Shown in pieces: positions 1 to 64,000 of a stretch of DNA of 64,000 nucleotides. Position numbers and translations under genes: made by a program. The notes beneath the pieces are model-generated. The model was not told the DNA's origin and made no database searches. It saw only the letters and a program-made list of their open reading frames with translations. Position 1 is the stretch's first letter; each line of letters starts with the position of its first letter. This DNA comes from Saprospiraceae bacterium. Lineage in GTDB: Bacteria; Bacteroidota; Bacteroidia; Chitinophagales; Saprospiraceae. The stretch is taken from assembly GCA_021739645.1 (NCBI GenBank), contig JAIPBL010000009.1, positions 1 through 64,000 of the forward strand, given 5' to 3'.

Positions 1-1
1 C

Positions 2-181
2 CGCTGGGGGGAGTCGGTTTTCCGATACTTCGACTTCCAGCCGAACGACCCGGCATTTGGCTGGGACGGCACCCACCGAGGGCAGTTGCTGGACGCTGCG
101 GTGTTCGTGTGGTTCGCCGAGGTGGCGTTCGTGGACGGGAGCACCGAGCTGTTCGAGGGGGGGGTGGTGCTGGTGCGGTGA
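2..181 (+). CDS. C-terminal end of a gliding-motility/T9SS type B sorting-domain protein (partial, 5' end outside window)
   Basis: The open frame enters from the left edge and ends at TGA 179-181; only 59 residues are visible. They read as the end of a gliding-motility-associated C-terminal domain (T9SS type B sorting signal): WDGTHRGQ, then VFVWFAEVAFVDG, then ELFEGGVVLVR at the very end. In this family the usual pattern is W-D-G-T-x-x-G, a beta strand, a D-G turn and a final strand ending in R. Such domains send large adhesin-like or PKD-repeat proteins across the outer membrane through T9SS. The missing N-terminal part is probably long, but that is inference. The segment is much richer in G and C than the genes that follow. 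Confidence 0.75.
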   Translation, partial: RWGESVFRYFDFQPNDPAFGWDGTHRGQLLDAAVFVWFAEVAFVDGSTELFEGGVVLVR

Positions 182-379
182 GGGGGGGGGTTATGCTTCG
201 GTTGTGGTGAATGTTGATTTTGCCAAATAAACTTAGTGAGTTGGGCTTGAAAAAGAAATACGCTGTCTTTTTCCCAAAAAAGCAACCATCTTTGTTACCA
301 ACCTGTCCTTGGTTTCGTTCTTGTAAAATCACCCGAACCACTGCAGTTCGTTAACGCTTCACTTCAAAATTTAATCGCA

Positions 380-1741
380 ATGAAAAGACTTTTCCTTTCT
401 ACAATTTGCACACTGGCACTTTTGGCCTTTGTTGGTCAAAGCCTAATGGCACAGCAAGCGGCCACCACACCTTCCAAGCAAGACAACGTCATCATCATCC
501 AAAAAACGCAGAACGATGATGGAACCTGGACGGTGAAAAAGAAAAGCATCCAAAAAGGCCAAGCTGCCGATGCGTATTTTGATGCCGTTGACATGGGCAA
601 TTCCATTGATAAAGTGTCTGAAATCATCATCAATACCAACGGCAAAGACAACGCGGGTGGCGAAGGCGCAGAGACCATGATGATGATTCGCAAGGGCAGC
701 AACCGGACTGAAATCAAGTGGAATGGCTCACCGGAAGGATTGACCGTCACTTCACCTGAAATGTCGCATTTCGCCCTTATCAATGATACCGACAATGAAC
801 CCAAGGCATTCCTTGGCATTTATCCTGAAACGGATGAAAAAGGCGGCGTGCTGGTCACGGAAATCGTGGAAGGTTCTGGTGCTGCTGCGGCTGGCCTGAA
901 AGCTGGCGATGTCATCACGGTCATTGATGCAGCTACCTTGGCAGCGCAGAGCGATTTGTCCAAAACAATGGCTACTCACAACCCTGGCGATGTCATTCAA
1001 ATTACCTACCTACGGGATGGACAAACATTGACAACGACCGCAACCCTTACGGGTAAAAAAACACCAAAGTACGAGTACAAGTACAACTATAATTACAACT
1101 ACAATTACGATTACAACTACACCAACAAAGTAGAAAGAGACCCATGCATGGTGTTTATAGGCATGTACAATGGGAGCTGGGGCAATGGTGAAAAAGGCGT
1201 TGGTGTGAGCGGCACCATACCTGGCTGGCCCGCTGAAGAGGCTGGCATACAAAAAGGCGACCGTATCCTGTCCCTTGATGGTGTACCGGTGAATTCCCAC
1301 AGTGAATTGGTCATTGAGCGTGACAAGCACCAGCCCGGCGAGCGTTTTACCATGGGCGTCCTGCGGGATGGTAAAGAAATCAAAATAAAGGCCCGCTTCA
1401 AGTCCTGCGAAACAGAAGAAACTGCTGTAGCTGAGGAAGTCGTCGAGCAACCAACCCTGCCACAAATCGACAACAACCTTGAATTGGAGGAACTTAACGC
1501 CTATCCCAACCCCACTTATGGAGACTTAAACATACAGTTCAAAGGGGAGGCCGTGCCTACTACCGTAACGATTACGGACATCAACGGGAAGCAGGTTTTC
1601 AATGAATCCATTCCGAATTTTGATGGCAACTACAACCGCCAATTGGATGTGAGCAGTGGTGCTACTGGCACTTTGCTGATTACAGTACGTCAGAGTGGCA
1701 AAGTGCTGACGACGCCAGTCGTTCTCTTGGCGAGAGCGTAG
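380..1741 (+). CDS. Secreted double-PDZ protein with T9SS type A sorting domain
   Basis: 453 residues. A signal peptide (residues 1-25, MKRLFLSTICTLALLAFVGQ then SLMAQ) is followed by a polar linker. PDZ domain 1 covers about 143-225 (FLGIYPE, VTEIVEGSGAAAAGLKAGDV). A low-complexity Tyr/Asn stretch covers about 233-250. PDZ domain 2 covers about 256-340 (AEEAGIQKGDRILSLDGVPV), and a Por_Secre_tail-type sorting domain about 372-453 (LNAYPNPTYGDLNI). There is no protease domain, so this is not an HtrA enzyme. PDZ domains bind peptide C-termini or internal strands; here they would act at the cell surface or outside the cell (inference). It shares PDZ style and sorting domain with the gene at 44321-46399. 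It looks monocistronic, with a hairpin terminator about 35 bases after the stop. Confidence 0.85.
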   Translation: MKRLFLSTICTLALLAFVGQSLMAQQAATTPSKQDNVIIIQKTQNDDGTWTVKKKSIQKGQAADAYFDAVDMGNSIDKVSEIIINTNGKDNAGGEGAETMMMIRKGSNRTEIKWNGSPEGLTVTSPEMSHFALINDTDNEPKAFLGIYPETDEKGGVLVTEIVEGSGAAAAGLKAGDVITVIDAATLAAQSDLSKTMATHNPGDVIQITYLRDGQTLTTTATLTGKKTPKYEYKYNYNYNYNYDYNYTNKVERDPCMVFIGMYNGSWGNGEKGVGVSGTIPGWPAEEAGIQKGDRILSLDGVPVNSHSELVIERDKHQPGERFTMGVLRDGKEIKIKARFKSCETEETAVAEEVVEQPTLPQIDNNLELEELNAYPNPTYGDLNIQFKGEAVPTTVTITDINGKQVFNESIPNFDGNYNRQLDVSSGATGTLLITVRQSGKVLTTPVVLLARA

Positions 1742-1774
1742 GGATTTACGATTTACGAGTGACGATTTACGAAG

Positions 1775-1817
1775 GGAACGGGCCAGCAATCTAGTATTGT
1801 TGGCCCGTTCCTTTTTT
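1775..1817 (+). terminator. Rho-independent terminator after the double-PDZ gene
   Basis: A 15-base stem (GAACGGGCCAGCAAT against ATTGTTGGCCCGTTC, one G-U pair) with a 5-base loop is followed by CTTTTTT. It lies about 35 bases after the stop at 1741. Three copies of GATTTACGA-like sequence fill the space before it. Confidence 0.85.
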
Positions 1818-1840
1818 GGTAGCTTTGCCACTTTAATGAT

Positions 1841-1918
1841 GGAATTGGGAATTAGGAATTTGGTATTACGTTGGGTTCAATGCTGTCAATCAATACCCAA
1901 TTCCTAATTCCCAATACC
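1841..1918. repeat. Inverted low-complexity repeat (GAATTGGGAATTAGGAATT type)
   Basis: GGAATTGGGAATTAGGAATT at 1841-1860 is mirrored by AATTCCTAATTCCCAATACC at about 1899-1918, with ~38 bases between. It ends 16 bases before the ATG of the next gene, so a transcript would carry a hairpin just upstream of the start. Similar inverted simple repeats stand before hisS (46720-46803) and pgk (56920-56979). Confidence 0.7.
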
Positions 1919-1934
1919 TAAAAGCAAATTTACC

Positions 1935-3494
1935 ATGAGAAATGCTTGTCGGGTGCTGCTGTTTTGCATCGCTTTTTTTACCCTCCACACAAATGCCGAA
2001 GGCCAGTCGCCGAAACGGGAATTCCGGGGCGCATGGGTGGCCACGGTGGCCAATATTGACTTCCCCTCCAAGCAGGGACTGACCCAAAATGGGTTTATGG
2101 CCGAGTGGGTGGAGACGGTTGATTTGCTCCAAAAAGCAGGTTTCAATGCAGTCATTGCACAAGTGCGGCCTACAGGTGACGCATTTTACCGTTCCAAAAT
2201 ATCGCCGTGGTCGAAGTACCTTTCAGGCAAACAAGGGATGCCTTTGGCCGATGCTTTCGACCCACTCACTTTTATGGTGGAGGAAGCGCACAAGCGCAAT
2301 CTTGAATTCCACGCTTGGCTGAATCCCTATCGGGCGAGCATGGACACCAGCACCGTCACCCTTTCGGAAATGCACCCGTACAAGCACCACCCAGAGTGGT
2401 TTATGCGCTACGGTGGCAAACTTTATTTTAACCCGGCCTTGCCGGAGGTGCGTAACTATATCACCGAAGTCGTGACGGAGATTGTCATGGAATACAACGT
2501 GGACGGCATCCATTTCGACGACTATTACTATCCCTATCCAGCCGCTGGGGAGCTGTTGCCAGACGCAGCTGACTTTGCTAAATACGGCCTTGGTTTCGCA
2601 AATATCGAAGATTGGCGTCGGCACAATGTGGACATGCTCATTGGCCAGATTTCCGGCATGATGAAGTTGGTAGCACCTACGGCGAAATTTGGCGTCAGTC
2701 CATTTGGCGTTTGGCGAAATTCAAGCAAGGACGCTATACTTGGCTCACCAACCCGAGCAGGAATTGCCACTTATGATGACCTATACGCCGACGTGCGCAC
2801 TTGGCTGGAGAAAGGCTGGGTGGACTATGTAGTGCCCCAAATTTACTGGCATATTGGTTTCCCTGTGGCCGATTATGAGGTGCTGCTGAATTGGTGGGGA
2901 AAGAATGCTTTTGGTCGGAATGTGTATGCAGGGCATGCAGCCTACAAGGTTGGTGTGAACAAAGAGCCAGAATGGACCAACGGCCTGGAAATCCCAAAAC
3001 AAGTCCGATTGAACCGCGGCACGGCAGGCATTAACGGCAGCGTTTTTTACAATTTTACTTCGCTTCGCAAAAACCCTTTCGGCCTCACCGATTCGCTTCG
3101 CAACAATTATTACAAAACGCCCGCATTGATGCCGGAGCTTGGCTACATGAAACTTCCTGTTTCTCCCACGCCAACTATCAACAGGCCAAGATGTGTGAAA
3201 ACAGGCGGGCTGAAATTTACTTGCGACTTGAAGGACGAAGAGAAAGCTGCCAAAACACTGGTGGTTTATCGCTTTGAAGACCGCCGCCCAGGTGATTACA
3301 ACAACGCTGAAAACATCCTTCAAATCATTCGATTGAATGGAGAAACGCAAATCGAAGTAGTGGATACAACAGCTGCTAAGGGCAAAACCTACACCTACGT
3401 TGCCTCAACGATGAATGCACAGCATACGGAAAGCCTGTTGAGTCAGTGGCGGGCAATGAAGATTGGCAAGTGGCGGATCAAAAAGGTTCGGTGA
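1935..3494 (+). CDS. GHL10-type (DUF187) glycoside hydrolase-like secreted protein
   Basis: 519 residues. The signal peptide is MRNACRVLLFCIAFFTLHTN-AEGQ. The mature part begins KREFRGAWVATVANIDFPS, the usual opening of the glycosyl hydrolase-like 10 (GHL10, DUF187) TIM-barrel family. The family's active-site strand is seen as VDGIHFDDYYYPYP near residue 180, with FGVSPFGVWR and DYVVPQIYW on later strands. The C-terminal ~100 residues look like a beta-sandwich (fibronectin III-like) accessory region. Members are thought to act on polysaccharide or peptidoglycan-derived sugars; the substrate cannot be told from sequence. No T9SS tail is visible, so it is probably periplasmic. The ATG at 1935 is the first codon giving a complete signal peptide. 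Confidence 0.85.
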   Translation: MRNACRVLLFCIAFFTLHTNAEGQSPKREFRGAWVATVANIDFPSKQGLTQNGFMAEWVETVDLLQKAGFNAVIAQVRPTGDAFYRSKISPWSKYLSGKQGMPLADAFDPLTFMVEEAHKRNLEFHAWLNPYRASMDTSTVTLSEMHPYKHHPEWFMRYGGKLYFNPALPEVRNYITEVVTEIVMEYNVDGIHFDDYYYPYPAAGELLPDAADFAKYGLGFANIEDWRRHNVDMLIGQISGMMKLVAPTAKFGVSPFGVWRNSSKDAILGSPTRAGIATYDDLYADVRTWLEKGWVDYVVPQIYWHIGFPVADYEVLLNWWGKNAFGRNVYAGHAAYKVGVNKEPEWTNGLEIPKQVRLNRGTAGINGSVFYNFTSLRKNPFGLTDSLRNNYYKTPALMPELGYMKLPVSPTPTINRPRCVKTGGLKFTCDLKDEEKAAKTLVVYRFEDRRPGDYNNAENILQIIRLNGETQIEVVDTTAAKGKTYTYVASTMNAQHTESLLSQWRAMKIGKWRIKKVR

Positions 3495-3667
3495 AAAGAA
3501 GGTGAGCGGAGCATGGGGTACCTGCTTGCAAGGCGGCTGACAGTTGTGGTGTTTTTAGGTTTCATTTGGGCAAATCAAGCAGCGTGAGGTGTCTCTGAAT
3601 GCGTTGTTTCATGGGGGCTTCGACCTATTTGCTATTTTGTTCTCCCACTACCTAAAACTGTTAAGTT

Positions 3668-6130
3668 ATGAAAAAAGAAACTACAACTATTCTGCTTTTC
3701 TCCATCCTTTCTTATGGCATCCTCGCCAACAACGTAGCCAACCCTTTTTGGCAGGAGTCTTTCAATGGCTCGTTCCCAACGGCATGGTCAATCGGCGATG
3801 CATCTGGCCAAGGCGTACTTTGGGAATGGTGCGACAACCCAAATGATTGTCCACCTGCCACGCTTGCCAACCTAGCTTGCAGCGATGCCGAGTTCCGTTC
3901 TACTGGTTTCGACGATGGGTACATGTTTGTGAATTCCTTCGCAAACGGGCCGCTTCCTATTTCAAGCCAGAGTTACTTGCGTACCGAATTCATTGATTGC
4001 TCAGACAAGGCTGCAGTTTTTATTCAATTCCAGACCTACATTCATGCAGTTTACAATGACCCCACCACGAATGCAGTCATCAGGGTAAGGTCGGGCAACG
4101 ACCCCTGGATGACGTTCACTGTTTTCCCCTACCTGAATTCTGCGATGATGGGAACCCTGCAATCGTGGAATGCCCAACCCGTTCTGATTGACATATCCGC
4201 AGCAGCTGCAAACAAACCCAACATCACCATCGAGTGGAACTGGACAGCGAAATTTGACATCGCTTGGATGATTGACGACGTGGCATTGTTCGACTCAAAC
4301 CCACTTTACAACAACGCCGTTTGGGGACAAAATGCCTTCCAGGGAGATTTCGCCGGGGGGTTAAACGGCTGGACGGTCACACAGCAGCTGGATACTTGCC
4401 GATGGAGGTGGATTAACTCTGGCTTGATGTACTTGCCTGTTGGCGGTGCCGAAGCCGATTATTACGCTTGTTGGCCAGGCGCAGCAAATGGTGCGATGCT
4501 AATGAATGCTGCACCTTGCAACCTTTTCAGCCCATCAACTCCGTATTCAAGGAGTGACCTTCGTTCGCCAATTATCAATCTTTCCAACATTCCTGCGGGG
4601 ACGAAATTGGATTTGAAATACAATCAAGCATTTGCTGTGGCCAACAGAGCTACGGTTCAACTACCCATCACCTCGGTGGTCATCAGCATTGACAATGGCG
4701 CTAGTTTTATCGATACCATTGACGTGAATCCGCTTCAGCCATTCCTGCATGGGAAATGTGAGGCGGTGAGTTTTCGGTTGCCGAATGCTGTTGCAGGGAA
4801 ATCTCAGGTGAGACTCCAGTTTATTTTTTCTGGCGACACACATTTCTGGCTGGTGGATGATGTGCGAATTGCTTATGCAAACGACCAGGATTTGGCCATC
4901 AATCCAGGCTTTTTCAGTGTAGCGCCAGATTTTAGTCAACCTAAAAACCAACTCCGCCCTATCAGCCTTTTTACGCAAGTAAGAAATGAAGGCAATTCCA
5001 GCATGGACAATGTGGTGGTTTATGCGGAAGTGAGAAACAGCTTGAACAACATCGTCTTCATTGATTCCGTGTCGTTGGGGTTGGTGGATCCAAGTGATGA
5101 TTGGGAAGATGTCTTTTTCCCTGACAAATTCCTGCCAGCACCACAAGTCGCCGATTACCAGGTTTTTTATCGGATAAAATCCAGTACATCAGACCAAAAC
5201 CTAACCAACAACAATGTCCATTGGGAGTATGAAGTCACGGAGGGCGTTTTTGCAAAGAATAAATTTTGCTTTAGTAGCAACGGGTATTTTTTTCCCAGCG
5301 AATCGGTGGATTACGAAATTGGGAATTGCTACTACGTACCCAATGGCAGTGGCCTTAAAGCAAAGAGCGTGAGTTTTGCCTACAAAAACAATGCAAGACT
5401 TGACGATGCAAACGCACAGCTGAGCATCAACCTGTACCAATGGAAAAATGGCGACAATATCGGTGATGTGAACAGCGACACCATTGCCAATCTTAATGAA
5501 TATGAATTGATAGCCTACAATATTTATGATGCTGACTCAGATGACAACAACATGGTGGTTACAGTGCCGGTCTCGGGGGAAATGGATTCCGTGGACCTTA
5601 AAGACGATACCTACTACTTTGTAACAGTGGGCTACCTCGACCCTGTGGCTGTCAATGGTGTTATCCAACGATTCCCAATAGCTGGAAGCGAGGAAATCAA
5701 CTACACGGCCATGTTTTATAATTCTTATGAAGATGGCATCCCAGCCTATACTTCCATGTTGCGGGAAGGGGACGATGTTGATTTTAGGGCAAATGCCTGG
5801 GCTTTGAGGAGAATTCCGTTCATCAACTTAAATGTGGTGCAGTATGTTTCATCAACCGACCAACTCCTCAATAATCCAAAGGAAATCACCATTTGGCCAA
5901 ATCCTGCCAATGAGACAATCAAACTAACTTGTGATTTTGTCAGCTATAATCACCCAATCCAAGTGGAAATTTTTGACCTTTGCGGCGGTTTAGCACTCCG
6001 CAAGGAATTTGAAAATGGAATTGTCAGCCAATTGCCAATAGATGTTTCAAGACTGAGCAACGGTTCATATACCTTGCGGGTCATTTGTGGTGCAAACACG
6101 GTCAGTACAAAGCTAGTGGTGGTACATTAG
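3668..6130 (+). CDS. T9SS type A cargo protein with two choice-of-anchor-J-like modules
   Basis: 820 residues. The signal peptide covers residues 1-20 (MKKETTTILLFSILSYGILA). Two beta-sandwich modules follow, each opening with a 'F-N/Q-G-x-F-x-x-x-x-x-x-W' pattern (about 26-215 and 222-410) and closing with a strand like AWMIDDVALFDS or HFWLVDDVRIAY. This is the pattern of choice-of-anchor J / MAM-like domains. Next come a CARDB-like segment (about 415-530), a second beta-rich region and a sorting domain from about 738 (EITIWPNPANETIKL) to the end. It is predicted to be exported by T9SS and anchored or released at the cell surface. The binding target is unknown. The next gene (6260-8110) has the same architecture with one module fewer and is probably a diverged tandem duplicate. 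Confidence 0.85.
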   Translation: MKKETTTILLFSILSYGILANNVANPFWQESFNGSFPTAWSIGDASGQGVLWEWCDNPNDCPPATLANLACSDAEFRSTGFDDGYMFVNSFANGPLPISSQSYLRTEFIDCSDKAAVFIQFQTYIHAVYNDPTTNAVIRVRSGNDPWMTFTVFPYLNSAMMGTLQSWNAQPVLIDISAAAANKPNITIEWNWTAKFDIAWMIDDVALFDSNPLYNNAVWGQNAFQGDFAGGLNGWTVTQQLDTCRWRWINSGLMYLPVGGAEADYYACWPGAANGAMLMNAAPCNLFSPSTPYSRSDLRSPIINLSNIPAGTKLDLKYNQAFAVANRATVQLPITSVVISIDNGASFIDTIDVNPLQPFLHGKCEAVSFRLPNAVAGKSQVRLQFIFSGDTHFWLVDDVRIAYANDQDLAINPGFFSVAPDFSQPKNQLRPISLFTQVRNEGNSSMDNVVVYAEVRNSLNNIVFIDSVSLGLVDPSDDWEDVFFPDKFLPAPQVADYQVFYRIKSSTSDQNLTNNNVHWEYEVTEGVFAKNKFCFSSNGYFFPSESVDYEIGNCYYVPNGSGLKAKSVSFAYKNNARLDDANAQLSINLYQWKNGDNIGDVNSDTIANLNEYELIAYNIYDADSDDNNMVVTVPVSGEMDSVDLKDDTYYFVTVGYLDPVAVNGVIQRFPIAGSEEINYTAMFYNSYEDGIPAYTSMLREGDDVDFRANAWALRRIPFINLNVVQYVSSTDQLLNNPKEITIWPNPANETIKLTCDFVSYNHPIQVEIFDLCGGLALRKEFENGIVSQLPIDVSRLSNGSYTLRVICGANTVSTKLVVVH

Positions 6131-6259
6131 TGAAAGCTGGCTTCAGAATTTCAGTTTTGAATAATTTTGTTTGTTGGTAAATTATTGGTTATCAGTAGTT
6201 TAGCATAACTGGATGATTCAAAATGCTTTGCTGTTTTATTCATAAAATTTAATTTAGAC

Positions 6260-8110
6260 ATGAAAAATTTTACAAAAAAAATGCTTGGCCTTTCCTTCTT
6301 AATGACTTGGGCCTTATTCGCAAATGCGCAAACTGTACTTTGGGGAGGTGCAGGTGATACGAACGGTGAGTTCAATGGTGGACTAAATGATTGGACCGCA
6401 GTGGCTGTAGGAGACCCAGATGCTTTGTGGGTTTGGGAAGCTGATGGGAAAGCTGACCTTGGTGCTTATTCCAGCACTCAGGCAATTCAATCACCCTCCG
6501 TTGCTAACGGTGCTGCTGTGTTCGATTCCGATTTCTACGACAATGGTGGTGTTCAAGGTGCGTTTGGAATGGGTGTAGCACCCTCACCACAGCTGGGTGA
6601 ATTGGTTTCACCTAACATAGATCTAACTGGACAACCTTACGTGTCTTTAAAGTTTAATCAATACCACCGCAATTTCAGTAGCAGTTGCTTGGTTGCGTGG
6701 TCAAATGATGGTGGAACCACTTGGGTTGATACTGTCAACATTAATGAAAATATTGCTACAAATCTCGCTACACCTGCGAACAGCGTTAAGGTAATACCCT
6801 TATTTGGGGGTGGAAATACTGCCCAATTTAAAGTGAAGTTCATTTTTGATGCAGACTATTATTTTTGGATAATTGATGATGTATCCATCATTGAGCGTCC
6901 AGAATATGACCTGAAACTTGGTGACTTCTTCTTTTCGCCAGCCAGTTACGCTCAGCCAGCTAGTCAAATAGGCACTGATACCATGGGTTTTTCAGTTGAT
7001 GTTAATAATATTGGCCGTTCAGCACAGGATGATGTCATGTTGAAGGTTGAAATATTGAAAGGTAATACGGTCATATATTCCGATGAAATTAATATCGGAA
7101 CCTTACCGGAAGAATCTCCAGACTCTACTTACGCTTTCGATGATTTGTTCGCTCCAGATATGTTAACCGTAGGTGTTCACCGCCTACGTTATTCTATCAG
7201 CAGTTCAAATACTGATTTTGACCTGTCTAATAATGCTGTCGAGCAGGAGTTTCGTGTAACAAGCGATTACTATGCAAAGGAGGACGGTGATAATGATTTT
7301 GTTGGTGGATTACAACCTGGCGGTGGTGGAGATTATGCAGTCGGGAATTTATACGTTACGAGTTCCAATTGGGTTGACCAATACCAAGCAACCAAGGCGG
7401 TATTTTCTTGTGCAGTAAATCCAGATGACCCTATTGACGGGAAAACTGTCTCCATTTACCTAATGGGGGTCAAGGATAATGTATTGCCAGATTGGAGCAA
7501 CTTTGATGATCAGGTCTTAGATGTTTCCACAAACCCAGATTTAGAATTATTAGGGTTCAATACACATGAATTTGGAAATTACACGAACTATGCAAATGTC
7601 AATGTGGACCTTGTTGATATTGAAGAAGGTGACCCTGGGGTTCCTTTGGAGCCAGGTAAAAGATACCTTCTGATGGTAGAATACAATGATGAAGCTAGTT
7701 CAATCTTCCAAGCTTTTAATACCAAGATTAACTATTTCCAGTTCTCGACTGTACTGTTAGGTAGCGATTGGTTTTTGGGTGGATTTGGCGTTGAGGAGGC
7801 TGCTGTGGCTAGAATGTTTATTTCGCTTTACAGCACTGCCGACGAGGTAAGCCTCCCGGACAATTCGCTGAAATTCTACCCGAACCCAGCCAATTCCTAC
7901 TTGAACGTGGACATCAACCTGGAGGAGCCGACCCTCGCCAATATCACCCTCGCCGATATTAATGGCCGTGTGATTTCTATTGACGAAGTTGAAAATGCTT
8001 ACCAGCAGAGCCGCCAATACGATGTTTCTGACCTGGCAAATGGCACCTACATTGTTCGTATCGCAACGAAGGCTGGTACCAAAACGAAGAAATTCGTGGT
8101 GCAGCACTAA
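6260..8110 (+). CDS. T9SS type A cargo protein, shorter paralogue of the preceding gene
   Basis: 616 residues. The signal peptide is MKNFTKKMLGLSFLMTWALF-ANAQ. One choice-of-anchor-J-like module covers about 30-215 (FNGGLNDWTAVAVGD ... YYFWIIDDVSIIE). A CARDB-like segment covers 218-330, a lectin-like beta region about 340-525, and a sorting domain about 533-616 (LKFYPNPANSYLNVDINLEE ... GTKTKKFVVQH). The body of the gene is AT-richer than its surroundings, but from about 7855 the sorting-domain part is clearly GC-richer with C/G-ending codons. This looks like a joined segment (inference). Its function is unknown beyond surface export. A strong hairpin terminator follows. Confidence 0.85.
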   Translation: MKNFTKKMLGLSFLMTWALFANAQTVLWGGAGDTNGEFNGGLNDWTAVAVGDPDALWVWEADGKADLGAYSSTQAIQSPSVANGAAVFDSDFYDNGGVQGAFGMGVAPSPQLGELVSPNIDLTGQPYVSLKFNQYHRNFSSSCLVAWSNDGGTTWVDTVNINENIATNLATPANSVKVIPLFGGGNTAQFKVKFIFDADYYFWIIDDVSIIERPEYDLKLGDFFFSPASYAQPASQIGTDTMGFSVDVNNIGRSAQDDVMLKVEILKGNTVIYSDEINIGTLPEESPDSTYAFDDLFAPDMLTVGVHRLRYSISSSNTDFDLSNNAVEQEFRVTSDYYAKEDGDNDFVGGLQPGGGGDYAVGNLYVTSSNWVDQYQATKAVFSCAVNPDDPIDGKTVSIYLMGVKDNVLPDWSNFDDQVLDVSTNPDLELLGFNTHEFGNYTNYANVNVDLVDIEEGDPGVPLEPGKRYLLMVEYNDEASSIFQAFNTKINYFQFSTVLLGSDWFLGGFGVEEAAVARMFISLYSTADEVSLPDNSLKFYPNPANSYLNVDINLEEPTLANITLADINGRVISIDEVENAYQQSRQYDVSDLANGTYIVRIATKAGTKTKKFVVQH

Positions 8111-8133
8111 ATTTCAATTCATAAAAATTGAAT

Positions 8134-8176
8134 CAAAAACGCCTGGATGTCAATCATTCGGGCGTTTTTGTTTTTT
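8134..8176 (+). terminator. Rho-independent terminator
   Basis: CAAAAACGCC at 8134-8143 pairs with GGGCGTTTTTG at 8160-8170 and is followed by a T-tract, 24 bases after the stop of the T9SS gene. Confidence 0.8.
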
Positions 8177-8200
8177 AGAAAAAAGAAATCGGTATGTTTG
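8167..8200 (+). promoter_or_regulatory. Bacteroidota-type promoter for the aminotransferase gene
   Basis: TTTG at 8167-8170 and TATGTTTG at 8193-8200 are 22 bases apart, fitting the known TTTG (-33) / TAnnTTTG (-7) consensus. It lies 30 bases before the ATG at 8230. The -33 element overlaps the T-tract of the preceding terminator. Confidence 0.55.
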
Positions 8201-8229
8201 ACGGAAGGATTACCAACTAAAACTCAACC

Positions 8230-9519
8230 ATGCAAAACCGTAGAAATTTCATCCGGAAAGTTGCCAGTGCTGCTGGCCTAGCTGCATTTTCACCCTTCAT
8301 CCATTCAGCCGAGGGTAAAAATTTAATGGAAACCATTGAGCGAAGTGCCCACCGTGATGCTTCTGATGTGGCTACTGATGAGGATTTTTGGTACCTCATC
8401 CAGCAGGCCTACACCGTTTCCCCAAATATTCTCAACCTCAACAACGGTGGTGTAAGCCCACAGCCAAAGGTTGTTCAGGAGGCCGTTGAACATTACAACC
8501 GCCTGAGCAACGAAGCTCCCAGTTATTATATGTGGCGAGTGCTGGATCAAGGAAAGGAGCCGCTTCGGGCAAAACTTGCCGAAATTGCTGGCTGTTCAGC
8601 TGAAGAAGTTAGCATCAACCGCAATACGACCGAGGCGCTGGCCAACGTCATTTTTGGCCTTCGGCTAAAAGCAGGTGACGAAGTGGTACTGACAAAACAG
8701 GATTATCCGAACATGATCAACGCTTGGAAACAGCGGGAAAAACGGGACGGCATTGTGCTGAAATGGCTCAATTTTGAACTGCCGATTGAAGACAACGAGC
8801 AAATAGTCAGGCAATTTGAAAACGCCTTTACCCCAAAAACTAAGATTGTTCACATCACCCACATGGTCAACTGAAACGGCCAGCTTTTACCCGCCAAGCA
8901 AATTGCGCAAGCGGCTCGCCGCCGGGGCATCGAAGTGCTCGTGGATGCAGCGCACACGTTCGCTCATATTGATTTCAAAATACCAGACCTCGAATGTGAC
9001 TACCTTGGGACGAGCCTTCACAAATGGCTTTGCGCACCGTTTGGCAGCGGCCTGCTGTACGTTAAAAAGGACAAAATCAAGAACCTCTACCCGCTCATGG
9101 CAGCGGGAGACCCAGAAAGTGAGGACATCCGAAAGTTTGAAAACATCGGGACTCGTTCCTTTGCCATTGAGCAAGCCATTGGCCATGCGGTCAATTTCCA
9201 CTTGATGATTGGTGCCGAACGGAAGGCAAAACGGCTGTTTTACCTCAAAAAATACTGGACGGACAAGGCGCTGCAGATACCGGGTGTGCGCATTGGTTCT
9301 CCGCTCAAGCCGGAGTTTAGTGGTGCAATTGCCTTGCTGCAAATTGACGGCATTGAGCCTGTTGAACTCAGCGAAAAGCTATTCAGCAAATTCAGAATCC
9401 ATACGGTTGGCATCAACTGGGAGAATATCCACGGCGTTCGGGTCACGCCGAATGTTTATACCACGTTGAATGACCTCGACAGATTTGTTGCCGCCATAGC
9501 CGAAATTGCGAAGGGTTAG
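8230..9519 (+). pseudogene. Class V aminotransferase (isopenicillin N epimerase-like), interrupted by an in-frame TGA
   Basis: Two open stretches, 8230-8874 and 8875-9519, are in the same frame and read as one 428-residue PLP-dependent enzyme with a single TGA at 8872-8874. The N-terminus has a twin-arginine-like signal (RRNFIRK then a hydrophobic stretch). LNLNNGGVSPQP and SINRNTTEALANVIFGL are class V aminotransferase/epimerase motifs. After the stop come VLVDAAHTFAHID (cofactor-binding Asp) and the PLP lysine in GTSLHKWLCAP. The stop falls in HITHMVN-stop-NGQLLP, where family members normally have Trp (TGG), so one G-to-A change explains it. There are no other lesions, so the mutation is recent or a base-call error. 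If the stop is real, neither half keeps a whole active site. The substrate is unknown. Confidence 0.85.
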
Positions 9520-9538
9520 AATAAAACCAAGACTTTGC

Positions 9539-9546
9539 TACTTTTG
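9539..9546 (+). promoter_or_regulatory. Candidate -7 box (TACTTTTG) for the SlyD-like gene
   Basis: TACTTTTG matches the TAnnTTTG consensus. It lies 20 bases after the aminotransferase stop and about 80 bases before the next ATG. No convincing TTTG at the right distance upstream is seen. Confidence 0.4.
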
Positions 9547-9628
9547 CGGCTCAAATATTCGGATGCAGTTGGTCGAATGCCCTGCCGCTATTCTTCGTTT
9601 TACATCCATCACTCCATAATTTTTCGAA

Positions 9629-10135
9629 ATGGTTATTGAGCAAAATACTGTTGTCAGCCTGCATTACAGGTTGACCGTGAGCGAGGTTTTAGGTGAATTG
9701 GTTGAAGAGACTTTTGGCAGTGAGCCACTTGTGTTTTTATACGGTGCGGGGCAAATGATACCCGAGTTCGAGCGCCAACTGGCCGGAAAAGCCAGCGGTG
9801 ACCAGTTTTCTTTTGGCATAAAGTCTGAAGAAGCTTATGGTGCGCACGATCCAAATGCCGTAGTACAACTACCAATGTCAACTTTCGAAGTTGATGGTGA
9901 GGTTGACAAGGATATGCTGAAAATAGGAACGATTATCCCAATGTCCGATGACCAGGGAAACCGCCTGAACGGCATGGTTAAGGAAGTGAGTGCAGAGGGC
10001 GTAATGCTTGATTTTAATCACCCGATGGCTGGCACTGACCTGCATTTCACGGGTACGGTCGAATCACTTCGGGCTGCTACTCCGACTGAAATGGAACATG
10101 GCCATGTACATGGACCGGGTGGGCATAACCATTAA
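9629..10135 (+). CDS. slyD: FKBP-type peptidyl-prolyl cis-trans isomerase, SlyD-like
   Basis: 168 residues with no signal peptide, so cytoplasmic. The N-terminal FKBP part reads VVSLHYRLTVSEVLGELVEE, LVFLYGAGQMIPEFERQLAG and GDQFSFGIKSEEAYG. The insert-in-flap region follows (VVQLPMSTF ... GTIIPMSDDQGN), then the FKBP closing strand with DFNHPMAGTDLHFTGTVESL, which is typical of SlyD. A His-rich tail (EMEHGHVHGPGGHNH) suggests metal binding, as known for E. coli SlyD. The family catalyses prolyl isomerisation and chaperones folding; E. coli SlyD also delivers nickel. No hydrogenase genes are in the window to support a nickel role. Confidence 0.9.
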   Translation: MVIEQNTVVSLHYRLTVSEVLGELVEETFGSEPLVFLYGAGQMIPEFERQLAGKASGDQFSFGIKSEEAYGAHDPNAVVQLPMSTFEVDGEVDKDMLKIGTIIPMSDDQGNRLNGMVKEVSAEGVMLDFNHPMAGTDLHFTGTVESLRAATPTEMEHGHVHGPGGHNH

Positions 10136-10207
10136 TGTGTAGGTACACCGGTGGCACTTTCCGGCTTTATTCACAGCCAGAACAAGGTTCCGGCCTACTT
10201 TTAAACG

Positions 10208-10240
10208 AAACGGCATTGGAGCAATTCAATGCCGTTTTGC
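10208..10240 (+). terminator. Hairpin terminator after slyD
   Basis: AAACGGCATTG at 10208-10218 pairs perfectly with CAATGCCGTTT at 10227-10237 (11-bp stem, 8-base loop). The following T-run is short, so it may be a weak terminator. Confidence 0.6.
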
Positions 10241-10309
10241 ATTTCGGTAGTTTGTGCTTTTCTTTGATGCCCTAATTACTGGTAACCGTAGCATTTGAAC
10301 AAAAAAATA

Positions 10310-11935
10310 ATGGACATCGAAAAGAACAAGAATGAGGATGCGATGAAGCAGCAAATCACCCTGATGAAACACCGGTTGGTGAAAATCAGGTTGGGGGGCG
10401 GCACCAAGAAATTGGAAAAACTCCAAGCGAAAGGGAAACTTTCGGCCAGGGAGCGCATCAATTATTTAGTGGATAAAGAAACAGAATGGCTCGAAGTCGG
10501 TGCATTTGCCGGCTTTGAAATGTACCAGGAGCATGGTGGGTGTCCAGCGGGTGGGGTAGTGGTGGCACTGGGCCGGGTGAGCGGACGGCTCTGCGTAATC
10601 GTAGCCAATGACTCCACCGTGAAAGCGGGCGCCTGGTTTCCCATCACTGGCAAAAAGAACCTCCGGGCACAAGAAATTTCGATGGAAAACCGGCTGCCCA
10701 TCATCTACCTCGTGGACAGTGCCGGGGTTTTCCTGCCGATGCAGGATGAAATTTTCCCAGACAAGGAACATTTTGGTCGAATTTTTAGAAACAACGCAAA
10801 AATGTCCGCCATGGGCATTTCACAGATTTCGGCCATTATGGGCAGTTGCGTGGCAGGCGGGGCCTACCTGCCAATCATGTCCGACGAGGCGCTGATAGTC
10901 GAGGGCAGTGGCAGTATTTTTCTGGCTGGGCCTTACCTCGTGAAGGCGGCCATTGGTGAAGATGTGGACAAAGAGACGCTTGGTGGCGCAAAAACTCAGA
11001 CCGAAATCTCTGGCATTTGCGACTACAAAGTGAAGGATGACAAAGAATGTCTGGATACTATCCGGGAGTTAATGGACAAGTTGGGTAGTTTTGAAAAGGC
11101 TGGCTTTGACCGCATTGCGCCAGCAAAACCAAAGTTTAAAGCGACTGAAATTTACCAGTTATTTCCAGCTACTGCTGGACAACAATATGACACCGATGAA
11201 ATTTTGAAACGAATTGTGGATGATTCGAAGCTGACCCACTACAAAAAAGATTACGGTAAAACCATCACCTGTGCCTACGCACGCATTGATGGTTGGGCCG
11301 TTGGCATCGTCGCCAATAACCGAACGGTTACTAAATCTGCAACAGGTGAGCTTCAATTCGGTGGCGTGATTTATTCCGACTCAGCAGATAAAGCAGCCCG
11401 TTTCATCATGAACTGCAACCAAAAGAAAATCCCGCTGGTCTTTTTGCAGGACGTAACGGGATTCATGGTTGGCAGCCGCAGCGAGCATGGCGGCATCATC
11501 AAAGACGGGGCAAAAATGGTCAACGCAGTGTCAAATTCCACCGTGCCCAAGTTCACCATCGTGATGGGAAACAGTTACGGTGCCGGGAACTATGCGATGT
11601 GCGGAAAAGCTTATGATCCCCGATTGATTGTAGCTTGGCCTACCGCCAAAATCGCCGTGATGGGAGGCTCCCAAGCTGCACAAACTCTACTGCAAATACA
11701 GGTAGCTTCGTTAAAATCAAAGGGAAAAGAGATAACCGAAGCCGACGAAAAAGAGCTGTTGGAAGGCATTCAGCAGAAATATGATGAGCAAACAACGGCT
11801 TATTATGCAGCTGCTCGACTTTGGGTAGATGCCATTATTGACCCTACGGAAACCCGCAATTGGATTTCAACGGGAATCGAAATGGCAAACCATTCTCCGG
11901 TTGAACGGTTTAATGTGGGTGTTTTTCAAGTCTAA
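10310..11935 (+). CDS. Acyl-CoA carboxylase, carboxyltransferase (beta) subunit, MccB-like
   Basis: 541 residues from the ATG at 10310; an in-frame TTG at 10295 adds only five residues. It has the two-crotonase-fold carboxyltransferase layout. LSARERINYLVD and GGVVVALGRVSG lie in the N-half. FPDKEHFGRIFRNNAKMSAM, MGSCVAGGAYLPIMSDE and IFLAGPYLVKAAIGE are closest in style to methylcrotonoyl-CoA carboxylase beta chains. The C-half has FLQDVTGFMVG, MGNSYGAGNYAMCGKAYDP and AVMGGSQAAQTL. It transfers carboxyl from carboxybiotin to an acyl-CoA, in leucine catabolism if it is MccB. The partner biotin carboxylase/BCCP subunit is not adjacent, so propionyl- or geranyl-CoA specificity is not excluded. 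Confidence 0.85.
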   Translation: MDIEKNKNEDAMKQQITLMKHRLVKIRLGGGTKKLEKLQAKGKLSARERINYLVDKETEWLEVGAFAGFEMYQEHGGCPAGGVVVALGRVSGRLCVIVANDSTVKAGAWFPITGKKNLRAQEISMENRLPIIYLVDSAGVFLPMQDEIFPDKEHFGRIFRNNAKMSAMGISQISAIMGSCVAGGAYLPIMSDEALIVEGSGSIFLAGPYLVKAAIGEDVDKETLGGAKTQTEISGICDYKVKDDKECLDTIRELMDKLGSFEKAGFDRIAPAKPKFKATEIYQLFPATAGQQYDTDEILKRIVDDSKLTHYKKDYGKTITCAYARIDGWAVGIVANNRTVTKSATGELQFGGVIYSDSADKAARFIMNCNQKKIPLVFLQDVTGFMVGSRSEHGGIIKDGAKMVNAVSNSTVPKFTIVMGNSYGAGNYAMCGKAYDPRLIVAWPTAKIAVMGGSQAAQTLLQIQVASLKSKGKEITEADEKELLEGIQQKYDEQTTAYYAAARLWVDAIIDPTETRNWISTGIEMANHSPVERFNVGVFQV

Positions 11936-11963
11936 TTTACTCCACCAAAAGCCTCGAAATAAA

Positions 11964-12101
11964 ATGGAAAAAACAGAAAACAGTGCGGAAAGGAAGACGT
12001 GGTTCAAACGATTGGGCTTAGCGGGCATCCTTTTTTTCACCATAAAAGGGTGCATCACGCTGGGCTTGATGATTTGGGCTGGGAAATGCGCTATTGGATA
12101 A
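11964..12101 (+). CDS. Small single-span membrane protein, 45 residues
   Basis: ATG at 11964. A charged N-terminus (MEKTENSAERKTWFKRLG) is followed by a hydrophobic stretch (LAGILFFTIKGCITLGLMIW) and a short tail. Short proteins of this kind (K-W-x-K-R-x-G then one membrane span) recur in Bacteroidota and are sometimes mislabelled as alanyl-tRNA synthetase fragments; this is memory-based. It sits 28 bases after the carboxylase stop and 7 bases before the next ORF, so it is probably in the same transcript. Function unknown. Confidence 0.55.
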   Translation: MEKTENSAERKTWFKRLGLAGILFFTIKGCITLGLMIWAGKCAIG

Positions 12102-12108
12102 ATTGATT

Positions 12109-12423
12109 ATGAAAAAATGGGCAACAATGTTGGCTTTTTTCACTGTACTCGGCGTCTCAAAAGCCCAGTCGGTTGGCTTGCATTTTGACCCGGACTGGAA
12201 GGTTTTGTACGCCCCTCCCAGCCATTTTTCGTTGATAAAAAACTTACTGGATTCACCTGCTTCGCAAGCTCCCGAATTGCCACAGGCATGGCGCTACTGC
12301 GATCTCGCTTTTTTCTGTAAAGTGGAAGTTAAAATGGAAAAAGCGGCACTTTTCCCCATCAAATTCAGGCTTGGCGATGTCCAGTACGTGGACGAATTGG
12401 AAGGCAAGCGGCGAAGTTACTGA
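12109..12423 (+). CDS. Hypothetical exported protein, 104 residues
   Basis: The ATG at 12109 gives a clean signal peptide (MKKWATMLAFFTVLGVSKAQ). The mature part has no recognised domain; it keeps the pattern GLHFDPDWKVLYAPPSHFSL and ends with ELEGKRRSY. It starts 7 bases after the small membrane protein gene, so co-transcription with 10310-12101 is likely. It converges with the minus-strand gene at 12430, leaving 6 bases. Probably periplasmic; function unknown. Confidence 0.6.
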   Translation: MKKWATMLAFFTVLGVSKAQSVGLHFDPDWKVLYAPPSHFSLIKNLLDSPASQAPELPQAWRYCDLAFFCKVEVKMEKAALFPIKFRLGDVQYVDELEGKRRSY

Positions 12424-12429
12424 CCCAAG

Positions 12430-12855
12430 TCACTGCCCCTGCCGAATAGTATGGCCACCCATCCTGCACCCCTTTATTTTTCCATCTTCCTGTAAGAAAG
12501 TATCCAAAGAAAGTGTGCCTTCTGAACAAGTTTGAACGGGTAGTTTTCTGTTCAAGAACAGTTTTTTGCGTTTCTGTTCCAATTCAAATGCAAATATCCG
12601 GGGGCCGTTCTTTTCTGTGGCCAGCAGGTAGTAGGCCAGCTCAGATTTTACGATTTTGGTGTTCTCGAAAACCGCCTCATCATGGTAGTTCTTATAAAAA
12701 TTGTGGAGCTTGTGGGGAGTAGCCAAAACATGGGTTGGGCGGACGGTGGTTGCCGCTTTTACGCATTCAGGCGCTTTTTGTGCTAGGCTTTGACCGATAG
12801 AAAAGCAGAAGAAAATCACCGTAATCAGGGCGTATTTTTTATTGAAAAGCTTCAT
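12430..12855 (-). CDS. Hypothetical exported protein, 141 residues
   Basis: Start chosen at the ATG at 12855, which gives the signal peptide MKLFNKKYALITVIFFCFSI followed by GQSLAQ. An upstream in-frame start would add 20 residues without any signal-like benefit. The mature protein has three cysteines (ECVKAA, VQTCSEG, KGCRMGG) and no recognised domain. It lies 59 bases downstream of the CCA-adding enzyme on the same strand and may be its transcriptional follower. Function unknown. Confidence 0.6.
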   Translation of the reverse strand: MKLFNKKYALITVIFFCFSIGQSLAQKAPECVKAATTVRPTHVLATPHKLHNFYKNYHDEAVFENTKIVKSELAYYLLATEKNGPRIFAFELEQKRKKLFLNRKLPVQTCSEGTLSLDTFLQEDGKIKGCRMGGHTIRQGQ

Positions 12856-12914
12856 GTTTACCATTTTTAAAGTAAAAATACACATATCGGAACAACCTGT
12901 TAAAAGCACTGCCA

Positions 12915-14366
12915 TTATTCAGTCTCCACGGTGCTCTCCGTCAATTTTCGCTTTGCCACCAACCCTATCGACGCACCTTTTTTGAGCAAAAACTGGTAGG
13001 CTTCTTCAAAGTTGTTCTTCACTTCCCCATCCAGTATCGCCTCCCTGATAGCATTTTTTATAATGCCCACCTCAATGCTTGGAGGAATGTCAAACGTGTT
13101 CATGATGTCAATGCCGCTGACAGGCGGCTGCCAGTTTCGCAGGCGGTCGCTTTCCTCCAGTTCTATGATGCGCTCTTGCAGTGTCGCATAATTTTCGAGG
13201 TAGCGTTTGACTTTGGAGTCGTTTTTTGAAGTGATGTCGGCCTGTGCCAGTAACATTAAAGATTCAATGTCCTCCCCGGCGTCAAACAGCAATCGGCGAA
13301 CAGCACTATCCGTGATTTCTTCTTTAGTCAGCGCAATGGGCCGGAGGTGCAGTTGCACCATCTTTTGGACAAACTTCATTTTCTCGTTCGTCGGCAACCG
13401 GAGCTTTTTGAAGATGCGGGGCACCATCGCAGCGCCCAGTGTCTCATGCCCGTGGAAAGTCCATCCACCCTCGTCTTTGTTGAAACGTTTGGTGGGGGGC
13501 TTCGCAATGTCGTGGAGCACCGCCGCCCAGCGCAGCCAAATGTCCGATGACTTGGCGCAGAGGTTGTCCACCACTTGCAAGGTGTGATAAAAATTGTCCT
13601 TGTGGCCAATGCCTTCCCGGACTTCCACGCCGTGCAACGCCACCATTTCCGGGAAAATGATTTCGAGCAAGCCTGTATTGAACAGCAGCTTGAAACCAAC
13701 CGAAGGGACAGGCTCGGCCAATATTTTCTCCAATTCGGTCGTGATGCGCTCCTGCGAAACAATGTTGATGCGGTTGCGATACTTCGAAATTGCCCGAAGC
13801 GTTTCATCCTCAATCTCAAAGTCAAGTTGTGTCGAAAATCGGATGCCTCGCATCATCCGTAGTGGGTCGTCGCTAAATGTTCGCCCAGGCTCCGTCGGAG
13901 TTTTGAGGACTTTTTGCTCCAGGTGCTGCAAGCCGCCGAACGGGTCATGGATGTTGCCGAAATCCTCGTCGTTCAGGCTGATGGCCAGTGCATTTATCGT
14001 AAAATCACGGCGGAGTTGGTCATCCTCCAAGGTGCCAAGTTCCACTTCCGGTTTGCGGCTGTCCGAACGGTAACTTTCCTTCCGAGCACCCACAAACTCG
14101 ATTTCCATGTCCTTGTGCCGGAGCATGGCAGTGCCAAATCGGCTGTAAAATGCCACCCTTGGGCGGGGACTGAGCAGGGCCGCTACGGCATTCGCCAGTT
14201 GGATGCCGTCGCCAACGCAGACAATATCAATGTCCTTGGTGGGGCGGGCGAGCAGTCGGTCACGCACATAGCCGCCGACCACGTAGGCCGGAACGCCACA
14301 ATTTTTGGCTGCTTGCGCAATGAGGTTGAAGACCTCTCTTTCTTGTGGTAAAATATTGAAAACCAA
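12915..14366 (-). CDS. cca: CCA-adding tRNA nucleotidyltransferase with HD domain
   Basis: 483 residues. Class II nucleotidyltransferase head: YVVGGYVRDRLL with the metal-binding KDIDIV about 20 residues later, then RRDFTINALAISLND and DPLRMMRGIRFSTQLDFEIE (motifs A-C). A C-terminal HD phosphohydrolase-like domain follows (HTLQVVDNL, WAAVLHDIAKPPT, FHGHETLGA). It repairs or builds the 3'-CCA end of tRNAs. Neither tRNA gene in this window encodes CCA, so the enzyme is needed. The start codon is TTG at 14366; no ATG lies between it and the VVGG motif. Confidence 0.9.
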   Translation of the reverse strand: MVFNILPQEREVFNLIAQAAKNCGVPAYVVGGYVRDRLLARPTKDIDIVCVGDGIQLANAVAALLSPRPRVAFYSRFGTAMLRHKDMEIEFVGARKESYRSDSRKPEVELGTLEDDQLRRDFTINALAISLNDEDFGNIHDPFGGLQHLEQKVLKTPTEPGRTFSDDPLRMMRGIRFSTQLDFEIEDETLRAISKYRNRINIVSQERITTELEKILAEPVPSVGFKLLFNTGLLEIIFPEMVALHGVEVREGIGHKDNFYHTLQVVDNLCAKSSDIWLRWAAVLHDIAKPPTKRFNKDEGGWTFHGHETLGAAMVPRIFKKLRLPTNEKMKFVQKMVQLHLRPIALTKEEITDSAVRRLLFDAGEDIESLMLLAQADITSKNDSKVKRYLENYATLQERIIELEESDRLRNWQPPVSGIDIMNTFDIPPSIEVGIIKNAIREAILDGEVKNNFEEAYQFLLKKGASIGLVAKRKLTESTVETE

Positions 14367-14440
14367 TGGGCTAGTGATTAGTGATTGTTTTCCCGTCAGG
14401 GGTTACTTGTGTTTGGATAATGGTTTTGGGTTGAATTGAC

Positions 14441-15442
14441 TTACCAACTTTTGACTAACTCCATTTCGCTGTAAGCCTCTAAAATTTCATCCAGAATTTC
14501 ATGCAGCACCGCTGGTGAATATTCCTCCACCAATCGGCTGCGGTATGGCTTGATGCTGTGAAATCCCCTGAAATAATTGGTGTAGTGCCTGCGCATTTCC
14601 ACTACGCCGAGCTTTTCGCCTTTCCATTCGATGGAAGTTTCAAGGTGCTGTCGGGCAGCTTCCACCCGTTCTTCGGTTGTCGGAGGGGGCAGCTTTTCAC
14701 CAGTGGCAAAAAAGTGTTTTATTTCCCGGAATATCCAAGGGTAACCAATCGCTGCCCGGCCAATCATGATTCCGTCCAATCCGTACCGATTGCGGTATTC
14801 GAGGGCTTTTTCGGGGCTGTCCACGTCGCCGTTGCCGAAGATAGGGATGGTCATGCGGGGGTTTTCTTTCACCTTCGCAATCCACGACCAGTCGGCCTCG
14901 CCCTTGTACATCTGCTTGCGGGTGCGTCCGTGGATGGTGAGCGCTTGTATGCCCACATCTTGCAGCCGCTCTGCCACCTCCACAATATTGATGGTCTTTT
15001 CATCCCAGCCAAGGCGGGTCTTCACCGTCACGGGCTTGTTGGTGCTATTGACCACGGCGGCGGTGAGTTCCACCATTTTGGGAATGTCTTGGAGAAGCCC
15101 AGCGCCTGCCATTTTGCAAGCGACTTTGGCCACCGGACACCCGTAGTTGATGTCAATTACGTCTGGGTTGGCGCCTTCGACGATATGCGCCGCCCGAATC
15201 ATGCTTTCCAATTGTCCGCCAAAATACTGAATGCCGATGGGCCGTTCGTAGTCGAACACTTCTAGCTTTTTGAAACTTTTATCGGCATCGTGTACGAGGC
15301 CGTCGGCACTGATGAACTCGGTGAACATCATGTCCGCCCCGTTCTCCTTGCACAGGCGGCGGAAGGGCGGGTCGCTGACGTCCTCCATCGGGGCGAGCAG
15401 CAGTGGAAAGTCTGTGAGTTCTACGTTGCCAATTTTAACCAT
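14441..15442 (-). CDS. dusB: tRNA-dihydrouridine synthase, DusB type
   Basis: 333 residues, FMN-dependent TIM barrel. LLLAPMEDVSDPPFRRLC opens the barrel. DINYGCPVAKVACKMAGAGL carries the catalytic cysteine, VKTRLGWDE and LTIHGRTRKQMYKG contact tRNA/FMN, and IPIFGNGDVDSPE plus DGIMIGRAAIGYPWIF form the phosphate-binding end. It reduces uridine to dihydrouridine in the tRNA D-loop. It is read in the same direction as cca 74 bases downstream, giving a tRNA-maturation pair. Confidence 0.92.
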   Translation of the reverse strand: MVKIGNVELTDFPLLLAPMEDVSDPPFRRLCKENGADMMFTEFISADGLVHDADKSFKKLEVFDYERPIGIQYFGGQLESMIRAAHIVEGANPDVIDINYGCPVAKVACKMAGAGLLQDIPKMVELTAAVVNSTNKPVTVKTRLGWDEKTINIVEVAERLQDVGIQALTIHGRTRKQMYKGEADWSWIAKVKENPRMTIPIFGNGDVDSPEKALEYRNRYGLDGIMIGRAAIGYPWIFREIKHFFATGEKLPPPTTEERVEAARQHLETSIEWKGEKLGVVEMRRHYTNYFRGFHSIKPYRSRLVEEYSPAVLHEILDEILEAYSEMELVKSW

Positions 15443-15467
15443 AAAATCAAGTCTTAGTTGGGGGGCG

Positions 15468-15475
15468 CAAAGTTA
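15468..15475 (-). promoter_or_regulatory. Candidate -7 box (TAACTTTG) for dusB
   Basis: On the minus strand TAACTTTG lies 25 bases upstream of the dusB ATG. A TTTG (15489-15492) is only 13 bases further upstream, shorter than the usual 17-23, so the -33 element is uncertain. Confidence 0.4.
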
Positions 15476-15492
15476 AGGGGAAATGTGCCAAA

Positions 15493-16134
15493 AACGGTTT
15501 TGAGTCGGATATTTTACAAAATGGAACTTAAGCCTGATTATTGTTCCAACTTCCAAAATAAGCATATTTAAACGGCGTTTGAGGTTTAAGTTTTCCAAAT
15601 TACACCCATTTATCCACACCGTTTATGGTATAAATTTACCTGCCAAGTTCAATGTTCAAGGCCAGCATGGCAAATGCAACCGATGAAATTATGCTTCTCA
15701 AATCCATCTTCATCAGGTACTTGAACCTTACTTCCTGAAATTTTAAAAATGATGTTGTTTTGACAGAATCGCCAAAGCGTCTTGAGCATTCTTTGGTGGG
15801 AGTTCTTTTTTCTGTTAAAAATTCTGTGAGCGGTTAAAATTAATTGTAAAAAATTTTCATACACTATTTGGGAGGTTTGCCTCTGAAATATTTTATCACT
15901 GAATTTGGCATTTAAGAATTATGTTCTGAATTATCCTGTAATACGGAATTTAGGTAGCAAGGTGGGTGTCAAGTAATTGTGAATTAAAAATAAAATTTCA
16001 AAAACGAGGTTTTAGGTTAAGTTTTAAAGTGGCAATTTGCGCCATCAAAAAGAAATCACATATCCACAACATTAGATTCTTGTAAATCCAAAACACGCAT
16101 TTGCAAAGTCTGTTAAACCAAAATCATTTATTCC
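15493..16134. other. AT-rich intergenic region with no supported gene
   Basis: About 640 bases, visibly richer in A and T than the flanks. A minus-strand open frame at 15649-15864 (71 codons) has no signal peptide or recognised motif. It could be a remnant of a mobile-element gene or chance. The last ~100 bases must hold the promoter and leader of the beta-barrel gene at 16135. No RNA gene or terminator is recognised here. Confidence 0.5.
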
Positions 16135-16704
16135 ATGAAGAACATCCAATTTATCATCGCTATCCTTTGCCTTTCCATGGCAACAGCCTACTCCCAATCC
16201 GGTAAGATTAACATCAGTGCTGGCATTGGTTTCGAGCCTACCACCATGATGGACAATGCCACGGTGAACGCTGTGCCACTAACGTTCAAATTGGGCTACT
16301 CCATAAGCCCAATGTTCAGCCTGAACGCTTTTGGTGGGTACAGTGCTACCACCTCAGCGCAAACTGTCATCAATGATGGTCTGGCTGTACAGACTGACAA
16401 CCAGCAAAGCTTTCTTGGCCTGCGGGGAGAATTAAAGAAGGGCTTGGGTGAGCGTTTTGAAGTTTATGGTGGTGCTGCATTGGGATACATGCACCAAAAC
16501 ATTACTGAGAAGACAACAACTGGCCGTGATTATTTCAGGGTAACTGGCGAGCCTACTCAAAATGACCCAAATGCACCGAATGGCCGAATGTTTTATACTG
16601 GGTTTGTTGGCACAACATTTTTCCCAATAAAGCATGTTGGACTTTATGCCGAGCTTGGTTATGGTGTTTCCCTGCTGAATGGCGGCGTTACCTTCCGGTT
16701 CTGA
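16135..16704 (+). CDS. Small outer-membrane beta-barrel protein
   Basis: 189 residues. The signal peptide is MKNIQFIIAILCLSMATAYS-Q. The mature part has about eight alternating amphipathic strands (KINISAGIGFEP, PLTFKLGYSI, FSLNAFGGYSA, SFLGLRGELKKG, FEVYGGAALGYM, FYTGFVGTTFF, VGLYAELGYGVSLLNGG). It ends in VTFRF, the aromatic-terminal signature of BAM-inserted barrels. This is the size of an 8-stranded OmpA/OmpX-like barrel without a periplasmic domain. Its ligand or role is unknown. It converges with the lipoprotein gene at 16802 over a shared terminator. Confidence 0.75.
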   Translation: MKNIQFIIAILCLSMATAYSQSGKINISAGIGFEPTTMMDNATVNAVPLTFKLGYSISPMFSLNAFGGYSATTSAQTVINDGLAVQTDNQQSFLGLRGELKKGLGERFEVYGGAALGYMHQNITEKTTTGRDYFRVTGEPTQNDPNAPNGRMFYTGFVGTTFFPIKHVGLYAELGYGVSLLNGGVTFRF

Positions 16705-16740
16705 AAATAAGAGAATTAGGTTAGTTTTTGACCCCAGATA

Positions 16741-16792
16741 AAACTAAAAGTCCTGGCGCCAGACATTGGCGACCAGGACTTTGATTTTAGTT
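16741..16792. terminator. Bidirectional hairpin terminator between converging genes
   Basis: AAAGTCCTGGCGCCA at about 16747-16761 pairs with TGGCGACCAGGACTTT at about 16767-16782. The flanking AAAACTAAAA / TTTTAGTT arms supply T-tracts in both directions. Confidence 0.85.
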
Positions 16793-16801
16793 CATTTCGT
16801 T

Positions 16802-17392
16802 CTAGTCCACACCGATTGGCATTGTGTTCTGAGCAATCTGAGCGGCCATTGTCAGGGCGGAAATTGAGTGGTGAACATCAGTACGGTCAGCAAGAATAAC
16901 CTCCAAATAGTCAAGTTCTTTGTCCTTGACACCATTTTTAAGGACTACTACTTTTGCTTTGCCCGGCAAAACTTTGACTCGGAACCCTGGATAAGAATGC
17001 CCTTGAACGTCAGAGAAGATTTCAATATTTTTGAAATCAGTGTCCAAGCTCTTAAGGTTGGCTTGAGTTGTGGTCGTGGTGCCCTCAGATTTGTTCTCAA
17101 TAAGCAAGTTCATGTTGTCGTCAAGGAGAACCGTGACATCATCAACGCCGGGTACTTTACCTTTGGCAGCGTTGTAGCTGGCTTGAAGGGTTTGAAGGGC
17201 TTTGCTCATCATGTCCTTCTTTTCGCCTTCACTGGAAGCATTGGCTTTTAGCTCGTCCGTTTTCTTCCCTGACTCGCTTTTGATCCAAACTTTGTCGCCA
17301 ACAGGCTCCGCATTGACAACATCTGGGTTTTCACTTGTGCATGACAAGAATAGGCTGACAAAAACAAAAAGAAAAATTGAATTCTTTACCAT
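16802..17392 (-). CDS. Hypothetical lipoprotein, 196 residues
   Basis: The N-terminus MVKNSIFLFVFVSLFLSC is a lipoprotein signal with a LFLSC lipobox; acylation is expected at Cys18. A Lys/Glu/Ser-rich linker follows, then a predicted alpha/beta domain from about residue 70 with KVKVLPGKAKVVVLKNGVKD-like strands. It ends SALTMAAQIAQNTMPIGVD. No family is recognised. It is monocistronic, with the shared terminator downstream. Confidence 0.65.
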   Translation of the reverse strand: MVKNSIFLFVFVSLFLSCTSENPDVVNAEPVGDKVWIKSESGKKTDELKANASSEGEKKDMMSKALQTLQASYNAAKGKVPGVDDVTVLLDDNMNLLIENKSEGTTTTTQANLKSLDTDFKNIEIFSDVQGHSYPGFRVKVLPGKAKVVVLKNGVKDKELDYLEVILADRTDVHHSISALTMAAQIAQNTMPIGVD

Positions 17393-17659
17393 GGGATAAA
17401 TTTTATCGGTTAAAAAATAATTGGCCGTGCAGTTTTGCCCGGTTTCATATCATTGGCAAACTTAATGCCTTTTGTGTTCGGTGATGGAAATTTTGTGAAG
17501 CAAAAATATTGAAGCGCCATTTTTTGGGTGAAGTGAGAAAGTTTTTTGCGTTTTTTTGCCTATCCTATTACATTTTCTAAATGCAAAAATAGATTATTGT
17601 CCATACTAGCTAACTTGTGGCGCATTTTCTCCCTTACTTTTCACACTTACTTTCAAATT

Positions 17660-20600
17660 ATGAACAAAACCCTAATTCTTGTGTGCCTGCTCACTATTTG
17701 CGTTGCGAGTCCGGCCAAATCACAAACCATCACCCCAGCTCAAGTTGGACATGCCAGGCTGCTTGGCGTCACAAAGCCGCTCCGAGAAATGACGCCAAAG
17801 TTGGAACACCACAACAAAACCAGCAAAAAGGCAAAAGCTAAACTCAACCGACCTTCAGTTGCAAATTTTGCGCTGAACACACCGATGCCGCAAGAATTTT
17901 TGGCAACAGCACTGCCTCAAGGTGCCGACCCATTGGTCCAGAATAGTGGAAGCAGGTCGAGTGCTTCAATTCAGGTAGTTCCACAGCTTGTTTTTGATGG
18001 GATTGACGAAAATGATTCCGAGATTTATCCACCAGATCCAAGTGGATATGTTGGAACTAACCACTATATCCAATCAACCAATCATTTTGATGGGACTATT
18101 TTTGAGATTTTCGACAAAGATGGAAACTCTGTTTATGGGCCTGCGTCCACCGCTCCTTTTTGGGAGGACTTCAACATCACCGGCTTTGGTGACCCAGTAA
18201 TTGTTTACGATCAAGAATACGATCGTTGGTTGATTACTGAGTTCGGGCCGTTTGGAACCACCGTCTTTTTGGTGGCTGTTTCTGCCACCTCTGATCCGTT
18301 GGGGGCCTGGTATGCCTACGAATTTCAGGCACCTAATTTTCCGGATTACCCTAAGTATTCTGTCTGGAACAACTCCTATTTCATCACTTCCAATGAAGGA
18401 ACCGAAGACTTTATCCCGGTTTATGCCCTCAATCGTTCTCAAATGATTTCAGGTGCGCCAACCGCCGACATGGTCAGGTTGGATGCATTGCCCAAGTTTC
18501 AAGCTGCGGATGCATTCCAAGTGGCAACCCCGGTAAATTGGGATGGGACCAACCCGCCTCCTGCCAACGAACCAGGGTATGTTGTGCGTATTTACGATGA
18601 TGCTTGGGAAGGAGGACAGGATGGCGTTGAGCTTTGGCAAATAAATATTGATTGGGCAAACCCCAGCAACTCAAGTTCCACAGGGCCAATTTTTCTTGCT
18701 TCTGCACCATTTGATAGTAAAGTTTGCAGTGGCGGCATTTTCGATTGCATTCCGCAACCCGACGGTTCCACGCTGTCGGCGCTTGAACAGGTCGTCATGC
18801 ACCGTGCTTCCTACCGCAATTTCGGCACCCACGAGTCCATCGTGCTCAACCATGTGGTAGATGTGGACGGCAATAACTTAACGGGTATTCGTTGGTATGA
18901 GCTGCGGCGAACAGGTGGTGGTGATTGGGAGATTTACCAGCAAGGCACCTATACCCAGCCGGATGGCAACCATCGTTTTATGGGCAGCTTGGCGATGGAT
19001 TTGAACGGCAATATTTTAATGGCCTATTCCGTCACTGGACCAAATCAAATGCTCTCGCTTCGTTTGACCGGAAGGCTTGCCAACGATCCGCTTGGGGAAA
19101 TGACCGTGGAGGAATACGAGTTTGGAACTGGGCTTTCAATCAACCCGCTGAACAGGTGGGGTGATTATGCCAGCATGACGGTGGACCCAATCGACCAGCG
19201 CAGCTTCTGGTTTACTGGTGAGTACATGATGGACGATAACGCTTGGGGAACAAAAATTATGAAGGCTTTTGTCCAAAGGGATTCAAATGACATTGCACCT
19301 TCTGCCATTATCACCCCTAAAAATTCTGGCTACCTAACCAATGCAGAACCAGTGAAGGTGGCGCTCCGCAATTTTGGCTACAAACCAGCAGTTGATTTTA
19401 GTGTCAGCCTTGTTTTTAATGGCAATTTGCTTGCTACTGAAATGATTGCTGATACGCTTCAACCAGACAGTACTCGATTTCACACTTTTGCCCCGACGGT
19501 GGATATGTCAGTCATCGGGGCCTATCCTTTTGTCATCTATACTTCGTATGGACTTGACACCACTTTTATCAATGACACTCTGAGGGTTGTGGTGAAACAA
19601 CTTCCTCGGAACGATGCGGCCATCTTGGGCTTTGCAAATATTGGCTCACCAATTTGTGATACGCTATTGAGCACGACAATTACGCTGCAAAACCAAGGTG
19701 TTGACACCTTATTTTCAGCCATTATTAATTACCAAACCAACGGTGGCACCATTTTTACCATCAACTGGACTGGGGCGCTTCCACCAGGGGCAACAGAAGA
19801 AGTGCCCTTTACTACGGTTGAAGTAATGGGCGGGGACAACACTATTACCGCCTTTGTAGAGCTGCCAAATGGCATGGTTGATGAAAACCCAGCCAACGAT
19901 GAAAGTACCCGTCCGTTTACGATGATAACGATGGGTTCAGGTTTAGTGATGGAGCTGCTAACAGACGAATATCCTACTGAAACAACATGGGACCTTTTTA
20001 ATCAGAGCGGCGATGTGATTTACAGTGGAGGGCCATATTCCCAACAGATTACCTTGCACACGATTCCTATGTGTGTTGAAGAAGGCTGTTACATATTGTC
20101 CATTTACGATGAATACGGAGATGGTATGTTTTGGCCAGCTTCAGGCATCATGGGCAATTATCAAATTTTCAACGCCAATGGCCAGTTGATAACTAACCTT
20201 GCCGATGCGGGATTTGGCTTCCAAGATGACAACGATTTTTGCACAGATGGTACATGCGGGATTGAAATACTTGCCAATATCAGCTTTGAATCGGCGCCAA
20301 ATAGTAGCGATGGCTCTGTCATTTTTGATATCCAAAACGGTGTTAGCCCTTTCAATTACAGTATTGACAATGGTCTTACCTATCAAAGTACGCCCTTGTT
20401 TGCCAACCTCGCCGGCGGTGTATATTATGTTCAAATAACCGATGCAAGTGGTTGTCAAATGATAGATTCCATTGTCATTGGCTCGTGCACCCTTCAATCT
20501 TCGTTGGAAGTTACGCCTGCCACTGACTCCAATTCCAACGATGGGTCTATCGAAGTGACCGCGGTGAACGGCTATCCCCCTTACCAATACCGTCTGGTGC

Positions 20601-21001
20601 CTGGTAGTTTCCAATCATCTCCTCAGTTTGCAATGTTGGATGAAGGCGATTACACGGTCGAGATAGTTGATTCGTTAGGTTGCTCGAATGTTTTTGAGGT
20701 GACAATTGATGCCATCACCGGGGCTCACAGTGTAACTTTTGGAACTTCTGTGGTTATTTATCCAAATCCGACCGATGAAGCATTCAAAATAGAAGTTAGA
20801 ACTGAGGCGAACCTAGACGTGCTGCCAGTTAAAATTTTTGACTCAAACGGCAAGACGATTATGCACAACAGGCTTGTTTCCTACAATGGGACATTGGTGG
20901 CGAGTATTTCACTGAAATCTTTTCCATCCGGAGTTTATTATCTCCAGCTTTTTGATGAAAAATCTGGGTTGAACCAATTGGTACGAGTGGTGAAAAAATA
21001 G
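17660..21001 (+). CDS. Large T9SS type A cargo protein with SprB-like repeats
   Basis: 1113 residues from the ATG at 17660; this start gives a proper signal peptide (MNKTLILVCLLTICVASPAK-SQ), whereas an upstream in-frame ATG does not. The N-terminal ~500 residues read like a beta-propeller/exported-surface region (YDQEYDRWLITEFG, GSLAMDLNGNILMAYS, NRWGDYASMTVDP). CARDB-like segments follow around 540-770. Then come a DUF-like GVEE/LSIYDEYGDGM segment and two SprB-like repeats (about 867-1014: SDGSVIFDIQNGVSPFNYSI and NDGSIEVTAVNGYPPYQYRL). It ends with a sorting domain (VVIYPNPTDEAFKI to the end). SprB repeats are typical of Bacteroidota cell-surface adhesins. The exact ligand is unknown. Confidence 0.82.
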   Translation: MNKTLILVCLLTICVASPAKSQTITPAQVGHARLLGVTKPLREMTPKLEHHNKTSKKAKAKLNRPSVANFALNTPMPQEFLATALPQGADPLVQNSGSRSSASIQVVPQLVFDGIDENDSEIYPPDPSGYVGTNHYIQSTNHFDGTIFEIFDKDGNSVYGPASTAPFWEDFNITGFGDPVIVYDQEYDRWLITEFGPFGTTVFLVAVSATSDPLGAWYAYEFQAPNFPDYPKYSVWNNSYFITSNEGTEDFIPVYALNRSQMISGAPTADMVRLDALPKFQAADAFQVATPVNWDGTNPPPANEPGYVVRIYDDAWEGGQDGVELWQINIDWANPSNSSSTGPIFLASAPFDSKVCSGGIFDCIPQPDGSTLSALEQVVMHRASYRNFGTHESIVLNHVVDVDGNNLTGIRWYELRRTGGGDWEIYQQGTYTQPDGNHRFMGSLAMDLNGNILMAYSVTGPNQMLSLRLTGRLANDPLGEMTVEEYEFGTGLSINPLNRWGDYASMTVDPIDQRSFWFTGEYMMDDNAWGTKIMKAFVQRDSNDIAPSAIITPKNSGYLTNAEPVKVALRNFGYKPAVDFSVSLVFNGNLLATEMIADTLQPDSTRFHTFAPTVDMSVIGAYPFVIYTSYGLDTTFINDTLRVVVKQLPRNDAAILGFANIGSPICDTLLSTTITLQNQGVDTLFSAIINYQTNGGTIFTINWTGALPPGATEEVPFTTVEVMGGDNTITAFVELPNGMVDENPANDESTRPFTMITMGSGLVMELLTDEYPTETTWDLFNQSGDVIYSGGPYSQQITLHTIPMCVEEGCYILSIYDEYGDGMFWPASGIMGNYQIFNANGQLITNLADAGFGFQDDNDFCTDGTCGIEILANISFESAPNSSDGSVIFDIQNGVSPFNYSIDNGLTYQSTPLFANLAGGVYYVQITDASGCQMIDSIVIGSCTLQSSLEVTPATDSNSNDGSIEVTAVNGYPPYQYRLVPGSFQSSPQFAMLDEGDYTVEIVDSLGCSNVFEVTIDAITGAHSVTFGTSVVIYPNPTDEAFKIEVRTEANLDVLPVKIFDSNGKTIMHNRLVSYNGTLVASISLKSFPSGVYYLQLFDEKSGLNQLVRVVKK

Positions 21002-21029
21002 CGATGCAAGAATAGCTGCTAGGGCTAAT

Positions 21030-21075
21030 GGGAAGCGGTAGGCTGGCTAGGTAGCTGTCCATCGCTTCCCGTTTT
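21030..21075 (+). terminator. Hairpin terminator after the large T9SS gene
   Basis: GGGAAGCG at 21030-21037 pairs with CGCTTCCC at 21063-21070, followed by GTTTT. The rest of the gap to 21383 holds nothing else that can be named. Confidence 0.55.
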
Positions 21076-21383
21076 GAGAAACTTCGCACCCTCAAGACTC
21101 CTAGGTTGGACTTCTACAAGACAATTTGCCTAGATTTTTGCAGAATATAATCTCGACCAGTGAACATCGGAAGGCTTTTCCCTTTTCAAACTTTGCATAT
21201 TTGAGCTTTGAGTGAAAGTATCGGCAATGTCAAACAACTTAAAAACATTTCTATTGTTTTTGCGTACTGATTCAGTTATTTTTAACATCCTGCCCCAGCA
21301 TAAACCTTTTAACCCTAGGACTACGTGAATCAAAAATTGTGACTAAAAAGTCCAAAGTAGTCTAAACCATATATTTTAATAAA

Positions 21384-21710
21384 ATGGGAAATACCTCTCC
21401 TGAACACCAGCTAAATCTTGGGGAAATAACAATAGATTCTCAAGGAGCTGAAGCACTATTTTACTGCACTTTTCCAAGTGCCGGCAACCTTCAATTGATT
21501 TTGCAGGACGCATTAGGTCGGTCTGTCATGACGGAAGAATTTTCTGCGGATGAGACAACCAAAGGGTTGACTTTTGATGTATCCAATTTAAAGGCAGGAA
21601 GTTACCACGCTTGGATTTACATCAATGATTTGGTTTTTGTGAGGCATTTTAACCTGGAAAAAAAAGAAGAACAAGGGCTGATAGGTAGGTTTCGTTCTAT
21701 GTTCAAGTAA
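21384..21710 (+). CDS. Stand-alone sorting-domain-like beta-sandwich protein without signal peptide
   Basis: 108 residues. The pattern follows a T9SS type A sorting domain: a strand with ALFYCTFPSAGNLQLILQDA, GRSVMTEEF in the position of the usual 'G-K/R-x-V-x-x' turn, then LTFDVSNLKAGSYHAWIYIN and a final strand VFVRHFNLEKK. It has no N-terminal signal peptide, no upstream cargo domain and no YPNP motif. A basic tail (GLIGRFRSMFK) replaces the usual end. It may be a cytoplasmic relative or a detached sorting domain; this is inference. It converges with purC over 39 bases. Confidence 0.55.
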   Translation: MGNTSPEHQLNLGEITIDSQGAEALFYCTFPSAGNLQLILQDALGRSVMTEEFSADETTKGLTFDVSNLKAGSYHAWIYINDLVFVRHFNLEKKEEQGLIGRFRSMFK

Positions 21711-21749
21711 AAATTTCGAAAAGCTTTCTCCCTAGTGATGCAGCATTTT

Positions 21750-22709
21750 TCATTGCTTATTTCCCAACCATTGCTTGATATTTTCCTCGATTCTCCTTGA
21801 GATATCTGTTGAGTCAACCCTTTCAAAATCCCTTCCTGTTATCAGCTCGTACAGCTCGATGTAACGCTCCGATACCGATTCCACGAAAACGTCCGGCATC
21901 ATCGGCATGATGTCGCCTTCATGTCCTTGAAAACCGTGCGCCATCAGCCATTCTCGCACAAATTCCTTTGATAGTTGCTTTTGAATTTCGCCTTTTGCTT
22001 GGCGCTCTTCATAGCCATCTAAGTAAAAATACCGGGAACTGTCAGGAGTGTGAATCTCGTCTATTAAGTAAATGACGCCATCCTTTTTACCAAATTCGTA
22101 TTTCGTGTCAACAAGGATTAGGCCCTGCTTGGCTGCCATTTGTGTACCCCGGTCGAAAAGTGCCAAACTGTATTTCTCCATCAGCAAATAATCAGCCTCA
22201 CTAACAATCTTTTGGCGTATGATTTCTTCCCTAGAAATATCCTCGTCGTGCCCTTCGTCGGCCTTGGTAGCTGGTGTGATGATAGGGTGGGGAAAAGGGT
22301 CGTGCTCCTTCATCCCTTCAGGTAAGGCTATGCCGCAGAGTTCTCGCAAGCCAGACTTGTAAGTGCGCCACGCATGTCCCGTAAGATAGCCCCGCACGAC
22401 CATTTCTACTCGAAACGGCTCGCAACGGTGGCCAATAGCAACATTGGGGTCAGGTGTGGCAATGAGCCAGTTAGGGCAAATGTCACGGGTGTTTTCGAGG
22501 AAATGGGCCGCTATTTGGTTGAGCACCTGGCCTTTGTATGGAATGGGTCGGGGCAGGATATAATCAAAGGCTGAAATCCGGTCAGAAGCGACCATCACCA
22601 GCAAATCGCTGATGGAATATACATCCCTGACTTTGCCGTGGTAAACCCCTTGCTGGCCGGGGAAGTTGAAATCTGTGCGCCTAATGCTTCTTTTTTCGAT
22701 GGATTCCAT
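21750..22709 (-). CDS. purC: Phosphoribosylaminoimidazole-succinocarboxamide (SAICAR) synthase
   Basis: 319 residues from the ATG at 22709; an in-frame TTG at 22736 would add nine. The SAICAR synthetase fold is clear: [13 protein letters not shown] (ATP loop), [53 protein letters not shown] and [17 protein letters not shown]. The length and the C-terminal extension ([20 protein letters not shown]) match the long PurC of Bacteroidota. It joins aspartate to CAIR in de novo purine synthesis. No other pur gene is adjacent. Confidence 0.93.
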
Positions 22710-22768
22710 GCTTTTTTTGTTGTAATCTTTTGGCAAATGTAGGTATGAATTGGGATTTTTGGTGTCAA

Positions 22769-22808
22769 CAAAAAAGGCTCAACATGGGATGCCGAGCCTT
22801 TCTTTTTT
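22769..22808 (-). terminator. Hairpin terminator of the Nudix-like gene
   Basis: AAAAAAGGCTC and GAGCCTTTCTTTTTT form a stem around a 12-13-base loop with T-runs on both strands. It lies just after the stop of the gene at 22822 and before purC, so purC should have its own promoter. Confidence 0.75.
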
Positions 22809-22821
22809 GGAACAAAAGATT

Positions 22822-23259
22822 TTATAAATCCTTGACTGAGTTCCTATCGGTAACAATATCTTTCAGCTCTTTCAGCATTTCATATTGATGCGGAGCCACT
22901 CGCTTGAAGGCCTCTTTGATGGCTACGAAAGCACCTTTTTCAAGGGCATCATGACCCATCTGCTTGATTTGAACCTTGACATACTCGACATCTTCGACCA
23001 AAAGCGATTTGAGGGACGGGATGTCGTGCCAGTCACCTTCCACCGCTAAACCGGATTCCAACTGCCCATTGGACTGTTCCACGGGGTCGAGGGCGATGAA
23101 CTTGTCACCTTGCTCCAAAGGTATTGCCGTGGCTTGGCTGATTTGGTGGTTGGGCAGCTTCCAGTTGCCTTCTTCTTTTTCATGGTCTAGCATAAATACC
23201 TCAAGTCCCCGTTCCCGGATTCGATAGATAATCAAGCTAGCCGTTTTTGATAATTCCAT
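22822..23259 (-). CDS. Nudix-like protein lacking a Nudix box
   Basis: 145 residues from the ATG at 23259. The opening ASLIIYRIRERGLEVFMLDH and GNWKLPNHQI resemble the first strands of Nudix hydrolases of the Ap4A/NTP pyrophosphohydrolase type. The catalytic box (G-x5-E-x7-R-E-x2-E-E) is absent, replaced by AIPLEQGDKFIALDP. HDIPSLKSLLVEDVEYVKVQ and a helical C-terminus follow. It may be a non-catalytic relative or another fold; the assignment is weak. It is probably the last gene after proC on the minus strand (96-base gap). Confidence 0.45.
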   Translation of the reverse strand: MELSKTASLIIYRIRERGLEVFMLDHEKEEGNWKLPNHQISQATAIPLEQGDKFIALDPVEQSNGQLESGLAVEGDWHDIPSLKSLLVEDVEYVKVQIKQMGHDALEKGAFVAIKEAFKRVAPHQYEMLKELKDIVTDRNSVKDL

Positions 23260-23355
23260 AATCAAAAATTTTGTTGAGCGTGAAACAGGCGAATAGCAGT
23301 TTGGTTCTTGCTGCCGCAAAGAAAAGGGTTTTTTCAGGAAAAACAATTTCCAATT

Positions 23356-24156
23356 TTAATTGCCCAACTCCTTCGCTCGTTCAAAAGCGGCAACTGCGCC
23401 ACTCACAATATCCTGAAAAACAGCGTTTTGTGAGAATGAACTAAGCGCAGCTTCGGTCGTGCCGCCTTTTGAGGCCACTTTTTTTATCCACTCATCGCAG
23501 GTGAAATTGGATTGGTGAAATAAATCAATCGCCCCTTGAAAAGTCTGGCTAACAAGCAATTCTGCCTCAGAATCGTTGAAGCCAACCTCTTTTGCCGCCG
23601 AAATCAGGGCATTCATGAAAAACCAAACATAGGCCGGCCCGCTGCCCGATATAGCCGTGGCAGCATCAATCAGCGATTCGTTTTCAACGTACACCGTTTT
23701 TCCAGTGGTGTTCAGCAAGTTTTGAACCGTCACCAATTCAATGCGAGTAATCTCGTCCGTGGAGGTGAAGGCGGTCATGCCCATGCCGATTTGGGCTGGT
23801 AGGTTTGGCATTGCCCGAATTATTTTTTGAATACCCAATGCCTTAGCAATACTGCTCATTTTCACCCCTGCCATTATGCTCAGGAACACCTGCTGAGGGT
23901 CCACCATCGAGCGGATTTTTTCAAAAAGCACAGCGGAATCTTGCGGTTTCACGGCGAGAATGACGAGGTCGGCATGGGCAAGGCAATCCTCTGGGTGCTT
24001 GCAGATGGAACCGATGTCCAGTGCTTCCAACTCTGGCCATTTATCCTCAGATTTTTCTAAAATCATGAGGTCTTTCTTAGTGGTAATATGGGAACGGAGA
24101 AAGGCTTGAGCGTAGGTCAAACCCATGTTCCCGCCGCCGATGATGAGGATTTTCAT
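23356..24156 (-). CDS. proC: Pyrroline-5-carboxylate reductase
   Basis: 266 residues from the ATG at 24156 (MKILIIGGGNMG), which puts the Rossmann dinucleotide motif at the N-terminus as expected; upstream in-frame residues are not family-like. DLVILAVKPQD, IIRAMPNLPAQIGMGMTA and AISGSGPAYVWFFMNAL are the NAD(P)-domain end and the dimer/substrate signature, followed by ASKGGTTEAAL. It reduces P5C to proline in the last step of proline synthesis. Confidence 0.92.
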   Translation of the reverse strand: MKILIIGGGNMGLTYAQAFLRSHITTKKDLMILEKSEDKWPELEALDIGSICKHPEDCLAHADLVILAVKPQDSAVLFEKIRSMVDPQQVFLSIMAGVKMSSIAKALGIQKIIRAMPNLPAQIGMGMTAFTSTDEITRIELVTVQNLLNTTGKTVYVENESLIDAATAISGSGPAYVWFFMNALISAAKEVGFNDSEAELLVSQTFQGAIDLFHQSNFTCDEWIKKVASKGGTTEAALSSFSQNAVFQDIVSGAVAAFERAKELGN

Positions 24157-24338
24157 TGATAAAAGTAAAAGGTAAAAAGTGATTCCTGAAGGCAGGCACA
24201 ACAATTAGCAAGATTGAAAAGCACCCTTGCTTAAATGATTGGAATGCACCAATTGCAGGTGGGTAAACGGCCAAGCATTGCACATTTGTTTCAAAATCAA
24301 TGGTTTAATTACCGCTCAATGGCAAAATTTTGGATTGG

Positions 24339-24986
24339 CTATTCCTGAAAACCACTACTGCTGTCAGCTAGTTTCTTTTGAATAAACCCCTGCAAGACCT
24401 CCAAGCCTGTCGAAAAATGGCTGTTGTTGTTCACCACAATATCGGCATCCTGCATATACGGTTCGATGTACTGCTCAAAAGTTGGCAATACGTGTTTTTC
24501 GTAGCGATAAAGCACATCGTCAATCGGATAATTTCGCTCAATCTGGTCCCGTTTTATTCGGCGAATTACTTTGAGGTTTTCTTTTGCGTGCAGGAAGACT
24601 TTCAGGTCGAGCAGCCGCCTGATTTTTTTGAAATGAAAGACAAAAATGCCCTCGACGATGATGACCGGGGCGGGTTCAAAACGCAGCATTTTGGGGTTTG
24701 CCTTCTCGTTGTTGAACGTATATTCCAGTCGCTGGACTACCTCACCGGCCAGCAGTTGCTTTAGGTCTTCCCGGAATGACTTCTTGTCAATGGAGGTTGG
24801 CAGGTCAAAATTTTTCACGCCTGCTTCATCGGTGAGTTGCTGCTCACGTGGGAAATAATAGTCGTCTTGCGAGAGAATGCAGACTTCTTGGTTAGTAAAC
24901 GATTTACGCAGGGCTTTGATAAAGCTCGTTTTCCCACTTCCACTTCCACCAGTTATGCCAATTAAATATGGTTTCACGATTTGCAA
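24339..24986 (-). CDS. udk: Uridine kinase
   Basis: 215 residues. Walker A is IGITGGSGSGKTSF at residues ~8-21. LSQDDYYFP and NFDLPTSIDKKSF form the nucleoside-binding segment, and PVIIVEGIFVFH is the Walker B strand. RRIKRDQIERNYPIDDVLYRY is the lid. It phosphorylates uridine/cytidine to UMP/CMP in pyrimidine salvage. No ATG is available: TTG at 24986 or GTG at 24977 must be used. It is divergent from the outer-membrane gene at 25034, 47 bases apart. Confidence 0.88.
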   Translation of the reverse strand: MQIVKPYLIGITGGSGSGKTSFIKALRKSFTNQEVCILSQDDYYFPREQQLTDEAGVKNFDLPTSIDKKSFREDLKQLLAGEVVQRLEYTFNNEKANPKMLRFEPAPVIIVEGIFVFHFKKIRRLLDLKVFLHAKENLKVIRRIKRDQIERNYPIDDVLYRYEKHVLPTFEQYIEPYMQDADIVVNNNSHFSTGLEVLQGFIQKKLADSSSGFQE

Positions 24987-24994
24987 ATTGAATT

Positions 24995-25029
24995 TTTGGC
25001 AAAGTTATCAAAACCCGGTTTTAACTTTG
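24995..25029 (+). promoter_or_regulatory. Promoter of the outer-membrane gene, likely giving a near-leaderless mRNA
   Basis: TTTG at 24995-24998 and TAACTTTG at 25022-25029 are 23 bases apart. The -7 box ends 4 bases before the ATG at 25034, so transcription would begin at or next to the start codon. A second TAACTTTG on the minus strand (25000-25007) faces udk and lies 13 bases before its TTG. Confidence 0.5.
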
Positions 25030-25033
25030 ACCG

Positions 25034-25828
25034 ATGAAGATATTCCTATTAATTCCTCTTTTTTGCTTTGCCATTTCAGCCTCAGGCCAATACAGTGAAA
25101 TCACCCCGATTGGCGCTGGCATGGGCCATGCTACGGTGGGGTTGCAATCTCCGATTGCATTGTTCAGCAATCAAGCTGGGCTTGTTGGAATGAAAAAATG
25201 GGCTGTCGTGGCAGCAGCAGAGCAGCGTTTTTTATTGTCTGAACTACAAACTGTGGCGGTTGGCTTTGCTATGCCTACTCGCTCAGGCACCTTCGGCCTC
25301 ACGGCGCAAAGCTTTGGTTTTGAGGCCTTTAAGCAGCAAAAAATTGGACTTTCTTATGCCAGAAAGCTGTGGAGCACGCTCGCCGTTGGTGCGCAGTTCG
25401 ATTATTTTCATACTCGCATCCCAGAATACGGCAGCCGAGGTGTCCTCACCTTCGAGGTTGGGTTGCAAGCCAATATTTCAAAAAGTCTAGTAGTAGGCGC
25501 ACACGTGTTCAGCCCTGCACAGGTAGAACTCGCCGGGGGTGAAAACCTGCCTTCCATTTTTAGTTTTGGAATCACTTGGCAAGCAGCCGAAAGGTTGGTG
25601 GTCTGCACTGAACTTGAAAAAACTCTCGAATTTTCACCAAATTGGAAGACTGGCCTAAGTTACCAACCGGTAGAGTCGATTAGCCTTCGTGCTGGGTTCA
25701 ATACGGAACCTTCCATGCTTTTCTTCGGTGTCGGGTTTGCCTTCGGCAACGGACTCCAGGCGGATATGGCGGGCAGTTTCCACCAAACATTGGGCTTTTC
25801 GCCCACTGCTGGTGTCATCTGGAATTAA
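25034..25828 (+). CDS. Outer-membrane beta-barrel protein, PorV/PorQ-like
   Basis: 264 residues. The signal peptide is MKIFLLIPLFCFAISASG-Q. The mature start GAGMGHATVGLQSPIALFSN then QAGL is the pattern of the PorV/PorQ/UPF0164 group (x-G-M-G-x-A-x-V-x-L ... F-x-N-x-A-G-L). About twelve amphipathic strands follow to the end (TAGVIWN). PorV and PorQ are T9SS shuttle/assembly proteins, but distant relatives have other roles, so a T9SS function here is inference. Its stop overlaps the converging gene by 4 bases. Confidence 0.7.
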   Translation: MKIFLLIPLFCFAISASGQYSEITPIGAGMGHATVGLQSPIALFSNQAGLVGMKKWAVVAAAEQRFLLSELQTVAVGFAMPTRSGTFGLTAQSFGFEAFKQQKIGLSYARKLWSTLAVGAQFDYFHTRIPEYGSRGVLTFEVGLQANISKSLVVGAHVFSPAQVELAGGENLPSIFSFGITWQAAERLVVCTELEKTLEFSPNWKTGLSYQPVESISLRAGFNTEPSMLFFGVGFAFGNGLQADMAGSFHQTLGFSPTAGVIWN

Positions 25829-27288
25829 CCCCTCAACTCCTTCAGTTTTATTTCCAGCCAGGTTCGGTTAAAAATTGGCTCAGTCTTGCCAATGTCAGCA
25901 ACCAATTTTTGCAGGCCTTCTTCCAATTTTTGCTGCTTCGCAAAGTCCTGTTTGATTTTCAATTTGAATGCCCGCTGCGAAAAACGAATTAGGTTGAAAT
26001 AGCCCTTTTTTTGAAAATCAGTCAACGATTTGTTCCGTTTCACAAACTGGCTGAACGCATCTGCATGGGCCAGCAGTGCACCTTCTTCTTCCAAGTCGAA
26101 GTAGGTGCGAAGTAGCAGAGACTTTGCGTCGAGGTTGTACCGAAGGTCAGTGTATTCAACCTGTAAAAGAAGTGGTAGCACTTCCTCCGGCTTACCAACA
26201 TGGTAAAACCATGCAGCTAGGTTATAACTGTAAGCATTCCCCGCTACCGATTCTGCCAACATGGAACTGTATTTTTCTATAAAATCACGAACCCACGCCC
26301 GCTCTTCGAGGCGCAGCCCTGTGGTCACGATGTTTTTGTAGTGCCACTCCGGCAACACCCCGTCAACGAAGAGCAGTTGGCTGTCAAGTTGAAGCTGATA
26401 GAGCTTGAATATCTCACCTAAGAATTGTTGGTGACCATTGTTGATTTGCTGGATACAGAAGTTTTGGAGGTAATTGTAAAGGTTTTGGAGTTCCTCCCGG
26501 TCGAAATGGTTTTCGTGTTCCCGGATGGTGGCTTTGCAAACCGGGAATTGACTTAACTCATCGGTTTTGAGTAAAGCATAAAGTTGGAAGTAAACGTCAA
26601 TGGAGGGTGTTTGACGAATGGTTTCTGGCATTTCAATTAAAGCCTCCCGAGTCTTTTCAAAAAAGGCAAAGGCTGGCGGTGAGGTCTTCAAGAGGCGGTA
26701 GCGCTGGATGCGTTCACAAGCATCACGCAAGCTTTCCGATAGGTAATATCCATCCAAATAGGCTTGCTTTTCCTCCAAAAACTGCGTCTCGGTTCTCCCT
26801 AACTGCATTGCGATGGCATCTTGTTCCGTGGCGGTACGTATTCTTTTTTCATAAAACTGCGATGACTTGCCGTCGGCTTCGCTAGTTTCTACTGTTCGAT
26901 TTTCATTTTTTGACTCCCAATCCGTTTTTAGCTGGTTGGTTAGGTTTCGCTTGCGCAATTGACTGAAATACAGTGTTTTATCTTCCAATCTTCCTTCTTC
27001 GGCCAAGCTCTCCACAATTAGGAATTGCTCCAATAAACGGATGGAATAGGTAAAGATGATGGCCAATTGGGATTGCTGGTGGGGTTGGCCAGGGTTCAAT
27101 TTTTGAAAAATGAAAGTCCGCTCACATTTTTTATCAGTGAAATTGGGGTAAATTTCGCTCAGGTACTCGGCCAAAGCCCTAACTTGCAAATGCTTGTTGA
27201 AGTAGGGTGAATTGGCAAACTCCACGAATCGGGTCATTTCTTTTCGGGAAAGTGACGCCAATTGGACAATCAGTGGGTTGTTTTTCAT
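25825..27288 (-). CDS. Hypothetical all-helical protein, 487 residues
   Basis: Start chosen at the ATG at 27288 (MKNNPLIVQLASLSRKEMTR); the open frame runs further upstream but becomes AT-rich and hydrophobic. There is no signal peptide, membrane span or known motif. Composition is high in Leu, Glu, Gln, Lys and aromatic residues, with helix pairs such as LLEQFLIVESLAEEGRLEDK and NLYNYLQNFCIQQINNGHQQ, suggesting a tetratricopeptide-like helical solenoid. The opening 'R-K-E-x-x-R-F-x-x-F-x-x-S-P-Y-F-N' is seen in unnamed Bacteroidota proteins (from memory). Function unknown. Confidence 0.6.
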   Translation of the reverse strand: MKNNPLIVQLASLSRKEMTRFVEFANSPYFNKHLQVRALAEYLSEIYPNFTDKKCERTFIFQKLNPGQPHQQSQLAIIFTYSIRLLEQFLIVESLAEEGRLEDKTLYFSQLRKRNLTNQLKTDWESKNENRTVETSEADGKSSQFYEKRIRTATEQDAIAMQLGRTETQFLEEKQAYLDGYYLSESLRDACERIQRYRLLKTSPPAFAFFEKTREALIEMPETIRQTPSIDVYFQLYALLKTDELSQFPVCKATIREHENHFDREELQNLYNYLQNFCIQQINNGHQQFLGEIFKLYQLQLDSQLLFVDGVLPEWHYKNIVTTGLRLEERAWVRDFIEKYSSMLAESVAGNAYSYNLAAWFYHVGKPEEVLPLLLQVEYTDLRYNLDAKSLLLRTYFDLEEEGALLAHADAFSQFVKRNKSLTDFQKKGYFNLIRFSQRAFKLKIKQDFAKQQKLEEGLQKLVADIGKTEPIFNRTWLEIKLKELRG

Positions 27289-27480
27289 AAATATCAAGTT
27301 GAATTTGGAAAAAATATCCAAAATTGAATACGGAATAATATTTGATAAAATATTGACAATCAAATTTTTATAAAAAATTTGTTACAGATTTATTCTGTGA
27401 AAAATCCAAAAATAACTTAAAAAAGTATTTTTTCAATAGCTAAGCTCGAAGCACTTTTGTACTATCAAATTCTATCAAGC

Positions 27481-30400
27481 ATGAAAAACATTATTTATTC
27501 CGCTTTTTTATTGGGTAGCTGCTGCTTCGGTGCTTTGCAAACCCAGGCTCAATGCCATATTTTCGACCTTGTGGCAACGGAGAGTGACTGCATCAACGGC
27601 GAGTTCTTCGTTACCATCAACTTTCAGTACAGTGGTACAGGCAACGAAGGCTTCCATATTCAAGGCAATGGCAACAATTATGGAAATTTCGCCTACACTG
27701 CGCTTCCTGTTACGCTTGGCCCATTTCCAGGTAACGGAACCAGTGTCTTTGAATTCGTGGCCATTGATAATAATCACAATGACTGTCATGATTTCGATAC
27801 CGCTGGCCCAGTGAACTGCAATGGGGGGAACTGCGATATTTTTGACTTCGTGGCAACTCCCGGAGACTGTAACAACGATGGAACTTATCCACTCACACTG
27901 AATTTTGAGGTGGTAAATAATGCACCTCAAAACCATTTCGATGTGATTTACGAAGGGCAAAATATTGGCTATTATTCCATCGCTGACTTGCCTATTACGA
28001 TACCTCATTTTGACGATAATGGAGAAACTGGGCAAGTGATTCAGGTCTGCATCAACGATATGCCGGACTGCTGTGCGGTTGACGAGTTCACCGCCCCAAA
28101 CTGCAATCCTACCGGTAATTGCGACATCAATGATTTGGTCATTGAAACGGGCGATTGCAACTCCGACGGCACTTATCCCATTTCCATTGACTTCAATTAC
28201 GTCAATCCCGGCAACGATTACGTCAACGTTATTTTTGAAGGGCAAACCATTGGGACGTATTTGCTGGCCAATCTCCCCATCCATATTGAGCATTTCGATG
28301 ACCTTGGCATTGAGCATCCCACTGTGCACGTTTGTATCAACGATGTGCCGGATTGTTGCGCCCATTTAACCTTCACAGCTCCAAACTGTAACCCAACCGG
28401 AAGCTGCCATATTTGGGATGTTTTCGCCGAGGCGCACCCCTGCAACAACGATGGGCAGTTCCTCCTCGATGTTGAGTTCAATTACCAGAACACTGGCAGT
28501 CAAGGCTTCAAAATTCGGGCTGGAACGCATTGGTTTGGGCCATTTGCCTACGGCGAACCGTTTTACACCATTGGGCCACTCGACCCAGGTGTGGTTTATG
28601 AAATCGTAGTTCGGGATGTGGAAAACGAATCCTGCAAGGGTGTTTACGTCTTTGGCCCGGTAAATTGCAGCGGCGACTGCCATATTTACGATATGTCAGT
28701 TCAGGTGTCTGATTGCAATGCCGAAGGACAGTTTTTTGTCACCATTGATTTTCAGCATGAAAACACTGGTAATGACGGCTTCAAGATTTACGGTAACGGG
28801 AATGTTTATGGCTATTTTAGCTACAACGATTTGCCAGTGACGATTGGCCCGCTCACCAGCAGCAACGACCAGTTGGAGTTTGGGGCAGCAGATACAAGCC
28901 ACCCAGCTTGCCACGATTTTGCGGAGGTGCAAGTTCCCGACTGTGATGGCGGTGGCGGCAACTGCCATGTTTTCGACTTGGTAGCGGACGTGCATCCTTG
29001 TTTGCCAAACGGCACTTTTTATGTCACGCTGAACTTCCAGCATGAGAATACAAGCGGCCATTTTAAAATAAAAGGTAATGGCATCACCTACGGCATCTAC
29101 AGTTATGATAACCTGCCAGTGGAAATAGGCCCGCTTGTCGGCAATGGTACCACACCGTATGAGTTCGTGGCAGTTGACATTCACAACGAAGACTGCAAAG
29201 ACGACATCAGCATCGGTACGATTGATTGTAACGGAACGGGCGACTGTGAAGTGCACGACCTCATTGTTGACCCAAGCGACTGCAACCCCGACGACTCCTA
29301 CAACCTCTGGGTTTGGTTTCAAGTAGAACATCCGGGCAACAATTTTTACGAAGTGTACCACAACGGTGTATTCGTGAACTACTACCCATTGACACATATC
29401 CCGGTCACTTTGCCACACTTGTTTGCCAACAATGAACCTCTGCAAGAACTCAAAATTTGCATAAACGATAATCCAGATTGCTGCATGACCATCAGTTACG
29501 AAGCACCGAACTGTGACGGCCTGGTTTATCCCGGTGATGGCAACCGAGACAATATTTGCAACAACTTTGATATTTTGAACTTGGGACTCGCCTTTGGTGC
29601 AGAGGGGCCACACCGAGCAGTGCAAGGTTTCGAATGGACAGGGCTGGAGGCTCCAAACTGGAACCAACTTTTCGGCGACGGAGTAAATTTCAAAAATGCA
29701 GACTGCACCGGAGATGGAGTTGTGGACCTAATTGACCTTGCGGCCATCCACTTGAATTTTGGAGAAACACACGGCGGCCCAATGCCAATCGCCTTTGTGC
29801 AAGGTGGTGAGAACGATCCACCGCTTTATGTTGATTTACCAGCAGCTAGCGCCCTACAACCGGGAATGCAGTTCAGCGCACCAGTCATGCTCGGCACAAT
29901 TGATGCCGCTTTGGAAAATGTGTACGGACTTGCTTTTACTTTGAAATTTGATACAGAAATCATCCAGCCTTCCAGCATTGACCTATTGTACAACCCTAGC
30001 TGGCTCGGCGTTCAGGAGGTTAATTTGCTCACATTCGACCGTACACTGGCTGATCAGGGCGAGGTCAAGGTCGCACTGGTGCGAACCGACCAAAACAACG
30101 TTTCTGGGTACGGACAAATAGCGGGCATCATTGGTATCATTGACAATATCGCTGGTAAGGAGAGCGTGGCCATTGAAATCACGGATGTAAAAGCCATTCG
30201 GGAAAACGAGGAATTGATTTCGCTTCGCAAACCCATCGAGGTGGTGAATTTGAACCTAGATGCCAGTCATGAGCAAATTGAACAAGTAATGGCTGTTTAT
30301 CCAAACCCTGCCAATAACGTGGTTTATTTCACTTTGCCAAACAATGCCATCCCCGATTTCGTGGAAATAAAATCGGTAGATGGTAAGCAATTGTTGAACA

Positions 30401-30507
30401 GTAAGACAGGTGACAATAAGCTGAACATCAATCATTTAGGTGCTGGAGTTTATATTTTGCGAGTAAAGTCTGGAAATAGGGTTTACACGCAGAAAATCGT
30501 TAAGTGA
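27481..30507 (+). CDS. T9SS cargo protein with seven Cys-rich repeats, dockerin-like and cohesin-like modules
   Basis: 1008 residues. The signal peptide is residues 1-24 (MKNIIYSAFLLGSCCFGALQ-TQAQ). Seven tandem ~92-residue beta repeats occupy residues 25-680. Each opens C-x-I/V-x-D, has a second Cys near position 13 and closes with a Cys in a P-N-C or V-N-C triplet. Then come a dockerin-like Ca-binding pair (GDGNRDNICNNFDILNL and DCTGDGVVDLIDLAAIHLNF, about 681-765), a cohesin-like beta-sandwich (about 775-910: VYGLAFTLKFDTEIIQPSS) and a sorting domain (about 930-1008: VMAVYPNPANNVVYF). It is predicted to be exported by T9SS and disulfide-rich. The ligand is unknown, but repeated lectin- or adhesin-like binding is plausible. 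Confidence 0.82.
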   Translation: MKNIIYSAFLLGSCCFGALQTQAQCHIFDLVATESDCINGEFFVTINFQYSGTGNEGFHIQGNGNNYGNFAYTALPVTLGPFPGNGTSVFEFVAIDNNHNDCHDFDTAGPVNCNGGNCDIFDFVATPGDCNNDGTYPLTLNFEVVNNAPQNHFDVIYEGQNIGYYSIADLPITIPHFDDNGETGQVIQVCINDMPDCCAVDEFTAPNCNPTGNCDINDLVIETGDCNSDGTYPISIDFNYVNPGNDYVNVIFEGQTIGTYLLANLPIHIEHFDDLGIEHPTVHVCINDVPDCCAHLTFTAPNCNPTGSCHIWDVFAEAHPCNNDGQFLLDVEFNYQNTGSQGFKIRAGTHWFGPFAYGEPFYTIGPLDPGVVYEIVVRDVENESCKGVYVFGPVNCSGDCHIYDMSVQVSDCNAEGQFFVTIDFQHENTGNDGFKIYGNGNVYGYFSYNDLPVTIGPLTSSNDQLEFGAADTSHPACHDFAEVQVPDCDGGGGNCHVFDLVADVHPCLPNGTFYVTLNFQHENTSGHFKIKGNGITYGIYSYDNLPVEIGPLVGNGTTPYEFVAVDIHNEDCKDDISIGTIDCNGTGDCEVHDLIVDPSDCNPDDSYNLWVWFQVEHPGNNFYEVYHNGVFVNYYPLTHIPVTLPHLFANNEPLQELKICINDNPDCCMTISYEAPNCDGLVYPGDGNRDNICNNFDILNLGLAFGAEGPHRAVQGFEWTGLEAPNWNQLFGDGVNFKNADCTGDGVVDLIDLAAIHLNFGETHGGPMPIAFVQGGENDPPLYVDLPAASALQPGMQFSAPVMLGTIDAALENVYGLAFTLKFDTEIIQPSSIDLLYNPSWLGVQEVNLLTFDRTLADQGEVKVALVRTDQNNVSGYGQIAGIIGIIDNIAGKESVAIEITDVKAIRENEELISLRKPIEVVNLNLDASHEQIEQVMAVYPNPANNVVYFTLPNNAIPDFVEIKSVDGKQLLNSKTGDNKLNINHLGAGVYILRVKSGNRVYTQKIVK
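27553..29520 (+). repeat. Seven tandem ~280-bp coding repeats
   Basis: The repeat units code for two sub-types. Type A (units 1, 4, 5, 6) carries G-F-x-I-x-G-N-G-like and I-G-P-L motifs. Type B (units 2, 3, 7) carries V-I-x-E-G-Q-like and C-I-N-D-x-P-D-C-C motifs. The units have diverged well beyond recent duplication, so the array is old. Confidence 0.75.
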
Positions 30508-30547
30508 CTTGGTTGGTCACTTAGCCTGTTAGGTTGAAAATTGAAAT

Positions 30548-30585
30548 AAATCGCTGAAGTCATTAGGCTTCGGCGATTTTTTTTT
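30548..30585 (+). terminator. Rho-independent terminator after the seven-repeat gene
   Basis: AAATCGCTGAAG at 30548-30559 pairs with CTTCGGCGATTT at 30568-30579 (one G-U), followed by nine T. Confidence 0.88.
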
Positions 30586-30665
30586 GCCAAAAACCAAGTC
30601 AAATTCGTGCGGGGGAGAGATTTTTGCAAATCACATCAAATCCTTCAACACGTCAATTCTTCCAC

Positions 30666-31214
30666 ATGCAAAACCCTTGGCAGACTCTCGACACAAGCAT
30701 TGTTTACGACAATCCTTGGATTCAGGTTACCCACAGAAATGTGCTAAACCCCAATGGCAATCCCGGTATTTATGGTGTCGTCCATTTCAAAAACATCGCT
30801 ATCGCCATTGTCCCCATTGACGATGAGGGTTTCACTTGGCTCGTTGGACAATACCGTTACACACTTGAAAGCTACAGTTGGGAAGTGCCGGAAGGTGGGG
30901 GTAGTTTCAACGACACGCCGCTCATTTCTGCACAACGGGAATTGAAGGAGGAGACGGGCATCACCGCTAAAACTTGGTTGGAAATTGGTGAAATTCACAC
31001 CTCCAACTCCGTGACCGACGAGCGGGGGCTAATTTTTGTGGCCAAAAACCTTTCCTTTGGATTTGCAGCGCCAGAAGATACAGAGCAGCTAGATATCCGA
31101 AAGGTCCATCTTGATGAGGCGGTGGAGATGGTGCTGAGGGGAGAAATTACGGATGGGTTAGCCCAAGTGGCGATATTGAAAGCTAAAATGTTGATGGACA
31201 GAGGGTTGATTTGA
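30666..31214 (+). CDS. Nudix hydrolase, ADP-ribose pyrophosphatase-like
   Basis: 182 residues from the ATG at 30666. The domain order fits ADP-ribose/sugar-nucleotide pyrophosphatases: VYDNPWIQVTHRNVLNPNG, then the WLVGQYRYTLESYSWEVPEG strand, and the Nudix box GGSFNDTPLISAQRELKEET. The first Glu of the consensus is Asp here, while the catalytic REx2EE is intact. The C-terminal part (FGFAAPEDTEQLDIRKV) closes the fold. It is likely to hydrolyse nucleoside diphosphate derivatives in the cytoplasm; the true substrate is open. Confidence 0.85.
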   Translation: MQNPWQTLDTSIVYDNPWIQVTHRNVLNPNGNPGIYGVVHFKNIAIAIVPIDDEGFTWLVGQYRYTLESYSWEVPEGGGSFNDTPLISAQRELKEETGITAKTWLEIGEIHTSNSVTDERGLIFVAKNLSFGFAAPEDTEQLDIRKVHLDEAVEMVLRGEITDGLAQVAILKAKMLMDRGLI

Positions 31215-31307
31215 GGGTGTCAAGTGCTATCGTTTCAAGAACTGAAATCACATTTCAATTTTTTGCGCTAACTTGGCCGACCTCATTTTAAGATTAATAC
31301 ATTCCAA

Positions 31308-32393
31308 GTGGAAGAACTGAAACAGCATCTAAAGTCGGTACTCATTGACGACCTCCCGCAACTTTTCAAACAGTTGAAGGAGTTGCTGCTTGTTTCATCG
31401 GCAGCTTACAATGAAACGATTCAGCAAGAGGCTAGGTACAACCAGATGGATACCGAAAAATTGGCCGGTAGGGTTTCCGCAGATAATGCCAACCTTGTTT
31501 TTAACCAAATCACCGCCAGTGTCACCAAAATCATTGACAGCCTAGAGCCTCAAGACCTCAAATCCGCTCCTTCCGTCGGTCAGGGCCTGCACGATTACCA
31601 CCGATTTACCTGCGACCGGGTGGACCAAAGCGACAAATTCCAACAAATTTTCCGGGAGAAAAATACCGCCAGAGCACAGTTTTTCTACCTCTACGGCCTA
31701 GACCTCCAATCGCACAAAGGCATGTTCAAGCGCATCGCTTTTGACATGGAGGGAAAATTACAGGACTACCTCAACCCCGGTTTGAAAAGCGGGAACAAAT
31801 CCCTGCAAGTGGAGCTGACCTTCGATGCGAGCCGTGACCTCGAAATTTACAAGCAAAATGTAATCAAAAACCTGTTCTCTGCCTTTTCCATCCGGGTGAA
31901 TGAAAACGAGCCGCTGCTGAAAAAGGATATTGCCTGGTTGCAGAAAATCAGCCCAGTTTTACAGGCACTTGGCGATGGGGATTTTGTCTGCATTTTCATT
32001 GGCGTCAGCCAATGGGATTGGGATAAAGAAATCACACCGACAATTTTCCGATGGTTTGTCACTGAATTTTGTGGAGTAGCCCTGCCGGATAATAGCCCTG
32101 ATTATTTGTTCTTCTTTGGCATCATTTACGAAGAAGACAACTCCCAAATCGAAAAGGAGGTCGAAGCTTTGATTAGCCAAAGCGACCTCATTCAGCCATT
32201 GCCAGAGCTAGGAATGGTACGGATGAACGACATCGGGACTTGGTTCAACAAGTACAGTTTTATTGCCCCCGGCTCACGGGAACTGAAAGAACTTCGAAAC
32301 CAATATTTTGGCAGCTCCAATGAACACTACATGGAAGATGTGGAATTGGCACTCCAAAAATTGATTGACGAATACAACAAAAAGTTTTTCTAA
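31308..32393 (+). CDS. EAD11-like / inactive-STAND (iSTAND)-like protein of a conflict system
   Basis: 361 residues, GTG start. Residues ~5-80 fit an effector-associated domain of the EAD11 kind: an all-helical region with a central EARYNQMDTEKLAGRVS and NQITASVTKIIDSL. Residues ~100-300 match the iSTAND pattern described for bacterial conflict systems: a CDRVDQSDKFQQIF start, AQFFYLYGLDLQSHKGMFKR, then FDMEGKL and an alpha/beta body without a Walker A loop. In that literature (Kaur, Burroughs, Iyer and Aravind 2020) EADs bring components together by like-with-like contact, and iSTAND proteins sit beside MoxR or STAND NTPases. It is followed 59 bases later by a moxR gene. The assignment rests on pattern recognition only. 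Confidence 0.68.
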   Translation: MEELKQHLKSVLIDDLPQLFKQLKELLLVSSAAYNETIQQEARYNQMDTEKLAGRVSADNANLVFNQITASVTKIIDSLEPQDLKSAPSVGQGLHDYHRFTCDRVDQSDKFQQIFREKNTARAQFFYLYGLDLQSHKGMFKRIAFDMEGKLQDYLNPGLKSGNKSLQVELTFDASRDLEIYKQNVIKNLFSAFSIRVNENEPLLKKDIAWLQKISPVLQALGDGDFVCIFIGVSQWDWDKEITPTIFRWFVTEFCGVALPDNSPDYLFFFGIIYEEDNSQIEKEVEALISQSDLIQPLPELGMVRMNDIGTWFNKYSFIAPGSRELKELRNQYFGSSNEHYMEDVELALQKLIDEYNKKFF

Positions 32394-32452
32394 GGATTTT
32401 TGAGAGTATTCTACATATAATCTTAACATCCTGCTTAAATCAACCCATCAAA

Positions 32453-33397
32453 ATGAAAATCGCACTTCACCCCCGCATTACCCAACCATTTCGTCCGCAA
32501 GATTACATCCTCCACGAAGCCTTGAAAAATGCCGTGGAAGTGGCCATTGCACTTGGTCAGCCGCTGCTGCTCACAGGCGAACCAGGTACCGGAAAAACCA
32601 AACTGGCACAAAAAGTGGCACTTGACCTTTCTAGTTTATCCGGTTCAAATTTTGCGGACAAACCCTTGATTTTCAATACAAAAACCACCAGCGCTGCAAG
32701 GGATTTGTTTTATACCTACGATGCGTTGTCGCATTTTCAAGCGGCGAACATCAAGCAGTTGGAAGGGGCAAAAACCCTCAAAATGGCTGACTTCATTGAG
32801 TTGCAGGCGCTAGGAAAGGCCATTGCTTTTAGCAATCCGGCGGAAGTGGATGGCTCGAAATTCAGTACGCCGCTTCCCGCCAAACCGCAAAGCTCCATCG
32901 TTTTGATAGACGAAATAGACAAAGCCCCCCGTGATTTTACCAACGATATTTTGGATGAAATCGAGAACTATCGGTTTTCGATGAAGGAGCAAGACAACTA
33001 CCACATGGCCAAGTCCGATGACCAGCATATTGTGGTCATCATGACCAGTAATTCAGAGAAAAACCTGCCCGATGCCTTCTTGCGCCGCTGCGTTTTTTAC
33101 CATATCCCATTTCCAACAGACGACTTGCTTCGTGACATTGTGAAAACGCAACTCGGTGGCAGTACCAAGTTTACTGAACAGATGCTGGATACAATGATTG
33201 AAAAATTCAATGCCATTCGAAAACGGGCTGTTCGCAAACCACCTGCGACTGCTGAACTCATCGCCTGGCTTCGGATTCTCGAAATGCAAAATTTCATGGA
33301 GGCCAACGATGCCAAACAACGTGCACAACTGCTTGACAATCTGTCCATTCTGGTGAAAACGAGGGAAGATTTGGAGGCGGTGAAAGGGGTGTTTTAA
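32453..33397 (+). CDS. MoxR-family AAA+ ATPase
   Basis: 314 residues. LLLTGEPGTGKTKLAQKVA is Walker A (42-49), IVLIDEIDKAPRDFTNDIL is Walker B (149-154) with the following MoxR-type insert, and VVIMTSNSEKNLPDAFLRRC carries sensor 1 and the arginine finger. The FYHIPFP and RKPPATAELIAWLRILEMQ segments form the lid. Unlike general metabolic MoxR proteins, it sits between an EAD-iSTAND-like gene and a membrane vWA-like/FGE giant, the order expected for MoxR-centred conflict or signalling systems. ATP-driven remodelling of the giant partner is the likely role (inference). Its 3' end overlaps the vapC-like gene by 4 bases on the opposite strand. Confidence 0.85.
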   Translation: MKIALHPRITQPFRPQDYILHEALKNAVEVAIALGQPLLLTGEPGTGKTKLAQKVALDLSSLSGSNFADKPLIFNTKTTSAARDLFYTYDALSHFQAANIKQLEGAKTLKMADFIELQALGKAIAFSNPAEVDGSKFSTPLPAKPQSSIVLIDEIDKAPRDFTNDILDEIENYRFSMKEQDNYHMAKSDDQHIVVIMTSNSEKNLPDAFLRRCVFYHIPFPTDDLLRDIVKTQLGGSTKFTEQMLDTMIEKFNAIRKRAVRKPPATAELIAWLRILEMQNFMEANDAKQRAQLLDNLSILVKTREDLEAVKGVF

Positions 33398-33756
33398 ATT
33401 GGATTTACAACGGTAAGTCCGGGTATTTTTTGGAAATCGGAAATGTTTCTGGTGTAAAGTTCGAGGTTGTGTAGTAGGGCAGTGGCGGCAACCAAAGAAT
33501 CTCCAAGTTTGATTTTCTGTTTTTGACGGACTTCAATCGCCTTCACCAAAACGGTTCTGTCAACTTCAATGATTTGGAGAATTTTAAAAACACTTTCAAA
33601 GTATTTCTCATCGACAGGGTGCAAATTTTGAAACCCGAAGGTTTCCACCAATGAAATAGCTGAAACAAAATTAGTAGCATCCATTACAAGCGGGCGCAAG
33701 TAACTGAAATCAGGATTTGCCGAGTAAATTATGATGTTCGAGTCAATTATTTTCAT
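33394..33756 (-). CDS. vapC: PIN-domain toxin, VapC-like
   Basis: 120 residues. PIN-domain acidic residues are in place: MKIIDSNIIIYSA (first Asp), SAISLVETFGF (Glu), KLGDSLVAATALLHNLELYT (third Asp, with N-I-S-D-F giving the fourth). PIN toxins are Mg-dependent RNases that cut tRNA or rRNA and are held by the partner antitoxin. The gene overlaps the antitoxin gene by 4 bases (33753-33756), typical of translational coupling, and lies within an otherwise plus-strand system. Confidence 0.85.
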   Translation of the reverse strand: MKIIDSNIIIYSANPDFSYLRPLVMDATNFVSAISLVETFGFQNLHPVDEKYFESVFKILQIIEVDRTVLVKAIEVRQKQKIKLGDSLVAATALLHNLELYTRNISDFQKIPGLTVVNPI

Positions 33757-34004
33757 GATGGACGGGCTGAACGAGCATCATCGCTCCGGTCTTCTTCGAG
33801 CCATTTTAGCATTTCATTCATCCTATCGTCGGTCATTAAGCCTCCGGTCTTGATGATGTTGCGATGATATTCCAGGTCTTTTTTTTCGGGTTTGGATGCC
33901 CCGTTTTTTTCGACCTGTTTGAATTTCAGGCCAAGTCGTTGAACCAGCATCAACAATAATTGCAGGTCGTTTTTATCGGAAACTTCTATCGAAACAGTAT
34001 GCAT
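33753..34004 (-). CDS. Antitoxin of the PIN toxin-antitoxin pair
   Basis: 83 residues: MHTVSIEVSDKNDLQLLLML begins a short beta-strand/helix start seen in small antitoxins. A Lys/Glu-rich linker follows and then a helical tail (RNIIKTGGLMTDDRMNEMLK) that would wrap the toxin. It precedes the PIN gene in the usual antitoxin-toxin order with a 4-base overlap. No classic AbrB or RHH motif is obvious, so the VapB class is uncertain. It is probably autoregulated from the promoter at 34054-34084. Confidence 0.7.
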   Translation of the reverse strand: MHTVSIEVSDKNDLQLLLMLVQRLGLKFKQVEKNGASKPEKKDLEYHRNIIKTGGLMTDDRMNEMLKWLEEDRSDDARSARPS

Positions 34005-34053
34005 GGCAGTAAAATTTTTATTGAAAAATGAGACTGTTAAAAACCTCAGTACA

Positions 34054-34084
34054 CAAAAGTAAGCCCTGAACCACTCATTTCAAA
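34054..34084 (-). promoter_or_regulatory. Promoter of the toxin-antitoxin pair, overlapping the giant gene's start
   Basis: On the minus strand TTTG (34081-34084) and TACTTTTG (34054-34061) are 19 bases apart, a near-perfect Bacteroidota promoter. It lies 50 bases before the antitoxin ATG. It overlaps the first codons of the plus-strand giant gene. Confidence 0.6.
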
Positions 34085-37000
34085 ATATCACCTTTCCACT
34101 CGACTCCTTCCTCCAACGGCTGGAACTCGCAGGTTTTTCCATCAGCCCAGCTGAGCGGCTGCGGGTATTGAAATTGTTGGAAAGCTCCAGTCAAGGCATT
34201 CTGAAATCGCCCGAAAAGTTGAAATTCCTGCTGTGCCCGGTGCTGGTACAGGGCAGGGCAGAACAAGAGCGGTTTTACGAATTGTTCGACCATTACTGGG
34301 AGGAACTTCAGCAGCCTTGGGAAATGCCAGCAATGGAACCAACTGCAAATCGCCAATTTCCCGGTTGGCTGAAAATGGTGCTTGTTGCGCTGTTGATGGG
34401 TGGCTTGGCCTGGGCCGTTATCGAACTCCTCAAGCCGCCGCCGCAATCCCTAAAAGTTTTCTTCGACCACCCACCGACCGTTGCCATTGGCGATACGGTG
34501 TATTTCAAAAACCTGTCTGAAAATCTTGACTCCACGGCTTTGCAATGGGAAATCGTTGACACTGCAACGAGCCAAACAGAACTGCTTGATACCCAATCAT
34601 TTAACCTCGATTTTGTAGTAAAACATGCGGGAAAAAACAACGACCGATTGGTTCGGCTTACCAGTCTAAACACCCAAGACAAGCAAACTGGCAAGCCCAT
34701 TTTTCATGAATCATCCTTCCATATTAAGTGCAGCAATCCACCAACAATAGATACGATTATTGCCCCACGGGAAATAATTCTTGAAAATGAGCCGACCGAA
34801 TTTCTTAGCAAATTATCGAAGGCCGAAGCAACAAAGTACAAGGCTGAAATCGCCAAAATAAACCAACGTGAAGATTCAAAACCAACGGGTGATTCAAGGC
34901 CAGAGGTTACCTATGGTGGCGCTATTTTCGAGGTAAAGCTGCTTGATGACCAAGATGTTGAACTGACTTGGGATTTTGGTGATAGCACCACGGCCACTGG
35001 CAGCATAGTCTCTCATTTATACACTAAAACTGGTGTTTACAACGTGCGCTTAATGGCCACCAGAACCGGCCAGGATGGGGATTGTTCGGTGGTGAAATTC
35101 ACCCAAGTAAGTGTTGGCAGGGACAAAGCCTACCTGGCATCAAGACTGCTGGAAAAAGACCAAGTGGATGCTATGGTCAACTTTTCGATAGGAACTTGGG
35201 TATTGATGGGCATTTTGGGGCTGTCAATCATTTGGTTTTGGATAAAATGGGCAGCAAGAAAACCGCCACCCCCGCCTAAAGAAGGCGAATTTGACCTTAA
35301 GGCTGCGGCAGAACGATACAAGTCGGCGGATAAAGGCCCTTACTTCATTCCATTTCGACCGCAAGAAGGCTACATCCGCATGGAGCCGCAGTTCTATCGG
35401 TTGGCCGATGTACTTAGGATACGGCAGGAAGGTCTGCGAAGAAATATGGACGTGCCCGCCTCGGTCAAAAAAACAATCGCAGAAGGCGGGTTCCCAAGCC
35501 TGCTCAGCAAAGCGGACACCGTCGTGACGGAATACCTGTTTTTGGTGGATGAGGCAGCAGCGGGTAGTCACCTGTCTAATTTGTACACGTTCTTGGTGGA
35601 TTTCCTTCGGAAAAGGGAGGTGCTCGGCGAGGTGTTTTATTTTAAAACAGAACCCATTCGGTTCTGGAATGACCATTTCCCAGAAGGAGTTAACCCCGAC
35701 CAACTTCATCGGCTTTTTCCTTACCACCGACTCATCATGCTCGGCAACGGGCATGGCCTACTTGACCCGCACACGGCTGGAAATCAACCAATCCCGGCGC
35801 TTCGGCCCGACGCCAAAGGCTTTTTCAATCAATGGAAACAGCGACTATTGCTCACACCGATGCCCGTTATTTCCTGGACGTTCCGAGAAGGTGTTCTTCA
35901 CAGGCTTTTCCCCGTTTTCCCAAGTGACACCGATGGGCTTGGGGAAGCGATAAAGTTTTTGGAAAGGGGTATGGATGGTGAGGATTTGCCCACCTATACC
36001 TCATGGTGTGAGCGTTTGCTGGAAGGTCGCAAAGAACCAGACCTAAATTACCGCCGTTGGCGAACAGCCGCTGACCACCAAGATTACCTGAGCGCCCACC
36101 CACAGCTTTTCCAATGGGTGTGCGCCTTGGCTGTTTACCCAAAACCCGATTGGAACATCACACTGACCATTGGCCGTGCCTTGGCACCTTTAGGATTGGA
36201 GCTTAACTACGACAACCTGCTGATTATCAGTAGAATACCTTGGCTGCAAACGGGCGATTTACCGCTTCGCCTCCGAAAAGAGTTCTTGAATGACCTAAAT
36301 CCTGAGTTTGAGCGACTTGCACGGGAGGCTGTACAAACGGAACTGAATGTCGTGGAATCTTTGGTAAAGGGAAGCCATGTTAGTCAAGAACACCAAGTCA
36401 ATCTTGCGCTGCAGAACTTTGCCATCGCACCGGGCAGTTCAGCGGCACAGGTTTCTATCAGGGAATTGCTTGCACTGAACCTCCTAACTCCCCGGGCACT
36501 TTCCGAGTTGAACCAAACCGTGGAACGGCATGTCCAGCTTTCTGAATTGGAGAAAAAGGGCATGATGGCGCAAAATTCTATGCTCTCGAAAATGGCCAAA
36601 TTTGAGCCAGAAGTGCCAGATATTCATCAGTTTTTGAAAGAAAACAAGCCTGAACCAGCTCAACCTGAAAAGCCGTTTTTTACCAAAGATTTTTGGCGAG
36701 CAGTAGCCACAAGCCTGCTTTATCTGGTGATTTTCTTGGTTGCATGGAATTACAGCGCAACGAACCAATTGGCGGACTGGATATTACCAGCAGGTGAATC
36801 CAAAACCAATTGCGAAGAAAAATATCTCTATGCCCGTTTGTTCAAAAAAGAATGTGTGGCCGATAGCGCCGTGCTATTTAACAACGCTGGCGTAGATGCC
36901 TACTTGGCGGCAACTGACACGGTTGGCGCTTATGGCAGTGGCAGGTCAGACTTTGAAAAAGCCAGTTTATTGATGGAGGCTGAAAAAGACTTTGGTCGTG

Positions 37001-38607
37001 CAATTTCGCTGCGACCTGACTACCCAAAGGCATTGGCAAACCTCGGAAGCTATTATTTCAACGCTGCCAACGTGTTATATACCGCCTCCCTTGAAGGGCT
37101 TGATTTGACAAAGGCTGGCCCGGTTTCCCCCACTGTGCTTTGGGACGAAGTGTTGCCCTATTTCCGAAAAGCAATCCCTTTCGAAAATGTCAAGTATGAT
37201 GCACTCCATGGAATCGGGTTGGTCCATTTTTACAGCGAGCGCCAGGATTCCGCATTGGCTTTCTACAATATTTTAAGGGAAGAAACAGACAGCCTCTTTT
37301 TTGATACGCTTCAAATGTTCCCCAACCTGCAGACCCTCTTGGCTCGGAGCGTGAAGGATATCACCGATGAGGTCACCGTTTCAGTAACGGAGGACAGGAC
37401 GGGCAAGCCGTTAAGCAGTGTCAGCGTCATTTCCAAAGACTTCACTGGACGCACTGACAGGGCTGGGAAAATTGTTCTCAAAATCCCCAAGGGCGAAAAA
37501 CGCACGTTTGATTTTGTGCTTAGAGGCTATGAACCCGCTGTGATGGAGTTGAACCCATCAGCAGGCAACCGTTTCTTTAAAGTAAAATTGAGCAAAGTAA
37601 GCGCCCAAGCCTCTGAAGCACAGGCATCAGTGGTCGAAAGGGACTCCGACAAAGACGGTGTGCCGGACAAACTGGACAAATGCCCCAACGAAAAGGGCCC
37701 GGCTTCGAATTACGGTTGCCCCGTTCGAGATGAAATTCCAACAAAATCAGATTCATCCAAGGTGGTTTTCCCACAAGACCCAGTAATGAAATTCAAAGAA
37801 CCCGAAATGGTCTTTGTAAAAGGCGGCACCTTCCAGATGGGCTGCGACGAGAAACGGGATGGGGAATGTGCGAAGGATGAAAAGCCTGTCCATGATGTCA
37901 CCCTCAGCGATTTTTCCATCGGGAAATACGAGGTCACCAATGAAGAATACGCTGTTTTCTTGAACGAATATGGTTCGACCACCGGGAAAGAGGGGCAATT
38001 CAAAGGTCAGGAATTGATTGGAGAATACAAATGGGGCATCGCCTTCCCGACACCCGACAACAGCCAAAAGGGCATTAGTGATATTACCAAAACCACTTAC
38101 CAGGCCCAAAAGGGATACGAAAAATATCCCGTTGTCAATGTGACTTGGTACGGAGCAGTAGCCTACACCGAATGGCTCTCCCAAAAAACAGGCAAGAACT
38201 TCCGCCTGCCTACCGAAGCAGAATGGGAGTACGCCGCACGGGGCGGCAGCCAATCCAAGGATACAAAGTACAGTGGTAGTAATAACCTGGACGAAGTTGC
38301 GTGGTACTCAGAAAACTCAGGAAATCGAACCCATTCTGTTGGGCAAAAAAGAGGCAATGAACTGGGTGCCTTCGATATGAGCGGCAATGTTTGGGAATGG
38401 TGCGGTGATTGGTACGATGAAAACTATTACCAGAACTTTGTAAAAGGAAGCACAAATAATCCAAAAGGACCAGCTTCTGGTGTCCGCCGTGTGTTGCGTG
38501 GGGGCTCTTGGGACAACGGAGCAACTTGGCTTCGTCCGGCCGACCGTAGCTGGGGCAACCCGGGCGGCAGGTACGACAACGACGGCTTCCGGGTGGCGCA
38601 GGGCTAA
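34066..38607 (+). CDS. Giant membrane protein: CoxE-like head, PKD, vWA-like, TPR, TSP3 and FGE/SUMF1-fold domain
   Basis: 1513 residues if translation starts at CTG 34066 (first codon after the in-frame TAA at 34060 that could serve); TTG 34168 is the next option but would cut into the N-terminal helical head (FPLDSFLQRLELAGFSISPA, PEKLKFLLCPVLV, YELFDHYWEELQQ) typical of CoxE/vWA partners of MoxR. Order: TM at ~101-122; PKD-like modules ~127-350 (VELTWDFGDSTTATGS); TM ~376-394 followed by KPPPPP; degenerate vWA-like Rossmann region ~484-655 (EYLFLVDEAAAGSHLS, no D-x-S-x-S MIDAS); helical part; TM ~880-900; TPR-like ~940-1095; carboxypeptidase-regulatory-like ~1102-1180; TSP3 repeat (DSDKDGVPDKLDKCP); FGE/SUMF1-fold domain ~1247-1513 (RLPTEAEWEYAARGG, FDMSGNVWEWCGDWYDE). 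The end GFRVAQG lacks the catalytic Cys of true FGEs. Confidence 0.75.
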   Translation: MNHSFQNITFPLDSFLQRLELAGFSISPAERLRVLKLLESSSQGILKSPEKLKFLLCPVLVQGRAEQERFYELFDHYWEELQQPWEMPAMEPTANRQFPGWLKMVLVALLMGGLAWAVIELLKPPPQSLKVFFDHPPTVAIGDTVYFKNLSENLDSTALQWEIVDTATSQTELLDTQSFNLDFVVKHAGKNNDRLVRLTSLNTQDKQTGKPIFHESSFHIKCSNPPTIDTIIAPREIILENEPTEFLSKLSKAEATKYKAEIAKINQREDSKPTGDSRPEVTYGGAIFEVKLLDDQDVELTWDFGDSTTATGSIVSHLYTKTGVYNVRLMATRTGQDGDCSVVKFTQVSVGRDKAYLASRLLEKDQVDAMVNFSIGTWVLMGILGLSIIWFWIKWAARKPPPPPKEGEFDLKAAAERYKSADKGPYFIPFRPQEGYIRMEPQFYRLADVLRIRQEGLRRNMDVPASVKKTIAEGGFPSLLSKADTVVTEYLFLVDEAAAGSHLSNLYTFLVDFLRKREVLGEVFYFKTEPIRFWNDHFPEGVNPDQLHRLFPYHRLIMLGNGHGLLDPHTAGNQPIPALRPDAKGFFNQWKQRLLLTPMPVISWTFREGVLHRLFPVFPSDTDGLGEAIKFLERGMDGEDLPTYTSWCERLLEGRKEPDLNYRRWRTAADHQDYLSAHPQLFQWVCALAVYPKPDWNITLTIGRALAPLGLELNYDNLLIISRIPWLQTGDLPLRLRKEFLNDLNPEFERLAREAVQTELNVVESLVKGSHVSQEHQVNLALQNFAIAPGSSAAQVSIRELLALNLLTPRALSELNQTVERHVQLSELEKKGMMAQNSMLSKMAKFEPEVPDIHQFLKENKPEPAQPEKPFFTKDFWRAVATSLLYLVIFLVAWNYSATNQLADWILPAGESKTNCEEKYLYARLFKKECVADSAVLFNNAGVDAYLAATDTVGAYGSGRSDFEKASLLMEAEKDFGRAISLRPDYPKALANLGSYYFNAANVLYTASLEGLDLTKAGPVSPTVLWDEVLPYFRKAIPFENVKYDALHGIGLVHFYSERQDSALAFYNILREETDSLFFDTLQMFPNLQTLLARSVKDITDEVTVSVTEDRTGKPLSSVSVISKDFTGRTDRAGKIVLKIPKGEKRTFDFVLRGYEPAVMELNPSAGNRFFKVKLSKVSAQASEAQASVVERDSDKDGVPDKLDKCPNEKGPASNYGCPVRDEIPTKSDSSKVVFPQDPVMKFKEPEMVFVKGGTFQMGCDEKRDGECAKDEKPVHDVTLSDFSIGKYEVTNEEYAVFLNEYGSTTGKEGQFKGQELIGEYKWGIAFPTPDNSQKGISDITKTTYQAQKGYEKYPVVNVTWYGAVAYTEWLSQKTGKNFRLPTEAEWEYAARGGSQSKDTKYSGSNNLDEVAWYSENSGNRTHSVGQKRGNELGAFDMSGNVWEWCGDWYDENYYQNFVKGSTNNPKGPASGVRRVLRGGSWDNGATWLRPADRSWGNPGGRYDNDGFRVAQG
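38499..38604 (+). other. Candidate DGR variable region at the 3' end of the FGE-fold domain
   Basis: The last ~35 codons encode RGGSWDNGATWLRPADRSWG, then NPGGRYDNDGFRVAQG. This is the same frame as known DGR variable regions on C-type-lectin/FGE folds (G-G-S-W ... R-x-A-x-R ... N-P ... G-F-R-V). Codons at exposed positions are GAC, AAC, AGC, GGC and TAC, exactly those reached from AAC by changing only A. The fixed codons between (CGT, CCG, CGG, GTG) contain no A. Confidence 0.5.
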
Positions 38608-38663
38608 GTCACCCTTTGTCACTTTTAAACTTTTACCCTTTGTCTTTTTTCTTTTGATTTTTT

Positions 38664-38689
38664 ACCGCCGAAGGCGGTCGTTTTTTTTT
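38664..38689 (+). terminator. Hairpin with T-run 3' of the giant gene
   Basis: ACCGCC-GAA-GGCGGT is a perfect 6-bp hairpin with a 3-base loop, followed by CG and nine T. It serves as a terminator. Its position about 55 bases after the candidate variable region also recalls the hairpin found downstream of some DGR variable regions. Confidence 0.75.
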
Positions 38690-38764
38690 GATTCAAAATG
38701 AGCGATACATTCTGACGGTACGGCGGCCCCATCGTTGCAGGAGAGCGAGGGTTTGCCTGGCTCC

Positions 38765-38797
38765 AGACCTGTTAGAACTTCAAGTTCTAACAGGTCT
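38765..38797. repeat. Perfect 33-bp palindrome (REP-like)
   Basis: AGACCTGTTAGAACTT, one central C, then AAGTTCTAACAGGTCT: 16-bp perfect arms. It has the look of a dispersed intergenic palindrome and lies 44 bases before the glycosidase ATG. Confidence 0.8.
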
Positions 38798-38840
38798 TGC
38801 TCTTGCGAATGAAAAAACCCGATGCTCCAAAGTATCTACC

Positions 38841-40724
38841 ATGAAGAATTTCTTTTTTATTTTTTCAAGCCTACTTGCCCTTGCCTTGCTGGCCGGTGCA
38901 GGCTTGAAACAACAATACCAGCTTCCTGTTTGGACCCCCAACGCCGGCTACATCCCCTCCTTCACCGAAGGCGCCACGGTCACTGCCTCCAGCAACCCAA
39001 CCGACGCCTGGAAGGTACTCGACGGCGACCCGAACACACACTGGCAGTCAGGTGGGGTGGTGCCGGGCAAGGCAGACGGCACTACGGAAAACGTGACCAT
39101 TGACTTTGGACAGCTGCGGCCAGTCGGGCAAATCCACTCCCGGCACTGGGCAGGGGAGGCGGGCACGGCCACTGCCACGCACCTGTACCTCAGCACCGAT
39201 GGGAAAAGCTGGCAAGCTATCGCTGCTCTCGACCCCACGGCACTGCACACTGTTGTCACGGTTTTGCCGAAGGAAATAACTGCTCGCTACCTCAGGTTGG
39301 AACACCAACTTGTGAGGAAGGACTGGAACAAAGCTTACATCTGGGAAGTGAAGGCTTACGACCGTTTTGGGCCGTATGGCCAAATGCCCACGCCCGTCGA
39401 GGGGCACACGACCATCCAGGAAATACTCGGTGTGAATGGTTACTGGAGCTTCGGCACGGACGAGTATTCCGACCAGCTTGGCCCAGATGGAGGGCCATAC
39501 CGCTTCAAACCCGTGGCCTCGCACCTCCGCAATTACCATGACCTGAGCTGGGATTTGAAATCGCCCAGTGACCCGATTGATTTTGATAAAATGGCCAAAG
39601 GCGGCGGAACCCCCGTCACCGAATGGCTCAACTGGGACAGGGAGTACAAGGCTTGGCACGAGGGCGCAGCCATGAACGTACAGGCAAGTCTGCAGTTTTA
39701 CAAATTCAGACCAGAGGACTGGAAGAATCCAAGAGAGGACGGACGCCGCTACGCCGAGGCATTTACCCGGCATTTTGGAACAAAAAAAGGAAATGGTCTC
39801 ATCTGCTCCATCGAAGCGGGCAACGAGCCGTGGCATTACCCCGCCGAGGTTTACCGGGAAATCCTGCTCGGCATGGCCGAAGGTGCCAGGGCTGGCGACC
39901 CAACGATAGAGGTTTTTCCTTGCGCCTTGCAAGCCGTTGACCCGCTGGCAGAAAAGTATGGCCAATGGAAAAACTACATCGGCGACCGCATCACGGAACA
40001 AACTGCCAAGTTGCTCGACGGTATCAATATCCATTGCTACAGCTATGTTTCGGAGAAAAATGGCAAGCGCCGAGCCGTGCATCCAGAGCATGCTAACTCG
40101 ACGTTTTGGGAGATGCTGAACGCCATCCGCTGGCGCAACCAGAACATGCCCGGCAAGAAAATCTACCTCTCGGAATGGGGCTGGGACAGCGACGGGGCCG
40201 GGGAGGACTGCACCCACGACGAGTGTGTGAGTGAGCAAGCCGCCGCTAATTACGCCGTGCGGGGGGCGCTCATCGCTGCCCGGCTCGGCATTGACCGGGC
40301 GACGTGGTTTTTTCATGCGAATGACAAAGCACCCTCCTCGCTTTACTCCCGAAGTGGATTGTTGGGGTCGGCGAATACCGGCTTTGCGAAGAAAAAAACC
40401 TTCTTTGCCTTGCAGTCGCTGGTGGCCAGTTTAGGCGATAAATATTTCTACTCGGTGGTGCGGGAAGATGAAACGGCTTGGGTTTACAGATTCGGGGACG
40501 CTGATGGGAAGGTGACGCATTTGGTGGCTTGGCGGCCAGTGGACAGTGATGCCGCAAACAATCACGCTGCGATGGTGAAAGTTGGGAAAAGGAAAGCAAA
40601 AGTTGCATGGTTGTTGGATGGAAGGCCACTCCGTGTCAATGAATTGCAATCAAAAACGAAGGTGCAGGATGGGGAATTGGTGCTGACGGTGACGGATGTT
40701 CCGTTGGTGGTGGTGCTGGAGTGA
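38841..40724 (+). CDS. Secreted glycoside hydrolase (clan GH-A-like) with N-terminal F5/8 type C domain
   Basis: 627 residues from the ATG at 38841, which gives the signal peptide MKNFFFIFSSLLALALLAGA. A discoidin/F5/8 type C sugar-binding domain covers about 30-175 (ATVTASSNPTDAWKVLDGDP, VTIDFGQLRPVGQIHSRHW, ARYLRLEHQ). A TIM-barrel follows with the acid/base Glu in CSIEAGNEPWHYP and the probable nucleophile Glu in IYLSEWGWDSDG, a GH39/GH5-like arrangement. A short beta domain closes the protein. It is predicted to act on extracellular polysaccharide; specificity is unknown. There is no T9SS tail. The gene is clearly GC-richer than its neighbours and lies between palindromic repeats on both sides. 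Confidence 0.78.
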   Translation: MKNFFFIFSSLLALALLAGAGLKQQYQLPVWTPNAGYIPSFTEGATVTASSNPTDAWKVLDGDPNTHWQSGGVVPGKADGTTENVTIDFGQLRPVGQIHSRHWAGEAGTATATHLYLSTDGKSWQAIAALDPTALHTVVTVLPKEITARYLRLEHQLVRKDWNKAYIWEVKAYDRFGPYGQMPTPVEGHTTIQEILGVNGYWSFGTDEYSDQLGPDGGPYRFKPVASHLRNYHDLSWDLKSPSDPIDFDKMAKGGGTPVTEWLNWDREYKAWHEGAAMNVQASLQFYKFRPEDWKNPREDGRRYAEAFTRHFGTKKGNGLICSIEAGNEPWHYPAEVYREILLGMAEGARAGDPTIEVFPCALQAVDPLAEKYGQWKNYIGDRITEQTAKLLDGINIHCYSYVSEKNGKRRAVHPEHANSTFWEMLNAIRWRNQNMPGKKIYLSEWGWDSDGAGEDCTHDECVSEQAAANYAVRGALIAARLGIDRATWFFHANDKAPSSLYSRSGLLGSANTGFAKKKTFFALQSLVASLGDKYFYSVVREDETAWVYRFGDADGKVTHLVAWRPVDSDAANNHAAMVKVGKRKAKVAWLLDGRPLRVNELQSKTKVQDGELVLTVTDVPLVVVLE

Positions 40725-40759
40725 AACTACCTTCAATAAGGTCTTCGTGTACGCCGCTT

Positions 40760-40846
40760 TGTCATGGCCGAAGGCCACCTGCGACGTCATGCGTGGTGTC
40801 ACGTCATACGGCCCTCATTACGACGCAGGTGGCCTGCGGCCATGAC
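40760..40846. repeat. Long imperfect inverted repeat in the glycosidase 3' space
   Basis: TGTCATGGCCGAAGGCCACC (continuing TGCG) at 40760-40783 is mirrored by CGCAGGTGGCCTGCGGCCAT (continuing GACA) at about 40824-40846, with ~40 bases between. It looks like a dispersed REP-type or miniature element. The 342-base gap 40725-41066 holds this and the next repeat and no gene. Confidence 0.75.
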
Positions 40847-40902
40847 AAAAGGGGGCGTGTTCCGTGATTATAGTAAATTGACAAACTGATTGAGTATTTT
40901 TC

Positions 40903-40986
40903 CTCCCGCAGATTTTGCAGATTTACGCAGATGGTTATTTGATTTTTCCGAAGGAAAAATCTGCGTAATCTGCGTAATCTGCGGGA
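40903..40986. repeat. Inverted repeat built of CGCAGATT-type units
   Basis: CTCCCGCAGATTTTGCAGAT (continuing TTACGCAGAT) on the left is mirrored by ATCTGCGTAATCTGCGTAAT (continuing CTGCGGGAG) on the right. A small inner palindrome TTTTTCCGAAGGAAAAA lies in between. The unit CTGCGTAAT is directly repeated. Confidence 0.75.
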
Positions 40987-41066
40987 GCAACTTTGCGGCA
41001 AAACCGCAAACATCAAAAACTCATTCTGTAAATCAAAGAACTATGGATAGCCCAATAGGATTAGGT

Positions 41067-42059
41067 TTAATGGTACGCCGCCAAGATTTTTTCTCGCAAA
41101 ACTGCCTTTCTTTCCTCTGAAATAAACGCATGATTTATCGCCTCCAAATTGCAGCGCAAAAAATGCGCTTTCCCCCAATCGAATTGGTTTTGTAGAATCT
41201 CGTACTCCTTGGCGAGCGTGGTGTCGGAGATGGTGCGGGCGTCCGTGTTCACGCTCATCGAGACGCCGCTGCGGTAAATTTGGTCGGCGGGGTGGTTTTC
41301 CATGCTGTCCACCACGTTTGTTTGGACGTTGCTGGTGGGGCAAACTTCGAGGTGGATATTGGCCGATTTCAGGTGCTCCATCAGCTTCGAGTCTTCCACG
41401 CTGCGCACCCCGTGGCCGATTCTTTTTGGGTGAAAATGCTGCAATGTTTCCCAAACGCTGTCGGCACCTTTCGCTTCTCCGGCGTGTGCGGTGACGCTCA
41501 GTCCCTTTTCTTTGGCGTATGCAAATGCCTTTAAATGTTGGTCGATTGGGAAACCAGCTTCATCCGCTGCAATGTCGAATCCCACAATGTTGGTGCCTCG
41601 GAATTGCTCGACCAACTGCACCGTTTCCATGCTCTGATTTTCATCAAAATGCCGTAACGTGCAGAGGATGATGCCAGCCTCGACGCCTGTTTTTTCCATG
41701 CCTTCCGTGGCTGCATTGTTCACGATTTGAACGACTTGCTCCGGTGTCAACCCATTTTGCAAATGGAGTAGCGGCGCAAAGCGGATTTCCGCATAAATCA
41801 CGTTGTCAGCTTTCAATTGCTGGAACAAATCGAGGGTGACCAGACGCAGTTCTTCTTCGGTTTGCATCAGTTCAAATCCTTTGATAGCCCGACTTAAATA
41901 ATCGGCTAAGTCGTTGCATTTTGGGGGTGCAACGAACGATTCCCGGTAAGTTTCATGGCTTATTCTTGGGTCAATTTGCTGGACCACATCGAAGCTCAAC
42001 GAGCAGTCGAGGTGGAGGTGGAGTTCGATTTTTGGATATTTTGCGAAGTCTATTTTCAC
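41067..42059 (-). CDS. add: Adenosine deaminase-family protein
   Basis: 330 residues, GTG start at 42059. Metal/active-site motifs of the adenosine deaminase superfamily: KIELHLHLDCSLSFDVV (HxH), SVTAHAGEAKGADSVWETLQ (HAGE with catalytic Glu), RIGHGVRSVED and the metal Asp in SMSVNTDARTISDTTLAKEY. It deaminates adenosine to inosine in purine salvage. Some relatives act on adenine or other purines; HLEVCPTSNVQT in the expected place favours adenosine. It is divergent from the DUF4442 gene. Confidence 0.88.
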   Translation of the reverse strand: MKIDFAKYPKIELHLHLDCSLSFDVVQQIDPRISHETYRESFVAPPKCNDLADYLSRAIKGFELMQTEEELRLVTLDLFQQLKADNVIYAEIRFAPLLHLQNGLTPEQVVQIVNNAATEGMEKTGVEAGIILCTLRHFDENQSMETVQLVEQFRGTNIVGFDIAADEAGFPIDQHLKAFAYAKEKGLSVTAHAGEAKGADSVWETLQHFHPKRIGHGVRSVEDSKLMEHLKSANIHLEVCPTSNVQTNVVDSMENHPADQIYRSGVSMSVNTDARTISDTTLAKEYEILQNQFDWGKAHFLRCNLEAINHAFISEERKAVLREKILAAYH

Positions 42060-42126
42060 ACAAAAAGGTTTTGAAAATACAGGTTGAATAGTCAGAAGCT
42101 GGTTCGAGGCGGCAAGATAATGAGCA

Positions 42127-42155
42127 TTGTTTTCTTTTGGAAATAGCTACTTTCG
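42127..42155 (+). promoter_or_regulatory. Candidate promoter of the DUF4442 gene
   Basis: TTG at 42127-42129 and TACTTTCG at 42148-42155 (one mismatch to TAnnTTTG) are 18 bases apart and lie ~40 bases before the ATG at 42196. Confidence 0.4.
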
Positions 42156-42195
42156 CAGCGAAGGATTCCATCATTATTTTTGTCAAAACTGTCCA

Positions 42196-42696
42196 ATGCA
42201 ACACCCTCAACTTTCACCACAAGCTGCAAAATACCTTCAGGACATCCAGTCTAGCTGGAAACTCTGGCTCTATTTTTTCAAAAATTTACCCTCAGCGCTG
42301 TGGTGGGGATTTAAGGTGAAAAGCGCTTCAACGGAACGCACGGAAGTAACGATACCCTACAATTGGCGAACCCAAAACCCTTTCAAATCCATCTACTTTG
42401 CGGCATTGGCCGGGGCTGGTGAACTGTCCACTGGCGTCATGGCCACGCTGGCCCGCATGTCTGGCGGCGATGTCTCGATGCTCGTTTTGGAACAACGAGC
42501 CGAGTTTGTGAAAAAGGCCAATACGCTGACAACCTTCACTTGCGAGGACGGCCAGGCGGTTTTTGAAACCGTCAAAAAGGCAGTCTCCACCCGCCAACCT
42601 CAAACCATCACCATGCTGGGCACAGGCCGAAATACTGATGGGGAAGTGGTCGCTCGAATTTATATCACCTGGACTTTTAAGCTCAGAGGCTTTTAG
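42196..42696 (+). CDS. DUF4442 hotdog-fold protein (putative thioesterase)
   Basis: 166 residues from the ATG at 42196. SAQAAKY-like helices lead to LPSALWWGFKVKSA, VTIPYNWRTQNPFKSIYFAA, AGELSTGVMATLARM and VARIYITWTFKLR, the DUF4442 pattern of the hotdog (acyl-CoA thioesterase) fold. The central helix and the N-P-F-x-S-I-Y-F motif occupy the usual active-site region. Substrate and physiological role are unknown. It has its own promoter and is divergent from add. Confidence 0.75.
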   Translation: MQHPQLSPQAAKYLQDIQSSWKLWLYFFKNLPSALWWGFKVKSASTERTEVTIPYNWRTQNPFKSIYFAALAGAGELSTGVMATLARMSGGDVSMLVLEQRAEFVKKANTLTTFTCEDGQAVFETVKKAVSTRQPQTITMLGTGRNTDGEVVARIYITWTFKLRGF

Positions 42697-42776
42697 CGAG
42701 TGATCGGGTAAGCTAGGTACTATTGGTTCGGCTAGCTCACCCGCTCACCTCTCTCACTCTCTCATTCTCTCACGCT

Positions 42777-44159
42777 CTAAAACCCTCTTACGTCCAGGTT
42801 CAGCTTTCCCTTCAAGCCAATCCGAACCCGGATGGCATTGGTAGCCACATAGACATTGGAGATGGAGAGGTCGTCGAGCAGGCCATTTAGGTGGATGCCG
42901 GGGGCAAGTTCGTAGTCCCGAAGTGCCTCCTGGATGGATTTTTTGGAGTCTTCAAGGTTGTATTTCAGGTAAAAATCGAGGCTCTCCTGCACCTGTTTTT
43001 TCATGGGGCCTTTGAAGAGCCAACTGGCGCTTTTCATCAGTGCTTTTTGGCTACTGAAATCAAAATCCACATCTTTTAGTTTGACTTGATTGGCTTCGGC
43101 GTCGTACACCGGTTCGGCGATTAGGAACACGTCGCCGTTGTAGCTGCCCTTGAGGTTGGTGCGCACCACCAGCTTATTGCCTTGGCCGTACAATCCCATG
43201 TCCTCCACCCGCACTTGTTTGTTTTTATAAGAAAAAACCTCCCCCACCATGTTCTGCTTCGACAAGCGCTCGGCCTCTTTGAAAGGTACTTCGGTGTCGA
43301 GGAACAGCGAAAAATTGTCGGCACCTTCAGCTGCATATCCAAAGTCCGGCAATTTGCCAACATTTCTAGCTGATGGCTTATCGCCCAAAGAAATCTGAGG
43401 CTTCGTGACCACCACCACCGTACTTTCCACGGTGTACCCATTCGATTTAAAGGGAGTCATGCTCACGGACTGTGGGTTGAGCAGTAGCCAAGTGGCGTAC
43501 TCCTCCGACAACTGGAATGGGTCGTGCATTTCCTTCCAGGTGCGTTCCATTTCCTTTTTTAGGTCGAAAAGGTTTTTCACCTCATCGTCAATGGACTTGG
43601 CGAAAGTGTTGCGGGTCTGGTTGATGACCAGGTTGGCAATTGGTGTGATGGGCAGGTCGGCAAAGCCAAGTTTTATCACCGGTTCCCTAAGCCATTTGTA
43701 AGTGGTAAGCGTAGTGGTCGTTTCGAGCGACCAGTCCGGCTTAATATTGTACCGGGTGCTGAACTCCAAGGCCAAAGACCCTTCGCCCTCCACGGCAGAG
43801 AACATCAGGTCTTTTTTTATCCAAAGGTCAACTGGAATCCGGTACTTGATTTCCTGTTCATTGATGTCAATCGTGATGTTTTCCCGCTTTTTAGCCCGAA
43901 TGGCAAGACCGTCATCCTTCAAGTTATTATCTTCGTAAAGCATGTCGCCAATCTGGTCGTTCATGGCCTTCAACAATTCTGATTTGTAAAACTTGAGCGG
44001 AATATTGATGACCGAAGGCTCCGGTTCGAGGTTGAGGTTGTTGTAATACTCGTTAGGTTTGGTGGGTTTTGTTGTGCTGCAAGCAGCAATAAATATGGTG
44101 GCAATCAGGAAAAAGGCCAACTTGGTAGTTGGGAGGCAAGATTTCCAATTATTCGGCAT
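42777..44159 (-). CDS. DUF4403 family lipoprotein
   Basis: 460 residues from the ATG at 44159 (MPNNWKSCLPTTKLAFFLIA, then TIFIAAC), so a lipoprotein with Cys at about 27. The open frame extends upstream without a signal. The body has the two related halves of DUF4403: SVINIPLKFYKSELLKAMND, VDLWIKKDLMFSAVEGEGSL and DLPITPIANLVINQT, then a repeat of the theme (LFLDTEVPFKEAERLSKQNM, YNGDVFLIAEPVYD). It ends LGLKGKLNLDVRGF. The family resembles lipid- or hydrophobe-binding BPI/TULIP-like tubular folds (memory-based). Likely anchored in the outer membrane. No operon partner. Confidence 0.75.
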   Translation of the reverse strand: MPNNWKSCLPTTKLAFFLIATIFIAACSTTKPTKPNEYYNNLNLEPEPSVINIPLKFYKSELLKAMNDQIGDMLYEDNNLKDDGLAIRAKKRENITIDINEQEIKYRIPVDLWIKKDLMFSAVEGEGSLALEFSTRYNIKPDWSLETTTTLTTYKWLREPVIKLGFADLPITPIANLVINQTRNTFAKSIDDEVKNLFDLKKEMERTWKEMHDPFQLSEEYATWLLLNPQSVSMTPFKSNGYTVESTVVVVTKPQISLGDKPSARNVGKLPDFGYAAEGADNFSLFLDTEVPFKEAERLSKQNMVGEVFSYKNKQVRVEDMGLYGQGNKLVVRTNLKGSYNGDVFLIAEPVYDAEANQVKLKDVDFDFSSQKALMKSASWLFKGPMKKQVQESLDFYLKYNLEDSKKSIQEALRDYELAPGIHLNGLLDDLSISNVYVATNAIRVRIGLKGKLNLDVRGF

Positions 44160-44182
44160 TGTAATGATTTTGAATTTTTTGG

Positions 44183-44208
44183 CAAAAATACATGGGAGTT
44201 GTAAACAA
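44183..44208 (-). promoter_or_regulatory. Candidate promoter of the DUF4403 gene
   Basis: On the minus strand TATTTTTG (44183-44190) with TTG (44206-44208) 15 bases upstream. Spacing is short but the box is perfect and ends 23 bases before the ATG. Confidence 0.35.
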
Positions 44209-44241
44209 TGGTATGCAACATTTGCATTCGAACGCTGTCCA

Positions 44242-44268
44242 TTTGATTTAGAAGTTAAAATATTTTTG
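44242..44268 (+). promoter_or_regulatory. Candidate promoter of the four-PDZ gene
   Basis: TTTG at 44242-44245 and TATTTTTG at 44261-44268 are 15 bases apart, ending about 50 bases before the ATG at 44321. Confidence 0.35.
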
Positions 44269-44320
44269 TGTTCACAATTGCCATGAAAACGGTAGCGTGA
44301 ATGAACATTTACAAAAGATA

Positions 44321-46399
44321 ATGATGAAGAAGATTTTTCCAATTCCCATGCTGGCCTTCCTACTACTCAACCCGCTTTTTGCCCAATCTGGCGGCACCAG
44401 CTTTGAAAATAAGTGGGAGCATTTGACCGATAGGGTTGAAAATTTAGCTGAAAGAATCGAATCCAAAACTGAAGTAAAAGCTGCACTTTGGGAAAGCCGT
44501 GCGGAGCGGATCGGGGCCCAAGCTGAACGAGTGGGCGAGCGGTGGGAAGCAAGGTGGAACAAAGGCTGGCCAGTCAACTTGAACGAGTTGGGCCATGAAA
44601 TAAGCTTTGCTATCTGTCCAGAAGTGGCCTTCCTTGGAATTGAATCACTTAATATCTCTTTCGAAAAGGCCGAAAAATTGGGCTTCCAAAATCATTACGG
44701 AAGCTATGTCACAAAGGTAATGGCGGAGTCATCCGCTGCGTTGGCAGGCCTGCAGGCCTTCGATTATATTTATGGTGTGGACGAGCAGCGCACCAGCGAC
44801 AACCAAAACCTTTCTGACATCCTGGAAGATTTTCAGCCAGGCGATGAAATCACCTTGCATTTCATCAGGAAAGGCGAAAAAATGACTGTCCAAGTCAAGC
44901 TTACCGATTACAATCCTAATTTTTACGACACTGATACTGATCAACCTTTCCTTGGTGTCAGTCCCTCTGAAGATGAAAATGACGAAGATTTTGATGGTGT
45001 TGCTGTCGATATTGTCGAAAAATCGACAGCTGAAGAAATGGGCTTGAAAATCGGTGATGTCATCACGTCCATCAATGGTTATCCGGTGCTGGATTGGGAG
45101 GATGTGACCATTGCCGTGCAAAACACTAAACCAGGAGAGGCCATAGAAGTTAATTTTTTGAGAGATGAAAAAGCACTTTCCGCAAAGGGCACTGTCAAAG
45201 CTTATGAAACTGTTTACCCAAATAACGACCATGGCAAATGGAACTTGGGCATTGATTGGGGTGAGATGGACAAGCTAGGCAGTATCCTAGCCGATGATTG
45301 GGAACAGGAGGAAGAACAAGACGAAAATCGGGCATTTATTGGGATTTACACAGAAATGATTTCAGCAGAAAAAGCAAAGAGACTTGGCTTTGACAATCAA
45401 TTTGGAGCCTATATAACGGGGATTATTCCCAACTCCGGTGCAGAAAGGGCAGGGCTGATGCCATTCGATTATATTTACGGATTTGATGAATATCGGGTTG
45501 GTGCTGAGCAACATTTGGGCATTATCATGAAAAAATTTAATCCCAGCCAAACGGTCACCGTTCATTTTATCAGGAAAGGTCAAAAATCCAAGGCTCCCAT
45601 CACTTTCACCACGCCGTTTACCGTGGAGAAGGCTGAAATGAACAGTTGCCAAGACCCGTTCCTAGGCATCATTAAAGGAGGAACTGTAAATGCGGATGGG
45701 ATTCTTATATCACCAGTAAAAGGCTCTACAGCCACTGAGTTGGGATTGCAGGAAGGCGATGTCCTTACACATATTAATGGCTACCGAATGGTGGATTGGG
45801 AGGATGTGACAAATGCCATTGATATGCTCAAGCCTGGAGAAACCATTGTCGTGGATTTTCTTAGGGCAGGCAATGTCATGAAAGCATCCAAGCCAATTAA
45901 AAGCTATGCACAAACCAAAAACTGTTCAGATTGCGACTGTGGTGGCAGGACAACCGTAGTCATTGCAACTGTCCCTTCCATAAGTAATGGAAGGGGTTGG
46001 GAGGATAATATTGCTATCACCTCAACTACACCTAGGGTGAATGTCGAAAATGTAAATGCTTTTTTTGATGGGATTTCAGCCGATGAATCGAATTCATTGC
46101 GCAGCAAAGGTGTCCAACTTTCATCCGGAAATAGCCTACCAGTGGAGAATTTGGGGCTAGTACCGGACAACCAAACTGGTTTTTTTAACTTGACCTTTTC
46201 TTTGTCGTCCGGTGGAAACACAGTTGTCCGTATTTACAACCTCACCGGCAGGGTGCTTTACGAGTATGACATGGGTAACTTTAGTGGCAATTTCAGTGAC
46301 AGTGTGGATATTTCACAAAACGGCGTGGGCAACTACTTCCTTGAGATAACCCAGAAAGGAAAAGTTTTTACCAAAAAAATCAGGCTGTCCAAGGATTAG
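44321..46399 (+). CDS. Secreted four-PDZ protein with T9SS type A sorting domain
   Basis: 692 residues from the ATG at 44321 (signal MMKKIFPIPMLAFLLLNPLF-AQ). A charged amphipathic helix, possibly a coiled coil, covers about 30-85 (WEHLTDRVENLAERIE). Four PDZ domains follow in two pairs. PDZ1 (~105-195) and PDZ3 (~337-430) share KLGFQNHYGSYV/RLGFDNQFGAYI and FDYIYG. PDZ2 (~209-297) and PDZ4 (~447-528) share INGY and DWEDVT. An AB-AB duplication is therefore clear. A linker with CSDCDCGG precedes the sorting domain (~617-692, ending FTKKIRLSKD). There is no protease domain. Surface scaffold or peptide-binding protein is an inference; it is related to the double-PDZ gene at 380-1741. Confidence 0.83.
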   Translation: MMKKIFPIPMLAFLLLNPLFAQSGGTSFENKWEHLTDRVENLAERIESKTEVKAALWESRAERIGAQAERVGERWEARWNKGWPVNLNELGHEISFAICPEVAFLGIESLNISFEKAEKLGFQNHYGSYVTKVMAESSAALAGLQAFDYIYGVDEQRTSDNQNLSDILEDFQPGDEITLHFIRKGEKMTVQVKLTDYNPNFYDTDTDQPFLGVSPSEDENDEDFDGVAVDIVEKSTAEEMGLKIGDVITSINGYPVLDWEDVTIAVQNTKPGEAIEVNFLRDEKALSAKGTVKAYETVYPNNDHGKWNLGIDWGEMDKLGSILADDWEQEEEQDENRAFIGIYTEMISAEKAKRLGFDNQFGAYITGIIPNSGAERAGLMPFDYIYGFDEYRVGAEQHLGIIMKKFNPSQTVTVHFIRKGQKSKAPITFTTPFTVEKAEMNSCQDPFLGIIKGGTVNADGILISPVKGSTATELGLQEGDVLTHINGYRMVDWEDVTNAIDMLKPGETIVVDFLRAGNVMKASKPIKSYAQTKNCSDCDCGGRTTVVIATVPSISNGRGWEDNIAITSTTPRVNVENVNAFFDGISADESNSLRSKGVQLSSGNSLPVENLGLVPDNQTGFFNLTFSLSSGGNTVVRIYNLTGRVLYEYDMGNFSGNFSDSVDISQNGVGNYFLEITQKGKVFTKKIRLSKD

Positions 46400-46511
46400 A
46401 AAAGTAGGCACATTTATACGGAATGGCTTGGTTGTTACTTGACAATCAGGCCATTCTGGCATTTGACCTTTCTCAAAAAAGACCCATGAAAAAATTCTCT
46501 TTCTCAAAGAT

Positions 46512-46543
46512 TTTGAAATCAACCGGAACTATCTTTACCTTTG
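46512..46543 (+). promoter_or_regulatory. Promoter of tRNA-His
   Basis: TTTG at 46512-46515 and TACCTTTG at 46536-46543 are 20 bases apart, a textbook Bacteroidota promoter. It lies ~54 bases before the tRNA 5' end. Confidence 0.7.
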
Positions 46544-46596
46544 CGCCGCTTTCTAAAAAAGCGAGCATGATTTTTTTAAAACATCATCATTAATTT

Positions 46597-46670
46597 CCCC
46601 CTGTAGCTCAGCTGGTTAGAGCGCCGGTTTGTGGAGCCGGAGGTCAGCGGTTCGATCCCACTCGGGGGGA
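46597..46670 (+). tRNA. tRNA-His (anticodon GTG)
   Basis: 74 nt cloverleaf. The acceptor stem CCCCCTG pairs with CGGGGGG. The D-arm is AGCTCAGCTGGTTAGAGC. The anticodon stem CCGGT/GCCGG carries loop TTGTGGA with anticodon GTG. The T-arm AGCGG-TTCGATC-CCACT has one C-A mismatch. CCA is not encoded. Unusually for a bacterial tRNA-His, position -1 is T, not G, and the discriminator is A73, not C73; most bacteria use G-1:C73 for recognition by HisRS. The gene lies 138 bases upstream of hisS. Confidence 0.92.
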
Positions 46671-46674
46671 CTTC

Positions 46675-46710
46675 AAAAGCATTACTTCTTCGGGGTAATG
46701 CTTTTTTATT
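46675..46710 (+). terminator. Terminator after tRNA-His
   Basis: AAAGCATTAC and GTAATGCTTT form a stem around TTCTTCGGG, followed by TTTTATTTTTT. It should end the tRNA transcript before hisS. Confidence 0.75.
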
Positions 46711-46719
46711 TTTTCAAAA

Positions 46720-46803
46720 TGAGGATTTGAGGATTTGAGGATTTGAAGATTTGACCCTGGGTCTCGTCTCAAATCCTCAAATCCTCAAATCCTCGAATCC
46801 TCA
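46720..46803. repeat. Inverted microsatellite directly upstream of hisS
   Basis: Four copies of GAGGATTT-like units (46720-46754) are mirrored by four copies of AAATCCTC-like units (46767-46803), with a 12-base spacer. The hairpin ends 5 bases before the hisS ATG. Confidence 0.8.
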
Positions 46804-46808
46804 GCACC

Positions 46809-48374
46809 ATGGAAAGAGGCAACATCCCACGCAAAATCAAGGGTTTTCGGGACATCGACGCAGACATGAACGAACTTCGGCAGACCATCATCCGAGAAGC
46901 TGCCCGGGTTTATCGCTCCTACGGCTTCGAGCATTGGGACACGCCAGTGCTGGAATACGCCGATGCCCTTGGCAAATACATGCCCGACGAAGACACGGTT
47001 GACAAGGGCGTTTACAATTTCAGAAACCCAGAAGAGGAGCCGGTTCTGCTCACCGATGGCTCCGAAATGCGGGACGCCGAGCGCAAAGTCGTGATGGAAT
47101 TCCATCCGCTGGCCATGCGCTACGACCTGACGGCCCCGCTGGCGAGGGTATATTCCGAGCGGCTTTTCATGGATGTGAAACGGGGGCAAATCATGGAATC
47201 CAATGCGCCGCTCTTTCGGCGATTCCAATACGGGCCAGTGTATCGTTACGAATTGAAGCTGCAACCTGGTCGCTTTCGGGAGTTTTGGCAAATCGACTTC
47301 GATACCGTCGGCACCGCCGATGTGGCCGCCGATGCGGAGGCGTGCATGATTCTCTCTGATGCCCTCCAAGCTATTGGTTTAGAGCCAAGTTCGTACATAG
47401 TGAAAGTCAACAACCGTAAGGTTTTGAAGGGTTTTTTGGAGTCGGTTGGCATCGTGAGCGAAGCGCATGAAGGTGCTGTGCTACGGGTCATTGACAAACT
47501 GGATAAAATCGGCTGGGAAGCTGTGAAACTCGAACTTGGCAAGGGTAGGGTGGACGCCTCCGGCTCAAAAGTTGATGGACTCGGCTTGGCCGATTCTACG
47601 CTTGAAAAGATAGTTTCGTTCCTAAAATTGGCCACTGGTGTTTCATCCCGAACCGAAGTGCTCGAAAAATTCGAGGAAGTAGCTGGCGCAAACCCAACGG
47701 CTGCCGAGGGCGTTGCGGAGCTGAAAAAAATGGATGCCCTCTGGGCAAAACTCGGTTTCGACGAGTCACGCATCATTTTTGACCCCAGCCTGATGCGGGG
47801 CATGGCTTACTATACCGGGCCTGTTTTCGAAGTCGAATCCCTTCTGACTTACAAGGATGAAAAAGGCCGGGAGCGCCGGGTTGGCTCCATTTGTGGTGGA
47901 GGTCGATATGACGGATTAGTGGAAAATTTGCTTGGACTAAAGGTGCCTGCGACGGGTGCTTCCATCGGTGTTGACCGATTGGCAGAGCTGCTGCGCATGA
48001 CCAAAATTGGCGAGATGACGGCGCAAGGTCCCGTTTTTATTGCCTATTTCGACGATGAACTGCAAACAGAATACTACCGCATCGCTCGTTTGCTCCGGGA
48101 AGCAGGTATCAACGCTGAAGTCTATGTTGGCAATGCCAAAGGTTTCAAAAAAATGAAAAAGCAAATGTCCTACGCCGACGCCAAGAACTGCCCACTTGCC
48201 ATCCTCATCGGTGGCGATGAGGCTGCGAAAGGTGTTGCCACCGTGAAAAACCTCAAACTCGGAAAGGAACTTGAAAACACAACTTCGGATAAGCAAACTT
48301 GGATTAACCAGGTACAACAAGAAGTTCCGCTCACCGATTTGGTGGATTACGTCCTAAAACAACTCGCCCAATGA
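46809..48374 (+). CDS. hisS: Histidyl-tRNA synthetase, alphaproteobacterial-like type
   Basis: 521 residues, longer than the usual ~420. Class II synthetase core: YGFEHWDTPVLEYADALGKY, MRYDLTAPLARVYSERLF, FRRFQYGPVYRYELKLQPGR with RFREFWQIDFDTVGTADVAA (motif 2 area), RGMAYYTGPVFEVESLL and GGGRYDGLVENLLGLKVPAT. The anticodon-binding domain is at the C-terminus (AEVYVGNAKGFKKMKKQMSY). The insertion with VKVNNRKVLKGFLESVG and VIDKLDKIGWEAVKLELGKG, and FxxFDTVG in place of the standard HQ-x-D-x-E, are features remembered from alphaproteobacterial HisRS. It charges the neighbouring tRNA-His. It overlaps gmhA by 4 bases. Confidence 0.92.
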   Translation: MERGNIPRKIKGFRDIDADMNELRQTIIREAARVYRSYGFEHWDTPVLEYADALGKYMPDEDTVDKGVYNFRNPEEEPVLLTDGSEMRDAERKVVMEFHPLAMRYDLTAPLARVYSERLFMDVKRGQIMESNAPLFRRFQYGPVYRYELKLQPGRFREFWQIDFDTVGTADVAADAEACMILSDALQAIGLEPSSYIVKVNNRKVLKGFLESVGIVSEAHEGAVLRVIDKLDKIGWEAVKLELGKGRVDASGSKVDGLGLADSTLEKIVSFLKLATGVSSRTEVLEKFEEVAGANPTAAEGVAELKKMDALWAKLGFDESRIIFDPSLMRGMAYYTGPVFEVESLLTYKDEKGRERRVGSICGGGRYDGLVENLLGLKVPATGASIGVDRLAELLRMTKIGEMTAQGPVFIAYFDDELQTEYYRIARLLREAGINAEVYVGNAKGFKKMKKQMSYADAKNCPLAILIGGDEAAKGVATVKNLKLGKELENTTSDKQTWINQVQQEVPLTDLVDYVLKQLAQ

Positions 48375-48946
48375 AGTCAGCCATCAAGTCCATAATGCTC
48401 GATAGCATCTCCATGAAGCAAGCAATGCTGCACGACGACCGCCTGGTTACCATCGTGGAAGGCGTTGTAAATCAAGTGGTTGCGACTTTTGAGCAAGGAG
48501 GCAAAGTGCTTTTTTGTGGTAATGGAGGCAGTGCAGCAGATGCCCAGCACTTGGCGGCGGAGCTGTCTGGCCGATTTTATAAAAACCGAAAAGCGTTGTT
48601 TGCGGAGGCACTCCATGTTAATTCCTCTTTCGTTACGGCGGTTGGCAATGACTACGGCTTTGAGGCAGTTTTTGAGCGGGCAGTTGAGGCGATGGGGCGT
48701 AAGGGAGACCTTTTATTTGCGCTTTCCACCTCCGGGAACTCGGCTAACGTACTAAAAGCTATCGAAAAAGCCCATGAACTCGGAATGAAAGTTGTGGGAA
48801 TGACGGGTGCAGAAGGCGGTAAAATGGATGGCCGCTGCGACTTTTTTATCAAAATACCTTCCACGGATACACCTCGGGTTCAGGAGGGGCAGGTACTGGT
48901 GGGTCATGCCATCTGTGCGTTGGTGGAGCAGAAGATTTTTGGGTAG
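48371..48946 (+). CDS. gmhA: Sedoheptulose-7-phosphate isomerase (phosphoheptose isomerase)
   Basis: 191 residues, SIS domain. VLFCGNGGSAADAQHLAAEL is the phosphate-binding loop, and LSGRFYKNRKALFAEAL, GRKGDLLFALSTSGNSANVL and RVQEGQVLVGHAICALVEQK are family motifs. It makes D-glycero-D-manno-heptose 7-phosphate for the LPS/ S-layer heptose pathway. The ATGA overlap with hisS (48371-48374) suggests translational coupling. Other heptose genes are not in the window. Confidence 0.9.
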   Translation: MKSAIKSIMLDSISMKQAMLHDDRLVTIVEGVVNQVVATFEQGGKVLFCGNGGSAADAQHLAAELSGRFYKNRKALFAEALHVNSSFVTAVGNDYGFEAVFERAVEAMGRKGDLLFALSTSGNSANVLKAIEKAHELGMKVVGMTGAEGGKMDGRCDFFIKIPSTDTPRVQEGQVLVGHAICALVEQKIFG

Positions 48947-48947
48947 C

Positions 48948-49736
48948 TCAAAGCCAGTATTCACCGCTGAACACCTTTCTTGCTGGCCCGCAAAGCCAAA
49001 TACCCTCAAACCCGTTCCCTGCTTTTTTATTGAATCTCACTTTCAAATTGCCGCCTTTCGTGGCAATAGCAACCTCATTTGCCAACAAATCCGTGTTGGC
49101 CAAAATGAATGAGAGTGCAGCAGCAGTGACGCCAGTTCCGCAAGAAAGGGTTTCGTCCTCCACACCCCGTTCGTAGGTCGCCACTTCGATACCGTCGGCG
49201 GTTTTCTCCACAAAATTCACGTTGATGCCTTCCTTTCGGAAACGTTCTGAGTAGCGGATGACCTGTCCGCTTTCCACGATGTTCATGTCCGACAAATCCT
49301 CCACGAATACGACGTAGTGTGGCGAGCCAGTGTTCAGGATAAAGTAGCCGTCACCTATTTCCACTTCGGGGACATTTCCCATTTTCAGTTCCACCAAGCC
49401 CTCGCTTATTTTAGCTTCGTGTGGCCCATCAATGGCGAGAAAGTGGCAATGCTCACCCACCACACCGAGGCTGTGAGCAAATGCTGCGATGCAGCGCCCG
49501 CCATTGCCACACATGGTACTTTCTCGGCCATCGGAGTTGAAATAGACCATTTCGAAATCGTACCCTTCGGTAAGTTGCAGCAGGATGAGGCCGTCTGCCC
49601 CAATGCCGAAGCGGCGGTGGCATATACGCTCAATTTCGGCGGTATCTTGTCGGGTCAGGTATCGGTGTTGGCGCTGGTCAATGAGCACGAAATCGTTGCC
49701 GGTGCCTTCGTATTTGTGGAATGGAATATTTTTCAT
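48948..49736 (-). CDS. dapF: Diaminopimelate epimerase
   Basis: 262 residues. FHKYEGTGNDFVLID opens the fold. FNSDGRESTMCGNGGRCIAA carries the first catalytic Cys and ERGVEDETLSCGTGVTAAAL the second. It interconverts LL- and meso-diaminopimelate for lysine and peptidoglycan. The stop is one base from the stop of gmhA (converging). The -7-like box TACTTTTG at 49767-49774 could drive it. Confidence 0.93.
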   Translation of the reverse strand: MKNIPFHKYEGTGNDFVLIDQRQHRYLTRQDTAEIERICHRRFGIGADGLILLQLTEGYDFEMVYFNSDGRESTMCGNGGRCIAAFAHSLGVVGEHCHFLAIDGPHEAKISEGLVELKMGNVPEVEIGDGYFILNTGSPHYVVFVEDLSDMNIVESGQVIRYSERFRKEGINVNFVEKTADGIEVATYERGVEDETLSCGTGVTAAALSFILANTDLLANEVAIATKGGNLKVRFNKKAGNGFEGIWLCGPARKVFSGEYWL

Positions 49737-49766
49737 CGCATTTTTTTATCAAACAATTTGCCTCGG

Positions 49767-49774
49767 CAAAAGTA
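49767..49774 (-). promoter_or_regulatory. Candidate -7 box (TACTTTTG) for dapF
   Basis: On the minus strand TACTTTTG lies 30 bases before the dapF ATG. No TTTG at the right distance is seen. The rest of 49775-49987 shows nothing recognisable. Confidence 0.4.
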
Positions 49775-49987
49775 TTTCTACTCAATTAATCCAGCTGAAA
49801 AAACTAATTTCTTTTCAAATTCATTTTTTTACCATTCAAAATAGTGAACTTGCGGGCTAAACTATAAACCCAGCAGAATTGGCCTAACGTTGGGTAATGC
49901 ATGTCAGATAAGCGCAACTGAATTTGACATTCAGGCGTTAAATGCTCAAATTGCACAACCATTCTTTTACACTGGACTTAATATTTT

Positions 49988-51427
49988 ATGAAAAAAGTAC
50001 TTCCAATCGCCTTGTCTTCGCTTTGCAGTGCAATATTGGCTGTTTTCCTTTTCAATATTTTTCAAGAACCAAAAACGGTTTTTATTGACCGGACAGATGG
50101 TTCAGCGCTTTATGCCAACTATGGTGAATCTGACCCTGTTTATGGCGATGTGCAACGTACTTTCCTCTCATCTTCACCTACCGATTTCATTGCGGCAGCA
50201 GAAAAAGTCACCTCCTCTGTGGTCAACATCCGGGCGATAGAAAGTTCTTCTTATGGTTGGTGGGGCGGTAGTTCCCATGGTGCATCGTCCGGTTCTGGCG
50301 TCATCATTTCCCCTGACGGGTACATCGTGACCAACAACCATGTCATTGAGGATGGAAACAAGTACCAAGTCACCATGAACGACCATCGGGAATACGACGC
50401 AAAGCTAATTGCCACCGACCCTTTCACTGATATTGCGTTATTAAAAATTGAAGCGAGCAACTTGCCAACGCTTGTTTTCGGAAACTCCGACTCGCTGCGA
50501 GTTGGTGAGTGGGTGTTGGCAGTGGGCAACCCTTTTAACCTCGAAAGTACCGTGACTGCGGGCATCGTGAGCGCAAAAGGCCGCAGCATTGACATTCTGG
50601 AAGGGGAGTACACCATCGAGTCGTTCATCCAAACAGATGCTGCAGTGAATCCAGGCAACAGCGGCGGAGCATTAGTAAACACAAACGGTGAATTGGTCGG
50701 CATCAATACTGCCATCATCACCAGGTCCGGCAAATATGAAGGTTATAGTTTCGCCATACCGTCAACTTTGGTGCAAAAAATTATTCGTGATTTACGTGAC
50801 TACGGCGAAGTTAAACGGGGTTTGCTTGGTGTAAAGATTGGCCCGGTTGACGATAGAATCGCCCATGAACTTAAACTCCCGTCAGTAGAAGGCGTGTACA
50901 TTAGCACCGTAACAACAGATGGCGGAGCCGAGGATGCTGGATTGCAGTCCGAGGATGTTATCGTTGGAATCAATGGCATGAAAATTCGGGCAATACCAGA
51001 ACTGCAGGAGCAGGTAGGCAGGTTGCATCCGGGGGCGGTTATCAAGGTGGAGTACATCCGGGCAGGTAGGCGTTATTCCGCCAATGTTACCTTGAAGGAC
51101 AAGGATATGGCCTCGAAAATTGTGGTTAAAAATGAGGACGATAGTCTTTTAGGATTAATGGGCTTTACGCTACGAGAACTTTCCAGCGATGAGCGTCGAA
51201 AATTGAGAATATCAGGCGTTTATGTTGAGAATATCAAGGTTGGTAGTACCATCGAAAAGACCGAAATGGATCCCGGATATATCATCACCAAAGTTGGAGA
51301 GGTGAAGGTCAGTTCCGTCCAAGAAGTGCTCAATGAGTTGAAGAAAAAACGAGGCTCCGAAGTATATCTTGAGGGGTTTTATGAAAACTATCCTGGCGAA
51401 TATTACTACACTTTTTTAGTGAAATGA
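49988..51427 (+). CDS. HtrA/Deg-family serine protease with PDZ domains
   Basis: 479 residues. An N-terminal signal or anchor (MKKVLPIALSSLCSAILAVF) is followed by the trypsin-like domain with the full triad: His118 (IVTNNHVIEDG), Asp148 (DPFTDIALLKIE) and Ser225 (DAAVNPGNSGGALVNTNGEL). PDZ1 is about 290-370 (GGAEDAGLQSEDVIVGINGM). A second, more diverged PDZ-like part is at 385-479 with IITKVGEVKVSSVQEVLNEL. It degrades or refolds damaged envelope proteins in the periplasm. Unlike the PDZ-only secreted proteins in this window, it has a catalytic domain and no T9SS tail. Confidence 0.92.
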   Translation: MKKVLPIALSSLCSAILAVFLFNIFQEPKTVFIDRTDGSALYANYGESDPVYGDVQRTFLSSSPTDFIAAAEKVTSSVVNIRAIESSSYGWWGGSSHGASSGSGVIISPDGYIVTNNHVIEDGNKYQVTMNDHREYDAKLIATDPFTDIALLKIEASNLPTLVFGNSDSLRVGEWVLAVGNPFNLESTVTAGIVSAKGRSIDILEGEYTIESFIQTDAAVNPGNSGGALVNTNGELVGINTAIITRSGKYEGYSFAIPSTLVQKIIRDLRDYGEVKRGLLGVKIGPVDDRIAHELKLPSVEGVYISTVTTDGGAEDAGLQSEDVIVGINGMKIRAIPELQEQVGRLHPGAVIKVEYIRAGRRYSANVTLKDKDMASKIVVKNEDDSLLGLMGFTLRELSSDERRKLRISGVYVENIKVGSTIEKTEMDPGYIITKVGEVKVSSVQEVLNELKKKRGSEVYLEGFYENYPGEYYYTFLVK

Positions 51428-51650
51428 TGCTAACAATTGTTTCGCAAAACGTGAGTCGTCCTTTAATTCCTTAAACCTCTTTCGAGAAATGTGAGCCGTT
51501 CCATGTTTTGAACCAACTTGCCCAGTAACAAAAATCATTGAAGCCAAAGAATTGGAAGAATGCCACCGCCCTGGCGGATATTTCAACCAACTAGTTTCGC
51601 TCTAAAACGAAATTGACTTCCCGAAGTCCTTTCTTCCAGCACTATCCTTT

Positions 51651-51658
51651 TATATTTG
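51651..51658 (+). promoter_or_regulatory. Candidate -7 box (TATATTTG) for the TonB receptor
   Basis: TATATTTG fits TAnnTTTG and lies 53 bases before the ATG at 51712. No TTTG stands 17-23 bases upstream. The region 51428-51650 otherwise shows no feature. Confidence 0.45.
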
Positions 51659-51711
51659 CGCCCGAATTGCGGCAAAACCGCCGCAGCTTTCAAAATTATT
51701 TGAATTTAGTT

Positions 51712-54036
51712 ATGAAAAAAATATTACTAGCAGCCTTCACGCTTGCGCTATTTGTTAGTTCATCCGCCTTGGCTCAAAAGGGCGGCGGACTTCGGGGCAA
51801 TGTTTTGGACAAGAATACAGGAGAACCCATTATGTTCGGGACAGTGTTGCTCCAAGGTACGAGCATAGGCACAAACACAGACGTTGATGGTTTCTTTAGC
51901 ATCGGTAATGTCCCAGTTGGCAGTTATACCATGGTCGTTTCCTCTATTGGATTTGACAGTGCTGCCGTGAAAGTTACCATCAAGGAAGGCGGCATCAGCA
52001 GTCATCAGGTGACATTAAGTGAAAGCAGCATCCAACTCGGTGCGGTCGAAATTTCCTCCCGGCGTGAACAAGCCCGGTCAGATGTCTCAATTTCAAAGGT
52101 GACAGTAACCGCCAACCAAATAAAGGCACTGCCGGGGACAGGTGGACAAGCCGATATTGCACAGTACCTACCCGTCCTTCCAGGCATTATTTCTACTGGC
52201 GACCAAGGCGGCCAGATTTATATCCGGGGAGGTTCTCCCATCCAAAACCGGATTCTGCTTGATGGCATGACCATCTTCAATCCTTTCCACAGTATTGGTT
52301 TCTACTCAGTTTTTGAAACAGAGATAATCAAAACCGTGGACGTATTGACGGCAGGCTTCAATGCGGAATATGGGGGAAGGGTTTCAGCAGTTATTGACCT
52401 CAAAACTAGGGAAGGCAACCGGAAACGCATTTCTGGCTTAGTCAGTGCCAATCCTTTTCAGGCCAAGGCGGTTTTAGAGGGACCAATCAAGAAGTTTGAA
52501 GAAGGCGGGGGTAGCTCGTCGTTCATCTTTACTGCCAAGCACAGTTATATCAACGAGACTTCTCCGCTGCTGTATTCCTACGCCGTGGACACGACTTTTT
52601 ATCCATCTGCTGGAGAGGGTCTTTCTGAAAATGACCGCAAGCGGCTGCCTTTTTCTTTCACTGATTTTTACGGAAAAATCTCTTTCATGGCTGCCAACGG
52701 AAGTAAATTGAACCTATTCGGGTTTAATTTCAACGACGATGTAAACTATATCGGTGTGGCTAAACTTGGGTGGCAAAACGTGGGAGGAGGAACAAGTTTT
52801 ACACTCATTCCACCAAACTCAAACCTCATCATCGGCGGCACGGTAGCCTACTCGGATTACAATATTGAGTTGCAGGAAGCAGGTGAGCAACCACGTTCAA
52901 GCGGAATTTCAAACTACAATGTGAAACTTGATTTCACCTATTTTGGGCTTCACAATGAAATCAAGTACGGCTTTGAAATTATTGGATTGGACACTAGGTT
53001 TAAGTTCCGCAACTTCGTTGGTAACACCATCAATCAAAATAACAATACTTCGGAGCTTGGTGCTTTTGTGAAATACAAAGCCAAGTACGGCGATTTTATT
53101 TTTGAACCAAGCTTACGTTTGCAGGTGTATGCTTCGCAATCCAAAACTTTGCTGGAGCCGCGATTGGGCATGAAGTACAACGTGACCGATCATTTCAGGT
53201 TAAAAGCTGCAGGTGGGTTTTACTCGCAAAACTTAATTAGCAGCGTAAACGAACTGGATGTGGTAAACCTCTTCGTGGGATTCCTTACTGCCCCAGAGGA
53301 GCAAGTTTTCAAGTCTAACACTACCGAACTGGCTCCTCATCGCCTACAAAAAGCAGTACACGCCGTTTTCGGAACCGAAATTGATTTGGCAAAAAAGGTG
53401 GAATTAAATGTTGAGCCATATTACAAAGGGTTTACTCAACTTATTCAAATCAACAGAAACAAGCTCACGCCTACCGACCCGAATTTTGTCACCGAAAAAG
53501 GCAAGGCATACGGGATAGACCTTACACTCCGGTACGAGACCAAGAAAGTCTATCTCTGGGGTACCTACTCGCTGGCTTACGTTGACCGTGACGATGGTGA
53601 GCAGATTTATCCGACCATTTTCGACCGCAGACATAATGTCAACCTACTCGGCACCTACAAGTTTGGCAAAACGAATGATTGGGAAGCTGCACTCCGATGG
53701 AACATGGGTTCCGGGTTTCCGTTTACCCTCACACAAGGATTTTATGAAAACACCAACTTTGATGATGGTTTGAACACAAGCCCCCTCACCAACAATGGAG
53801 ACCTGGGTGTTGTGCTAGATACCAAGCGCAATGGTGGCCGTTTGCCGTTTTACCATCGGATGGATGGCTCTTTGAAAAGAACTTTCAAATTTGGCAAATA
53901 CACCAGTTTGGAGGTAGTGGCCAGTGCCTCCAATATGTACAACCGGGAGAATATTTTCTACTTTGACAGGATACGGGCAAAACGAATCAATCAACTGCCT
54001 ATCATGCCAAGCTTGGGCATTACTTTTAATTTTTAA
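51712..54036 (+). CDS. TonB-dependent outer-membrane receptor with carboxypeptidase-regulatory-like domain
   Basis: 774 residues from the ATG at 51712 (MKKILLAAFTLALFVSSSAL-AQ); upstream in-frame residues are not signal-like. The CarboxypepD_reg-like domain is at ~25-105 (GNVLDKNTGEPIMFGTVLLQ, GFFSIGNVPVGSYTMVVSSI). The TonB plug is at ~115-235 (GQIYIRGGSPIQNRILLDGM, FNAEYGGRVSAVIDLKTREG). A ~22-strand barrel follows, ending MPSLGITFNF with a terminal Phe. It is likely to import a siderophore, oligosaccharide or other large substrate. No SusD-like partner is beside it, so it is not a classic SusC. Substrate unknown. Confidence 0.88.
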   Translation: MKKILLAAFTLALFVSSSALAQKGGGLRGNVLDKNTGEPIMFGTVLLQGTSIGTNTDVDGFFSIGNVPVGSYTMVVSSIGFDSAAVKVTIKEGGISSHQVTLSESSIQLGAVEISSRREQARSDVSISKVTVTANQIKALPGTGGQADIAQYLPVLPGIISTGDQGGQIYIRGGSPIQNRILLDGMTIFNPFHSIGFYSVFETEIIKTVDVLTAGFNAEYGGRVSAVIDLKTREGNRKRISGLVSANPFQAKAVLEGPIKKFEEGGGSSSFIFTAKHSYINETSPLLYSYAVDTTFYPSAGEGLSENDRKRLPFSFTDFYGKISFMAANGSKLNLFGFNFNDDVNYIGVAKLGWQNVGGGTSFTLIPPNSNLIIGGTVAYSDYNIELQEAGEQPRSSGISNYNVKLDFTYFGLHNEIKYGFEIIGLDTRFKFRNFVGNTINQNNNTSELGAFVKYKAKYGDFIFEPSLRLQVYASQSKTLLEPRLGMKYNVTDHFRLKAAGGFYSQNLISSVNELDVVNLFVGFLTAPEEQVFKSNTTELAPHRLQKAVHAVFGTEIDLAKKVELNVEPYYKGFTQLIQINRNKLTPTDPNFVTEKGKAYGIDLTLRYETKKVYLWGTYSLAYVDRDDGEQIYPTIFDRRHNVNLLGTYKFGKTNDWEAALRWNMGSGFPFTLTQGFYENTNFDDGLNTSPLTNNGDLGVVLDTKRNGGRLPFYHRMDGSLKRTFKFGKYTSLEVVASASNMYNRENIFYFDRIRAKRINQLPIMPSLGITFNF

Positions 54037-54106
54037 TATAAAATATGGACTTGAATTGGGGGCATCTTAAAAATCCTCTACGCTCAAATCCTCAAACTCA
54101 TATACA

Positions 54107-55312
54107 ATGAATCTTCACGAATATCAAGGGAAAGAATTACTGAAAAAATTTGGTGTCGCCATCCAAGATGGCATTGTGGCCACCACGGTTGAGGAGGCCA
54201 TTGACGCTTGGAAAAAAATCAGGGAAACTACCGGGACTGACTTTGTGGTGGTGAAAGCACAAATCCATGCAGGTGGAAGGGGAAAAGGCGGCGGAGTGAA
54301 AATTGCCAAAAACCTGGAACAGCTAAAAGAGCATGCCGGAAACATCATAGGAATGATGCTCAAAACCCCGCAAACCCCGGGTGGTATGGATGGCGAAGGC
54401 AAATTGGTGCGCAAAGTGCTAATCGCTGAAGACAGCTACCGTCCTGACTTTGATGCCTGCTCAGAATACTACATGTCCATATTGTTGGACAGGGAAAAAA
54501 AGTGCAACGTCATCATCTACTCCACCGAAGGTGGAATGGACATCGAAAAAGTGGCCGAGGAAACGCCAGACCTCGTCCACTCAGAGTGGATTGACGCTGA
54601 ACTTGGACTCCAAGCCTTCCAGTGCCGCAAAATCGCCTTCAACCTCGGCCTAAGTGGCGCCGCCTTTAAGAACATGGTGAAATTTGTGCAGCAACTCTAC
54701 GCTGCCTTCTTGGGTTCAGATGCTTCGCTTTTTGAAATAAACCCGGTGCTGAAAACTGCCGATGATAGAATCATTGCCGTGGACAGCAAGGTAAGCCTTG
54801 ATGAAAATGCACTTTTCCGCCATCCAGAATTGGAGGCTATGCACGATTCCCTTGAAGACGACCCAACGGAGGTTGAGGCCAAATCACACGACCTGAACTA
54901 CGTCAAGCTAGACGGTAATGTGGGCTGCATGGTGAACGGTGCTGGGTTGGCGATGGCGACGATGGATATCATCAAGCTTTCCGGTGGTGAGCCAGCCAAC
55001 TTCCTCGACGTGGGCGGCACTGCCGATGCCCAGCGGGTGGAAAAAGCTTTCCGCATCATCTTGAAAGACCCAGCCGTAAAGGCCATTCTCATCAATATTT
55101 TTGGTGGAATCGTTCGTTGTGATAGGGTAGCACAAGGCGTGGTGGACGCATACAAAAACATGGGCAACATCAATGTTCCCATCATCGTCCGCCTTCAAGG
55201 CACGAATGCCGACTTGGCGAAGATAATCATTGACGAGTCAGGCTTGAAGGTACAATCTGCCATTTTGCTGCAAGAAGCAGCCGATAGGGTAAGGGAAGTG
55301 CTGGCAGCTTGA
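54107..55312 (+). CDS. sucC: Succinyl-CoA synthetase (ADP-forming) beta subunit
   Basis: 401 residues. MNLHEYQGKELLKKFGVAI is the family start. VVVKAQIHAGGRGKGGGVKI is the ATP-grasp lid, LFEINPVLKTADDRIIAVDS the Mg/nucleotide site, and INIFGGIVRCDRVAQGVV with LQGTNADLAKIIIDESGL the C-terminal CoA-ligase part. With SucD (not in the window) it makes succinate and ATP/GTP from succinyl-CoA in the TCA cycle. A palindrome and a terminator follow. Confidence 0.95.
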   Translation: MNLHEYQGKELLKKFGVAIQDGIVATTVEEAIDAWKKIRETTGTDFVVVKAQIHAGGRGKGGGVKIAKNLEQLKEHAGNIIGMMLKTPQTPGGMDGEGKLVRKVLIAEDSYRPDFDACSEYYMSILLDREKKCNVIIYSTEGGMDIEKVAEETPDLVHSEWIDAELGLQAFQCRKIAFNLGLSGAAFKNMVKFVQQLYAAFLGSDASLFEINPVLKTADDRIIAVDSKVSLDENALFRHPELEAMHDSLEDDPTEVEAKSHDLNYVKLDGNVGCMVNGAGLAMATMDIIKLSGGEPANFLDVGGTADAQRVEKAFRIILKDPAVKAILINIFGGIVRCDRVAQGVVDAYKNMGNINVPIIVRLQGTNADLAKIIIDESGLKVQSAILLQEAADRVREVLAA

Positions 55313-55329
55313 TTTGTTGGCTTAACAAC

Positions 55330-55362
55330 AACGTCGTCGAGGTCCAGCACCTCGACGACGTT
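55330..55362. repeat. Palindromic element after sucC
   Basis: AACGTCGTCGAGGT, loop CCAGC, ACCTCGACGACGTT: 14-bp perfect arms. It looks like a dispersed intergenic palindrome and stands before the real terminator. Confidence 0.8.
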
Positions 55363-55380
55363 AACTGCTTGAAAATGAAA

Positions 55381-55413
55381 AAAGCCCTTGCAACAACTGT
55401 CGCAAGGGCTTTT
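55381..55413 (+). terminator. Rho-independent terminator after sucC
   Basis: AAAGCCCTTGC at 55381-55391 pairs with GCAAGGGCTTTT at 55402-55413. Confidence 0.85.
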
Positions 55414-55461
55414 GAATAGATGGCTATCTTGTCTCTGACTGCAAACTGCCAACTTAAATAG

Positions 55462-55534
55462 TACCCCGTACGGGATTTGAACCCGTGTTAACGCCGTGAA
55501 AGGGCGCCGTCCTAGACCCCTAGACGAACGGGGC
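55462..55534 (-). tRNA. tRNA-Glu (anticodon TTC)
   Basis: 73 nt. The acceptor is GCCCCGT/ACGGGGT, with G1-U72 as the last pair and discriminator A73. Anticodon loop CTTTCAC carries TTC. The T-loop reads TTCAAAT. CCA is not encoded. It decodes GAA/GAG. Confidence 0.92.
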
Positions 55535-55572
55535 GTACTTTATTTCAATATTGCTTTCTTTCAAAAGCGGGG

Positions 55573-55602
55573 CAAAGATAGGACTGTTTTCAAAAAAGCA
55601 AA
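55573..55602 (-). promoter_or_regulatory. Promoter of tRNA-Glu
   Basis: On the minus strand TTTG (55599-55602) and TATCTTTG (55573-55580) are 18 bases apart and end 38 bases before the tRNA 5' end. The remaining gap to 55833 shows nothing else. Confidence 0.65.
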
Positions 55603-55833
55603 GCCGAGGCGATCTTTTTTTTCTTTGGCGGGAATTGCATTGCCAAAAGGATGCAATAAATACCAGTAGCTGCTTACCTTTGCTCACCTTAAAAAACTCA
55701 GGCTAAAACCGACGAGCGGCCTGCAAAAGTTCCGAACCTTGCCAAATTATCCTGAAAGCCCATTGGCTTTTACCCTGTGCAGTAATCAAGAATCTTTATT
55801 TACCATAAAATAATCATAAACCAGTATCCAACT

Positions 55834-56835
55834 ATGGCTCTTAAAATTGCAATCAACGGTTTTGGCCGAATTGGCCGCCTCACCATGCGCAACCTCCTGA
55901 AAAAAGAAGGCATTCAAGTGGTGGCCATCAACGACCTCACTGATAATCAAACCCTTGCTCACCTCTTCAAGTACGACACCATGCAGGGCAAGTTCCAGGG
56001 CGAAGTGTCTGCCGATGACGACTATCTCTACTTTAACGGACAAAAAATCCTTGGCTCTGCCATTCGGAATCCTGCTGAACTACCTTGGAAAGAACTCGGC
56101 GTGGACGTAGTGCTCGAATGCACGGGTATTTTCCTCGACAAAGAAAAGGCTGGCCTGCACTTACAGGCAGGTGCCAAGCGGGTCGTGTTGTCTGCCCCGC
56201 CAAAAGCCGACGACGTACCGACTTTCGTAATCGGAGCGAACCACCAGGACATGAAGCCGACCGACACCATCATGTCGAATGCAAGCTGCACCACCAACTG
56301 CCTCGTCCCTCTCGTGCTCGTTTTGGACAAAGCCTTCGGCATTGAGCAGTTCTTCATGAACACCATCCACGCTTACACCAGCGACCAAAACATCCAAGAT
56401 GGCCCGCACCGTGACCTCCGCCGTGCCCGTGCTGCTGCGCAGAACATCGTGCCGACCAGTACCGGCGCTGCCAAAGCGGTTGTGCTCGTTGCACCGCACC
56501 TGAAAGGTAAAATCGCTGCCCACTCGCTGCGTGTTCCTGTAGCCACGGGTTCTTTGACCGACCTCGTTTGCACCCTCAAAAAAGGAGCAACGGTAGAAGA
56601 AATCAATGCCGAATTTGAGAAAGCAGCCAAAGGCCACCTGAAAGGCATCCTCGAATACTGCACCGACCCAATCGTTTCCAGCGACATCGTCACCAATCCG
56701 CACTCCAGCATCTTCGACGCTGGCTTGACACAGGCCAACGGCAACACCTGCCGGGTGGTAGGTTGGTACGACAACGAAGCTGGCTACTCTGCCCGTCTGG
56801 CCGATTTGGCTGAAATGGCTGGCAACCAGGGATAA
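55834..56835 (+). CDS. gap: Glyceraldehyde-3-phosphate dehydrogenase, type I
   Basis: 333 residues. LKIAINGFGRIGRLTMRNLL binds NAD. The catalytic Cys152 is in SNASCTTNCLVPL, the partner His178 in NTIHAYTSDQ, and the C-terminal signature is WYDNEAGYSARLADLA. It makes 1,3-bisphosphoglycerate in glycolysis. pgk follows in the same direction, but a terminator at 56858 separates them. Confidence 0.96.
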   Translation: MALKIAINGFGRIGRLTMRNLLKKEGIQVVAINDLTDNQTLAHLFKYDTMQGKFQGEVSADDDYLYFNGQKILGSAIRNPAELPWKELGVDVVLECTGIFLDKEKAGLHLQAGAKRVVLSAPPKADDVPTFVIGANHQDMKPTDTIMSNASCTTNCLVPLVLVLDKAFGIEQFFMNTIHAYTSDQNIQDGPHRDLRRARAAAQNIVPTSTGAAKAVVLVAPHLKGKIAAHSLRVPVATGSLTDLVCTLKKGATVEEINAEFEKAAKGHLKGILEYCTDPIVSSDIVTNPHSSIFDAGLTQANGNTCRVVGWYDNEAGYSARLADLAEMAGNQG

Positions 56836-56857
56836 GATTTGAATTAGTATGAAACAA

Positions 56858-56899
56858 AGGCACTACCTGGTTTTAAAGGCCGGTGTAGTGTCTTTTTTT
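56858..56899 (+). terminator. Rho-independent terminator after gap
   Basis: AGGCACTACCTGG pairs imperfectly with CCGGTGTAGTGTCT, followed by seven T. pgk may therefore be transcribed separately or by read-through. Confidence 0.75.
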
Positions 56900-56919
56900 G
56901 TTTGTAAACTTGCCATTGG

Positions 56920-56979
56920 GCATTTGTCATTTGGGAGTTCTGTTTTCCATCCAATGACCAATGACCAATGACCAATGAC
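56920..56979. repeat. Inverted simple repeat with tandem CCAATGA units upstream of pgk
   Basis: CATTGGGCATTTGTCATTT is mirrored by four tandem CAATGAC units ending 7 bases before the pgk ATG. It is the same arrangement as before hisS and the GHL10 gene. Confidence 0.7.
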
Positions 56980-56985
56980 TTTTCT

Positions 56986-58191
56986 ATGAAAAACATCAAT
57001 TTCCAAGGCAAAAAAGCAATCATGCGGGTGGACTTCAACGTGCCACTTGACAAGCAATACAACATCACTGACGATACCCGGATGCAGCAAGCATTGCCAA
57101 CCATAAAGCATGTTTTGAATAGAGGTGGTGCAGTCGTGCTGATGTCCCACCTCGGCAGGCCACTGGCAAAGCTGAATGAAGATGGCACAGTGAATGTCGA
57201 GAAGTTCACACTAGACCACCTGACCAAGCCACTGGCAGAAATGCTGGGGACTCGTGTCAGCTTTTGTCCCGAAACGGTGGGTGAAACTGCCTCAAAAATG
57301 GCCGCAGCACTGCGCCCAGGCGAAGTGCTGCTCCTCGAAAACACCCGTTTTCAAAAAGAAGAGGAAAAAGGTGACGTGGAGTTCGCCAAAAAACTTGCAG
57401 CACTTGGTGACATCTACGTGAATGATGCCTTTGGAACTGCGCACCGGGCACATGCCAGCACGACCGTCATGGCGCAGTTTTTTCCGAAGGAAAACAGGAC
57501 GTTTGGGTTTTTGATGGAGAGTGAAATCGAGAACGCAGGAAAGGTGCTGAACAATCCCCAAAGGCCGTTCACGGCCATCACCGGCGGTGCCAAGGTGAGT
57601 GACAAAATAGTTTTGCTTGAACGCTTCCTCGACCTTGTGGACAATATCATCATCGGAGGCGGCATGGCCTATACATTCTTCAAGGCGCAGGGTGGGCAGA
57701 TTGGCAATTCGCTGGTAGAAGCCGACAAACTAGACATGGCACTTGACTTGCTGCGCAAGGCGGAAGCCAAGGGTGTGAAAATATACTTGCCCGTGGACAG
57801 TGTGGTGGCCGATAAATTTGATGCTGCCGCAAATTTCAAAACAACTCCCAGCAACGAAATCCCGGACGGCTGGATGGGTCTTGACATTGGCGAACAGGCA
57901 ATCGGTTCTTTTCAAAAAGTAATCATGGATTCTAAAACCATCATCTGGAACGGCCCAATGGGCGTGTTCGAGATGCCGAACTTTGCGAACGGTACCAAAT
58001 CAATTACCCTTGCAGTAGCAAAGGCCACTAAAGGCGGTGCTTTCTCCCTCGTTGGCGGCGGCGACAGCGTGGCAGCAGTGAACCAGATGGGGCTTTCTGA
58101 CCAAGTGAGCTTCGTGAGTACAGGCGGCGGTGCCATGCTGGAAATGCTGGAAGGCAAGGAGTTGCCGGGCATTAAGGCGATTACTGCATAA
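56986..58191 (+). CDS. pgk: Phosphoglycerate kinase
   Basis: 401 residues from the ATG at 56986. KAIMRVDFNVPLDK, MSHLGRPLAKLNEDG, VLLLENTRFQKEEEKGD, FGTAHRAHASTTVMAQFFP, FTAITGGAKVSDKIVLLERF and LVGGGDSVAAVNQMGL are the family motifs in order. It transfers phosphate from 1,3-bisphosphoglycerate to ADP. It follows gap, as in many bacteria. Confidence 0.96.
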   Translation: MKNINFQGKKAIMRVDFNVPLDKQYNITDDTRMQQALPTIKHVLNRGGAVVLMSHLGRPLAKLNEDGTVNVEKFTLDHLTKPLAEMLGTRVSFCPETVGETASKMAAALRPGEVLLLENTRFQKEEEKGDVEFAKKLAALGDIYVNDAFGTAHRAHASTTVMAQFFPKENRTFGFLMESEIENAGKVLNNPQRPFTAITGGAKVSDKIVLLERFLDLVDNIIIGGGMAYTFFKAQGGQIGNSLVEADKLDMALDLLRKAEAKGVKIYLPVDSVVADKFDAAANFKTTPSNEIPDGWMGLDIGEQAIGSFQKVIMDSKTIIWNGPMGVFEMPNFANGTKSITLAVAKATKGGAFSLVGGGDSVAAVNQMGLSDQVSFVSTGGGAMLEMLEGKELPGIKAITA

Positions 58192-58200
58192 ATGCTACTT

Positions 58201-58264
58201 TCTCTGTGCCCTCCGTGTCCTCTGTGGTTCGTTTTTGCCACAGAGGCCACAGTGGGCACGGAGA
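58201..58264. repeat. Palindromic CTCTGTG-type element after pgk
   Basis: TCTCTGTGCCCTCCGTGTCC (continuing TCTGTGG) at 58201-58227 is mirrored by CCACAGAGGCCACAGTGGGC (continuing ACGGAGA) at about 58238-58264. It begins 10 bases after the pgk stop and may also end its transcript. Confidence 0.8.
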
Positions 58265-58377
58265 TTTAACCTTCCGACAGTTTTATTAACCTTAATTAAC
58301 CTCCATCCCTGCCTTCAATCAGGTACTTCACCGACATTTGCAGCGGCAATATTGCCAAAGGCAACCAAGCACCTGAT

Positions 58378-59835
58378 ATGAATTTCAAGACTTTCCTAAC
58401 TTATAGCTTCCTTTTTGCGGCAACTTCTTTCCTATTTGCCCAAAGCACCCCAAACATTGCGGAGCAGCTGAAAACAGCCCTCGACGAAGCTGCTCAAAAC
58501 GGTTGGTCGGGGTCAGTCATCGTTACCCAAAATGGCAAAATGCTGGTGGAAAATGGGTATGGCCTGGCTGACCGGGAGTCCAAAAAACCGCAGACCGCCC
58601 AAACGGTGTTCAGCATCGGCAGCATTACAAAACAGTTTACGGCGGCGGCAATTCTGAAATTGGAATGTATGGGGAAACTCAGCACAGATGACATACTGTC
58701 CAAATATTTTCCCGATGCTCCAGCCGAACAGGCCAATATCAGGCTTCACCAACTTCTGACCCACACGGCTGGCTTCCCCGGTGCAATTGGAGATGATTAT
58801 GAAAACGTGGACGCTGCTGCCTTTGCAAAGCTGGCCTTTGAAAGCCCATTGGGTAACCCACCGGGCAAAGTTTATGAATACTCCAATGTCGGCTTTAGTC
58901 TGCTCGGCATCATCGTCGAGCAGGTAAGTGGAGTGGGGTATGAGCAGTTCCTTCGGGAAAACCTTTGGCTGCCTGCCGGGATGAACAGCACTGGCTACCT
59001 TTTGCCCAAATTTCCGAAGGAAAACCTGGCAGTGGGCTACCGCAACGACAAACGATGGGGAACCGCCATGGACCGGCCTTGGATGAGCGACGGCCCAAGT
59101 TGGCATTTGCGGGCAAACGGCGGCGTACTTTCTACCGTTGGTGATATGCACCGTTGGTATTTGTCGCTGAAAAACAACACGGTTTTACCCAAAACCGCCA
59201 CCGACAAGCTCTTCACGCCCTATGTGGCGGAAGGCCCAGAAGGCCACAGCCACTACGGCTACGGTTGGGTGGTGCAGGATTTGGATGGGGAAAAACTAAT
59301 CTGGCACAACGGCGGCAACGGGGTTTACAATGCAAACATGACTTTCATTCCAGCGCAAGACATTTGCATCGTGGCCTCCAGCAATTCCAATAGCAGAAGC
59401 AGCGACAACATCGCCATGCGCATGATGGGAATTTTGTTGGGTAAGGATTTCGGCGGGCAAGAGGGCGAGGAAATGGACTACATGGACAACCCTGTCACCA
59501 ATGCCATCTACAACGAAATGATGGAAAAGGGTGCGACCAACTTTCGGGAAAACAGCCTGGCCATCCTCAAAAATGCAGGTTTTGACAATGAGGACGATAT
59601 GCTACTGCTCGGTGTCGGCGAGCGCTTACTTGACGAGGAAAAATGGCAGGAAGGACTGGCGTTGTACGAGGTTTATACCCGACTTTTTCCAAAAATAATT
59701 GTTTCATGGACCCACTTGGGCAGGTGCAGAAAGGAGCTTGGCGACGTGAAAGGAGCGAAAGCTGCTTGGGAAACCTCCGTTTCGCTCCGGCCAAAGAACA
59801 ACCCAGCGGTGAGTTGGCTGAAAGCTATGGAATAA
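58378..59835 (+). CDS. Secreted serine hydrolase, class C beta-lactamase fold
   Basis: 485 residues. The signal peptide is MNFKTFLTYSFLFAATSFLF-A. Catalytic motifs of the beta-lactamase/transpeptidase-like family: Ser82-I-T-Lys85 (SIGSITKQF), Tyr168-S-Asn170 (YEYSNVGFS) and HNGGNG in the KTG position. LHQLLTHTAGFPG is the usual substrate loop. After ~380 an extra ~100-residue helical, TPR-like tail replaces the lipocalin often seen. It probably cleaves a peptide, ester or D-amino-acid substrate in the periplasm; a role in beta-lactam resistance cannot be claimed. Confidence 0.85.
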   Translation: MNFKTFLTYSFLFAATSFLFAQSTPNIAEQLKTALDEAAQNGWSGSVIVTQNGKMLVENGYGLADRESKKPQTAQTVFSIGSITKQFTAAAILKLECMGKLSTDDILSKYFPDAPAEQANIRLHQLLTHTAGFPGAIGDDYENVDAAAFAKLAFESPLGNPPGKVYEYSNVGFSLLGIIVEQVSGVGYEQFLRENLWLPAGMNSTGYLLPKFPKENLAVGYRNDKRWGTAMDRPWMSDGPSWHLRANGGVLSTVGDMHRWYLSLKNNTVLPKTATDKLFTPYVAEGPEGHSHYGYGWVVQDLDGEKLIWHNGGNGVYNANMTFIPAQDICIVASSNSNSRSSDNIAMRMMGILLGKDFGGQEGEEMDYMDNPVTNAIYNEMMEKGATNFRENSLAILKNAGFDNEDDMLLLGVGERLLDEEKWQEGLALYEVYTRLFPKIIVSWTHLGRCRKELGDVKGAKAAWETSVSLRPKNNPAVSWLKAME

Positions 59836-59837
59836 TA

Positions 59838-60359
59838 TCACCTCGTCGCCCACCAAACCAGCCCAGCTATTACGCCACCAATTATCAGCACTTCCAGCAG
59901 GTTGCCAAGCTGACGGCTTTTTACCCGCACATTGATGGTGGTAATCAAGGCGATGAGGAGTGCAATGACGGACATGACGAGAATCATGGCACCCGTGGCA
60001 CCTGTCACTTCTTCCATGTTTTGCGATTTCGCAACGACTGGGAACACGATAAGAAACGCCGTCGTTAACAACGAGGCGACAAACCCGACCATCACGCCGC
60101 CGAGCAACAATTTCCAGGCTTGAATACCTTTGGCAAGGTTATTCACGCTGCGCACCGTAGTACTCACCACCAGCCAAAGACCGAGCAACATCAACCCGAT
60201 GGTGGCCTCATCAGCATAGCGCCCAAAGAGTCCGGCAAGCTTTTCTTGAAAAAAAAGTAAGCCGATAAAAATGCTTGTAAGTATTGCACCGGCTATGATG
60301 ACTGTGCGCACAAGGACGCTATTATCTACATCGGAGATGGGTGCTTTCCTGTTGGCCAT
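59838..60359 (-). CDS. Hypothetical four-span membrane protein, 173 residues
   Basis: The N-terminus is polar (MANRKAPISDVDNSVLVR) and cytoplasmic. Four hydrophobic spans follow: TVIIAGAILTSIFIGLLFF, ATIGLMLLGLWLVVSTTV, LLLGGVMVGFVASLLTTAFL and a final pair from ATGAMILVMSVIALLIALIT to LLEVLIIGGVIAGLVWWATR. No family is recognised. It converges with the serine hydrolase gene (2-base gap). Confidence 0.6.
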   Translation of the reverse strand: MANRKAPISDVDNSVLVRTVIIAGAILTSIFIGLLFFQEKLAGLFGRYADEATIGLMLLGLWLVVSTTVRSVNNLAKGIQAWKLLLGGVMVGFVASLLTTAFLIVFPVVAKSQNMEEVTGATGAMILVMSVIALLIALITTINVRVKSRQLGNLLEVLIIGGVIAGLVWWATR

Positions 60360-60483
60360 GTTTTATGTTTTTGGTGAAATTAGAATGCAAAACAACGTAA
60401 ATAATTAAGTTGTGGAAGTTAGATTTGCCTTGATTAAAGTTTTTTATACCATCAAGGCGGTGCACCATAAATCATATCAACCA

Positions 60484-61452
60484 ATGAATCCTGCGATGAC
60501 AACCACCATGCAGCCCGACAACACCCACAAGAATATCCCTGGCAACCCATCCACGGCGAAGTCGAGCTTGGAAAAGCTGAACGACCGCTCAAACGGTCAG
60601 CCGTTGCGGGTGCTGTCAGAAGAGGACTGGGCTTTTTGGCAAGCGAACGGCTATGTGGTGGTAAAAAATGCCGTGCCAAGGTTTCAAGTGAAACGCACCG
60701 CCGATTTCCTTTGGGAATTTGAGGAGAAAGACCCCAATGACCCTGAGACATGGTATGTCCCCCCACGTGCAGAAATGCAGATGAAAGAACTCACCAACAC
60801 GGGCATGGTGGAGGTCTATAACCACCAACTCCTTTGGGAGAACCGGCAAATGCCACGGGTCTATGATGCATTCGTGGATGTATGGGGCACGGAAAAACTC
60901 TGGGTAACGATAGACCGAGCCAACCTCAACCTGCCCATGCGCCCTGGCCATGAGTACAAGGGGTTCATCCACTGGGACTATGACCCAGAGACCCGACCCG
61001 TGAATGTGCAGGGCGTACTGGCGCTCGCTGACCAGACAGACGAGAACATGGGCGGTTTCCAGTGCATCCCCGAACTTTATCGGAATTACGATACTTGGAA
61101 ACTGACCCAACCTGAAGACCGAAACCATTTTCAGCCGGACATCACAGGCTTTGAGCTGGTGAAAGTAAAATTGGAAGCAGGTGACCTGCTTATCTTCAAC
61201 AGCCTGTTGGCACACGGCATCCGTCCGAACCACTCGGCAGGCAAAGTGCGCATGGCGCAATACATCTCCATGATGCCCGCCCAACCAGAAAATGAGGCGC
61301 TCCGTCAGTGGCGCATCAACGCTTGGAGAGACCGCATCGCACCAGAGGGCTATGCTTTTCCCGGCGACCCTCGGCGCTGGGAGCAGACCCGTTACACAAC
61401 GGCTGAACTTTCAGGATTAGGAAAGAAACTTCTAGGGTTGGAAGGCTGGTGA
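60484..61452 (+). CDS. Phytanoyl-CoA dioxygenase (PhyH) family oxygenase
   Basis: 322 residues from the ATG at 60484; an in-frame GTG at 60412 would add 24 residues with no family match. The non-haem Fe(II)/2-oxoglutarate facial triad is visible as His163-x-Asp165 (GFIHWDYDPE) and the distal His244 (NSLLAHGIRPNHS), with an Arg nearby for 2-oxoglutarate. The N-terminal EEDWAFWQANGYVVVKNAVP is the PhyH start. It hydroxylates an unknown small molecule; no biosynthetic cluster is adjacent. Confidence 0.85.
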   Translation: MNPAMTTTMQPDNTHKNIPGNPSTAKSSLEKLNDRSNGQPLRVLSEEDWAFWQANGYVVVKNAVPRFQVKRTADFLWEFEEKDPNDPETWYVPPRAEMQMKELTNTGMVEVYNHQLLWENRQMPRVYDAFVDVWGTEKLWVTIDRANLNLPMRPGHEYKGFIHWDYDPETRPVNVQGVLALADQTDENMGGFQCIPELYRNYDTWKLTQPEDRNHFQPDITGFELVKVKLEAGDLLIFNSLLAHGIRPNHSAGKVRMAQYISMMPAQPENEALRQWRINAWRDRIAPEGYAFPGDPRRWEQTRYTTAELSGLGKKLLGLEGW

Positions 61453-61468
61453 TACCCGAGTTCGTGCT

Positions 61469-62998
61469 TCAATTAATATCCACCACCACCTTATAAGTGG
61501 GGTCTTCCATGACGTTTACATCAATTAATTCCTCTGCGTTTTTCAACAACTTTTTACAGTCAGCGCTTAAATGTTTGAGGTGAACTTTTTTGCCGTTTTT
61601 CAGGTAGCGTTCTGTGATTTTGTTCAATGCTTCAATGGCGGACATGTCCACGACCCGGCTTTCTGCAAAATCTATGAATACTTCTTCTGGGTCGTTTTGC
61701 ACATCAAATTTTTCGTTAAAAGCAGTTACTGAACCAAAGAACAGCGGGCCGTATATTTCATAATGTTTTACGCCATTTTCGTCAATGTGCTTTCTGGCCC
61801 GGATGCGTTTGGCATTGTCCCAAGCGAATACCAAGGCAGCGATGACGACGCCAATGATGACCGCCAATGCCAAATTGTGGAGAAATACGGTTACGATGGT
61901 AACCATTGCCATCACGAAAATATCCGACTTCGGCATTTTGGTAAACGTCCGCAAACTGGCCCATTCGAAGGTGCCGATGGCAACCATAATCATCAGCCCG
62001 GTCAGTGCAGCCATTGGCAGTCTTTCTATCAAACCCGCCCCAAACATGATGAAAACCAAAAGCATCACCGAAGCCACAATGCCCGATAGCCTCGCCCTTG
62101 CACCAGAAGAAATGTTTATCAAACTTTGGCCAATCATGGCGCAGCCACCCATGCCGGAGAAAAAACCGGAGAGGATATTTGCAGCTCCTTGTGCGACTGC
62201 CTCTTTGTTGCAACGTCCCCTCGTTTCCGTTATTTCATCAATAATATTTAGCGTCAGCAAGCTTTCAATTAACCCAACGCCAGCGACTATAGCAGCAAAA
62301 GGAAATATGATAGTAAGCGTTTCGAAGGTTAAAGGGATATTAGGAATATGGAAGGGTGGAAAACCACCTTGTATGGAGGCCATGTCTCCGACTGTTTTGG
62401 TGTCAATTCCAAAAAAAGAAACAATACCAAATACCACCAAAATGGCTGTCAATGCTGCAGGGATAACCTTTGTCAGCTTCGGCATTCCCCATATTATCAG
62501 CATCGTGACGGCTACCAGCGCTAACAATATATATAGTGGTGTCCCAGTTAGCCAATTGCCCGACATATCTTTAAATTGGTCCAATTGCGACATGAATATT
62601 ATGATGGCCAAGCCATTTACAAATCCAAAAATTACAGGGTGTGGAACTAACCGCATTAATTTGCCCAACCGAAATGTACCCGCTAATACCTGAATAATGC
62701 CCGCCAATACCACCGTCGCAAAAATATACTCCACCCCATGCGACTTTGCCAAAGCTACAATCACCACGGCAACGGCACCTGTCGCCCCGGAAATCATACC
62801 TGGTCGCCCACCAAAAATGGACGTTATCAAGCCCATCATGAATGCAGCATAAAGGCCAGTCAATGGAGATAAGCCAGCAATGAAAGCGAAAGCCACCGCC
62901 TCCGGCACTAGCGCCAATGCCACCGTTAGGCCCGATAAAACTTCGGTTTTGTAATCAACTTTTTGGGTGAGGTCAAAGAGGTTCAGATACTTTTTCAT
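61469..62998 (-). CDS. SulP-family anion transporter with C-terminal STAS domain
   Basis: 509 residues. An LTVALALVPEAVAFAFIAGL start, FGGRPGMISGATGAVAVVIV and NILSGFFSGMGGCAMIGQSL are the SulP transporter signatures across ~12 membrane spans. A C-terminal STAS domain (about 400-509: VFIDFAESRVVDMSAIEALN, KKVHLKHLSADCKKLLKNAE) ends the protein. It takes up sulfate, bicarbonate or another anion; the ion cannot be told. No carbonic anhydrase or sulfate-assimilation gene is adjacent. Confidence 0.92.
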   Translation of the reverse strand: MKKYLNLFDLTQKVDYKTEVLSGLTVALALVPEAVAFAFIAGLSPLTGLYAAFMMGLITSIFGGRPGMISGATGAVAVVIVALAKSHGVEYIFATVVLAGIIQVLAGTFRLGKLMRLVPHPVIFGFVNGLAIIIFMSQLDQFKDMSGNWLTGTPLYILLALVAVTMLIIWGMPKLTKVIPAALTAILVVFGIVSFFGIDTKTVGDMASIQGGFPPFHIPNIPLTFETLTIIFPFAAIVAGVGLIESLLTLNIIDEITETRGRCNKEAVAQGAANILSGFFSGMGGCAMIGQSLINISSGARARLSGIVASVMLLVFIMFGAGLIERLPMAALTGLMIMVAIGTFEWASLRTFTKMPKSDIFVMAMVTIVTVFLHNLALAVIIGVVIAALVFAWDNAKRIRARKHIDENGVKHYEIYGPLFFGSVTAFNEKFDVQNDPEEVFIDFAESRVVDMSAIEALNKITERYLKNGKKVHLKHLSADCKKLLKNAEELIDVNVMEDPTYKVVVDIN

Positions 62999-63200
62999 TC
63001 AAAATTTGTGAAGATGAAACGGCCATGAAAACCAGCGTAATTGCCAGGTTTTAACTTTGGGGGCGCAAGAATAGGGAAATAATGCTCGCCCACACGGATG
63101 AATGGCCAAAAATGACCAGATAGCAAGTTGGAAATTCATGTGCCCAATTTTTTCAATCCACATTTCTCGCCGTAGCTTTCCCCACTAAAACGAATTGACC

Positions 63201-63953
63201 ATGCCACCTAACGCACTTGAATCGCCATTCTTTCGCCCAAACACAGACTTTCAACTATTTGGTAATCAGCACCTTGTGATGATTGCGCTGACACTCGGAC
63301 TCGCCTTTGGAATTTCATTTCTTGTAAAAAACAGGTTGTCCAAGCCGCAGCAACTGTCGATAGGGAGAGCCATGACCCTGGTGATGGCCGTAGCCGTGAT
63401 AGGCTGGATTGGCATCCGCATGGCAATGTGGGAATTTGATTACAAAACAGACCTGCCCTTCGACATCTGTAACATCGTAGCATTGTCCCTTCCATTTTTG
63501 ATGTGGCAACCCAATCCCCGTATCCACGAAGTGCTCTATTTCTGGATATTTGCAGGCACCATGCAGGCTGTGCTCACCCCACATTTGTTCGAGGGGTTTC
63601 CACATTTTACTTTCGTGAAATATTGGACGGTTCATGGCGGGCTGGTCGTTTTTGCTGTTTATGCGACGGTGGTTTACGGTATTCGGCCAACTTGGAAGAG
63701 CCTCTGGCGGTCATTTATATTGTTGCAGGTTTATGTTGCTGCTTTGTTTTGTATCAATCTCGTGCTTGACTCCAATTATGCCTACCTCATGCGAAAACCA
63801 CCCGTCGCCTCCGCCCTCGACTATTTGGGAGATTACCCTTGGTATTTGGTATCCAGCGAAGTGGTTGCATTGGTGATGTTTGTGATGGTATTATTGCCAT
63901 TGTTGTTCAAAAAAAAAGACAATTGCCGTCAATCCCCCACCTCAGTAAAATAA
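63201..63953 (+). CDS. TIGR02206 (YwaF-like) integral membrane protein
   Basis: 250 residues from the ATG at 63201. Seven hydrophobic segments are visible: LVMIALTLGLAFGISFLV, AMTLVMAVAVIGWIGIRMAM, FDICNIVALSLPFLMW, VLYFWIFAGTMQAVLTPHLF, HGGLVVFAVYATVVYGI, FILLQVYVAALFCINLVLD and VVALVMFVMVLLPLLF. The pattern F-G-x-x-H, then L-P-F-D-I-C and N-Y-x-Y-L fits TIGR02206. Function unknown; found in many bacteria. Confidence 0.75.
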   Translation: MPPNALESPFFRPNTDFQLFGNQHLVMIALTLGLAFGISFLVKNRLSKPQQLSIGRAMTLVMAVAVIGWIGIRMAMWEFDYKTDLPFDICNIVALSLPFLMWQPNPRIHEVLYFWIFAGTMQAVLTPHLFEGFPHFTFVKYWTVHGGLVVFAVYATVVYGIRPTWKSLWRSFILLQVYVAALFCINLVLDSNYAYLMRKPPVASALDYLGDYPWYLVSSEVVALVMFVMVLLPLLFKKKDNCRQSPTSVK

Positions 63954-63954
63954 A

Positions 63955-63989
63955 AAAGCCCGGATGACATCGGGTCACCCGGGCTTTGC
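63955..63989 (+). terminator. Rho-independent terminator after the TIGR02206 gene
   Basis: AAAGCCCGG at 63955-63963 pairs with CCCGGGCTTT at about 63978-63987, immediately after the stop codon. Confidence 0.85.
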
Positions 63990-64000
63990 TTCACAAGTAT

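Follow-up and report, generated by a model that had tools for sequence, protein, structure and literature searches.

We found that the window, a 64,000-nucleotide stretch of contig JAIPBL010000009.1 from a Saprospiraceae bacterium, carries an iSTAND ternary conflict system of the kind published by Kaur et al. 2020 (PMC7159879), consisting of an EAD11-iSTAND protein, a MoxR-type AAA+ ATPase and a giant vWA protein with an FGE domain at its C-terminus (Table 1). We consider it likely that this MoxR-vWA ternary system is built as a membrane-spanning receptor and works by the mechanism proposed below, and we infer a role in immunity. The tip of the giant resembles a DGR variable region; judged from template and variable-region sequences, this tip is shown to be rewritten by an adjoining DGR in some relatives, and in the window copy it is probably frozen or orphaned. 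The initial annotation had noted neither this DGR-type end nor the VapBC-like pair within the locus nor the lack of a usual start codon in the giant gene.

Table 1. Features of the iSTAND locus (positions within the window)
Feature	Position	Strand	Basis
EAD11-iSTAND adaptor protein	31308..32393	+	361 aa, GTG start; Pfam EAD11 and iSTAND
MoxR-type AAA+ ATPase	32453..33397	+	314 aa, ATG start; Pfam AAA_5
PIN toxin of VapBC-like pair	33394..33756	-	PF01850, 6.7e-11
83-aa ORF, antitoxin position of VapBC-like pair	33753..34004	-	ORF call
vWA-FGE giant membrane protein	34066..38607	+	Open frame; 1513 codons from CTG, 1479 from first TTG
CoxE/MadC-like helical head of giant	34066..34380	+	Conserved among 12 aligned loci
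Predicted TM segment 1 of giant	34375..34431	+	Hydropathy scan, residues 104-122
PKD domain of giant	34927..35085	+	Pfam PKD_4, 1.3e-10, over cut-off
Predicted TM segment 2 of giant	35188..35244	+	Hydropathy scan, residues 375-393
Degenerate vWA domain of giant	35521..35973	+	Structure model and structure search
Predicted TM segment 3 of giant	36691..36747	+	Hydropathy scan, residues 876-894
FGE-sulfatase domain of giant (C-type-lectin-like fold)	37798..38598	+	PF03781
DGR-type variable-region cassette	38484..38655	+	Last 40 codons and ~50 bases of 3' flank

A conserved iSTAND ternary system

ORF calls reproduced the coordinates and the order of the three genes given in the initial annotation, with moxR starting 59 bases after the EAD11-iSTAND gene. 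All three genes of the annotated run are present, but the run itself is interrupted between moxR and the giant gene by a VapBC-like pair (33394..34004, minus strand), which does not belong to the core of the system and whose 83-aa ORF has no match in Pfam or NCBIfam. The EAD-like head and iSTAND-like body that had been read into the first gene product were both recovered by Pfam over cut-off (EAD11, 5.9e-14; iSTAND, PF19995, 4.2e-17), and the window's own genome holds 11 EAD11 matches. The second product matches AAA_5 over cut-off (1.5e-11), as expected of the annotated AAA+ gene, with no MoxR-specific model over cut-off; we take it to be MoxR from its iSTAND/vWA neighbourhood and, in part, from its motifs. 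PADLOC gave no match for the EAD11-iSTAND gene or the giant, and its matches for the MoxR gene, to AAA+ models such as TRIP13 (1.3e-10) and mad8 (4.8e-7), were taken as general AAA+ similarity. The VMAP family is absent among the Pfam matches of the window's proteins (for moxR, among the best 25 of 32 families), and the third component of the system is EAD11-iSTAND, not VMAP.

The initial annotation had staked the three-gene reading on conserved co-occurrence in relatives, which we found: EAD11-iSTAND, MoxR and giant occur together in 23 of the 41 loci examined, and a MoxR homologue adjoins the giant in 33 of the 41, one of them (L072) with only a distant partial match. Across the order, giant homologues are present in 43 of 298 genomes in a patchy distribution, and their C-terminal ends differ between loci and are exchangeable.

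The combination of parts had been thought possibly undescribed; it instead corresponds to the iSTAND ternary systems that Kaur et al. 2020 (PMC7159879) described. The passages of that paper on these systems present them as the dominant MoxR-vWA ternary systems in multicellular Proteobacteria and Bacteroidetes, and as genome-based predictions so far, their anti-invader function included. The vWA component described there tends to have a CoxE-type head, with TM segments in ~28% and an FGE (there FGS) domain in ~22%, FGE being the commonest C-terminal end. What the window system shares with this description is MoxR, an N-terminal EAD on the iSTAND protein, and a vWA protein with a head, TM segments and a variable C-terminal end. 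With the DGR-diversified MoxR ternary systems of Dore et al. 2024 (PMC10907252) it shares a MoxR gene beside one that ends in an FGE/CLec variable region, for whose product an antigen-sensor role is proposed in that article. The partners there are VMAP or other proteins, whereas here the partner is EAD11-iSTAND; the words iSTAND, Bacteroid- and Saprospir- are absent from its main text.

Adenine-specific rewriting of the tip in relatives

In four relatives (G266, G041, G286 and G272) an adjoining DGR carries a template for exactly the FGE end of the giant. Pooled over the four, 65 of 69 mismatches between template and variable region fall at a template A (12/13, 16/18, 18/18 and 19/20 per relative; chance P 8e-7 to 2e-12), and these adenine-specific pairs sit at the same place as the window cassette. 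Pfam identifies three of the four as iSTAND systems: the DGR lies beside a system with EAD11-iSTAND and MoxR in G266 and G272, and beside one with TIR-iSTAND in G041. A fifth case (G196:C20) combines EAD11, a sub-cut-off iSTAND, MoxR and an FGE-ended giant with an RT that is cut by the contig end. In the text of Kaur et al. (PMC7159879) on this point, DGRs go with VMAP systems, in cyanobacteria and gammaproteobacteria, and not with iSTAND systems; here, a DGR with a matching template accompanies four FGE-ended relatives. Among the main texts of open PMC papers, of which only two mention both DGRs and iSTAND, we found no report of DGR-diversified iSTAND systems; the supplement of Kaur et al. 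may contain some.

A variable-region cassette with no cognate template found in its genome

The FGE/SUMF1-fold end of the giant was confirmed by Pfam, with FGE-sulfatase (PF03781) over cut-off at the C-terminus (4.5e-58; 2.2e-59 for the match at 37798..38598); the AlphaFold2 model of this domain is poor (pLDDT 65, and below 50 at the variable end). The final 40 residues are built like a DGR variable region and are homologous to the DGR-written ends of relatives. Among the window cassette and three homologues, the variable columns number 14, 12 and 6 at codon positions 1, 2 and 3.

The window's own genome contains one RVT_1 match and an Avd (NF033474, 92 bits, cut-off 80). Its RT scores below the cut-off of every NCBIfam model and is presumably of DGR type, given the Avd, the adjoining template and its motifs. 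The sole DGR found in this genome carries a template that does not match the window tip, and over 121 bases the C51 template and the window end show 69 matches, 18 mismatches at a template A and 34 other mismatches. When this template was compared with the TIR-FGE end, it proved at best an old partner. BLAST of the window end against its own genome (E up to 1) gave seven matches, of which only the end itself and a copy on contig C115 are long, and none is a template. A cognate template was likewise absent from BLAST of a family sample (1 of 120 genomes matched, its own), of the genus, and of phages and plasmids (no match), as it was from adenine-tolerant ungapped scans of the collected loci. 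Because the only DGR found in its genome has a non-matching template, the window tip is probably frozen or orphaned.

That no template was found in the window's genome would also fit an iSTAND ternary system whose FGE domain is ordinary and constant and serves as a ligand-binding or effector end; the likeness of the window tip to a DGR variable region would then be a legacy without present function. Consistent with this, a DGR beside the giant was not found in 14 of 18 FGE-ended loci, and the ends of the G242/G173 pair are nearly identical in protein sequence. However, the window tip is much more diverged from its orthologues than the FGE body (agreement at 10-19 of 36-38 residues in the tip and at 121-167 of 215-236 in the body), and the tip is common, as a unit, to non-orthologous FGE genes; we regard a constant end as unlikely.

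A gene-less copy of the 172-base window cassette, 84% identical, lies on C115 after a TIR-FGE gene; another species, G222, has a homologous copy parked after an FGE gene. The C115 copy was rejected as a template, with 9 of 21 mismatches at positions where it has no A. It would be a long shot to read the giant as a membrane immune receptor that swaps its variable tip as a cassette between FGE genes. If true, silent cassette copies feeding the receptor by recombination after loss of the DGR would constitute a second, template-free mode of diversification, adding to the DGR-made variants in an iSTAND system.

Start and integrity of the giant gene

The giant had been annotated with 1513 residues. 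The long ORF ending at 38607 stands; the 1513-residue reading begins at a CTG (34066) and has no standard start, the first in-frame ATG, GTG or TTG being a TTG at 34168, which would truncate the conserved head. Among 39 loci, the window copy and 10 others have no ATG, GTG or TTG before the head. A near-cognate start (CTG, ATT or ATC) seems likelier than a frameshift or read-through from moxR, because the giant shares the frame of moxR in only some loci.

The missing start, together with the VapBC-like pair between moxR and the giant and the tip without cognate template, might suggest a decaying, non-functional relic that has suffered an insertion and lost both its standard start and its DGR. 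Such decay is improbable in view of a frame that is intact over more than 1479 codons and of the 10 other loci, whose frames are still open without a standard start. Furthermore, the FGE body is under purifying selection as judged from its codons, because its differences from G214 are biased to third positions (47, 30 and 113 at codon positions 1, 2 and 3, over 225 codons).

Head, membrane segments and degenerate vWA domain

The N-terminus of NCBIfam VWA_dom_MadC matches 6 of 12 giant heads (best 7.3e-5, window copy 0.094) and PhaE (TIGR01834) matches 3 of 12 (best 7.2e-4); the window head has no Pfam match. Three hydrophobic segments predicted by hydropathy scan agree with the annotation of the giant as a membrane protein, and a K/R-rich stretch after the second speaks for the topology proposed below. 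Besides the PKD domain, TSP_3 (9.5e-4) and TPR_1/TPR_11 (0.016) were matched below the Pfam cut-off.

Pfam called no vWA on the whole giant, and VWA_CoxE is a weak match in 7 of the 37 homologues aligned over the vWA region (4.8e-4 at best, 0.084 for the window copy). Fold comparison was used for this region because its sequence profile retrieved no vWA chain from the PDB, giving one unrelated match at E 1.8. The structure model (pLDDT 92) resembles vWA domains in a structure search, the best matches being the NorD vWA bound to the MoxR-type ATPase NorQ (9qhg, 9qhf and 9qh6), so that the annotated vWA-like fold is borne out. By eye, the window copy retains a single D after strand 1 (VDEAA) and has lost DxSxS, two metal-binding aspartates being usual, though not universal. 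On the modelled fold, the region is a degenerate vWA domain.

NorQ-NorD, which acts on nitric oxide reductase, shares with the giant and its neighbour the vWA fold and the same kind of partner ATPase, and to our knowledge has no EAD, iSTAND or FGE part. A housekeeping MoxR-vWA chaperone pair like CoxD-CoxE or NorQ-NorD, maturing or assembling an envelope enzyme with no conflict role, would suit these closest solved structures and the MadC-like head, but is very improbable given the EAD11-iSTAND partner, the C-terminal ends that differ between loci, the patchy distribution and the DGR linkage in relatives.

Proposed mechanism of the iSTAND receptor

We propose for the membrane-spanning iSTAND system that the head and vWA domain of the giant lie in the cytoplasm beside MoxR, and that the PKD domain and a TPR-TSP3-FGE arm lie in the periplasm. 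Binding of an invader or surface ligand by the FGE tip would change what is held by the vWA domain, whose complex with iSTAND the MoxR ring may then remodel at the cost of ATP. EAD11 may bring in other EAD11-bearing effector proteins that curb spread or cause cell death. The roles given in the initial annotation, of sensor/anchor for the giant, remodeller for MoxR and adaptor or relay for the EAD11-iSTAND protein, are likewise putative for all three. The adenine-specific mismatches show that an adjoining DGR rewrites the tip in some relatives. For the window copy, diversification has probably ended or relies on something absent from the assembly, because the cassette has no cognate template there.

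With some iSTAND systems carrying a DGR that rewrites their membrane-spanning vWA protein at its outer tip, the idea of a diversified antigen sensor can be put to the test in a lineage that has cultured members. A natural comparison is also at hand, between copies of this receptor that have a DGR, copies that have none and copies whose tip is apparently frozen. Among its cultured members, Lewinella cohaerens DSM 23179 (L181, the same contig as G242), in which no DGR was found, has all three genes, with FGE at the end of the giant.

The three genes form an iSTAND ternary system

An ORF check confirmed the positions initially annotated for the three genes (EAD11-iSTAND, moxR and the giant vWA-FGE membrane protein), and the domains found in each are listed in the table; the TSP3 and TPR matches in the giant both fell under the Pfam cut-off. 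Systems combining a MoxR, a vWA protein and an iSTAND protein, with an EAD on some of the iSTAND proteins, have been described as iSTAND ternary systems, in which the vWA protein tends to have a CoxE-type head, carries TM segments in about 28% of cases and ends up combined with FGS (FGE) in roughly 22% (Kaur et al. 2020, PMC7159879). The system in the window matches this description and is of an already described kind, and the initial suggestion that the domain fusion in the giant may be undescribed is therefore not upheld.

Features of the three-gene system, the inserted pair and the related elements
Feature	Location	Strand	Description
Gene 1	31308-32393		EAD11 + iSTAND, each above Pfam cut-off
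Gene 2	32453-33397		AAA+ protein, MoxR type
PIN-domain toxin	33394-33756	minus	between gene 2 and giant
83-aa ORF	33753-34004	minus	antitoxin position, between gene 2 and giant
Giant	end at 38607		PKD + strong FGE domain (Pfam)
DGR	own genome C51:40883-42191 (L015, L089)		RT + divergent Avd + adjoining template
Gene-less copies of variable FGE end	own genome C115:46881-47192 (L009, L088); G222:C27:3221-3537		behind FGE genes, two species

Using the giant without its FGE part as the query, we found a homologue (E up to 1e-10) in 43 of 298 genomes sampled across the order. We compared 41 loci, namely 40 fetched neighbourhoods and the window, which are a subset of all matches in the giant-bearing genomes and include two pieces of a single G214 gene (L049 and L050). 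All three partners were detected in 23 of the 41, two of the iSTAND matches being weak (1e-5 and 9e-4), while MoxR and the giant occurred with the iSTAND undetected in nine. At one further locus (L072), MoxR is a partial gene lying more distant from the giant, and the iSTAND was recovered later via Pfam; partner genes went undetected in eight loci, some of them contig fragments. The 19 loci from named relatives include representatives of Saprospiraceae, Lewinella and other Bacteroidota MAGs and, farther off, to Larkinella, Foetidibacter and Chitinophaga. Furthermore, the C-terminal part of the giant varies among loci, with an FGE match in 18 and none in 23, two of which (L050 and L057) are truncated by contig ends.

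Diversity-generating retroelements act on the giant's end in some relatives

The single RVT_1 match of the window's own genome lies on contig C51, within a diversity-generating retroelement (DGR) whose Avd scored above the NCBIfam cut-off. With this RT as query in all 43 giant-bearing genomes, we found an RT at most 0.9 kb from an FGE-ended giant in four of them. Nearly all mismatches between template and giant end fell at template adenines: 12 of 13 in G266, 16 of 18 in G041, 18 of 18 in G286 and 19 of 20 in G272 (binomial chance values 8e-7 to 2e-12). The template-homologous block has a sharp onset within the last part of the gene and ends near the stop. By Pfam, G266 and G272 encode EAD11-iSTAND and MoxR and G041 a TIR-iSTAND protein, and the gene preceding MoxR in G286 has no Pfam match. 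In a fifth case, G196:C20, EAD11 occurs with an iSTAND just under cut-off, alongside MoxR and a giant with an FGE end; the RT there is truncated by the contig end. An adjoining DGR is present at four of the 18 FGE-ended loci, the G196 case lying outside the 41, and none of the 23 loci without an FGE match has an RT match within 20 kb. These relatives provide direct evidence, at the level of sequence, for DGR action on the giant's end. In G286, RT fragments adjoining the RT of the DGR-linked system (C5:510812-511326) are perhaps a second, broken DGR.

DGR association has been described for VMAP systems in cyanobacteria and gammaproteobacteria (Kaur et al. 2020, PMC7159879), DGR targets have been described in ternary systems where MoxR is accompanied by VMAP or other proteins (Dore et al. 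2024, PMC10907252), and DGRs are mentioned alongside NTPase-FGS systems (Kaur et al. 2021). The main text of Dore et al. 2024 contains none of the terms iSTAND, Bacteroid- or Saprospir-, and among the open PMC papers searched we recognised none that describes an iSTAND system with a DGR.

The variable tip in the window

The giant's last 40 residues look like a DGR variable region. A second copy of this tip in the same genome (C115:47021-47192; 172 bases, 84% identical) is gene-less, lies behind a TIR-FGE gene and includes about 50 bases of 3' flank. Homologous cassettes occur within a 331-aa FGE frame in G377:C11 and, gene-less behind an FGE gene, in G222:C27; each of the gene-less copies in C115 and G222:C27 has a repeated 3' flank. 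Among the 113 columns compared across these four cassettes, 32 are variable (14, 12 and 6 at codon positions 1, 2 and 3), and A occurs in at least one copy in 23 of these columns and in none in nine. The window's tip is close to that of G377 (28 of 38 residues identical, compared with 87 of 172 in the FGE body) and not close to those of the giants of G222, G214, G375, G374, G380 and G190 (10-19 of 36-38 residues), so that the tip seems to have been exchanged as a unit, consistent with DGR copying or recombination.

Among 14 genomes of the genus, the window's alone has an RT of DGR type, two further RT matches (24-26% identity) not being counted as DGR. The C51 template does not fit the window's tip: over 121 bases, 69 positions match, 18 differ at a template A and 34 differ elsewhere. 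Its fit to the TIR-FGE end on C115 is weak, as template A accounts for 15 of the 35 mismatches (P 0.015). No exact partner gene of this template was found. Because no template for the window's tip is known, we do not class this copy as a proven DGR target.

Start codon and an insertion in the operon

From the preceding stop onward, the frame of the window's giant reaches the conserved head without an ATG, GTG or TTG (34060-34168). A standard start before the head is likewise missing in L048, L050, L051, L052, L056, L060, L066, L072, L084 and L087, so that, with the window, 11 of the 39 loci whose 5' end is visible lack one. This count was made by eye, and L063, L064 and L065 are borderline cases. 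The window, G222 and G214 share a CTG as candidate start, and in others the candidate is ATT or ATC. The non-standard start could possibly be a deliberately weak initiation that holds the receptor scarce.

The minus-strand genes between moxR and the giant resemble a VapBC pair, the 83-aa ORF having no match in Pfam or NCBIfam. By eye, G214 has similar sequence and G222 an antitoxin-like remnant at the equivalent site, and the 138-base moxR-giant gap of G190 holds nothing resembling the pair, which thus seems to have been inserted into the operon within the genus. Elsewhere in the window, 27457-30507 encodes a cysteine-rich protein of 1016 aa that contains similar repeats; its C-terminus resembles, by eye, a T9SS sorting signal.

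Predicted topology and a possible mechanism

A hydropathy scan identified three hydrophobic segments in the giant (residues 104-122, 375-393 and 876-894), the second followed by a K/R-rich stretch; homologues have one to four segments by the same scan. This arrangement would place the head and vWA domain in the cytoplasm alongside MoxR and the iSTAND protein. The PKD and FGE domains would lie on the outer side of the inner membrane. Binding of a ligand at the FGE tip may then be relayed to the vWA domain, upon which MoxR would remodel the complex, with EAD11-bearing effectors as candidates for recruitment by EAD11. EAD11 matches were found in all 24 genomes searched, each selected for carrying the giant, and the window's genome has 11, with locations known for some, among the matches listed. 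In one of these (C66, L223:786-2618), EAD11 shares a protein with a TonB C-terminal domain by Pfam, an odd partner for an effector-associated domain, and a Pfam scan found no second domain in another copy. In a third EAD11 protein (C41, L224:2149-2949), the preceding part is COR-like by eye, as in Roco GTPase proteins.
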